Shown here one piece after another: positions 1 to 35,244 of a DNA stretch of 35,244 nt. The stretch is from the NCBI GenBank assembly GCA_024402495.1, contig JAKSTR010000023.1:1-35244 (forward strand), read 5' to 3'. The number at the start of each line of letters is the position of its first letter. The first letter of the stretch is position 1. Source of the stretch: Treponemataceae bacterium. GTDB taxonomy: Bacteria > Spirochaetota > Spirochaetia > Treponematales > Treponemataceae. The notes under the pieces are model-generated. The model did not search any database and was not told where the DNA came from. It saw only the letters and a program-made list of their open reading frames with translations. The position numbers and the translations under genes were made by a program.

Positions 1-297
1 TTGTGACATATTCCCATTATATTGCCAATTTTTTATTACGTAAAATTTTATTTTGCGTTTGTCACCACGAACATTGCATAATGACAAAATGAGTTACGTT
101 TGATAAAAACGATTTTATTCATCAATTTTAAAAACTCGACATTTGGGCTATATTATAATTAACCGATATTAAATAGAGAATATTTCAGAATTATATTGAC
201 ATCATAAAAAGGGTGAATTCCATAATGCGGAACAAGCAACTAATGAAAAAACTTTGCACTTTTTTGCAAAAGTCACTTTTATAAATGGAGGTGGCTT
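1..297. other. AT-rich intergenic region upstream of the LRR lipoprotein
   Basis: No convincing coding sequence in either strand. It holds the promoter and ribosome-binding site of the lipoprotein gene. A small inverted repeat (ACTTTGCA ... TGCAAAAGT, about 252-274) lies between promoter and start. The left part is very AT-rich with no recognisable element. Confidence 0.6.
196..226 (+). promoter_or_regulatory. Putative sigma-70 promoter of the LRR lipoprotein
   Basis: A perfect TTGACA (196-201) is followed after 19 nt by CATAAT (221-226), five of six matches to TATAAT. The spacer is slightly long. A strong GGAGGTG ribosome-binding site stands about 6 nt before the ATG at 298. Confidence 0.45.
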
Positions 298-2289
298 ATG
301 AAAAAAGCTGCTTTAATCTTTTCTGTTTTATCATTTTCAATAATTGCCTTTTTTGCCATCAGCTGCGGTGGCGGTGGTGGCGGCGGAAGCATTAACTTTT
401 TTGGTGGCGGTGCAGGCGGAGAATCTGCTGTGCGTGGCGGCAACGGAAAAGGCGGCGGTTCTTTTGGTTCCGGTAATACGGAAACTGTAGAGTTTTCTTT
501 TGGCATAGCTGGAGGCACTGGTGCTGATGCAAACTCGCTTTATCACAACGGTACGGTTACGGTAGAACTGCGCAGTTCCGACGGCACATTTAAAAAGACC
601 GTTACTGCAACAATGCAGGGTGGCGCAGGTTCTGTTGTCATTCCCGGCATACCGCTGAATAAAACTATTACGGCAACGGCAACAGTTAGTGCAGGTGGTA
701 ACATTTTTTCGGGCACAAGTACCAAAACGGTAAGAAATGAAGGTGCAGATTTTAACCTTAAGCTTTACATTGCAGGCGACGTTACCATTCCGGCTGGTGC
801 AACTAGTGATACAATAAATAAAATATTTGAAAAAATGCAGGATGGGGCGGTTTATAAAATAAAACTGAGCGATACCAATGCATTATCCAAAATAAAAGAA
901 AAAAACAGCTGTCTGTTCAATCTGGATTGCACCGGTATAATCGGAAATTTTAGCGATGACCTGGCAGGTACAGCAAATATTGCAAGTATCGATTTTAGCG
1001 GTTCAAGCATCAGCAGTTTTGATCCCGGGGCTTTTACGAGTTGTACCGGTTTAACCAGCGTAAAACTTCCGGCTGGTGTAATAACACTTGGCGAAAATCT
1101 TTTTAAGGGCTGTACAAATCTTACAGCGGTTTCAAACCTTAATACGCTTTCGGATGGAATATTTGACGGCTGTACCAGTCTGACAAGTGTTTCTATGACA
1201 GGTATTACGTCAATTCCTAAAGAAGCATTTAAAGGTTCTGCAATTTCTATATCTTCCCTGCCATCCGGTATTACTTCTATTGGAGAATCTGCTTTTGCTG
1301 ATACAAATATTACCAGCATTACTTTACCAAATACCGTTACTTCAATTGGTGCAAATGCTTTTGAAAATACCGCTATAACTTCAATAACAATTCCAAATTC
1401 CAATATCACAATTGGAGCAGACGCATTTAAAGGCTGCAATCTGGTAAACCTTACCATAAGCCCTACAGCCGCCATAAACTCCGGCAGCAGCGCATTTGCA
1501 ACAAACAGCAATCTAAAAGTTACAGTTCCGTCTGGAACAACAATTGCAGCTAATGCTTTTAAGGACTGGACATCAATAGGTGAAATAGTATTACCTGGCA
1601 CAATTACTACTTTGAATAGTAGTGCATTTGAAGGCTGTACTGCACTTAGAACAATAAATCTGGAAGATACCAAAATTACGTCTTTAAGCCAAAATTTATT
1701 TAAAGATTGCAGTAGCTTAGAGGAATTAACATTGCCTGATACCGTATATAGTTATGGATATGAATGTTTGGCTGGAAGTGGAATTACAGAACTTGTAATT
1801 CCAAAAACACCGCCGTCGAAATCCTTTACTTCAAACGATTATTGTTTGGCAAATTCTAATATTACAAAACTAACTGTGGATGCAAACTCAATTTCTAGTA
1901 TAGGTGGTATTATTAGAAACAGTAATGTTACTACACTTGTATTGCAGGCAAATTTAGGTACAGGTGGAAAAATAACAAATCAAATTGTGAACGCTACAAA
2001 GTTAACTAGCGTTACTTTTGATAGTTCCGTTACCTCAATACCAGACAATATGCTAAAAGGCTGTACAAACTTAACGACACTCGTAATTCCTGCAAGTGTA
2101 AAGGAAATAGGACAAGATGCTTTTTTGAATACAAATATTACTGATTTAACTGTTGGCGGTACTAATTCTTGGACTGATACTGTTGCAAATATTTCGGGGT
2201 TTACTTTATATGCTGATTCAATAAATAAACTGTATATTATGCGTGGTTCTATAGATTCTTATACAGGACAAAAATTTAATAGACCCTAA
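298..2289 (+). CDS. BspA-type leucine-rich-repeat surface lipoprotein
   Basis: Predicted exported lipoprotein of 663 residues. The N-terminus is a signal peptide (Lys2-Lys3, hydrophobic 5-20) ending in a spirochete-style lipobox, FFAISC, with Cys23 as the lipidation site. A poly-Gly and Gly-rich tether follows (about 24-60), then a beta-rich segment (about 65-150). From about 220 to 640 there are repeated BspA/TpLRR (LRR_5) units of the pattern 'SIGxxAFxxxxxLTSITLP', with 'FKGC.NLT' recurring. This family is typical of treponemes and oral or gut anaerobes and is linked to adhesion; the ligand cannot be read from sequence. The ATG at 298 is supported by a GGAGGTG site. It is a single-gene unit closed by the terminator at 2325-2368. 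Confidence 0.85.
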   Translation: MKKAALIFSVLSFSIIAFFAISCGGGGGGGSINFFGGGAGGESAVRGGNGKGGGSFGSGNTETVEFSFGIAGGTGADANSLYHNGTVTVELRSSDGTFKKTVTATMQGGAGSVVIPGIPLNKTITATATVSAGGNIFSGTSTKTVRNEGADFNLKLYIAGDVTIPAGATSDTINKIFEKMQDGAVYKIKLSDTNALSKIKEKNSCLFNLDCTGIIGNFSDDLAGTANIASIDFSGSSISSFDPGAFTSCTGLTSVKLPAGVITLGENLFKGCTNLTAVSNLNTLSDGIFDGCTSLTSVSMTGITSIPKEAFKGSAISISSLPSGITSIGESAFADTNITSITLPNTVTSIGANAFENTAITSITIPNSNITIGADAFKGCNLVNLTISPTAAINSGSSAFATNSNLKVTVPSGTTIAANAFKDWTSIGEIVLPGTITTLNSSAFEGCTALRTINLEDTKITSLSQNLFKDCSSLEELTLPDTVYSYGYECLAGSGITELVIPKTPPSKSFTSNDYCLANSNITKLTVDANSISSIGGIIRNSNVTTLVLQANLGTGGKITNQIVNATKLTSVTFDSSVTSIPDNMLKGCTNLTTLVIPASVKEIGQDAFLNTNITDLTVGGTNSWTDTVANISGFTLYADSINKLYIMRGSIDSYTGQKFNRP

Positions 2290-2324
2290 ACTGCACTCCG
2301 CGTATTGGATCCGCGGTGCAAAAA

Positions 2325-2368
2325 AATAAGCCGGTTTGTATTTTTTTTATACAACCGGCTTATTTTTT
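2325..2368. terminator. Bidirectional rho-independent terminator
   Basis: A near-perfect inverted repeat, AATAAGCCGG ... CCGGCTTATT, is flanked by A-runs on the left and T-runs on the right, so it can terminate both the lipoprotein transcript (+) and the convergent helicase transcript (-). A second GC-rich hairpin (CCGCG ... CGCGG, about 2297-2315) lies just to its left. Confidence 0.8.
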
Positions 2369-2378
2369 TCAGTCTGGG

Positions 2379-4604
2379 CTATTTGCCTGCAAAACGGGCT
2401 TTCATTCTTTCCAGTATTTGCAGGGCGCTCTGGTCGTCTACCTGGGTTTGCGGCTCGTGGTATTCTACCAGATTGCTTGGTATTTCGTCCAAAAAGGGCG
2501 ACGGCGTACATTCCACGGTGGACTGCATTTTGCGGCGGTGACGGCAGGCGCTTAAAAAAAGCTTGTCACGGGCGCGGGTAATTGCCACGTAAAAAAGCCT
2601 GCGTTCTTCTTCCACGTTGCCGTCGCCTTCTTCCAGCGACCTTGCGTGGGGAATTATTCCGTCTTCGCAGCCCACTATAAATACTACCGGAAATTCCAGA
2701 CCTTTTGACGCGTGGATTGTCATCAAATTCACTTTGCCTTTAAGTGCATCGTCTTCCATGTCGTCGCGGCTAAGCAGGGTTATGCGGTTCAGGTATGCAA
2801 ACAGCCCGCTGTCAAAGTTGTCCGGGTTGTTTTCCCATACATCTACCGAGTTTATGAGGCTTTCGATATTTAAAAACTTGTAGCGGGCGGCTTTTTCGCT
2901 TTTTGGGTTTTCGGCTATCAGAAAATCCCAGTAGTTTATTTCTTCCGTTAAGGCGCGTATTTTTTTTGCAAGCCCTTTGCCGCTCAGCATTGTCTGGCGG
3001 TTTCTTTCTATTAAACTTACAAATGCTGCGAGTTCTGCCTTTGTTTTTTCGCTTAAAAGGTTGGGCACGCTGAAAATTTTTGCTGAATAATTCTGGGCGG
3101 CTTCAATTTCTTTCTGTTCTGCCTGTTCCGTCTGTTCAGGCTGGCTTTCGCCGGCTCCGGTCAAAGTGCCGGTGTCCGTGGCAGAAGGATTTGCTGAACC
3201 CGGATTTTCTGCATGGCTTTCGCCGGTTTGTGGCGCGGCAGCTTCTTCTGCAAAAAGGCTGTCTTCTTCAAAAACAGGTTCGCCTGCCTGTGCCGCCAGA
3301 AGCGACTTTATTGCGCACCACAGGGAACAGCTGTTTGCGGTTGCTACCGAAGAAATGTCTTCTATTGCCTTGCGCCCAAGACCTCGCCGCGGTGTATTGA
3401 TGATGCGCAGAAGGTTTATGTCGTCGTCGTGGTTTGCAATTACGCGCAGATAGCTGATTATGTCCTTAATTTCCTTGCGCTGGTAAAAACTTGTGCCGCC
3501 GCTCATGGTGTAGGGAATGTTGTTCTGCAAAAAGGCTTCTTCCAGTGCGCGGCTTAATGTGTTTGCGCGGATAAGTACGCCGAAATCGTCATATTTGCGC
3601 TGTTCTGTTATGCATATAGACTGAATCATTTCGCAGACAAAATCGGCTTCGGCGCTTTCGTTTTCCGGCATGTAAATTTCAATCGGCTTGCCCGAACCGT
3701 TGCCTGACCATAGCGATTTGTCTTTTCTGTTTGTATTGTGAGAAATTACGCCGTTTGCCGCGGCAAGAATCGTTTCGGTTGAACGGTAATTCTGTTCCAG
3801 GCGAATTTCTTTAACGTTCGGAAAATCGCGCTCAAACATACGGATGTTTTCGTAGTTTGCGCCGCGCCACGAATAGATAGACTGGTCATCGTCGCCGACT
3901 ACGGCAACGTTTTCGCTTGCAAGGGCGTGCATGAACTGGTACTGCTGTATGCTGGTATCCTGAAATTCGTCTACCATTATGTATTTGTATCGTTCACGGT
4001 ATTTTGCCAGAACATCCGGGCATTCGCGGAAAAGGCGGATGGGCAGGGTGATGAGGTCGTCAAAATCTACGGCGTTATATAGTTTCAGTCCTTTCTGGTA
4101 TTCTTCATAAAGTTTCTGGTACTGGTCGTTTGCGCTGCGCCAGTCGTAGCGCCCGATTTTTATGTTTGAAAAAAGCGAAGAAATTTTATAAACGTCCAGT
4201 GCGTCGGAATTAAAGCCGAGTTCGCGACCGGTTTCTTTTATAAGCTGGGCTTTGTCTGTTTCGTCGTAAATGCTGAAATTGCTTCGCCAGCCTATTTTGT
4301 CTATGTCTTGCCGCAGTATTTTTACCCCGAAAGCATGAAAGGTTGAAACCGTAAGGTTTTTAAGTTTTCTGCCGGTAAGTTCCTTTATGCGTTCTTCCAT
4401 TTCTCTGGCGGCTTTGTTCGTAAAGGTCAGTGCAAGTATCTGGCTTTGCGGAATGCCGCAGTCCAGCATGTGTGCCATGCGGTAGGTTATTACGCGGGTT
4501 TTGCCTGAACCTGCGCCGGCGATGATTAAAACCGGGCCTTCAAAAGTGGTAACTGCTTCGTATTGTTCCGGGTTTAGCTGTTTTTTCAGTTCGTCAAGAT
4601 TCAT
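2379..4604 (-). CDS. UvrD/Rep/PcrA-family 3'-5' DNA helicase
   Basis: Superfamily 1A ATP-dependent helicase of 741 residues for DNA repair or replication restart. Visible motifs: Walker A AGAGSGKT (29-36), TFTNKAA (60-66), VDEFQD (211-216), GDDDQSIYSWRGA (237-249), QNYRST (271-276), and near the C-terminus LMTIHASKGLEFPVVF and EEERRLFYVAITRA. A Glu/Pro/Ala/Thr-rich, low-complexity insertion (about 440-515) splits the 2A/2B region and is absent from typical relatives. After removing it the protein is close to Rep size and has only a short C-terminal tail. The ATG has no Shine-Dalgarno sequence; a promoter lies immediately upstream, so the message may be leaderless. Rep, PcrA and UvrD cannot be separated with confidence. 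Confidence 0.93.
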   Translation of the reverse strand: MNLDELKKQLNPEQYEAVTTFEGPVLIIAGAGSGKTRVITYRMAHMLDCGIPQSQILALTFTNKAAREMEERIKELTGRKLKNLTVSTFHAFGVKILRQDIDKIGWRSNFSIYDETDKAQLIKETGRELGFNSDALDVYKISSLFSNIKIGRYDWRSANDQYQKLYEEYQKGLKLYNAVDFDDLITLPIRLFRECPDVLAKYRERYKYIMVDEFQDTSIQQYQFMHALASENVAVVGDDDQSIYSWRGANYENIRMFERDFPNVKEIRLEQNYRSTETILAAANGVISHNTNRKDKSLWSGNGSGKPIEIYMPENESAEADFVCEMIQSICITEQRKYDDFGVLIRANTLSRALEEAFLQNNIPYTMSGGTSFYQRKEIKDIISYLRVIANHDDDINLLRIINTPRRGLGRKAIEDISSVATANSCSLWCAIKSLLAAQAGEPVFEEDSLFAEEAAAPQTGESHAENPGSANPSATDTGTLTGAGESQPEQTEQAEQKEIEAAQNYSAKIFSVPNLLSEKTKAELAAFVSLIERNRQTMLSGKGLAKKIRALTEEINYWDFLIAENPKSEKAARYKFLNIESLINSVDVWENNPDNFDSGLFAYLNRITLLSRDDMEDDALKGKVNLMTIHASKGLEFPVVFIVGCEDGIIPHARSLEEGDGNVEEERRLFYVAITRARDKLFLSACRHRRKMQSTVECTPSPFLDEIPSNLVEYHEPQTQVDDQSALQILERMKARFAGK

Positions 4605-4613
4605 AGACTGCCA

Positions 4614-4642
4614 ATTTTAAGCAAAAAGGAAGATAGGTTCAA
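4614..4642 (-). promoter_or_regulatory. Putative sigma-70 promoter of the helicase gene
   Basis: On the minus strand, TTGAAC (4642-4637) and TAAAAT (4619-4614) are separated by 17 nt. The helicase ATG begins at 4604, so the transcript would start only about 2-4 nt before the start codon. Confidence 0.5.
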
Positions 4643-4664
4643 GCGCCACAGCGCTGCCTTTTTT

Positions 4665-4721
4665 ATTGTCTGTAACCGCTGCATTTGTCTGTGGCAGCGC
4701 CCCGCCTTTTTGCTGGTGCAA
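4665..4721. repeat. 57-bp direct repeat, copy 1
   Basis: Matches the segment 4763-4819 at 56 of 57 positions; the single difference is T at 4692 here versus A in the other copy. It contains GGCAGCGC, complementary to GCGCTGCC just to the left (4651-4658), so the unit can form a hairpin. It lies between the divergent helicase and MGMT-family genes. Confidence 0.9.
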
Positions 4722-4762
4722 AAACGCTGCTGCTGGTAGAAAGCTGCGCCGTGCCTTTGGGG

Positions 4763-4819
4763 ATTGTCTGTAACCGCTGCATTTGTCTGAGGCAGCGCCC
4801 CGCCTTTTTGCTGGTGCAA
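4763..4819. repeat. 57-bp direct repeat, copy 2
   Basis: Second copy of the repeat at 4665-4721, separated by 41 nt. It ends 27 nt before the MGMT-family start codon, so it overlaps the region where that gene's promoter would lie. Confidence 0.9.
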
Positions 4820-4846
4820 TATGTTAAAAGCTGGTATATTTTTTCT

Positions 4847-5158
4847 ATGTCACAAATTGCAGATGATGTTTATCAATATTTGACTACAATTCCCAAAGGC
4901 AAGGTTGTTACTTACGGACAGGTGGCGGCGGCGGTAAAAAGTCCGGGTTGTGCCCGCGCTGTGGGCAATATCCTGCACGCAAATCCGCTGCCCGATGTTT
5001 ATCCGTGTTTTAAGGTTGTCAATGCAAAAGGGCAGCTTGCAAGGCATTTTGGTCTTGGCATTGAAGAACAAAAACGCCGCCTTGAAGCCGACGGCGTAAA
5101 GGTTGAAAACTATACCGTAGATTTGTCCGTTTACCAGTGGCGCGGTACCAAAGAATAA
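4847..5158 (+). CDS. MGMT/ATL-family DNA alkylation repair protein
   Basis: A 103-residue single-domain protein matching the DNA-binding domain of O6-alkylguanine-DNA alkyltransferases: IPKGKVVTYGQVA (15-27) is the helix-turn-helix entry, AVGNILHANPLP contains the usual turn before the active site, and Cys54 sits in YPCFKVVN where the family has PCHRV. The acceptor Cys is kept but the His-Arg pair is Phe-Lys, as in a small-protein subgroup of this family. There is no N-terminal domain. The ATG at 4847 is chosen because homology starts there and upstream codons fall in the 57-bp repeats. No Shine-Dalgarno is visible; a TATATT box (4835-4840) stands 6 nt before the ATG. It could act as a suicide methyltransferase or a non-enzymatic alkyl-lesion sensor. 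Confidence 0.85.
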   Translation: MSQIADDVYQYLTTIPKGKVVTYGQVAAAVKSPGCARAVGNILHANPLPDVYPCFKVVNAKGQLARHFGLGIEEQKRRLEADGVKVENYTVDLSVYQWRGTKE

Positions 5159-5346
5159 AAAAGAGTAAATCGGAAAATATTCCGGAAACTTTCAGGATTT
5201 CTTCCTATAAGAATGTGCAAAAGCCTGGCAATTTTAGCACCAGTTTGGTTATGTAAAAGGGTTTACGTGTATGGAAAAAGCTGGTAAAATCGAAACAATT
5301 ACTATCAATTGAAAATAAAAACTTTTTTTACTTTTGGGGGCACTTT

Positions 5347-6693
5347 ATGAGTGTTTTTGAAAAAGCCAGTGCTTTTTTGGGCCGTCACGGATTTTCTGCT
5401 GCCGGTTATGATGTAAATACCGTAATCAACGGTCTTTTGTATGATATGAAAACAGGCTTAGCCGAAGGAAATGGAAGCAAAGCTCCTATGGCCGCAGCCG
5501 AAGATATGATTCCTACATGGGGAATGCCGCCGGCAGAATCTCCAAAAAATCAGAAAGTAATTGTTATCGATGCCGGCGGAACAAACTTCCGTTCCTGCCT
5601 TGTTACTTTTGATGCAAACGGCATTGCTTCTATCAGCGAACTTGAAAAAACTTCAATGCCTGGCATTGAACGCGAATTGAGCAAAAAAGAATTTTTTGAT
5701 GCAATCGCAAACAATCTTGAACACTTGAAAGACAAGGCAGACCGCATCGGTTTCTGTTTTTCTTACGCAATGAAAATTACCCCGGACGGCGACGGCGAAG
5801 TTTTAGGTTTTTCTAAAGAAATTAAAGCTAAGGAAGTTGAAGGCAATCTGGTTGGCAAAAACCTTGCCGAAGCTCTGGTTGCCCACGGCTGGAAAAAGCC
5901 TGCAAAAATTACGCTTTTGAACGATACAACCGCTGCTTTGCTTGCCGGTGCTTCTAATGCTGTAGAAGGCCGCGCTTACAGTTCTTACATCGGTTTTATT
6001 TTGGGAACCGGCATGAACGCCGCCTATATTGATTCTGACCCGGTTGCAAAAATTGCCGGTATGAAAGATTCTGCCGGCAACCCGCCGCCTGCAAGCCAGA
6101 TTATTGTTTGCGAAAGCGGCAAATTCAACAAACTGCCTCGTTCAGAATTTGACCTTGAATTTGACAAAACTGCAAATACACCGGGCTTGTATGTAATGGA
6201 AAAAATGTGTTCCGGGGCATATCTTGGTCCGGTTGCATGTATTGCGCTTAAAAAAGCCGCAGAAGAAGGTTTGTTTACCAAACCGGTTGCAGATGCTTTG
6301 CTTGCCCTGCCAAAACTTGAACTTAAAGACATGGACCAGTTCTTTTATGCACCGCGCAAAACTACAACCGTTTTGGGCGCAGTTGCCGCAAAAGGTACGC
6401 AGGAAGATGCTGATTTGATTTATACAATTCTTGATGCATTTGTAGAACGTTCTGCACGCCTTGCCGCAGCTATTATTGCCGCAAGCGCAATTAAAAGCGG
6501 AAAAGGCACAAGCGCTGCCTTGCCGCTTGGTATTGTTTGCGACGGTACAACTTTCTATAAAACACACAACCTGCACCAGCGCCTTGTTGGCTATTTGAAC
6601 GATGTTCTTATTGCACAGCGCCATATCTATTTTGAAATTTTAACAATCGACAACGACATTACTCTTGGTTCTGCCATTGCCGGTTTGGTGTAA
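5347..6693 (+). CDS. Hexokinase
   Basis: ATP-dependent sugar kinase of the eukaryotic-type hexokinase family, 448 residues, close to the usual length for one catalytic unit. It would phosphorylate glucose and related hexoses at C6 at the head of glycolysis in the cytoplasm. Visible motifs: phosphate-1 loop VIDAGGTNFRSCLV (73-86), the sugar-binding stretch FSYAMKITPDGDGEVLGFSKE, LLNDTTAALLA with probable catalytic Asp193, phosphate-2 loop GFILGTGMNAAYI (216-228), and a C-terminal nucleotide-binding segment with LPLGIVCDGT. Treponemes typically use this enzyme type. A GGGGGC site precedes the ATG. It is a stand-alone gene closed by the terminator at 6736-6773. Confidence 0.92.
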   Translation: MSVFEKASAFLGRHGFSAAGYDVNTVINGLLYDMKTGLAEGNGSKAPMAAAEDMIPTWGMPPAESPKNQKVIVIDAGGTNFRSCLVTFDANGIASISELEKTSMPGIERELSKKEFFDAIANNLEHLKDKADRIGFCFSYAMKITPDGDGEVLGFSKEIKAKEVEGNLVGKNLAEALVAHGWKKPAKITLLNDTTAALLAGASNAVEGRAYSSYIGFILGTGMNAAYIDSDPVAKIAGMKDSAGNPPPASQIIVCESGKFNKLPRSEFDLEFDKTANTPGLYVMEKMCSGAYLGPVACIALKKAAEEGLFTKPVADALLALPKLELKDMDQFFYAPRKTTTVLGAVAAKGTQEDADLIYTILDAFVERSARLAAAIIAASAIKSGKGTSAALPLGIVCDGTTFYKTHNLHQRLVGYLNDVLIAQRHIYFEILTIDNDITLGSAIAGLV

Positions 6694-6735
6694 CTGAAAA
6701 CTTAGCAGTCTGACAGTTTTACGGGCTGCGCAATT

Positions 6736-6773
6736 TGCCGCGGGTAAAATATTTTGCCTGCGGCATTTTTTTT
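6736..6773 (+). terminator. Rho-independent terminator of hexokinase
   Basis: A long stem, TGCCGCGGG ... CCTGCGGCA (one G.U pair), with an AT-rich upper part, is followed by eight T residues. Confidence 0.85.
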
Positions 6774-6861
6774 GCGGCTGGTAAGTTTAAGAATATTCAA
6801 AAAAAATCTGTTTTCTTCTATAAATAAGCAAAATGTTTAAAGCTTGCGGTTCTCTGACCCT

Positions 6862-6889
6862 TTGTTTTTATTCATTTATATAGTATAAT
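6862..6889 (+). promoter_or_regulatory. Putative sigma-70 promoter of flbB
   Basis: TTGTTT (6862-6867), a 16-nt spacer and a perfect TATAAT (6884-6889). Confidence 0.55.
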
Positions 6890-6944
6890 TTTTACACTTT
6901 TACATGCGAAAAAGTAAAAACAAAGTGGTTTTTATAGTTTCTTC

Positions 6945-6972
6945 TAAACTTGCCGCCTAATAGTACCGATGT
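6945..6972 (+). promoter_or_regulatory. Putative sigma-28 (FliA) promoter of flbB
   Basis: TAAA (6945-6948), 16 nt, then ACCGATGT (6965-6972), which keeps the CCGAT core of the flagellar -10 element. Found by eye only; the match is partial. Confidence 0.35.
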
Positions 6973-7034
6973 TTAACACGAGGCGGTGGAAAAACTGCAA
7001 AAGTACAAAACCGAAAAAAGTGTGAGGTTTTAAG

Positions 7035-7667
7035 GTGTCAGCAAAAGGAACGATTGGCAAAACTATTGTATTGCTTTTATTGATAATTATTTTGGTTTTT
7101 TTAGGTCTGTTTTGGTTTGATTATATCGGCGTTATTCAGGCAAAGCATTTTTTTGAACCAGTTTACCGTTTAATCGGGCTTTCGCCGCAGACAACTATTT
7201 CGGTAACGGCAAAGAACGATATGCTGGAAGGCGATTTGGACGCTGACCGTTTGGCAAAGCGGCTTGAAGCGCTGGATATGCGTGCGCAGGAACTTGATAA
7301 GAGGGAATCTGATATTTCAATCAAAGAGGCTGAATACCTTCAGATTGCCCAGGAACTGGACGAACGCAAGATTTCTCAGGAAGAACGTGAACAGACTTTT
7401 GAAAAAATTCAGAAAGAACACGAAGACAAGGAACAGAATTACAGGACTGTTGCAAACCAGCTTAACGGTATGCGCCCGGAAGCAGCCGTAAATATTCTGC
7501 TTTCCATGGAAGACCAGCTTGCAATTGACGTTCTTCGCAAGGTTGATGAAATTGCGGCAGAATCCAACTCAAGCTCAATGGTTTCTTACTGGCTTTCGTT
7601 AATGCCGGCAGATCGTGCCGCCGCAATTCAGCGCAAAATGACCAGCAAACCTGTTACTTTGGAATAA
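7035..7667 (+). CDS. flbB: Periplasmic flagellar collar protein FlbB (MotE-like)
   Basis: A 210-residue protein with a short cytoplasmic start, one membrane helix (about 9-28), a long charged coiled coil (about 70-140) and a C-terminal MgtE_N/MotE-like domain (about 142-205, starting LNGMRPEAAVNILLSM). This is the architecture of spirochete FlbB, which builds the periplasmic collar around the flagellar motor and helps recruit stators. Position supports it: in Borrelia flbB directly precedes flbC and flgD, and here fliK and flgD follow. The start is GTG, with GAGG 7 nt upstream. The gene has its own promoters and a strong terminator, so it is transcribed separately from the downstream operon. 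Confidence 0.8.
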   Translation: MSAKGTIGKTIVLLLLIIILVFLGLFWFDYIGVIQAKHFFEPVYRLIGLSPQTTISVTAKNDMLEGDLDADRLAKRLEALDMRAQELDKRESDISIKEAEYLQIAQELDERKISQEEREQTFEKIQKEHEDKEQNYRTVANQLNGMRPEAAVNILLSMEDQLAIDVLRKVDEIAAESNSSSMVSYWLSLMPADRAAAIQRKMTSKPVTLE

Positions 7668-7684
7668 TTTTTTTGATATTTGCA

Positions 7685-7714
7685 AGCACCGGTAAATCGC
7701 CGGTGCTTTTTTTA
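7685..7714 (+). terminator. Rho-independent terminator of flbB
   Basis: Perfect stem GCACCGG/CCGGTGC with a 7-nt loop, followed by seven T residues. Confidence 0.9.
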
Positions 7715-7747
7715 TGGCTCGCCTGCATCTTGAAACGGCAATGCCAT

Positions 7748-7790
7748 AAGCTTAAGGTGCCGGCGTGCCTTAATGCGGCGCATTAAGCTT
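7748..7790. repeat. Cluster of overlapping inverted repeats
   Basis: CTTAATGCG (7769-7777) and CGCATTAAG (7779-7787) form a perfect 9-bp inverted repeat around one base. The same CTTAA can instead pair with TTAAG at 7752-7756. AAGCTTAA (7748-7755) and TTAAGCTT (7783-7790) form the outer arms. Confidence 0.7.
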
Positions 7791-7969
7791 TGGCGCAATT
7801 CATGCGGTTTTTTTTTCAGCGAAGCTTCGCATTTGGAACTTTAGGTTTTGTAAAGCCGTAACAGCCGTTTTGGGTTCCGCTAAATCTTTCTGTTTGTTAC
7901 TTGCTTCCTGTAAATTCTTCAATTGCCGTAAAAAACAAAAGGCGCGGCGTTTTTAAATTTTCTTTTTTC

Positions 7970-7996
7970 TAAAGTGACTTTCTATTTTTCCGAAAA
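7970..7996 (+). promoter_or_regulatory. Putative sigma-28 (FliA) promoter of the fliK-flgD-flgE transcript
   Basis: TAAA (7970-7973), exactly 15 nt, then TCCGAAAA (7989-7996), six of eight matches to GCCGATAA. It lies about 88 nt before the fliK start. No better sigma-70 pair is seen in this gap. Confidence 0.4.
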
Positions 7997-8083
7997 TTTT
8001 ATTGGTATTTCATTAAAAATTTTTAATAAATTTTTAAGAAACTTTCCATGAATGAATAAAATGGAGATTTTGGAGGTATGCCG

Positions 8084-9472
8084 ATGGAGGCGATGAATGT
8101 GCGCCTTGATCAAATGGAATCTTTAAAGGCAGCTTCAAACCTTGCTTTGGGTGCAAAGGCAAATTATGTAAAAAACGATAGTTTTGCCGCGGTTTTGGAA
8201 AAAGCGATGTCACCCCAAAAGTCTTTTGAACCGCAAAAGCCGGCAGAAGCGCCAAAAGCGCAGACTGTTGCGCAAAAATCAAATGACGAACCTAAAAGTC
8301 AGCAGGTTAATGACAAAGCAGGCGAAAAGCCGGTAGAAAAAACCGGGCAGAATGCAGAAAAAGCTGAAACTGCAAAGGCAGAAGAAAAGGCGGCTGAAGA
8401 TAATTCTACAGAAATTGCAAAAGCAGAAGAAAGTGTAGAAGAAAAACCAGACGCAAAAGTTGCTTCCGCTGATAATGCAGAAAAACTTGCCGCCGAAGAA
8501 ACTGTTGAACTGGTTGCAGAAAACGAAAAGTCAGAAATTGCTGCAAAAAATGACGTTCAGCCAAAGGTTAAGAACGAAAAGACAGAAAAACAGGAAAATC
8601 TGCTGGAAAATCTTTTCGCCGTTAATCAGGATGAAGAATCTGACAAGATAGAAAATGTTGCTGAATTAGCAGAAAACGATAAAAAGCAGGTAAAAAAAGC
8701 AGGTAAAAACAGCGAAAATGCTGAATTATTTGCTGTTGCTGATAATTCTAAAAACGCAGAACAGTCGGTTAAGGCTGCTGAAAATAATCAGGAAATTGAA
8801 GTTGCTGCCTTGCACGCAAATTCAGGCAAAAAAGATGCGCCTCTTATTCAGGTTGTTGACGAACGCAGTGCGGTTGAAGTTGAAAACAAAGACAGCGGAA
8901 ATTTTGTTTCTTCAGTTGCATACGACGGTAACGGCAATGCTGAAATGACTTTGAATCTTGCCGGACAGAACGGCGAAATGGTTGCCGGTGCCGGTTTTGA
9001 AGCAAAAGCAGGCGAAACTTCAAAAAGCACTTTTGCTTCCATGCTTTCTACTGAAATTAAAAACAACGCAGGTGATTTTGTTAAGAACGGCTTGATTACT
9101 CTGCGCGACGGTAACAAGGGAAGCATCAATTTGATTTTGCATCCTGAAGAACTGGGAAATGTTAAGATTAGATTGGAATTATCCGACAAGATATTGACAG
9201 GAAAAATCATTGTTTCTAGTGAAGAAGCCTACGGTGCTTTTAAGAATAACATAGAAACTTTGCGCCAGGCTTTTATTGATTCTGGCTTTGAAAACGCCGG
9301 TCTGGAACTTGCCTTTGCATCTTCAGAAAACGGTGACGAAGCAGCAGGTCAGGAAAAACAGAAGCAGAATCCTAAGGCTTATGTTTACAGCGATGCTTTG
9401 CCTCTGGCTGCCGGTGCAGAAGATTTTGACGGTTCATATTTTGAACTAAGTTCTGTTAACTTAATGGTTTAA
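8084..9472 (+). CDS. fliK: Flagellar hook-length control protein FliK (Tap1/FlbC-like)
   Basis: About 462 residues. It would act as the exported ruler that sets hook length and switches export specificity through FlhB. The N-terminal half is low-complexity, rich in Lys, Glu, Ala and Asn, as expected of an extended ruler. The C-terminal Flg_hook domain (about 330-430) contains GSINLILHPEELGNVKIRLEL, the conserved core of this family. The gene directly precedes flgD and flgE, the place of tap1 in T. pallidum. The ATG at 8084 is preferred: GGAGG (8072-8076) is 7 nt away from it but only 1 nt from the in-frame ATG at 8078. Confidence 0.85.
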   Translation: MEAMNVRLDQMESLKAASNLALGAKANYVKNDSFAAVLEKAMSPQKSFEPQKPAEAPKAQTVAQKSNDEPKSQQVNDKAGEKPVEKTGQNAEKAETAKAEEKAAEDNSTEIAKAEESVEEKPDAKVASADNAEKLAAEETVELVAENEKSEIAAKNDVQPKVKNEKTEKQENLLENLFAVNQDEESDKIENVAELAENDKKQVKKAGKNSENAELFAVADNSKNAEQSVKAAENNQEIEVAALHANSGKKDAPLIQVVDERSAVEVENKDSGNFVSSVAYDGNGNAEMTLNLAGQNGEMVAGAGFEAKAGETSKSTFASMLSTEIKNNAGDFVKNGLITLRDGNKGSINLILHPEELGNVKIRLELSDKILTGKIIVSSEEAYGAFKNNIETLRQAFIDSGFENAGLELAFASSENGDEAAGQEKQKQNPKAYVYSDALPLAAGAEDFDGSYFELSSVNLMV

Positions 9473-9506
9473 AAGCGTTATTCACGCTCAAGATAGGAGA
9501 AGTTTG

Positions 9507-9950
9507 ATGGAAATCAACACAACAATGAGTGCAAACGATCAGGCTGCCGTTATGCAGGCTGTAAACACTCAAAATGCCAAAAATGCAGCAGCAAACGGAC
9601 GTGTTGCAAGCCAGGAATTAGGGAAAGACGACTTTTTGAAATTGCTGATTACTCAGCTTTCAAATCAAGATCCTACTTCTCCTATGGAGAACACGGAATT
9701 TATCGCTCAGATGGCACAGTTCTCTAGCTTGGAACAGATGACGAATATGAGCACTGGATTTGCAAAAATGGCAAACTTGCTTAACAGTTCGGAAGCTGTT
9801 TCGACAATTGGTCACGTGGTAGATATTACTTCTGGCGAATCAACTGTAACTGGTACTGTATCAGCTGTTACCCGCGGCGAAAATCCGCAGATTGTGGTAA
9901 ACGGCATTCCTTACAGCATGGAACAAATTAACAAAATTTACGCTTATTAA
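9507..9950 (+). CDS. flgD: Flagellar hook cap/assembly protein FlgD
   Basis: 147 residues. It would be the hook scaffolding cap exported to the hook tip so FlgE can polymerise. It contains the conserved N-terminal block [19 protein letters not shown] and [21 protein letters not shown] (about residues 35-75). The protein is short compared with enterobacterial FlgD (about 230), keeping little of the C-terminal Tudor/FnIII region, as is usual in spirochetes. The start is the ATG at 9507, with AGGAGA 6 nt upstream; an in-frame TTG one codon earlier is less likely. It sits 34 nt after fliK and 14 nt before flgE. Confidence 0.93.
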
Positions 9951-9964
9951 GAGGGCTACTATAT

Positions 9965-11356
9965 ATGATGCGTTCACTTTTTGCCGGTGTTTCCGGTATG
10001 CAAAATCACCAGACCAGAATGGATGTAATTGGTAACAACGTTAGTAACGTTAACACCACAGGTTTTAAACGTGGAAGAGTAAACTTTCAGGATATGATTT
10101 CACAGCAGCTTAGTGGTGCTGCACGCCCAACTACAGAAGTTGGCGGTATCAACCCGAAAGAAGTTGGTTTGGGTATGTCTATTGCAAGTATTGATACTAT
10201 CTTTACACAGGGTAACTTGCAGTCAACTGGTGTTTCTACTGATATTGCCATTCAGGGAAATGGTTTTTTCATCCTGAAAAACGGTGAAGAAACTTTTTAT
10301 ACTCGTGCCGGTAACTTTGGCGTAGATCAGGACGGTACTCTGGTAAATCCTGCAAACGGTCTTCGCGTTCAGGGCTATATGGCACAGGAACTTAACGGTG
10401 AAATGGTAATCAATACTGCCGGATATACTGAAGATCTGGTAATTCCTGTTGGCAGCAAAGACCCTGCAAAAGCAACTACAAATGTTAACTTTGCATGTAA
10501 CCTGAATAAAAATACACCAGAAGTTCAGGAAGGTGCCAACGAAGCAGAAGTTGCCAAAGGTACATGGTCAACTGAATTTAAAATTTACGACTCTTTCGGT
10601 AATGAACATAACCTTAACGTTGCATTCCAGAAAGTTGCCGGCACACCAAACCAGTGGCAGGCAACAGTTTTGATTGATCCGGATGCTGCTGAAGAAACAC
10701 AGACTCGCGTAGGTTTGGGCGGAACAGACGGTCAGGCAAATACTTTCATCGTAAACTTTGACAATAACGGTACTTTGCTTTCTGTAACAGACTCTGCCGG
10801 CAACAACAGTCAGGAAGAAGGTCAGATTTTGTTGCAGACTTCTTTCAACGTACCAAATACAACAGCCGGAGAAGACGGCAACTTAACGCGCCAGACTTTC
10901 AATATTAACCTTGGTACAATCGGAAGCCAGCTTAATACTGTTACCCAGTATGCCGCAGAAAGTTCTACAAAGGCTTTCTATCAGGACGGCTATACAATGG
11001 GTTACCTCAACAACTTCAAGATTGACAACAGCGGTATTATTACAGGCGTATATTCAAACGGTACTAACCGCGTGCTTGGACAGATTGCAATGGCAAGTTT
11101 TACAAACCAGGGTGGTCTTGAAAAAGCCGGTGACAACACTTATGTTCAGTCAAATAACTCTGGTTTGGCAAACATTAACGTTGCCGGTGTAGCAGGCAAA
11201 GGTTCGCTTCTTTCTGGTGCACTGGAAATGTCAAACGTTGACCTTACCGAGCAGTTTACTGATATGATTATCACACAGCGCGGTTTTCAGGCAAGTTCAA
11301 AGACAATTCAGACATCAGACACATTGCTTGAAACGGTTTTAAGTCTTAAACGCTAA
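9965..11356 (+). CDS. flgE: Flagellar hook protein FlgE
   Basis: 463 residues; polymerises into the hook linking rod and filament in the periplasm. The N-terminal rod-type domain has [34 protein letters not shown]-like sequence; the C-terminal helix has [14 protein letters not shown] and [14 protein letters not shown]. Counting from the first Met, Lys165 (codon 10457) and Cys178 (codon 10496) match the residues reported to form the intersubunit lysinoalanine cross-link in T. denticola hooks. GAGGG lies 9 nt before the ATG at 9965; a second ATG follows at 9968. A strong terminator follows, so hook protein may be made in excess over downstream motor proteins. Confidence 0.97.
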
Positions 11357-11382
11357 TCTTTGTAAATAAGTAACCGATAAAT

Positions 11383-11428
11383 AATGCAGAGAATGTGTTG
11401 AAAACTACATGTTCCCTGCATTTTTTTT
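11383..11428 (+). terminator. Intra-operon rho-independent terminator after flgE
   Basis: AATGCAG ... CTGCATT with an additional GAA/TTC pairing inside the stem, followed by eight T residues. It lies between flgE and flbD within an otherwise continuous flagellar gene run, so it probably attenuates rather than fully stops transcription. Confidence 0.8.
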
Positions 11429-11444
11429 GAAAAATTGTAAGGAC

Positions 11445-11473
11445 TTGACTGTTAAAGCTTTAACATTCAAAAT
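11445..11473 (+). promoter_or_regulatory. Possible promoter of flbD-motA, with a 14-bp palindrome in the spacer
   Basis: TTGACT (11445-11450), 17 nt, then CAAAAT (11468-11473); AATAAT (11471-11476) is an alternative. The spacer contains the perfect palindrome GTTAAAGCTTTAAC (11451-11464), a possible operator. The -10 match is weak. Confidence 0.3.
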
Positions 11474-11479
11474 AATGTA

Positions 11480-11677
11480 ATGATAGAAGTAACAAGACTT
11501 GATGGAAAAAAATACTGGCTTAATCCGCATCAGATTGAACGGATAGAGCTGAATCCTGATGTAACCTTGCTAATGCTTTCGGGTCAGAAACTTGTTGTAA
11601 AAGAAAGCCCGGATGAAATAACCCAAAAAATCATTGCATATAGACGTCAGATTGGGGCGTTTAAAAACGAAGAGTAG
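11480..11677 (+). CDS. flbD: Small flagellar protein FlbD
   Basis: 65 residues, the usual size of the FlbD family found between flgE and motA in spirochetes and Firmicutes. The conserved features are visible: MIEVTRLDGKKYWLNPHQIE, then PDVTLLMLSGQKLVVKES and a short helix. Its exact role is unresolved; it is always associated with hook/motor genes. It is not the Caulobacter transcription factor of the same name. There is no Shine-Dalgarno near the ATG, and the possible promoter just upstream would give an almost leaderless message. Confidence 0.88.
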   Translation: MIEVTRLDGKKYWLNPHQIERIELNPDVTLLMLSGQKLVVKESPDEITQKIIAYRRQIGAFKNEE

Positions 11678-11692
11678 AAAGTGTTTTTACTA

Positions 11693-11721
11693 AGGCGTGA
11701 ACAGTTTAGGCTGTTCAGCCT
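11693..11721 (+). other. Hairpin in the flbD-motA spacer
   Basis: AGGC-GAACAG ... CTGTTC-GCCT forms an 10-bp interrupted stem without a following T-run. It may protect or mark an RNA end within the operon; function unknown. Confidence 0.45.
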
Positions 11722-11756
11722 GGTTAAAAAGCAGCGAGTAGAGGAGTAGGCTTTTT

Positions 11757-12539
11757 ATGGACATAATGACCATCATTGGTATCATCGGCGGATTTGTTTG
11801 TATCGTCATGTCAGTTGTTACGTCTGGCGGTACTTTGGGCGGCATTTGGGACTTCCCGTCATTTATTTTTACCGTAATTGGTTCGTATACCGCGTTGTGT
11901 ATTGCCTTTCCGATGAAGTATGTTGTAGGCGTTTGGGGTATTCTTGGACGCACTTTCAAAATTCCTAGCTTTAACGAAAAAGTTTTGATTGAAAACATGG
12001 TTAACCTTTCAGAAAAGGCACGCCGCGAAGGTATTCTTGCCCTTGAAGAAGGTCTTGAAGATCTGGACGACGAGTTTCTGAAGAACGGTTTGCGTATGGT
12101 TGTTGACGGTACCGACGGTATCGTTATTCGTACCATTATGGAAAACGAAATGGCGCAGTCTGAAGGACGCCACTTGCAGTGGGTTACAGTATTGAACGCC
12201 TGGGCAGGTTTGGGACCTGGTTACGGTATGATGGGTACCGTTATTGGTTTGATTGGTATGTTGAACAACTTGGAAGATAAATCTTCACTTGGTCCTAACA
12301 TGGCGGTTGCGTTGCTGACTACCTTGTACGGTTCTTTGATTGCCAACATGTTCATGACGCCGTTTTCTACCAAACTTCAGGGTCAGAACAGTCAGGAAAT
12401 GATTATTAAGGAAATGGTTATTGAAGGCGTTCTTTCAATTCAGGCTGGTGATAACCCTCGCATTCTTGGTCAAAAACTTCTTACATATCTTGATCCTGTT
12501 ACAGCTAAGTCTGTTAAAGAATCAGTAATTAAAGACTAA
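11757..12539 (+). CDS. motA: Flagellar motor stator protein MotA
   Basis: 260 residues; inner-membrane stator subunit that with MotB conducts ions and applies torque to FliG. Four membrane segments are visible: two near the N-terminus (about 5-22 and 33-52) and two after the large cytoplasmic loop. The cytoplasmic loop carries the Arg/Glu-rich stretch [18 protein letters not shown]. The third and fourth helices contain [20 protein letters not shown] and the Pro-containing MTPF segment. GGAG lies 12 nt before the ATG. motB follows 11 nt later. Confidence 0.97.
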
Positions 12540-12550
12540 AGAAGGTTGCT

Positions 12551-13270
12551 ATGGCAAAAAAAGAGAAAAAACAGCCGGCGCCGCCTTCGAAAGAATGGCA
12601 AGCTACCTATGGTGACATGATTACCTTGATGCTCTGCTTCTTCGTTATGTTGTATAACCCGACTGAAGTAGACGTCGTTTCATTGAACCAGATGATGGCA
12701 ACTTTTACCGGTGACCCGAATGCCGGTGGTCAGTCTCTTTCTTCGGGACGCTTGGCTGATTTGGGCAATACGGTTAACACTTTGCCTTCTATGGAAAAAG
12801 GCAAGTCGCTGGGTCTGGCTGTAAAACGTGCAGTCAGCCTGTTTGCACCAGATGTAAAAAGCAGCCGCATTACGTTAACGACTGACGAACGCGGCTTAAT
12901 AATAACTCTTGCTGCTGATACATTTTTTGCACCTGACAGTGCAACACTTGATATGGAAGAAACAAGAGAAACTTTGCTGAGGCTGGCTCAGTTTCTGTCA
13001 AGCGACGAACTGAAAGACAGAAGATTCAGAATTGAAGGTCATACAGACAATACAACGCCAAATGCTGCTTTGTGGCCTTCAAACTGGGAACTTTCTACAG
13101 CCCGGGCAACAAACGTACTCCATTATCTTGCAGATTTTGGTGTAGATGAAGATCAGTTTTCAGTGTCTGGATATGCAAATACCCAGCCGAAATATTCAAA
13201 CGATATGCCTGAAGGTCAGGCGTACAATCGTCGGGTTGACATTGTCATACTGGACGATGGTCATTTTTAA
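12551..13270 (+). CDS. motB: Flagellar motor stator protein MotB
   Basis: 239 residues. A short basic cytoplasmic tail precedes one membrane helix with [16 protein letters not shown]; Asp22 is the essential ion-binding acid. The periplasmic part ends in an OmpA-like peptidoglycan-binding domain (about 115-235) with [18 protein letters not shown] and YNRRVDIVI. It anchors the stator to the cell wall. It follows motA by 11 nt, with AAGAAGG as ribosome-binding site. Confidence 0.97.
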
Positions 13271-13306
13271 TGATACTATTAAACTAATGCTTCAGGAAGG
13301 TACTCT

Positions 13307-13846
13307 ATGGCAGACGAAGACGATTTGGATGTAGGTGAAGAAGGTGGCGAAGCAGGTAAACCTGCTCGTGGCGGCGGAATAATTCCAACCATTTTAAAAT
13401 GGGTTGCAATTGTTGTTGGTGCAATTATTCTTATTGTTACAGTTGTAGTAATTACAATGAACATTATGAATAAAAATTCACCATCGCAGACTGTTATTCC
13501 GACTTCAGAAGATTATGTAAAATCACGCGAAGTTCTCGACTGGTACAGTTCAATTGGTCAGATTCGCACAAAAACCAGTGATGCGAATCCTTGCAGTGTT
13601 GTTGTTGAAGTTGTTCTTGGTTACAAAACTCAGGATAAGGTAACTTCTACAGAAATTACACAAAGACAGATCGAAATTAAAGACTTTATCCGTCGTTATT
13701 TTACACAGAAATCAGCTTCTGAATTGAAACCTCAGAATGAACGTGAAATGCAGATAGAAATACGCAATTCTATAAATGATGATATTTTGACTAACTCTAA
13801 AATCAAGGACGTGCGTTTTATGAGCCTTGAAGTTATTGAGCAATAG
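13307..13846 (+). CDS. fliL: Flagellar basal-body-associated protein FliL
   Basis: 179 residues with an acidic cytoplasmic N-terminus (DEDDLDVGEEGGE), one membrane helix (about 31-53) and a periplasmic domain (about 70-179) with DANPCSVVVEVVLGYK and RQIEIKDFIRRYFTQKSASEL, matching the FliL fold. FliL surrounds the MotB linker and tunes stator function. GGAAGG precedes the ATG. It lies between motB and fliM, as in other spirochete operons. Confidence 0.92.
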   Translation: MADEDDLDVGEEGGEAGKPARGGGIIPTILKWVAIVVGAIILIVTVVVITMNIMNKNSPSQTVIPTSEDYVKSREVLDWYSSIGQIRTKTSDANPCSVVVEVVLGYKTQDKVTSTEITQRQIEIKDFIRRYFTQKSASELKPQNEREMQIEIRNSINDDILTNSKIKDVRFMSLEVIEQ

Positions 13847-13864
13847 TTGTTGTAAGGGATAAAC

Positions 13865-14899
13865 ATGAACGAAGTTCTGTCACAGGATGAGATTGACCAG
13901 CTTCTCACCGCTATTAGTTCGGGTGAAACTGAGCAGGAGGATTTCCGCCCGGTCAGTGATACCCGTAAAATAAAGATTTACGATTTTAAGCGTCCTGATA
14001 AGTTTTCTAAGGAACAGATTCGTACTGTTTCGATTATGCACGAAACTTTTGCGCGTTTAACTACCACAAGCCTTTCAGCTCAGCTGCGAAGCCTGGTGCA
14101 TGTTCACGTAGCATCTGTTGACCAGTTGACTTACGAAGAGTTCATTCGTTCTATCCCGACGCCAACCACATTGGCTGTTATCAATATGGATCCGTTGAAA
14201 GGTAATGCCATTCTCGAAATTGACCCGGCAATTACCTTTTCGATGATTGACCGCCTTTTTGGTGGTTCTGGTCAGGGTACAAAAGTACAGCGTGATTTGA
14301 CCGATATTGAGCAGTCTGTAATGGAAGGCATTATTGTACGTATGCTGGCAAACTTGCGCGAAGCCTGGACGCAGGTTATTGACTTGCGTCCTCGCCTTGG
14401 GCAGATTGAAACAAACCCTCAGTTTGCTCAAATTGTTCCGCCTTCTGAAATGGTTGTTTTGGTTACGCTTGAAACCAAAGTCGGCGATGAAGAAGGCATG
14501 GTGAACTTCTGTATTCCTTATATTACAATTGAACCTATTATTTCAAAACTGTCATCACAGTTCTGGTTCTCATCTGTCCGCAGAAGTTCTACAACCCAAT
14601 ATCAGGGTGTACTTAAAGAAAAACTTTCTAATGTAGATATGGACGTTGTTGCAGAAATTGGTTCGATAAATTTACCAATTCGTGACGTTTTAAGCTTAAG
14701 AGTCGGTGATATTGTCCGATTATCTAATGTAAGGGTGGGTGATCCACTCACATTAAGTGTCGGAAATGTAAAAAAATTCCTGTGTCAGCCCGGTGTTATC
14801 GGTAAAAAAATGGGAGTCCAAGTTATTGGTAAATTGGATCAGTCCGACAACGATGAATTTGAAGAATTAAGTATGGAAGGAGACGAATCATATGAGTGA
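13865..14899 (+). CDS. fliM: Flagellar motor switch protein FliM
   Basis: 344 residues; C-ring component that binds phosphorylated CheY and reverses rotation. The N-terminal LSQDEIDQLL (residues 5-14) is the CheY-binding peptide. The middle CheC-like domain contains FARLTTTSLSAQLRSLVHV and FGGSGQGTKVQRDLTDIEQSVM. The C-terminal SpoA domain has VDMDVVAEIGSINLPIRDVLSLRVGDIVRL. The gene overlaps fliY by 8 nt (ATGAGTGA), indicating translational coupling. Confidence 0.97.
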   Translation: MNEVLSQDEIDQLLTAISSGETEQEDFRPVSDTRKIKIYDFKRPDKFSKEQIRTVSIMHETFARLTTTSLSAQLRSLVHVHVASVDQLTYEEFIRSIPTPTTLAVINMDPLKGNAILEIDPAITFSMIDRLFGGSGQGTKVQRDLTDIEQSVMEGIIVRMLANLREAWTQVIDLRPRLGQIETNPQFAQIVPPSEMVVLVTLETKVGDEEGMVNFCIPYITIEPIISKLSSQFWFSSVRRSSTTQYQGVLKEKLSNVDMDVVAEIGSINLPIRDVLSLRVGDIVRLSNVRVGDPLTLSVGNVKKFLCQPGVIGKKMGVQVIGKLDQSDNDEFEELSMEGDESYE

Positions 14900-16073
14900 T
14901 GGAGCCATTTCTCAGGATGAAATTGATGCTTTGTTGTCAGGTGTTGATTTAGGCGGGATGGGACCTGCTGCACAGACGTCTTCTGGTGCAAAAAAAATTG
15001 ATACAAAACCTTTAGCAGACTTTTCTAATGATACCACAGGTGCTATGCAGTCTGGTATTACCACAATGATTGGTCAGGACTGTACAGTTTCTAACCCAGA
15101 AGTAGAAGTTTTGAACCGTGATGGTTTACTGAAACTTTTGCCGGAAATGGTTGTAGCTGTAACCGCAGATTACACCGAAAGTATGACCGGTGACCATCTT
15201 TTCTTGATGGATCCGGAATTTGCTAAAAAACTTGCCGGTTTGGTAAACAAAGAAGAAATTGCGGAATTGGACGATATGTCGCTTTCTGTAATTTCGGAAA
15301 TTGTTTCTCAGCACAGCGGTACGGAAATTACAGTATTAAGCAAAACAGGAAAATTTCCTGGTCTGGCTTGTGCTCCTGCAGAAGCTGTTCACGTTGCAAA
15401 AGCAATGGTTCGTTATCCGCAGGGGGACTTTGCACTTTTCACTTTTACTATTACAATAGATTCACAAGAATATAAATTGTGGGAAGCCGTATCAAATAGC
15501 GTTGCCTTTAATATCGTAAATGCTATCAATCCTCCAGCAGCTGCAAGCGCACCGGTTGATACTGGTATGAATGCAGCCATGGGACAGCCTATGATGGATG
15601 CTTCTATGATGCAGGGTGGAATGAATCCAGCTGCTATGAATATGGGCGGTATGAACATGGCTAATCAAATGAATATGGGCGGTATGGCAATGAACGGCAT
15701 GGGAATGGGTATGAATATGAATCCTATGAACATGGGCGGAATGGTTGGCGGTATGCCAAACGTTCAGCCTTTGCAGTATCCTAGTTTGCAGACAGGCGTT
15801 AATTCTATGGAACAGGGAAACATCGGTTTGATTATGGATGTTTTCATGGAAATGACCGTAGAACTTGGTCGCACTAAAAAGCAGATTAAAGATATTCTTG
15901 GAATGGGAGAAGGAACCATTATTGAGCTTGATAAGCTTGCTGGTGAACCAGTTGATATTTTGGTAAACCATAAACCTATTGCAAAAGGCGAAGTTGTTGT
16001 TATCGATGAAAACTTTGGTGTTCGCGTAACAGAAATTCTTTCGCCAGTTGAACGTGTAACCGGTTTGAAATAA
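14892..16073 (+). CDS. fliY: Flagellar motor switch phosphatase-like protein FliY (FliN domain), Met-rich linker
   Basis: 393 residues. An EIDALL motif near the N-terminus (10-15) mimics the FliM CheY-binding peptide. A CheC-like region (about 45-215) is followed by a linker at 226-288 with 23 Met in 63 residues, also rich in Gly and Asn, and then by a C-terminal FliN/SpoA domain (about 310-393: IMDVFMEMTVELGRTKK, IIELDKLAGEPVDILVN, GVRVTEI). It is the second C-ring protein. The CheC ExxN phosphatase motif appears as EIVS near residue 136, and the first motif is not recognisable, so CheY-P phosphatase activity is doubtful. Common annotation would be fliN or fliY. Confidence 0.93.
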   Translation: MSDGAISQDEIDALLSGVDLGGMGPAAQTSSGAKKIDTKPLADFSNDTTGAMQSGITTMIGQDCTVSNPEVEVLNRDGLLKLLPEMVVAVTADYTESMTGDHLFLMDPEFAKKLAGLVNKEEIAELDDMSLSVISEIVSQHSGTEITVLSKTGKFPGLACAPAEAVHVAKAMVRYPQGDFALFTFTITIDSQEYKLWEAVSNSVAFNIVNAINPPAAASAPVDTGMNAAMGQPMMDASMMQGGMNPAAMNMGGMNMANQMNMGGMAMNGMGMGMNMNPMNMGGMVGGMPNVQPLQYPSLQTGVNSMEQGNIGLIMDVFMEMTVELGRTKKQIKDILGMGEGTIIELDKLAGEPVDILVNHKPIAKGEVVVIDENFGVRVTEILSPVERVTGLK

Positions 16074-16198
16074 AGCGAAATTTTTATAAAGTTAAATACG
16101 ATTTTTCAAAGATTCCGTTTTTAATATTTTGCTGAATGCGCAGGCACTTTTGTGACTGCGCATTTGCTGTTTGCAATGGGGATTGCAAATTTATACGG

Positions 16199-16903
16199 GT
16201 GGGGGAAAATACTATTATCTCAAAAAAAGCACTTAGTTTTGTATTGTGTTCAATGTTTGTATGCATTTTTGCATTTGGCCAAACGGCACAGTCAACTGAT
16301 CAGAATGAATCAAATTCTACTGCAACTATCAATGCTTTAGAACCAGAATCTGCCGCTGCAAGACCTTATGTGCCTTCCAGCGACGTTGTTTCAAACACAC
16401 AGAATAATGCCGGACGCAAAAATTCCAATCCGTTCTGGCAGTTTATAAAACTTATTTTGGTACTGGCGCTTGTTATTGCCTGTATTTATGGTCTTGTGTG
16501 GCTTTTAAAAAAGTTTTCTTCGCCTGCATATCAGTCTGACCCGTATTTAAAGCGCGTGTCATCTGTTGCCCTTGCGCCGGGCAAATCTGTTTGTATAGTT
16601 TCTACGCCAAGCCAGGCATTTATGGTTGGCGTTACAGATAATTCGATTAACCTTATTGGCGAAATTACAGACAAAGAATTGATTGATGCAATGAACTTAA
16701 ATGCTGAACGTCAGGGTTCAAATGCCAAACCGAAAGATTTTTCTTCAATGCTGGGTAATTTTTTTGAAGGCGGAAAAGTTAAAAACGCGCCTGACAGCCA
16801 GAGTTTTGACGCATATTTTGAAAATGCCGGCGTACAGGCAGCGGAAAGACTGCGCGAAAAACGCGAAGAAATATACCGTAACAACCAGCCGGAGGATTTT
16901 TAA
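16199..16903 (+). CDS. fliO: Flagellar export component FliO (FliZ/FliO family)
   Basis: About 234 residues. Signal-peptide-like N-terminus (KKALSFVLCSMFVCIFAFGQ), a Ser/Thr/Asn-rich periplasmic stretch, one membrane helix (FIKLILVLALVIACIYGLVWLL) and a cytoplasmic FliO domain with RVSSVALAPGKSVCIV and FMVGVTDNSINLIGEI. FliO assists assembly of the FliP ring. It lies just before fliP, overlapping it by one base. The start is uncertain: ATG 16136 would add a Cys-rich leader without a ribosome-binding site; GTG 16199 is used here; the best Shine-Dalgarno (GGGGGA, 16200-16206) points to an ATT at 16214. Confidence 0.8.
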   Translation: MGENTIISKKALSFVLCSMFVCIFAFGQTAQSTDQNESNSTATINALEPESAAARPYVPSSDVVSNTQNNAGRKNSNPFWQFIKLILVLALVIACIYGLVWLLKKFSSPAYQSDPYLKRVSSVALAPGKSVCIVSTPSQAFMVGVTDNSINLIGEITDKELIDAMNLNAERQGSNAKPKDFSSMLGNFFEGGKVKNAPDSQSFDAYFENAGVQAAERLREKREEIYRNNQPEDF

Positions 16904-17715
16904 TGAAAAAGTTGATTTTGCGGATTTTGCCTTTTTCGATTTTCATATTTCTTGCAATTTTTTCTGCAAGTGCACAAAATTTCCCTCAGGGTTCTAGTCA
17001 GGGAACAACGACTATGACCGAAAAAGTAACGCCTATTGATATGCCGCTGGTTGATTTATCAATCCGCAACCCGCAGAACGGGCAGGAAGTTGCTTTCAGT
17101 GTGCAAGTATTGATGCTTTTGACGATTCTTTCACTTGCACCGAGTATTTTAATTCTTCTTACCTGTTTTTTACGTTTTTCTATCGTTCTGGACTTTATCA
17201 AGCGCGCCCTTTCTTTGCAGCAGGTTCCTCCAACCGTCGTTTTGAACGGAATTGCTCTTTTCATGACCCTTTTTATAATGTGGCCAACTTTCAATCAAAT
17301 CTATACAAACTCTTTTAAGCCCCTTGCCGACGAGCAGATTGGCGTAGAAGAAGCCTATACGCAGGCGATTAATCCGATGCGCAATTTTATGTTCAGCCAG
17401 ATACCGGACGGAAATAAATCGCTTGATATGTTTTTGGAGCTTGCAAATGTAAGACCGCAGACTTTGGACGATATTCCTACCTATGTACTTATTCCGGCTT
17501 ACATTTTGAATGAATTGACGGTTGCGTTCAAAATAGGAATTCTTCTGTACATACCGTTTATTGTTGTTGATATGGTTGTGGCAAGTATTTTGATGTCTAT
17601 GGGTATGATTATGCTTCCGCCTGTTCAAATTTCTATGCCGTTTAAGCTTATGCTTTTTGTTCTTGTTGACGGTTGGGGTTTGCTGACCCAGCAGCTGTTT
17701 ATTTCGGTAATGTAA
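16903..17715 (+). CDS. fliP: Flagellar type III export gate protein FliP
   Basis: 270 residues; core of the export gate channel. A cleavable signal peptide (1-24, ending SASA) is followed by a short periplasmic segment and four membrane helices. Conserved blocks are visible: LTILSLAPSILILLTCFLRFSIVL, RALSLQQVPPTVVLNGIALFMTLFIM, TYVLIPAYILNELTVAFKIG and the C-terminal MSMGMIMLPPVQISMPFKLMLFVLVDGW. GGAGG precedes the ATG, which overlaps the fliO stop. Confidence 0.97.
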   Translation: MKKLILRILPFSIFIFLAIFSASAQNFPQGSSQGTTTMTEKVTPIDMPLVDLSIRNPQNGQEVAFSVQVLMLLTILSLAPSILILLTCFLRFSIVLDFIKRALSLQQVPPTVVLNGIALFMTLFIMWPTFNQIYTNSFKPLADEQIGVEEAYTQAINPMRNFMFSQIPDGNKSLDMFLELANVRPQTLDDIPTYVLIPAYILNELTVAFKIGILLYIPFIVVDMVVASILMSMGMIMLPPVQISMPFKLMLFVLVDGWGLLTQQLFISVM

Positions 17716-17727
17716 AAAGGAAAAAAT

Positions 17728-18042
17728 ATGACTGTTGGTGAAGTAGTAACAATACTGCGTAACGGGGTTTTGCAGATTTTGACGCTTTCTGCCCCGGTCT
17801 TAATTACGGCTTTGATAGTAGGTCTGGTTGTTGCCATCATTCAGGCTACAACTTCTATACAAGAACAAACTTTAACCTTTGTACCGAAAATTTTTGCAAT
17901 TCTGCTGGTCTTGGGTTTTTTAGGCGGCTGGATGTTTACAAGTCTGTCTACTTATACAACAGATTTGATGCGTGCCATTCCCCGGATTGCAAAACCGGAA
18001 ACCGTAAGTGCGGAAGTAATTGAAGTAAATACGGGAAGCTGA
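17728..18042 (+). CDS. fliQ: Flagellar type III export gate protein FliQ
   Basis: 104 residues with two membrane helices (about 15-38 and 54-78), containing PVLITALIVGLVVAIIQATTSIQEQTLTFVPK, the family signature. Slightly longer than the usual 89 residues because of a C-terminal tail (about 88-104) of unknown role. It lies between fliP and fliR with 12- and 3-nt gaps. Confidence 0.95.
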   Translation: MTVGEVVTILRNGVLQILTLSAPVLITALIVGLVVAIIQATTSIQEQTLTFVPKIFAILLVLGFLGGWMFTSLSTYTTDLMRAIPRIAKPETVSAEVIEVNTGS

Positions 18043-18045
18043 TAA

Positions 18046-18834
18046 ATGATTGAGCAGATTGTTCAACAGGCGCCGTATTTTCTGCTGGTTGCGGTGCGCA
18101 TTTTTGCAATGATTTTAACTTCGCCTTTGCTTTCTACAAACACCGTAAACCGTGCGGCAAAAGTTGCTTTAGCCGGTTATACGGCGTTTTTAGTTTTGCC
18201 TACAGTTTCTTTTGAAGGCTGGAACGTTGAACCATACAATATAACATATCTGCTTCTGGTAATTGGCGAAGGTTTAATCGGTGTAATCAGCGGTTTTTAT
18301 CTTAGCCTGCTTTTTGCAACATTCAGTTCTGCCGGTCAGTTTTTTACGTACCAGATGGGTTTTGGTGCAAGTGAAGTTTACGATACCTTGAATCAGGTTG
18401 AAAACCCGCTGATGGGTCAGTTTTTGAACCTTGTTGCAATGTTCCTGTTTTTGAATATTAACGGTTTTCAGCTTTTGTTTACCACCGGCGTTATAAAAAG
18501 TTTTGAATGCATCAACTGCTTTACTCTTTTAAATGCCCAGGAAGAATTTTTAAGTTTTCTTCTTGCCGGTTTAACAAAACTTTTCTTGAATGCAATTATG
18601 ATTGCCCTGCCGATAACCGGAACGCTTTTTTTGATTTCTGTTGGTACCGGGCTTTTGTCCAAAGCCGCCCCGCAGATGAACCTGCTTTCCGAAGGTTTGC
18701 CGATTACTATTTTGTGTGCATTCGGACTGCTGGTCGTGCTTTTAGACCCAATGTCAAATTATTTTGTCGATACAATTGAAACCGCCTTTAATCAGCTGGT
18801 TGATTTGTTTTTGAAAGTGGGGCGGGCAATATGA
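18046..18834 (+). CDS. fliR: Flagellar type III export gate protein FliR
   Basis: 262 residues, mostly hydrophobic with about six membrane helices. Family features include RIFAMILTSPLLSTNTVNRAAKVALAG near the N-terminus, GEGLIGVISGFYLSLLFATFSSAGQFFTYQMGFG in the middle and KAAPQMNLLSEGLPI near the C-terminus. It completes the FliP5Q4R1 gate. Its TGA overlaps the flhB ATG (ATGA at 18831), so FliR and FlhB are translationally coupled. Confidence 0.96.
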   Translation: MIEQIVQQAPYFLLVAVRIFAMILTSPLLSTNTVNRAAKVALAGYTAFLVLPTVSFEGWNVEPYNITYLLLVIGEGLIGVISGFYLSLLFATFSSAGQFFTYQMGFGASEVYDTLNQVENPLMGQFLNLVAMFLFLNINGFQLLFTTGVIKSFECINCFTLLNAQEEFLSFLLAGLTKLFLNAIMIALPITGTLFLISVGTGLLSKAAPQMNLLSEGLPITILCAFGLLVVLLDPMSNYFVDTIETAFNQLVDLFLKVGRAI

Positions 18835-20042
18835 AAATTTTAAAATTCTTCAATAAAAAAGAAAAAATTGCCGCCGCGCCTGAAGCTGTGCCAGAAGCAA
18901 ATAAAAGTTTTGAAACCTATTTAAATGAAGCGCTTTTAGACCAGATTGACTTGCAGTTTTTTGCAAAAGCAGAAGACGAAGGCAGAACCGAAGACCCGAC
19001 CGAACATAAATTGCACAAGGCGCGGGAAGAAGGCCGCGTTGCAAAAAGTCAGGAACTGAATAACGGACTGGTTCTGCTGTTTCCGGTTTTGGCGCTTATT
19101 TTGTGCGCGCCCTGGCTTCTGGACAAATTTGTTCAGATTATCCGCTTTTATTTTACCCGCTGCACCGAACTTGAACTAACAGACCGCATTATCGCCAGGG
19201 CGTTTTATGATTATTTTATAAAAATGATGCTGCCCATTGCTTTTGCGGCGATTGTTGCCGGTATTGCCGGAAATGTTATCCAGAACCGCGGTTTTATTTT
19301 CAGTACAAAACCGATTGAACCAAAATTTTCCAAAATCGTGCCGAAATTCGGTGAATATTTCAGGAAGACGCTTTTTTCGTTTGAAGGCGCGTTTAATGTT
19401 GTAAAATCTATTGTAAAAGTTGCAATTATTGTATTTGCGGCTTATCTGGTAATAAAAAACGACAGCGAAGTTTTGCTAGGTCTTTTAGGTACAAATATTT
19501 ACGAAGGTCTAAAATACATCGGCTTCATGACAGGCAAGCTTCTGATTATAGCTTCTGTCGTATTTATCCTGATTGCAATTCCCGATTATCTGGTTCAGCG
19601 CCGCCAGTTTATGGAATCTTTGAAAATGTCAAAGCAGGAAGTTAAGGAAGAATACAAGGAACTTGAAGGCGATCCGCTGGTAAAAAGCCGCCTGAAACAG
19701 CGCATGCATGAAATGCTTCAGCAGAATATGCCAAAACTGGTTGCCGAAGCTGATGTTGTTATTACCAACCCGACCCATTTTGCCTGCGTAATTAAATACG
19801 ACCGCAATTCCATGCCGGGACCCATGCTGACTGCAAAAGGCGCCGATTTGCTTGCCCAGCGCATAAAGGAAATTGCAAGGGAAAACAGCGTACCGATTAT
19901 GGAAAACCGGCCTTTGGCGCGTGCACTCTATGCAGAAGTTGAAATAGGTGATATAATACCAGAAACTTATTATCAGGCTTTGGCTACTATTTTAGCAAAA
20001 GTTTATTCGATGAATAAAAAAACACGTCCAAACTATATGTAA
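18831..20042 (+). CDS. flhB: Flagellar export specificity-switch protein FlhB
   Basis: 403 residues. Four membrane helices (about 80-255) follow DEGRTEDPTEHKLHKAREEGRVAKSQEL (49-76), the conserved entry. The cytoplasmic domain contains the autocleavage motif NPTH (313-316), needed for switching from hook to filament export together with FliK. Upstream of the conserved entry there is a 38-residue extension with Lys-rich and Ala/Glu-rich parts, absent from classical FlhB. The only early Met is Met1 and it overlaps the fliR stop, so the extension appears genuine. Residues IDLQFFA (39-45) resemble the N-terminus of other treponemal FlhB proteins. Confidence 0.96.
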   Translation: MKILKFFNKKEKIAAAPEAVPEANKSFETYLNEALLDQIDLQFFAKAEDEGRTEDPTEHKLHKAREEGRVAKSQELNNGLVLLFPVLALILCAPWLLDKFVQIIRFYFTRCTELELTDRIIARAFYDYFIKMMLPIAFAAIVAGIAGNVIQNRGFIFSTKPIEPKFSKIVPKFGEYFRKTLFSFEGAFNVVKSIVKVAIIVFAAYLVIKNDSEVLLGLLGTNIYEGLKYIGFMTGKLLIIASVVFILIAIPDYLVQRRQFMESLKMSKQEVKEEYKELEGDPLVKSRLKQRMHEMLQQNMPKLVAEADVVITNPTHFACVIKYDRNSMPGPMLTAKGADLLAQRIKEIARENSVPIMENRPLARALYAEVEIGDIIPETYYQALATILAKVYSMNKKTRPNYM

Positions 20043-20144
20043 AATAGGATTATGCTTAAAAAAGCTTATTTTCCTGATATTTTCAAATGTTTGTACTCAA
20101 TTTCTAGCCGAATGGGGATCGGTTTTAAAAAGAGGGTGGATTGA

Positions 20145-22232
20145 ATGGCTGAAAAAGTCGGCAGTTTATTAAAAAGTTTAAGTGAAAACTTTATGGCCGT
20201 TACTGCGGTTATAGTTGTTTTAATGCTTATAATTCCGTTGCCAACACCGGTACTTGACCTTTTAATGGCATGTAACGTGCTTCTGGCACTTTTAATGCTT
20301 CTTATCGTAATTTACACTCGCAAAGCCGTAGATTTTTCTTCGTTTCCTACGATGCTTTTGGTTTCTACCGTTTTCAGCCTTGGTTTGAACGTTTCTTCAA
20401 CTCGCTTGATTTTGTCTAAGGGGTTGAAATTTAACGGAAAAATGGTAGGCGCGTTTGCCAATTTCGTTGTTGGCGGCGACGGCGGAACTGAAAGCCTGTT
20501 AATCGGTTTTGTAATTTTCATCATTATTATTGCCGTACAGACCTTTGTTATTACAAAAGGTGCTACCCGCGTTGCCGAAGTTGCAGCCCGTTTTACCTTG
20601 GACGCGATGCCGATGAAGCAGGCAGCAGTTGAAGCCGAATATAATTCCGGCGCAATCAGCGAAGAAGAAGCCCGCCGCCGCAAGCTAGAAGTTCAGCACG
20701 AAGCAGATTTTTACGGTTCTATGGACGGTGCTACCAAATTTATCAGCGGAAACGTAAAGGTCGGCATTTTTATTACCGTTATCAACCTGGTTGTGGGCGT
20801 TATTTTCGGTATGGTGCTTCGCGGCGAAGCCTTTAATGTTGCACTTGGAACATATGCAAAGTTTACAATCGGCGACGGTTTGCTTTCCCAGCTTCCTTCT
20901 TTGTTAATTTCTTTTGCAACCGGTTTAATTGTTACCCGTTCTGCCAGCGACAACACAATGAGCGCCGACGTAAAAAAGCATTTTTCGCAGAATGCGTGGG
21001 TTTATTTTGTCAGCGGCGTAACTCTGGCAATTATCGGTATTTTGCCGGGCTTCCCGTGGTATTTCCTTATTCCAATGGGCATTGCGCTGATTTATCTTGG
21101 CGTGCGCCTGCGCAGAATTGAACAGAAAAACTTCGCCGCGCAACTTGAAAAAGAAAAGAATAAAAACAAACCGGCGGCACATACCGGCGAACAGGCTGAA
21201 ACCAGCCCGATTGTTCCGTTAGATCCTCTTTCCCTTGAACTTGGTTTTGCTCTTATTCCGCTTGTAGATAAAGAAAAAGGCGCGGAACTTCTGGAACGCG
21301 TTACTCGTATTCGCCGCGAAACAGCCCTTGATCTCGGTCTGGTTGTGCCGCGCATCCGCATTATTGATAACATGGCACTTGAACCAAGCGAATACTGTTT
21401 TAAAATCAAGGGTGTGCCGGTTGGTCAAAGTAAAATCCGCATGGGCTGGTATATGTGTATGAATACCGGCGGCGTTATTGAAGAAATTTCTGGCGAAAGA
21501 ACCACAGACCCGGCTTTTGGTCTGCCTGCAATCTGGATTACGGAAGACCAGCGCGACCGCGCAGAACGTGCCGGATATGCTGTTGTTGATCCGCCGACAA
21601 TTATTGCAACCCATTTAACAGAAATCATTAAAAGCCACGCAGAAGAAATTATCGGGCGGCAGGAAGTTGCCGGTATTATTGAAAATTTGCGCAAGGATTA
21701 CCCGGCGGTTGTGGACGAAGTTACAAAACTGTTTACAGTCGGCGAAGTGCAGAAAGTATTGCAGCGTCTTTTGCGTGAACAGGTTTCAATCCGCAATAAC
21801 GTAGTAATTTTGGAAACAATGGCTGACTACGGTCCTGTAACAAAACAGACTGATATTCTGGTAGAAAAAGTTCGTCAGGCTTTAGGTCGCCAGATTTGCT
21901 TGCAGTATGCCGATGAAGAACGCACTTTGCACGTTCTTACTGTTGAACCGGCATTCTTGCAGAAACTTGTAGAAAGCCGGATTGATACAGTAAATGGTCC
22001 TATGGCTGCTTTGGAACCTGTTGCACAGCGTTCATGGATTTCGGCATTAAGTATGGCAGTGGCTTCAGTACAGGAAAAAGGCTTTATGCCTATAATCTTG
22101 TGCCCGGAAGAAGCCCGTATTTTGGTAAAATCAAGTTCAGAACGCGAAATGCCTGGTCTGGTTGTTCTTTCTGTGCCAGAAATTACGAAAGATATAAAAG
22201 TTGAATCTTTGGGAGAAATAAAAGTTGGCTGA
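20145..22232 (+). CDS. flhA: Flagellar export gate/nonameric ring protein FlhA
   Basis: 695 residues, full family length. The N-terminal membrane half (about 15-330) has the FHIPEP signature region, including RFTLDAMPMKQAAVEAEYNSGAI and the ISEEEARRRKLEVQHEADFYGSMDGATKF segment. A linker (about 330-360) leads to the cytoplasmic ring domain (about 365-695), which docks chaperone-substrate complexes. GAGGGTGG precedes the ATG. A 102-nt spacer with a small GCTT/AAGC hairpin separates it from flhB. The stop codon is overlapped by the flhF start. Confidence 0.97.
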   Translation: MAEKVGSLLKSLSENFMAVTAVIVVLMLIIPLPTPVLDLLMACNVLLALLMLLIVIYTRKAVDFSSFPTMLLVSTVFSLGLNVSSTRLILSKGLKFNGKMVGAFANFVVGGDGGTESLLIGFVIFIIIIAVQTFVITKGATRVAEVAARFTLDAMPMKQAAVEAEYNSGAISEEEARRRKLEVQHEADFYGSMDGATKFISGNVKVGIFITVINLVVGVIFGMVLRGEAFNVALGTYAKFTIGDGLLSQLPSLLISFATGLIVTRSASDNTMSADVKKHFSQNAWVYFVSGVTLAIIGILPGFPWYFLIPMGIALIYLGVRLRRIEQKNFAAQLEKEKNKNKPAAHTGEQAETSPIVPLDPLSLELGFALIPLVDKEKGAELLERVTRIRRETALDLGLVVPRIRIIDNMALEPSEYCFKIKGVPVGQSKIRMGWYMCMNTGGVIEEISGERTTDPAFGLPAIWITEDQRDRAERAGYAVVDPPTIIATHLTEIIKSHAEEIIGRQEVAGIIENLRKDYPAVVDEVTKLFTVGEVQKVLQRLLREQVSIRNNVVILETMADYGPVTKQTDILVEKVRQALGRQICLQYADEERTLHVLTVEPAFLQKLVESRIDTVNGPMAALEPVAQRSWISALSMAVASVQEKGFMPIILCPEEARILVKSSSEREMPGLVVLSVPEITKDIKVESLGEIKVG

Positions 22233-23586
22233 TTATACAAGAGAAAGTTACCAGACTAGGGAAGAACATAGTATTACCAAGTCAACTTATGTCGAAGCAG
22301 TTGAAGAAATGTACCGTCTTTATGGAAGAGACAGCACAGTTTTAAATCATCAAACTGTAACTTATGGCGGTTTTTTAGGTATCGGGCAGAAACTTGGCGT
22401 AAAAGTTACATTCGTACCCGGTCGTTCTTCTTTGCCTCAGCGCCCTGTAGCACAGCAACCGGTAATGCCGCAGCCTGTAAGCCCAAATTACCGTTCAGCG
22501 CCGGTTAAGCCGGCATCTGCTGCACCAACTTTGCAGGAAAGTACACGTACAGTTGCCGCAAATACCAATAGTTTGGAAGAAGCCAAAAAGAAAATTTTAA
22601 ATACCGTGCCGACACAGGTAATGGAAGATATTCGTTACAAAGAGCTGGTAAACCAGATTAAGCAGCTGAACGAAAGCTTGAATAATTATCAGCGCGGTGG
22701 CGTTGTAGAACATCCTTCAATTCAAAAAATTCAGTCATTGCTTGAAAGAAACGAATTTTCACCGTCTTATATTCGCACTATGGTAAGCCGTCTGCGCCGT
22801 GAACTTTCGGTTGACGATTTGGAAGATTTTGATGTCGTGCAGACCAGCGTAATTTACTGGATTGCTGAAACAATTAAAATAGATGACTATTTTACAAGCG
22901 ATGATTTTTTTACTTTTCCACAGGCAATTATTTTGGTTGGTCCAACCGGCGTAGGTAAAACCACAACCGTGGCAAAGCTTGCGGCAAACTGCTGCGTTTC
23001 AACAAAATTTAATCGCGAAAACCCTTGCAGGGTTCGTTTGATAACTAACGATACTTTCAGAATTCAGGGACAGCAGCAGCTTGAAAGCTATGCAATGTGG
23101 ATGGATATTCCTGTCAGTATTGCAGAAAAACAGGATGATTTGAAAGTTTGTTTTGCTCAATATAAAGATCGCACCGATTTGTTCTTTGTAGACACTTTCG
23201 GTGTAAGTCCAAGCGATTTTGAAAAGCTTGGCGAAGCCCGCGGCTTGCTAGATTTTAAGGAAATTGAAACAAAAGTATTTTTAACTATTTCTGCAACGAC
23301 AAAAGCAAGCGATGTTTTAAACATTATCAAGCAGTTTACGCCTTTTGAGTTTTCCGGCGTAATTTTAACTAAGATTGATGAAACTGAAAAAATCGGTAAT
23401 ATAGTAAGTTCTTTGTACGAACGCAATATGAAAATTGCGCTTGTTACAAACGGGCAGATTGTACCGGGTGACATTCAAACGGTTACAGCTTTAGACCTTA
23501 TGAAATATTTGGAAGGTTTTGAAGTAAATCGTGAGCGCTTAAGACAGCGCTTATCGGCAAAAAAAGCCGATAATAAAGAAAAATAG
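22225..23586 (+). CDS. flhF: Flagellar SRP-type GTPase FlhF
   Basis: 453 residues; places and counts flagella at the pole with FlhG. A basic/Pro-Gln-rich N-terminal domain (1-150) precedes the SRP-type NG domain: G1 GPTGVGKTTTVAKLA (239-253), NDTFRIQGQQQLESYA (G2 region), FFVDTFGVSPSDFE at the G3 position, and TKIDETEKIGN (G4 region). In most relatives G3 reads DTAGR; here it is DTFGV, losing the Arg. The start is TTG at 22225, overlapping the flhA stop, with GGGAG upstream; no nearby ATG fits. Confidence 0.93.
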   Translation: MADYTRESYQTREEHSITKSTYVEAVEEMYRLYGRDSTVLNHQTVTYGGFLGIGQKLGVKVTFVPGRSSLPQRPVAQQPVMPQPVSPNYRSAPVKPASAAPTLQESTRTVAANTNSLEEAKKKILNTVPTQVMEDIRYKELVNQIKQLNESLNNYQRGGVVEHPSIQKIQSLLERNEFSPSYIRTMVSRLRRELSVDDLEDFDVVQTSVIYWIAETIKIDDYFTSDDFFTFPQAIILVGPTGVGKTTTVAKLAANCCVSTKFNRENPCRVRLITNDTFRIQGQQQLESYAMWMDIPVSIAEKQDDLKVCFAQYKDRTDLFFVDTFGVSPSDFEKLGEARGLLDFKEIETKVFLTISATTKASDVLNIIKQFTPFEFSGVILTKIDETEKIGNIVSSLYERNMKIALVTNGQIVPGDIQTVTALDLMKYLEGFEVNRERLRQRLSAKKADNKEK

Positions 23587-23613
23587 AAATCGAAGAACGA
23601 TAAGGATACAATT

Positions 23614-24474
23614 ATGGAAGATCAAGCAGCACGTTTGCGTGAAATGATGCAGGCACAAAAAGCTAAAAAGACCAGAATTATTACCGTAACCAGCGGAAAG
23701 GGCGGTGTAGGTAAAACAAATATTGCAGTAAACCTTGCAATTGCTTACGCCCAGACCGGTAAAAAGGTAATTCTTATTGATGCCGACCTTGGACTTGCAA
23801 ACGTTAACGTAATTTTGAATATGGTTCCGCAGTTCAACTTGTACCATGTTATTACCAAACAGAAAAAAATGTCCGAAATCATTCTTCCAACTGAATTTGG
23901 CATAAAAATTATTGCAGGTGCAAACGGTTTTTCTCGTATTGCAAACCTTAACGAAGAAGACCGCATGAATTTTATTCATGAATTTGAAACACTTTCTTCG
24001 GCTGATATTATTATTATTGATACAAGTGCAGGTATCAGTAACAATGTTTTGGGCTTTGTTGAAGCTGCTGACGAAGTTTTGATTGTTACGACGCCGGAAC
24101 CAACAGCTATTACCGATGCTTACGGCATGATTAAAATCATTGCTACCGAAACTGACAGCCTTAAACTTAATCTTAAGCTTGTTGTAAACCGCGTTCATTC
24201 AAGTGCTGAAGGCCGCAAAATCAGCGACAGAATGACTACAATTGTAGGTCAGTTTTTGAACTGCAAGGTAGAATACATGGGCTTTATTTATGACGACCCG
24301 GTTGTAAGCCAGTCGGTTGTACGCCAGAAACCGTTTATTATTGCAGAACCAAATTCTAAACCGGCAATTTGCATTAAGCATATTGTTAGCCGCATTGAAA
24401 AAATTGAAATTGAAAAACCGGCTGGAATTTCTGGTTTTGTAGATAAATTGATGGGAAGAAACTGGACAGCATAA
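23614..24474 (+). CDS. flhG: Flagellar number regulator FlhG (YlxH, MinD-like ATPase)
   Basis: 286 residues; MinD/ParA-type ATPase that stimulates the FlhF GTPase. The N-terminus has the DQAARLREMM activator helix typical of FlhG. Deviant Walker A SGKGGVGKTN (27-36), switch I DADLGLANVNVIL, Walker B IIIIDTSAGIS, and TTPEPTAITDAYGMIK are visible. The C-terminal amphipathic membrane-targeting segment is likely at ISGFVDKLMGRNW. It follows flhF by 27 nt with AAGGAT as ribosome-binding site. Confidence 0.95.
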   Translation: MEDQAARLREMMQAQKAKKTRIITVTSGKGGVGKTNIAVNLAIAYAQTGKKVILIDADLGLANVNVILNMVPQFNLYHVITKQKKMSEIILPTEFGIKIIAGANGFSRIANLNEEDRMNFIHEFETLSSADIIIIDTSAGISNNVLGFVEAADEVLIVTTPEPTAITDAYGMIKIIATETDSLKLNLKLVVNRVHSSAEGRKISDRMTTIVGQFLNCKVEYMGFIYDDPVVSQSVVRQKPFIIAEPNSKPAICIKHIVSRIEKIEIEKPAGISGFVDKLMGRNWTA

Positions 24475-24638
24475 ACAATAATTTTTGCAAATTGCTTGTT
24501 TTTTATGCTGAAAAATTGTGAATTAGCTTTAAAGAACATAAAATTACGATTATTTTCTTTAACTATGTAATATCAAGTTGTACTTTTAACTTGACCAATG
24601 AGATTTTTTGACTTAAGCTTGATTAAATGGGGGTTTAA

Positions 24639-25337
24639 ATGAATAAAACTAAAGTTTTGCTTACTGCTGGTACTTGCGGTTTTGTTCTTTCCCTTTTAGT
24701 CGGTTTAATTTCCAGAGTATCTTTCGGTGTTGTTTTTTTACGTGCTATTCTTTTTGCCTTGGTTTTTGCCGGTATTGCAGCTTTAGGTCAGTTTATTTTT
24801 GAACGTTTTTTAGAAAATACCGGTTCTGTTATTAGCGGCGGCACAGGCGCAGTCGGCAATGAACAGGATACGAAAGGGCAGTTTGTAGATATAAAAGTTG
24901 ATGACGCTGTTTTTCCAAATGAAGAAAATGCGCCGCTTTTCCAGATACCAAAAGAATTAAAGCCTGATTGGGTAAATAACGGTCAGTCAAAAACTTCAGC
25001 TGGTTCGGCTGCTAAAACCAATTCTGCTTCTTCTCAAGGTGACGACGGTGCAGAACCTCTTTTTTCAATACCATCGGTTATTCAGCAGACAGATGAACCG
25101 CTTTTTACGCCTGTTCAAAATAATCCTGCACCGTCTTCCGACGAGGCTGAACTAGGTATGCTGCCCGATATGGGTTCTATGCTTTCTGATATGCAAAATT
25201 CTTCAAATGATGATATAATAGTAACTTCTGATTTTGCTAACTCTGGCGACACTGGGCGTTCAGGTGCGATGCAAGCCGCGGATACAGAAATTATAGCAAA
25301 AGCTATTCATACTGTTTTAGCGCGGGATAACAGCTAA
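24639..25337 (+). CDS. Membrane protein of unknown function in the fla cluster
   Basis: 232 residues, not a family I can name. Two predicted membrane helices (about 6-24 and 29-50) are followed by a long hydrophilic, probably disordered tail with Ser/Asp/Gln-rich stretches and three short recurring 'PLF.IP/PLFTP' motifs (about 94, 143 and 164). It occupies the position of the uncharacterised gene between ylxH and fliA in the T. pallidum fla region. GGGGG precedes the ATG. The 164-nt AT-rich gap upstream may contain a promoter but no clear pair was found. fliA follows 11 nt later. Confidence 0.7.
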   Translation: MNKTKVLLTAGTCGFVLSLLVGLISRVSFGVVFLRAILFALVFAGIAALGQFIFERFLENTGSVISGGTGAVGNEQDTKGQFVDIKVDDAVFPNEENAPLFQIPKELKPDWVNNGQSKTSAGSAAKTNSASSQGDDGAEPLFSIPSVIQQTDEPLFTPVQNNPAPSSDEAELGMLPDMGSMLSDMQNSSNDDIIVTSDFANSGDTGRSGAMQAADTEIIAKAIHTVLARDNS

Positions 25338-25348
25338 GGGTGAATAAA

Positions 25349-26137
25349 ATGGCTACTTCGATTTTTGATGAAAAAAGTGAAGATGAACTTTGGATTGAAT
25401 ATAAAAAAACACGCTCGCCGGCATTAAGAGATGCGTTTATTCGGCAATATATGCCTTTGGTAAAATATGTTGCAGGTAAAGTTTCTACCGGTATGCCCGG
25501 TAATATTGAATTTGACGATTTAGTCGGTTTCGGTCAGTTTGGTTTGCTTGATGCAATTAATAAATTCGACCCTGAAAAAAATGTAAAATTCAAAACTTAT
25601 GCCGTAACCCGTATTCGTGGTGCAATTTTTGACGAATTGCGTTCAATTGACTGGGTTCCGCGTTCGGTACGCCAAAAAAGCCGCGAAATTGAAGATGCAA
25701 TCAGCCGCCTTGAATCAAAACTTGGTCGCACGGCAACCGATGCCGAAATTGCAGGTTCAATGGGTATCAGCGAAGAAGATTTTCAGCAGACAGTTCTGAA
25801 AGTTTCCGGTACAAGTATTCTTTCTCTAAACGATATTTGGTATTCGGGTGATGATTCTGACCATGTTTCTATTGGTGACTGCATTGAATCGCCTGCAAGC
25901 CTGAATCCGGATGTTATCGTTGAACGTGAAGAAGTTCGCCGGGTTATTATAGAAGCAATTAACGAACTGCCAGAAAAAGAAAAATACGTTTTGATTTTGT
26001 ATTATTACGAAGATTTGACATTTAAAGAAATCGGTCAGGCACTTGACGTAAGCGAATCGCGTATTTCTCAGCTGCATACAAAAGCAAACTTGCGCCTTAG
26101 AGCCAAATTAACAAATATTCGCAAAGGTATTCTGTAA
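25349..26137 (+). CDS. fliA: Flagellar sigma factor FliA (sigma-28/WhiG family)
   Basis: 262 residues; directs RNA polymerase to late flagellar and chemotaxis promoters. Region 2 contains YMPLVKYVAGKVS and GNIEFDDLVGFGQFGLLDAINKFDP, then FKTYAVTRIRGAIFDELRSIDWVPRSVR. Region 3 has GRTATDAEIAGSMGISEEDF. Region 4 contains LPEKEKYVLILYYYEDLTFKEIGQALDVSESRISQLHTKA, the -35-binding helix-turn-helix. ATG 25349 is preferred to GTG 25340 because AAGGGTG (25336-25342) is then 6 nt upstream. Together with the preceding gene it forms a tight unit. Confidence 0.96.
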   Translation: MATSIFDEKSEDELWIEYKKTRSPALRDAFIRQYMPLVKYVAGKVSTGMPGNIEFDDLVGFGQFGLLDAINKFDPEKNVKFKTYAVTRIRGAIFDELRSIDWVPRSVRQKSREIEDAISRLESKLGRTATDAEIAGSMGISEEDFQQTVLKVSGTSILSLNDIWYSGDDSDHVSIGDCIESPASLNPDVIVEREEVRRVIIEAINELPEKEKYVLILYYYEDLTFKEIGQALDVSESRISQLHTKANLRLRAKLTNIRKGIL

Positions 26138-26149
26138 AAGGGGGAATCA

Positions 26150-28123
26150 ATGGTCACACTTGAAGAAATTCGTGCAGAATTACAGAAAAAACTTCAAATT
26201 GATCAGGTTTTGCGCACTGTTGAAGTTCATGCAGACACTTTGGACGAGGCTCTTGCCGATGCTGCCGTACAGTTGCAAACCAGAGTTGCCTTTTTGGAAT
26301 ATGAAATAGTTGAACGCGGTTCTGAAGGTTTTATGGGCATTGCCAAAAAACCGTGGGTAATTACCGCCTACGAATCTGCGGAAGCTGCCATTGCCCGTGA
26401 AAAACTTAAGGGCAAAACAACTGTTGAAGGCGGCGAAGAAGCTGCTGAAGAGCAGATTATTACTGATAAAGACGCACAGTTCTTCATTCATTATTTTAAT
26501 AATGAAATCATGCTCAAAGTCGTTCCGCCTGTTGGTGCCGGTGCAAAGCTGAATTATAAAGAAGTTTTGAAGTCGGTAAAAACCGGTGATGCTTACGAAA
26601 TAGACGAGAGTGCAATTAAAAAGACCGTTGAACACGGTGATACCGAGGGCAATTACGATCACATCGGTACATTCATTCAAAATCCTGTTAACGACGCAGT
26701 ATTTACTATTGATATTTCCGGTGATGAAATGACGGCAACAATTACTGCAACTGCACCAAAAGAAGACGGCGGTGAAATTGTTGGCGATATTATTGAACGC
26801 CAGCTGATAAAACATAATGTTTCTGTCGGTATTGATCAGGAAAAAATCGCCGCATTTGTTGATAATCCAGTTTACGGCGAGCCTGTAGTTGTTGCCGAAG
26901 GCATTAAGCCGCACGACGGAAACGACGCTTATATTAAATACAATTTTGAAACAGATGTAAGCAAGCTTAAGGTAAAAGAATCTGAAGACGGTAAAGTTAA
27001 CTTTAAAGAGCTCAACCGTGTTCAAAACGTTGTTGAAGGTCAGCCTTTGGCACAGAAAATGCTTGCCGAACGCGGTAAAGCCGGTAAAACTTTGTATGGC
27101 CGCTATCTTGAAGCCAAAAACGGAAAAGATATTCCTATTCCGCTTGGTAAAAATGTACGCCTCGATTCTGACGGCCGCACAATTCTTGCCTGCTGTAACG
27201 GACAGGTTTTGTTTAACGGTAAAATCAACGTTGAACCGGTTATGGAAGTTGAAGCCGTTAACGTTAAAACCGGTAATATTACATTCCTCGGTACTGTTAT
27301 TGTTAAAGGCAACGTTGAAGACGGCTTTAATGTTAAGGCTTCTGGTAATATTGAAGTTTATGGAACGGTCGGATGTTCTCAGCTTGAAGCCGACGGCGAT
27401 ATTGTTGTTTCTCTGGGTATTATGGGACGCGATGAAGGAACGATTAAATGCGGTCGTTCTCTTTGGGCAAAGTTCATCCAGAATACAAAGGTTGACGTTG
27501 ATGAAAACATCATTGTAAACGACGGTATTATCAACTGTAATGTAAGCTGTAAAAAACGCATTATTCTTCAGGGTAAACGTGCTGCAATTATTGGCGGTCA
27601 TTTGTTTGCAACAGAAGAAATTAACGCCAAAAATATTGGTAGTAACGGCGGTGGTAGCGAAACCATTCTTGAAGTTGGCTACGATCCTGTAAAGAAACTT
27701 CGTCTTGATGAATTGCAGGCAAGACAGGCGGAAGTTGTTCAGTTGCTTGAAGAAGTTAACCTGAATATTACAACTCTTGAAAATTTGAAGAGTTCGCGCA
27801 AAACTCTGCCGCCGGAAAAAGAACAGGCTTATGAAGATTTGATTCACCAGAAAGGTGATTACCTTGATGAAACAGAAGCTATTGCCAAGGAAATTCAGGA
27901 AATTCAAGATTATCTGCGTGACTTGAAGGCAATTGGTAAAGTATCAGCATCAGGCAATATTTATCCTGGTGTAAAAATATTTATTCGTGATGTAAAAGAA
28001 GAAATTCGCGCCGAAATGAAGAGCGTTACTTTCTATCTTGAAAACGGATTTGTTCGCCAGGGTAAATACGAACCTGTTGGCGATGACGTAAGACGGACAC
28101 CGGATGGGTATTCAGCCAATTGA
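26150..28123 (+). CDS. Jag_N-FapA (DUF342) polymer-binding-like protein
   Basis: 657 residues. Residues 1-65 form a Jag_N-like domain (DTLDEALADAAVQLQTRVAFLEYEIVERGSEGFMGI). From about 105 to 640 is the FapA/DUF342 region: an N-terminal wing, a right-handed beta-helix rich in Gly/Asn/Val turns (e.g. GNITFLGTVIVKGNVEDGFNVKASGNIEVYGTV) and a coiled-coil segment (about 525-590) before the final beta unit (VSASGNIYPGVKIFI). The family occurs in flagellar clusters of Firmicutes and spirochetes next to the sigma factor; function is not established, though cell-envelope or polar localisation roles are suspected. GGGGGA stands before the ATG at 26150, 12 nt after fliA. Confidence 0.85.
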   Translation: MVTLEEIRAELQKKLQIDQVLRTVEVHADTLDEALADAAVQLQTRVAFLEYEIVERGSEGFMGIAKKPWVITAYESAEAAIAREKLKGKTTVEGGEEAAEEQIITDKDAQFFIHYFNNEIMLKVVPPVGAGAKLNYKEVLKSVKTGDAYEIDESAIKKTVEHGDTEGNYDHIGTFIQNPVNDAVFTIDISGDEMTATITATAPKEDGGEIVGDIIERQLIKHNVSVGIDQEKIAAFVDNPVYGEPVVVAEGIKPHDGNDAYIKYNFETDVSKLKVKESEDGKVNFKELNRVQNVVEGQPLAQKMLAERGKAGKTLYGRYLEAKNGKDIPIPLGKNVRLDSDGRTILACCNGQVLFNGKINVEPVMEVEAVNVKTGNITFLGTVIVKGNVEDGFNVKASGNIEVYGTVGCSQLEADGDIVVSLGIMGRDEGTIKCGRSLWAKFIQNTKVDVDENIIVNDGIINCNVSCKKRIILQGKRAAIIGGHLFATEEINAKNIGSNGGGSETILEVGYDPVKKLRLDELQARQAEVVQLLEEVNLNITTLENLKSSRKTLPPEKEQAYEDLIHQKGDYLDETEAIAKEIQEIQDYLRDLKAIGKVSASGNIYPGVKIFIRDVKEEIRAEMKSVTFYLENGFVRQGKYEPVGDDVRRTPDGYSAN

Positions 28124-28430
28124 TTTGCAGACGCTTTTTACGCAGCTTGATAAGGTTGGAAAAACACAATTCCAGCAAACCCAGGCTGCGCAATTGCAGA
28201 ATGCAATGGTACATGACGAAATTTCTCGAAAACAGGCAGCCCAGAAAGAAGCAGTAGAAAAAACTGCGGATCTTCAGGACGAGCTTGAAGTACGGGAAAA
28301 CAAAGAACATTCTTCTTCCGGCGGACAGCGCCGCAAAAAAAAGGATAATTCAGAAGATTCTGCACCTGAACAAGAAAAACAGTATTTTTCGGATCCGGGT
28401 TTGGGTCAGCACATCGATATTTCGGGTTGA
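28104..28430 (+). CDS. Small conserved-context protein, function unknown
   Basis: 108 residues, overlapping the end of the FapA gene by 20 nt in another frame and ending 2 nt before the next start. The N-terminal half is helical and Gln-rich (LFTQLDKVGKTQFQQTQAAQLQNAM), the centre is strongly charged (RRKKKDNSEDSAPEQEK) and the C-terminus is a short hydrophobic-capped tail (GLGQHIDISG). No signal peptide or membrane helix. Overlap and position argue for a real, translationally coupled gene. I do not recognise the family. Confidence 0.7.
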   Translation: MGIQPIDLQTLFTQLDKVGKTQFQQTQAAQLQNAMVHDEISRKQAAQKEAVEKTADLQDELEVRENKEHSSSGGQRRKKKDNSEDSAPEQEKQYFSDPGLGQHIDISG

Positions 28431-28432
28431 TT

Positions 28433-29197
28433 ATGGAAAGTTTAATTTTTTCAATGTTTGTTCTTGTAATCAATTTGGTTTTATGGTTGGTTTTCTTTTA
28501 CAAATTCAAAACAACATATTCGCCTGAACGGGTTTTAAAAAGCATTCGCGTTGAAGTTGACAAGCTTTTTACCGAAATTATGCGCACAACCGAAGAGGAC
28601 GTAACCTTGATAGAAGCGCGCATTGCCGGTTTAAAAGATTTGATAGCACAGGCTGATGAACGCATTTTATTGGCAGAAAAAGAATTAGCCCAGCGCCAGA
28701 ATGAAAAGCAGGTGCTTTCTGCACTCGAAACCAAAAAAACTCGCGAACCGAAAAGCAAAAACTTAAACCAGCGGAAATTGTCGCGGTATGAACAGAATGT
28801 TTTTGAAAACACAATGCAGCCTTCTTTAATAGAAGAAAACGTGCAAAATGATTTTAGCGATTCTGTTGAAGTTTCTGTTCAGCAGTCGCTTTTTGCGCCG
28901 CCGCAGCCTGCACAGCCGCCAATGCCGGATATTGAAATTGAACAGTTTAATCCGCCGGTAGTTGAACAATATGCCGTTGCGGAAAATCATCAGACTTTTG
29001 AACCTTATTCTGGTTTTGAACCTGCGCCTGCGAATGACGTAATTTCGGTACCGACAACGCCAAAAGAAAAAATAGAGTTTTATTTTAATCAGGGTCTTGA
29101 AGTTGAAGCCATTGCAGAAAAAATCAACGTGCCGATAAGTCAGGTTCGTTTGGTTGTAAGTATGTACGAAGCTTCCAAAAATTTCAATTCAAAGTAG
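28433..29197 (+). CDS. Membrane-anchored coiled-coil protein with C-terminal helix-turn-helix (SwrB/DUF6115-like)
   Basis: About 254 residues. One N-terminal membrane helix (about 3-22), a charged coiled coil (about 36-110), a Pro/Gln-rich linker (about 135-205), and a C-terminal helix-turn-helix-like segment (KEKIEFYFNQGLEVEAIAEKINVPISQVRLVVSMY). This layout and its place after a flagellar sigma factor recall SwrB, which follows sigD in Bacillus and activates export-gate assembly; similarity is architectural and not proven. ATG 28433 is preferred to TTG 28427. The ribosome-binding site is weak, suggesting coupling to the preceding gene. Confidence 0.72.
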   Translation: MESLIFSMFVLVINLVLWLVFFYKFKTTYSPERVLKSIRVEVDKLFTEIMRTTEEDVTLIEARIAGLKDLIAQADERILLAEKELAQRQNEKQVLSALETKKTREPKSKNLNQRKLSRYEQNVFENTMQPSLIEENVQNDFSDSVEVSVQQSLFAPPQPAQPPMPDIEIEQFNPPVVEQYAVAENHQTFEPYSGFEPAPANDVISVPTTPKEKIEFYFNQGLEVEAIAEKINVPISQVRLVVSMYEASKNFNSK

Positions 29198-29265
29198 CGA
29201 AGTTGTTATATTAAAATAATTTAGCATTCGGCATTGGCAAAAAAAATTATAGTGAAGTTTGGTTT

Positions 29266-30177
29266 ATGAAAAATTACAGATATAATTTTGAAAACTGGTT
29301 TGATACTGATTTGGAATGGAAACAGACATTTCAGATTAAAGATTTTTTTCCAAATGACGGTTTGTGGAAATTTAGCGATTTTTTGCCGCGTGTTACGTTT
29401 TTTTCTGTTTTTGGTGATAAAAATGCAATTAAAAAAAGCCGTGCAAAAACAAAAATATTTTTTACCGGCGAAGATACCAGCCAGAATTTTACCGATTTTA
29501 ACGACCATTGTGTTGGCGATGCCGATTTGAGCATTGGTTTTGCAAGTGAAGAAAGTGTAAACGCGCCAAATTACATTCGTTACCCGCTGTGGCTTTTGTA
29601 TTATTTTGGCGAATACAAAACTTTGCCGCAGATTCAAACTGCAATTGACGAATTTAATTCAAACTGGAAGCTAAAACCGAACAAACGTTTTTGTGCCCTT
29701 GTTGCCGCCCACGATAAATTTGGTACGCGCAAAAGACTTTGCGATATTTTAAACCAGATTCAGCCTGTAAGCTGTGGCGGCAGGCTTTTTCATAACGATG
29801 ACAGTCTTGTTAACGATTTTTCCAACGATAAAGAAACCTATCTGCAAAATTTCATGTTCAATCTTTGCCCCGAAAATGTTTCTGCGCCCGGATATGTTAC
29901 TGAAAAAGTTTTTCAGTCGCTGGCGGCGGGGTGCATACCGATTTATTACGGTAGCTGCGGCATTGCAGAAGAACAGATAATCGATCAGTCGAAGATAATT
30001 ATTTTTAACGGCAATAACGACAGCGAAGTTTTGGAAAAAGTCCGCAATTTGTATCAAAATCCGGAAGAATATGCAAAAATGTTCGCCGCGCCGCCAATTA
30101 AACCGGAAGCCGCCCAATGGATTTTTGAAAAAAATCAGCAGCTTGAAGCAAAATTAAAAGAAATATTAAAGGCGTAA
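29266..30177 (+). CDS. Glycosyltransferase family 10 (fucosyltransferase-like)
   Basis: 303 residues. The C-terminal half contains the GT10 donor-binding signature: FMFNLCPENVSAPGYVTEKVFQSLAAGCIPIYYG (196-229), where the family has ...FENS...GYVTEKI...AGCIPIYWG. GDP-fucose is the usual donor, giving alpha-1,3/1,4-linked fucose; the acceptor cannot be read. No signal peptide or membrane helix, so cytosolic. It lies 68 nt after the flagellar cluster on the same strand. Whether it modifies flagellin, lipooligosaccharide or another glycan is open. No clear Shine-Dalgarno before the ATG; a weak GAACG/CGTTC hairpin (30202-30216) follows. Confidence 0.88.
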   Translation: MKNYRYNFENWFDTDLEWKQTFQIKDFFPNDGLWKFSDFLPRVTFFSVFGDKNAIKKSRAKTKIFFTGEDTSQNFTDFNDHCVGDADLSIGFASEESVNAPNYIRYPLWLLYYFGEYKTLPQIQTAIDEFNSNWKLKPNKRFCALVAAHDKFGTRKRLCDILNQIQPVSCGGRLFHNDDSLVNDFSNDKETYLQNFMFNLCPENVSAPGYVTEKVFQSLAAGCIPIYYGSCGIAEEQIIDQSKIIIFNGNNDSEVLEKVRNLYQNPEEYAKMFAAPPIKPEAAQWIFEKNQQLEAKLKEILKA

Positions 30178-30254
30178 TGAAAATTTGAATGAAAGACGGC
30201 GGAACGTTTTTCGTTCATTTTCTTCAGTCTGTTTTTGTTTTTCACTTCAAAAAG

Positions 30255-30307
30255 AATCAACAATCTCGCCGCAAGCAGTGGGGTATTAAACTCTCCGCAC
30301 GAATAAA
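30255..30307 (+). repeat. Three-copy 3'-of-gene element, copy C
   Basis: Starts AATCAACA and ends GCACGAATAAA, with CTCGCCGCAAGCAGTGGGG in the centre. It aligns with 33651-33704 and 35041-35115 read on the minus strand. It lies 78 nt downstream of the GT10 stop, in gene-sense orientation. Confidence 0.85.
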
Positions 30308-30478
30308 TCACAAAAAATTGCGTTCAGCCTCTTACTTTAAAAATCTCTAAAATCACCAGTTTGTTAAATTTTATATTGTATAATTTACTATTTTCTTATA
30401 ACATAAAGCGATTGCGTGGTGTGTTTGTGCCCGGAATCAATTGCTAAACAATAAGTTGAAGGATTTTTTCAATTCTTT

Positions 30479-30600
30479 AACGCAAAGGAGGCATGATAAA
30501 AATTACATTTCTGTAGTTTTTATCATTCAAGTTTGTTCCTGCGTTGCATTCACAAGCTTGGATTCTCGCCATCCATGGCTCGCCGCTAGCGCGGTGTTTT
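30479..30600 (+). promoter_or_regulatory. Structured 5' leader of the ABC importer, possible riboswitch or attenuator
   Basis: Three nested or tandem structures: an outer stem AACGCA..GGAG (30479-30490) with TTCCTGCGTT (30536-30545) that covers a Shine-Dalgarno-like AAAGGAGG; inside it a 15-bp hairpin (arms 30493-30507 and 30512-30526) with one G.U pair; and a GC-rich hairpin CGCCGC-TAGC-GCGGTG (30581-30596) followed by TTTT, directly before the real AAAGGAG of the next gene. No known riboswitch class was recognised. Confidence 0.5.
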
Positions 30601-30613
30601 AAAGGAGAAAAGA

Positions 30614-31573
30614 ATGAAGAAGGTTGTTGTTGCTGTTTTAATGGTAGCTCTCTGTTTTTCTTCAGTATTTGCTGCACCAAAAAAGGCAAAAAAATCTAAG
30701 GAAAAGGTTCTTAAAATTGGTGTAATCCAGTTGGTTGAACATTCTGCACTTGATGCAAACTACAAAGGATTTGTAGACGGTCTTGCAGAAGCAGGATATG
30801 TTGATGGTCAAAACATCAAAATTGATTATCAGAATGCACAGGGCGAACAGGCAAACTGTGTAACAATCGCTCAGAAACTTATCAACGATAAAGACGATTT
30901 GATTTTTGCAATTGCTACACCAGCTGCACAGGCAGTTGCTAACCTTACACAGAATATTCCGATTCTTGTTTCTTCTGTAACAGACCCGGAATCTGCTAAA
31001 CTTGTAAAATCAAATGAAAAACCTGGTACAAACGTATCTGGTACATCTGACCTTACACCATGTGCTGCTCAGATGGAACTTTTGAAAAAAATCGTACCAA
31101 ATGCAAAAACTGTAGGTATGCTTTATTGTTCTAGCGAACAGAACTCATATTTCCAGATTAAACTTGCTGAAGCTGCTTGCGATAAACTTGGTCTTAAATA
31201 TGTTGAAGCAACTGTTTCTAACTCAAACGAAATTCAGCAGGTTACACAGGCTCTTTGCGGAAAAGTTGACGTAATCTACGCACCTACAGACAACATGATT
31301 GCCGCCGGTATGGCATTGGTTGCTCAGGTTGCTAACGAAAACAAGATTCCTACAATCGTAGGTGAAGAAGGTATGGTTAACGCTGGTGGTTTGGCTACTT
31401 ACGGTATTAACTACTACGAACTTGGAAAACAGACTGCAAAAATGGCTGTAGAAATTCTTAAGAACGGTAAAAAACCGGCTGACATGCCAATCCAGTACTT
31501 GGACACATGTGACCTTAAGGTTAACGAAGAAACAGCTAAAAAACTTGGAATCACAATTCCAGCTGACCTGTAA
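30614..31573 (+). CDS. ABC transporter substrate-binding protein (TrpX-like, PF04392 family)
   Basis: 319 residues. Signal peptide (1-21, ending SVFA) followed by a Lys-rich spacer and a type I periplasmic binding fold: KIGVIQLVEHSALDANYKGFVDGLAEAGY, IFAIATPAAQAVANLTQNIPILVSSVTDP, KTVGMLYCSSEQNS, and VGEEGMVNAGGLATYGINYYELGKQTAKMAVEIL. Members bind aromatic amino acids or other small ligands; ligand not predictable here. AAAGGAGA precedes the ATG. A strong terminator follows, so binding protein can exceed permease and ATPase. Codon use is of a highly expressed type (many GAA, AAA, GTA). Confidence 0.92.
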   Translation: MKKVVVAVLMVALCFSSVFAAPKKAKKSKEKVLKIGVIQLVEHSALDANYKGFVDGLAEAGYVDGQNIKIDYQNAQGEQANCVTIAQKLINDKDDLIFAIATPAAQAVANLTQNIPILVSSVTDPESAKLVKSNEKPGTNVSGTSDLTPCAAQMELLKKIVPNAKTVGMLYCSSEQNSYFQIKLAEAACDKLGLKYVEATVSNSNEIQQVTQALCGKVDVIYAPTDNMIAAGMALVAQVANENKIPTIVGEEGMVNAGGLATYGINYYELGKQTAKMAVEILKNGKKPADMPIQYLDTCDLKVNEETAKKLGITIPADL

Positions 31574-31623
31574 TTTAATTTGCAAACACCGTTTTTAATG
31601 GTGTACAGCAAAACTTAAATGCG

Positions 31624-31660
31624 AAAGCCTTTCTTACTGAAAATAAGAAAGGCTTTTTTT
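31624..31660 (+). terminator. Rho-independent terminator after the binding-protein gene
   Basis: Perfect 13-bp stem AAAGCCTTTCTTA/TAAGAAAGGCTTT with a 7-nt loop, running into seven T residues. Confidence 0.92.
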
Positions 31661-31670
31661 ATTTCTGATA

Positions 31671-31700
31671 GTGACAATATCATAAAATATCTTGTATAAT
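31671..31700 (+). promoter_or_regulatory. Putative promoter of the permease-ATPase genes
   Basis: GTGACA (31671-31676), 18 nt, then a perfect TATAAT (31695-31700), 32 nt before the permease ATG. It lies just after the terminator of the binding-protein gene. Confidence 0.6.
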
Positions 31701-31732
31701 TAAAAGAATATTTATTTATTTTAGGAAGATTT

Positions 31733-32698
31733 ATGGGTTTATTGCTTGCTGTTGAAGGTGCAATTTCTCAGGGTTTGCTTTGGGGTGTAATGACACTTGG
31801 TGTTTATTTAACCTTCAGAATTCTGGATATTGCCGACCTTACTGTTGATGGAAGTTTCGCCACTGGTGGCGCTTTGTCTGCTGTTTTAATTGTTAACGGA
31901 ATGGATCCGTTATTTTCGCTTTTATTTGCTTTTCTTGTAGGCATGGTTACCGGTCTTGCAACCGGCTTGATGAATACAAAGCTGAAAATTCACGTACTTC
32001 TTGCCAGTATTTTAACGCAGATTGCCCTTTATTCTGTAAACATACGCATAATGGGCAAGGCAAATACACCGCTTTTGGGTGTAGATACCGTAATGAAAAT
32101 CCTTTCAGAAAAATTCGGTTTTTCTTCAACCTTGTCTTCGCTGGTTGTCGGCGTAATCGTAACAATTATTCTTGTAGCAATTTTGTACTGGTTCTTTGGT
32201 ACGGAACTTGGCAGCGCAATGCGTGCAACCGGCAACAACGAACACATGGTACGTGCTCTTGGCGTAAACACCGATACGATGAAAATTATGGGCCTGATGT
32301 TTGCAAACGGTTTGGTTGCATTTAGCGGCGCGCTTGTTGCACAAAGTCAGGGTTATGCCGACGTTCAGATGGGAACAGGTACAATCGTTATCGGTCTTGC
32401 CTCAATTATTATTGGCGAAGTTATTTTTGGCAAGCATTTTGGTTTCTGGTACACGCTTATTTCCGTTGTGCTTGGTTCTGTAGTTTACCGCATTATTATT
32501 GCCGTTGTTCTTCAGCTTGGCTTAAAATCAACCGACTTAAAGCTTTTAACTGCGTTAATCGTTGCAATTTCACTTTCTGTGCCGGTATTTAAGGAACGCA
32601 TTCAGCGCCGTCGCCGCAGCTTGCCGGGCACAAACTTGGCAACCGAAGCTGATACCCGGCACGCAGATACTAAAATACCAGACGAAAACAAAAACTAG
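31733..32698 (+). CDS. ABC transporter permease (COG4120, TrpY-like)
   Basis: 321 residues with about eight membrane helices. The N-terminal GLLWGVMTLGVYLTFRILDIADLTVDGSFATGGA is the hallmark of permeases paired with PF04392 binding proteins. GTELGSAMRATGNNEHMVRALGVNTDTMKIMG is the cytoplasmic coupling segment. The basic, hydrophilic C-terminal tail (about 285-321) is cytoplasmic. AGGAAG precedes the ATG. The ATPase gene follows after 12 nt. Confidence 0.92.
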   Translation: MGLLLAVEGAISQGLLWGVMTLGVYLTFRILDIADLTVDGSFATGGALSAVLIVNGMDPLFSLLFAFLVGMVTGLATGLMNTKLKIHVLLASILTQIALYSVNIRIMGKANTPLLGVDTVMKILSEKFGFSSTLSSLVVGVIVTIILVAILYWFFGTELGSAMRATGNNEHMVRALGVNTDTMKIMGLMFANGLVAFSGALVAQSQGYADVQMGTGTIVIGLASIIIGEVIFGKHFGFWYTLISVVLGSVVYRIIIAVVLQLGLKSTDLKLLTALIVAISLSVPVFKERIQRRRRSLPGTNLATEADTRHADTKIPDENKN

Positions 32699-32710
32699 GG
32701 TGGTGTAAAA

Positions 32711-33505
32711 ATGCTTAAACTTTTCAATATTTCTAAGACATTCAACCCCGGTACAGTAACCGAAAAAAAAGCCTTGCGCGGCATAGATTTACAGCTTGAA
32801 GACGGTGATTTTGTTACCGTTATCGGCGGCAACGGTGCCGGAAAATCAACATTGCTGAACCTTATTGCAGGCGTGCACTATACCGATACCGGTTCAATTT
32901 TTTTGGACGGAATGGATTTAACCGGCAAGCCGGAATATGTGCGTGCAAAATATTTGGGAAGGGTTTTTCAGGATCCGATGCTGGGAACAGCAGCAAATAT
33001 GGAAATAGAAGAAAACCTTGCAATGGCAATGCGCCGCGGTAAAAGACGCACACTGGCATGGGGAATTCAGCCTGCAGAACGCAAATTATATAAAGAAAAA
33101 CTTGCACTGCTTGATTTGGGACTTGAAAACCGTATGACAAGCAAAGTAGGCTTGCTGAGCGGCGGACAGCGTCAGGCATTAACGCTTTTAATGGCAACCT
33201 TGCAAAAGCCAAAACTTCTGCTTTTGGACGAACATACTGCCGCGCTTGACCCAAAAACTGCAAAAAAAGTTCTTGAGCTTACAGAAGAATTTGTAACACG
33301 CGACAACCTGACAGCCTTTATGGTAACACACAACATGAAAGACGCAATCCGTTACGGAAACCGCCTTATTATGATGAACGAAGGCAAAGTGGTTTACGAT
33401 GTGCGTGGCGAAGAAAAGAAAAACTTGCAGGTAAAAGACTTGCTTGAAAAATTCAGTCTTGTTGGCGGAAATGCCGCAGACAATGACCGTATGCTTTTGA
33501 ACTGA
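32711..33505 (+). CDS. ABC transporter ATP-binding protein (TrpZ-like)
   Basis: 264 residues; nucleotide-binding subunit of the importer. Walker A GGNGAGKST (39-47), Q-loop VFQDPMLGT, signature LSGGQRQAL, Walker B KLLLLDEHTAALDP and H-loop VTHNMKDAIRYGN are intact. The Walker B region has DEHTAALD as in the COG1101 subgroup that accompanies PF04392 binding proteins. GGTGG precedes the ATG. It is the last gene of the transport unit. Confidence 0.94.
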   Translation: MLKLFNISKTFNPGTVTEKKALRGIDLQLEDGDFVTVIGGNGAGKSTLLNLIAGVHYTDTGSIFLDGMDLTGKPEYVRAKYLGRVFQDPMLGTAANMEIEENLAMAMRRGKRRTLAWGIQPAERKLYKEKLALLDLGLENRMTSKVGLLSGGQRQALTLLMATLQKPKLLLLDEHTAALDPKTAKKVLELTEEFVTRDNLTAFMVTHNMKDAIRYGNRLIMMNEGKVVYDVRGEEKKNLQVKDLLEKFSLVGGNAADNDRMLLN

Positions 33506-33541
33506 TTTTAAGTAATTTATAAGCAATCCAAAATAGAGAAT

Positions 33542-33608
33542 GCAAAAACAGAATATTATTTTTGCGCGTAGTGCATTAAAAGTTCTGTTTTTGCCTTTGC
33601 TTTTTTTA
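33542..33608 (+). terminator. Possible terminator of the ABC importer genes
   Basis: A perfect 12-bp inverted repeat GCAAAAACAGAA (33542-33553)/TTCTGTTTTTGC (33583-33594) with a 29-nt loop, followed by CTTTGCTTTTTTT. A second hairpin, GCCCGA/TCGGGC (33609-33631), follows and may serve the opposite strand. Confidence 0.5.
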
Positions 33609-33650
33609 GCCCGAAATTATAAAAATCGGGCATGGTTTTATAAATTGCTG

Positions 33651-33704
33651 TTTATTCGTGCGGAAGGTTTTATACCCCGACGCTTGCTGCGAGGTATGTT
33701 GATT
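33651..33704 (-). repeat. Three-copy 3'-of-gene element, copy A
   Basis: Read on the minus strand it starts AATCAACA and ends GCACGAATAAA, with CCTCGCAGCAAGCGTCGGGG in the centre. It begins inside the TAA stop of the LD-carboxypeptidase gene (shared base 33704). Confidence 0.85.
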
Positions 33705-34759
33705 TACTGCCAGAAATCAAAACTGATATTGTTGCCGCATACATTCATTTTTGCATTTGCGCCAATTACCAGCGGAATTGTGGGCGCAACGTGCCCGATA
33801 TCTGCGTCCATAATAACCGGCACGCAAAAATCGCGCAGAATGTCTGTGACCGCATTGTATTTATTTACGCCCATCATCTCGCCGCTAAAACTTGCAAGCG
33901 GTCTGCCCACCACAAAGGCGCTAACCTTATCAAACCAACCGGCATTTTTTAAATGCCATACCTGCCGCCTTATTTCCATAGGATTTGCATCGCAGCTTTC
34001 TATAACCCAGATAATTTTTTCAGCCTGCCGGTTGAAATCTTTTACGTTATCCAGTTTTGCTCCGCAAATATTTGCAAGCACATCCAGACAGCCGCCAAGA
34101 ACAATGCCTTCAGCCATTATTTTTTCTTCTTTTGCGGCGGCGCGCATAGTTTCGCCTTCAAATACAAAACTTTTAAGCACTTTTTTGCCGTTAAGTACCA
34201 GCGGCGCAAGCGGGTCTTTTTCTTCTTCGTCTTCTTCCGGCAGTTGAAATTTTTCAAAGCCGCATACGCCGGTGCGTTTGCCTTCTAATATTTCAATTGA
34301 ATAATTTTCAGTTTCTGCCCAGGGCTTGCCAAACGCCGTAACGCAAGGCCCGTAAATGCCCTGCACGCCGGTAATGGTAGCCAGCGGAAAAATAAAGTTT
34401 GTATTGTCCGAATATCCCATAAACCATTTGGGCTTTGCACCGCGCAATTTTTCAAAATCAATATGTTCAACGGTTTCGCACATAGTTTCGCCGCCGCCAG
34501 CCGAAATAATTGCATCAATCTGGTCGTTAAGGTAGAATTCTTCAAGTTCTTTAGCCGCAATTTTGGGATTTGTACTTATGCCCAGACCGTCGCTTGCATA
34601 AACGGTTTTTCCAATTTTCAGTTTGTAGCCGCGGTTTTGCAGCTGCCTTTGTGCGTGTTCAAAACGGGTAATGTATGGTTCAATGGTGCAGCCAAAAGAA
34701 GGCGCCGTAACCCCGATGGTTTGCCTATTCTGCAAAAAAGCCGGTTTTTCAATTTTCAT
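33704..34759 (-). CDS. LD-carboxypeptidase-family protein (peptidase S66, LdcA/MccF)
   Basis: 351 residues. S66 serine peptidases cleave an L,D bond: LdcA trims the terminal D-Ala from murein tetrapeptides, MccF inactivates microcin C-like compounds. Visible features: N-terminal IGVTAPSFG, SAGGGETMCETVEHIDF, the nucleophile in GYSDNTN (Ser117), and catalytic candidates Glu254 (VIESCD) and His323 (IGHVAPTIPLVIG). An acidic insertion PEEDEEEKD lies at about 174-182. Length and the GYSDNT/IYGP motifs fit MccF-like members as well as LdcA. No signal peptide, so cytoplasmic. GGAGG precedes the ATG on the minus strand. Confidence 0.88.
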   Translation of the reverse strand: MKIEKPAFLQNRQTIGVTAPSFGCTIEPYITRFEHAQRQLQNRGYKLKIGKTVYASDGLGISTNPKIAAKELEEFYLNDQIDAIISAGGGETMCETVEHIDFEKLRGAKPKWFMGYSDNTNFIFPLATITGVQGIYGPCVTAFGKPWAETENYSIEILEGKRTGVCGFEKFQLPEEDEEEKDPLAPLVLNGKKVLKSFVFEGETMRAAAKEEKIMAEGIVLGGCLDVLANICGAKLDNVKDFNRQAEKIIWVIESCDANPMEIRRQVWHLKNAGWFDKVSAFVVGRPLASFSGEMMGVNKYNAVTDILRDFCVPVIMDADIGHVAPTIPLVIGANAKMNVCGNNISFDFWQ

Positions 34760-35149
34760 AATATCCTCCGTAATAGTTTAAAATTGAATAATAAAAAGGG
34801 CAGGGCTGCTAATTTTTTTTGCCCGAATGTTGAATTTGGAAAAATGTGCTGAAAATTAGTTTCCTTAAATTCAATAAAAAATGTATGTTTTATTACAAGT
34901 TTATGCTAATTATTAAATTATTATTGAAAATTTTTCAACATTAAGAATGACTCAAATTTCATTGCCAGCAATTGTAGTTGTCGCAATCAAAATCTCAATA
35001 TAAGTCGCTTGGTTAATGCTGAAAATCACAAAAAACGGATTTTATTCGTGCAGTCGGGTTTAATACCTCTTGTTAAGAACAATATACCTCGCTGCTTACG
35101 GCGAGGTTGTTGATTTGTATTAACCAAACATGTAGTTTTCATTTTTTTT
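34760..35149. other. AT-rich intergenic region between LD-carboxypeptidase and the partial gene
   Basis: 390 nt without a supported gene. It should hold the promoter of the carboxypeptidase gene (no clear pair found) and contains one copy of the three-copy 3' element (35041-35115). The rest is strongly AT-rich. Confidence 0.6.
35041..35115 (-). repeat. Three-copy 3'-of-gene element, copy B with 21-nt internal duplication
   Basis: Read on the minus strand it starts AATCAACA and ends GCACGAATAAA. Its stem CCTCGC/GCGAGG is perfect. Compared with the other copies it has 21 extra nt, consistent with a duplication of ATACCTC (35063-35069 and 35084-35090) around TTGTTAAGAACAA, itself a small inverted repeat. 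It lies about 34 nt past the stop of the partial gene. Confidence 0.85.
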
Positions 35150-35244
35150 CTACTGTCCCAAAAACCGTTTATAAATCTCCAGATCCTTATCACCAAACAC
35201 ATTGAACACAACTTTCTTTACAGTGGAATCCGCATTTTCTTTAA
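35150..35244 (-). CDS. C-terminal end of a probable macro-domain (ADP-ribose hydrolase-like) protein, partial
   Basis: Open from the right edge to a TAG at 35152-35150; the last 30 residues end VKKVVFNVFGDKDLEIYKRF-LGQ. The pattern 'V..VVFNVF...DLEIY' resembles the final strand and helix of macro-domain proteins that bind or hydrolyse ADP-ribose adducts. Only this end is visible, so the family call is tentative. Confidence 0.5.
   Translation of the reverse strand, partial: KENADSTVKKVVFNVFGDKDLEIYKRFLGQ

Follow-up and report, generated by a model that had tools for sequence, protein, structure and literature searches.

What do the three genes that follow the flagellar sigma factor gene in a spirochaete do, and do they belong to the flagellum? 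The question is raised by a stretch of 35,244 nucleotides from a Treponemataceae genome, here called the window, where fliA is followed by genes for FapA, for a protein of 108 amino acids and for a protein with a transmembrane (TM) helix, a coiled coil and a helix-turn-helix (HTH) end, designated TM+HTH. The preferred reading, given a probability of roughly 55%, is that this trio is part of a licensing or placement module linked to the C-ring and FlhF at nascent basal bodies; the trio probably helps to set when and where the flagellum is built.

Organization of the locus

The genes and the regions discussed below are the following:

22225..23586, + strand: flhF, assigned by NCBIfam FlhF models
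about 22258-22422: first ~66 residues of FlhF, modelled by AlphaFold2 as a beta-alpha-beta-beta domain that resembles both Jag_N and the FliG-interacting domain (FID) of FlhF
23614..24474, + strand: flhG, MinD-type ATPase, with an N-terminal DQAARLR corresponding to the DQAxxLR motif
24639..25337, + strand: flgV-like protein with two TM segments, an Arg in the second and a polar tail
25340..26137, + strand: fliA/whiG, flagellar sigma factor (sigma28), TIGR02479 at 285 bits (cut-off 189.6)
26150..28123, + strand: fapA, 657 aa, 12 nt downstream of fliA
about 26228-26371: Jag_N of FapA (residues 27-74), ahead of FapA_N (185-356) and the FapA beta-solenoid (363-633)
28104..28430, + strand: gene of the 108-aa protein, overlapping fapA by 20 nt
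28427..29197, + strand: TM+HTH gene (SwrB-related, FipA-like), 256 aa from a TTG start
about 29054-29167: C-terminal residues G223, I229, Q239 and L242 of TM+HTH

As judged from the sequence, the order is flhF-flhG-flgV-fliA-fapA-108-TM+HTH, with the trio at its far end. The overlapping or near-zero spacing of three forward-strand genes behind fliA, proposed originally, was confirmed by the ORF coordinates (12-nt gap, 20-nt overlap); an alternative ATG start of TM+HTH lies at 28433, where its relatives begin. The role of the DQAxxLR motif in FlhG is taken from PMC11236974. The ORF at 24639-25337 has no Pfam or NCBIfam match, and the profile of its family matches, in a Borrelia-like genome, the gene between fapA and flhG that stands at the bb0268/flgV place (E 7.5e-12). 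Its two TM segments, the Arg in the second and its position between flhG and sigma28 are the features by which FlgV type 1 is defined in PMC11607428.

This gene set is already in print, as a submodule of "sigma28, FapA, YjfB, TM+HTH" beside FlgV was described in 2024 (PMC11607428), within a flgV superoperon of spirochaetes and Firmicutes that has the same set and type of order by FlhF, FlhG and FlgV, the window being another instance. The original prediction of a poorly described module is therefore half right: the set had been named, and for FapA, YjfB and TM+HTH the available text of that paper infers only the neighbourhood. SwrB, FipA and Jag_N are not mentioned in its searched text, and the links of the trio to SwrB, FipA and FlhF look new; a link between SwrB and FipA is possibly printed, since the indexed text of the FipA paper gives three counts of "SwrB", a name that does not occur in the main text read.

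Distribution and recurrence

The panel comprised 246 Spirochaetota genomes, 232 of them FlhA-positive and 14 FlhA-negative. FapA was found over the cut-off in 229/232 FlhA-positive genomes, TM+HTH in 213 and the 108-aa protein in 171, against 0/14 FlhA-negative genomes for each of them, although these 14 come from one family and probably reflect a single flagellum loss, so that the co-occurrence does not amount to 14 independent events. By sequence, the trio is a conserved, flagellum-only set in spirochaetes. The suggestion that it is linked to the flagellum and kept far beyond close relatives has thus held, since neither confinement to close relatives nor equal conservation in non-flagellates was found. 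As a complete trio, it does not occur in all flagellates: no 108-aa protein was seen in 61 of the 232 FlhA-positive genomes, although the one Borrelia-like locus examined has a diverged copy, and the parts are split up in several families. In one genus (3 genomes), FlhG, FapA and the 108-aa protein are all missing, while FlhF, FliA and a TM+HTH match are kept.

After repeats of the same genomes had been removed, FapA and the 108-aa gene were found on the same strand at 84 distinct loci, in the order fapA, 108-aa, TM+HTH, with TM+HTH also present at 80 of these; the overlap between the first two genes was exactly 20 nt at 45/84 loci, and any overlap was seen at 58/84. This recurrence indicates an arrangement that is more than chance. 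In family f25, the 108-aa gene adjoins TM+HTH at 3/3 loci examined (L180, L181, L184), FapA being elsewhere, and the stand-alone 108-aa genes of families f29, f36 and f41 (L173-L179) have no module gene adjoining, except for one weak FliA-profile match (8.9e-5) in L177. For the sequence sets, near-duplicates and doubtful starts were dropped, leaving 64 of 76 non-redundant 108-aa sequences (A1), 56 of 63 in A2 and 39 of 43 in A4; one extreme locus, L091, was left out by the start-pattern filter.

FapA and its Jag_N domain

The window FapA passes the Pfam cut-offs for FapA (PF03961, 249.1 bits against 31), FapA_N (PF20250, 161.3 against 27) and Jag_N (53 bits). Jag_N is present in 34/34 FapAs scanned, and is the only domain besides those of FapA, with neither KH nor R3H in the window protein or the scanned FapAs. 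The original prediction read Jag_N as a sign of RNA binding or of elongasome partners; FapA might then be a regulator like KhpB/EloR or a partner in cell elongation. The 53-bit score would agree with this, as would the match of the FapA N-terminus to the Jag structure 3gku (E 2.4e-7); however, FapA has no KH or R3H domain, the one family without flagella grows and divides in its absence, and its Jag_N is nearest to the FlhF N-terminus, making such a role very unlikely and leaving RNA binding unsupported.

In the unanchored profile comparison, the Jag_N of FapA matched the spirochaete FlhF N-terminus with an E of 1.5e-7, and an independent set of eight FlhF from outside the family of the window gave 2e-7, a value reached by 0/200 column shuffles; the best of 40 control comparisons had an E of 0.035. 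Against this link, three non-spirochaete FlhF alone gave 0.0035 with FapA_N, which is at shuffle level. The sequence profiles suggest that, in spirochaetes, the Jag_N of FapA most resembles the FlhF N-terminus.

The structure of this N-terminus was modelled by AlphaFold2 (83 aa, mean pLDDT 75.7), and the top rows of the VIA-align search were the FID of 9en1 (Z 6.5 over 45 residues) and the Jag structure 3gku (Z 5.6), a modest match given that unrelated dodecins reach Z 5.0. The FlhF_N sequence profile found neither 9en1 nor 3gku among PDB sequences, and a viral fold library search gave no useful match. Hence, the likeness to the FlhF FID (PDB 9en1, PMC11236974) is seen by model for the spirochaete FlhF N-terminus, and reaches the Jag_N of FapA through the FlhF_N profile only. 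The Shewanella FID binds FliG (PMC11236974); the FlhF N-terminal domain is also kept in genomes without FliG, meaning that the domain need not imply FliG binding.

The 108-aa protein

The small protein is conserved at its ends, having an N-terminal MxIxPIDLQ and a C-terminal DPxLGxxIDISG around a charged and poorly conserved middle, with M1, P5, Q9 and G101 invariant over 64 sequences. The label YjfB given to the small gene in PMC11607428 was not reproduced by Pfam YjfB_motility (PF14070), which did not match the window protein at E<=1 and matched 1/64 relatives (E 0.038). Being small, charged and encoded by fliA, the protein might be taken for an anti-sigma factor like FlgM, the trio then controlling sigma28 with FapA or TM+HTH acting on it. 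This is very unlikely, because the same genome encodes a separate FlgM at another locus (C118:20955-21134) and 194/246 panel genomes have an FlgM match; moreover, a diverged 108-aa-like gene stays in place at the one Borrelia-like locus examined, from a family without sigma28 over the cut-off, while one relative of 1.14 Mb has sigma28 without the 108-aa gene. The FlgM model (PF04316) did not match the 108-aa protein at E<=1.

TM+HTH, SwrB and FipA

In the AlphaFold2 model of TM+HTH, residues 2-30 form a helix of membrane length and residues 33-106 a further long helix, followed by a linker modelled with low confidence and by the C-terminal HTH (212-255); hydropathy gives a single N-terminal membrane helix in 55/56 family members. 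The SwrB of Bacillus is built alike, with an N-terminal membrane helix, a coiled or charged middle and an HTH-like C-terminal end. The third protein was originally called SwrB-like: the window protein scores 18.1 bits with DUF6115, the SwrB C-terminal family, below the cut-off of 27, whereas the relatives at L104 (30.9 bits) and L189 (30.8) pass it, and the spirochaete profile finds the Bacillus velezensis SwrB (E 1.9e-10). With E up to 0.1, 49/56 relatives match DUF6115 (best 6.4e-8) and 16/56 match DUF2802 (best 1.5e-6), both on the same C-terminal stretch.

The parallel with Firmicutes was borne out as well, as Acetoanaerobium has FlhF, FlhG, che genes, a small membrane protein, FliA, FapA and TM+HTH, the gene after FapA being matched by the spirochaete profile (E 1.3e-5). 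In Bacillus velezensis, swrB comes directly after sigD, whereas in the window fapA and the 108-aa gene stand between fliA and TM+HTH, which is also longer than SwrB. SwrB has been stated to be conserved only in Bacillus (PMC4526659).

In B. subtilis, SwrB acts through FliF and FliP (PMC4526659), and the original prediction had considered export-gate activation; TM+HTH would then, as an orthologue of SwrB, bring FliF/FliP to a secretion-ready state, assisted by FapA and the 108-aa protein and without FlhF. The profile match to SwrB favours this somewhat doubtful alternative, but the HTH end also bears the spacing of FipA, and the genome with SwrB holds FlhF too, so that the export-gate and FlhF readings are not exclusive.

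FipA (DUF2802), from polar-flagellate gammaproteobacteria, shares with TM+HTH a TM helix, a coiled region and a C-terminal G-x15-E-x2-L, and its gene lies, as does that of TM+HTH, by a flagellar operon with flhF, flhG and fliA. In FipA, G110A and L129A abolish FlhF binding (PMC11620751). At the spacing 0/+16/+19, which is the same in Aeromonas FipA, the TM+HTH family has G in 50/56, E in 52/56 and L in 33/56 members; the window protein has the Gly (G223) and the Leu (L242, +19) as in these FlhF-binding residues, and a Q instead of E at +16. It has no match to DUF2802 (cut-off 33.5 bits), the best score among relatives examined singly being 28.7, and the TM+HTH profile reaches Aeromonas FipA only at E 0.051, suggesting a weaker link than that with SwrB.

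LuxR/NarL-type HTHs were matched by the HTH fold (Foldseek best E 0.29), and some of the relatives are hit by generic HTH models. A generic DNA-binding HTH is nevertheless considered less likely, as anchoring in the membrane and conservation of the E/L spacing would better fit protein binding.

A proposed role at the nascent basal body

In the preferred reading, the module linked to the C-ring and FlhF, TM+HTH would sit in the inner membrane with its coiled coil reaching into the cytoplasm, where its HTH-like end may hold on to another component instead of DNA. The likeliest targets would be FlhF, by analogy with FipA, and/or the nascent basal body, by analogy with SwrB. FapA would be a cytoplasmic beta-solenoid; its Jag_N, apparently similar to the FliG-interacting domain of FlhF, could dock either on FliG in the C-ring or on the partner that FlhF binds. 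The 108-aa protein, which has two conserved ends around a disordered middle and whose gene is frequently coupled to fapA in translation, may serve as a tether between FapA and TM+HTH. Held in this way at the assembly site, FlhF, FliG and FliF would allow export or C-ring completion to proceed.

A bolder extension, rather unlikely as a whole, is that SwrB (peritrichous Bacillus), FipA and TM+HTH are one ancient family of FlhF/basal-body anchors and that the FliG-docking domain of FlhF has a second copy in FapA, with FlhF and FapA competing for, or handing over, the same FliG site; this would make the trio the missing link from FlhF/FlhG placement to the export switch. Should SwrB, FipA and TM+HTH prove to be a single family, findings in Bacillus, Vibrio and spirochaetes could be interpreted jointly, and an FlhF-like docking domain in FapA, if confirmed, would allow a function of this widespread protein to be tested directly with FliG. 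PMC12826062 calls it unclear how landmarks operate outside the monotrichous type.

FapA outside spirochaetes

In other phyla, FapA is also found away from flagellar genes, which argues against a flagellar module, and the Acetoanaerobium FapA gave no Jag_N match. The Vibrio FapA (flagellar assembly protein A) binds dephosphorylated EIIA-Glc (PMC6877527), and its polar placement appears in titles of the reference list of that paper. The window FapA domains matched Vibrionaceae plasmid FapA in tblastn, and in the one Vibrionaceae plasmid examined the fapA gene lies outside the sigma28 cluster, unlike in the window.

Gene order and translational coupling

The three genes following the flagellar sigma factor gene fliA form a real and conserved flagellar set, which has been listed previously; its links to SwrB, FipA and FlhF are new and testable. 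The host genome is a member of the Treponemataceae, and the order on its + strand is flhB, flhA, flhF, flhG, a gene for a 232-aa membrane protein with two helices, fliA, and then:

26150-28123 (+), fapA
28104-28430 (+), 108-aa ORF
28427-29197 (+), 256-aa ORF, membrane-anchored coiled-coil protein with a helix-turn-helix C-terminus (TM+HTH)
29266-30177 (+), glycosyltransferase family 10 (fucosyltransferase-like) protein, 3' of the trio

Checking of the ORFs upheld both the coordinates of the original prediction and its overlap of 20 nt between fapA and the 108-aa gene. FapA, whose nearest public relatives are from Treponema and uncultured Spirochaetaceae (54-76% identity over the full protein length), possesses Jag_N, FapA_N and solenoid domains, each above the Pfam cut-off. 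It carries no KH or R3H domain, and RNA binding, which had been hinted at from Jag_N, is thus not supported. The 108-aa protein has no credible match in Pfam, and its action as an anti-sigma factor is unlikely, as FlgM is located elsewhere. TM+HTH has a hydrophobic helix at its N-terminus.

The neighbourhood itself is not new. The 2024 Borrelia FlgV paper (PMC11607428) compared gene neighbourhoods and reported that, in spirochaetes, Firmicutes and others, a submodule adjoins FlgV, FlhF and FlhG; its members are sigma28, FapA, a small protein named YjfB and a transmembrane protein with a helix-turn-helix. Most probably the 232-aa ORF encodes this FlgV, because its profile matches the equivalently placed gene of a Borrelia-like genome and an Arg lies within its second membrane helix.

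Among 84 distinct loci, a set biased towards Treponemataceae, the 108-aa gene begins before the end of fapA in 58, with an overlap of exactly 20 nt in 45, and TM+HTH lies downstream on the same strand in 80. The recurrence of this exact overlap in many diverged species suggests a constrained translational coupling. Across the phylum, 30 FapA-centred loci (L083-L112) contain the 108-aa gene in 25 cases and TM+HTH in 21, counts from which short flanks can conceal genes. Where FapA is located elsewhere, as in three loci of family f25, the 108-aa gene and TM+HTH are still adjacent. In a relative with 1.14 Mb (L185), flgV-fliA-fapA-TM+HTH, one half of the module, runs in the opposite direction to the other half, flhB-flhA-flhF-flhG; a search there for the 108-aa gene and FlgM found neither.

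Distribution relative to flagella

The association with flagella proposed originally is borne out in a panel of 246 Spirochaetota genomes, each at least 90% complete, 232 of them with FlhA. FapA was above the cut-off in 229 of these 232, the 108-aa profile matched in 171 and TM+HTH in 213, compared to 0/14 for all three in the FlhA-negative genomes, in which FliG was not found either. These 14 represent one family, a single clade, so Fisher values for the co-occurrence overstate the evidence. In a published passage, the spirochaetes lacking the flagellar collar protein FlbB are the coccoid, non-motile Sphaerochaetaceae.

The 61 FlhA-positive genomes lacking a 108-aa match include 33 of family f7, to which the Borrelia-like genome belongs, the 1.14-Mb relative, where TM+HTH is directly 3' of FapA, and three genomes of one genus also lacking FapA above the cut-off; the remaining 24 come from lineages in which the profile performs weakly. 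A 109-aa ORF lies between FapA and TM+HTH in the single f7 genome opened. This ORF, whose C-terminal end is SDPKIGRNVDVER, scores 13 bits and is a diverged copy of the 108-aa gene; 171/232 is therefore a lower bound. FapA-family proteins are also found outside flagellar clusters, on plasmids of Salinivibrio (L195), Peptoclostridium (L194) and Haliovirga (L193); therefore, FapA domains alone are no proof of flagella.

Relation of TM+HTH to SwrB and FipA

The spirochaete TM+HTH profile matches the gene directly after sigD in a Bacillus velezensis operon (E 1.9e-10) and the gene directly after FapA in Acetoanaerobium (E 1.3e-5). The former, annotated as a hypothetical protein, is named SwrB here from its place after sigD and from DUF6115, which it passes with 35 bits, compared to 18.1 bits, under the cut-off of 27, for the C-terminal stretch of the window protein. 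Among 56 spirochaete members, at E up to 0.1, DUF6115 is matched in 49 and DUF2802, the domain of the gammaproteobacterial FlhF partner FipA, in 16, both over the same C-terminal stretch.

As described for Vibrio parahaemolyticus FipA (PMC11620751), G110, E126 and L129 show full conservation; binding to FlhF is abolished by G110A and L129A but not by E126A. This spacing (G, +16 E, +19 L) is also present in Aeromonas FipA and B. velezensis SwrB, and in the spirochaete proteins G is found in 50/56, E in 52/56, L in 33/56 and all three in 29/56; the window protein has G223, Q239 and L242, with Q where FipA has E. Judged from sequence, TM+HTH is SwrB-related and FipA-like, and it is not called FipA because none of the relatives examined passes the DUF2802 cut-off and Aeromonas FipA, although first among the ORFs of its locus, is matched at only E 0.051.

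FapA Jag_N, the FlhF N-terminus and a proposed mechanism

The first 60 residues of the window FlhF match no Pfam model. In an unanchored profile comparison, the N-termini of FlhF (42 sequences) and FapA (72 sequences) align over 59 columns with a probability of 94 and E 1.5e-7, compared to a best E of 0.035 in 40 control comparisons, for which other slices of operon proteins were used. Eight FlhF that do not belong to the window's family gave E 2e-7, with all 200 column shuffles far behind (best score 20.1 versus 40.2), and FapAs from the whole phylum gave E 1.7e-7, while three non-spirochaete FlhF alone were no better than shuffle level. Jag_N is present in 34/34 FapAs scanned. Modelled with AF2 (mean pLDDT 75.7), the FlhF N-terminus aligns best, at modest Z values, with the FliG-interacting domain (FID) of Shewanella FlhF (9en1, Z 6.5); a Jag structure comes second (3gku, Z 5.6), and unrelated dodecins reach 5.0. 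This FID is reported to bind FliG, allowing FliG-FliF contact and blocking FliM/FliN (PMC11236974).

Beyond what was observed of the trio, namely its genes, their order and coupling, where they occur and which profiles they match, a mechanism may be proposed. The likeness between Jag_N and the FlhF N-terminus, together with the binding of FliG by the Shewanella FID, leads to the proposal that FapA would dock through Jag_N on FliG or on the partner of FlhF; TM+HTH would bind FlhF or the basal body, and the 108-aa protein may tether FapA and TM+HTH together. Activation of the export gate through FliP is possible as well, and compatible with this FlhF-linked reading.

Natural losses and FlhF in the absence of flagella

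The three genomes of genus f10 g47 lack FlhG, with best matches of E 8.6e-4 to 3e-9 compared to 1.5e-110 in a relative of their own family; FapA and the 108-aa gene are also missing, and FlhF, FliA and a TM+HTH match are kept. In this loss, a single event, FapA and the 108-aa protein fall into one group with FlhG. At the three loci of this genus (L186, L187 and L188), FlhG, FlgV, FapA and the 108-aa gene are absent, and L188 keeps a TM+HTH of 114 aa.

The flagellum-less family f13, with no FlhA and no FliG (G206, G254, G237 and others), keeps a full-length FlhF. In the 14 flagellum-less genomes, FlhF is matched at E <= 2.2e-47 in 11 and only at about 1e-23 in 3. Both f13 loci opened retain its N-terminal domain:

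L196:8524-9714 (-), FlhF
L197:8553-9743 (+), FlhF

FlhF thus seems to have a role outside flagella. In both loci it directly adjoins hslU, whereas in flagellate relatives (L228 and L229) the flagellar superoperon lies at this place, downstream of hslVU.
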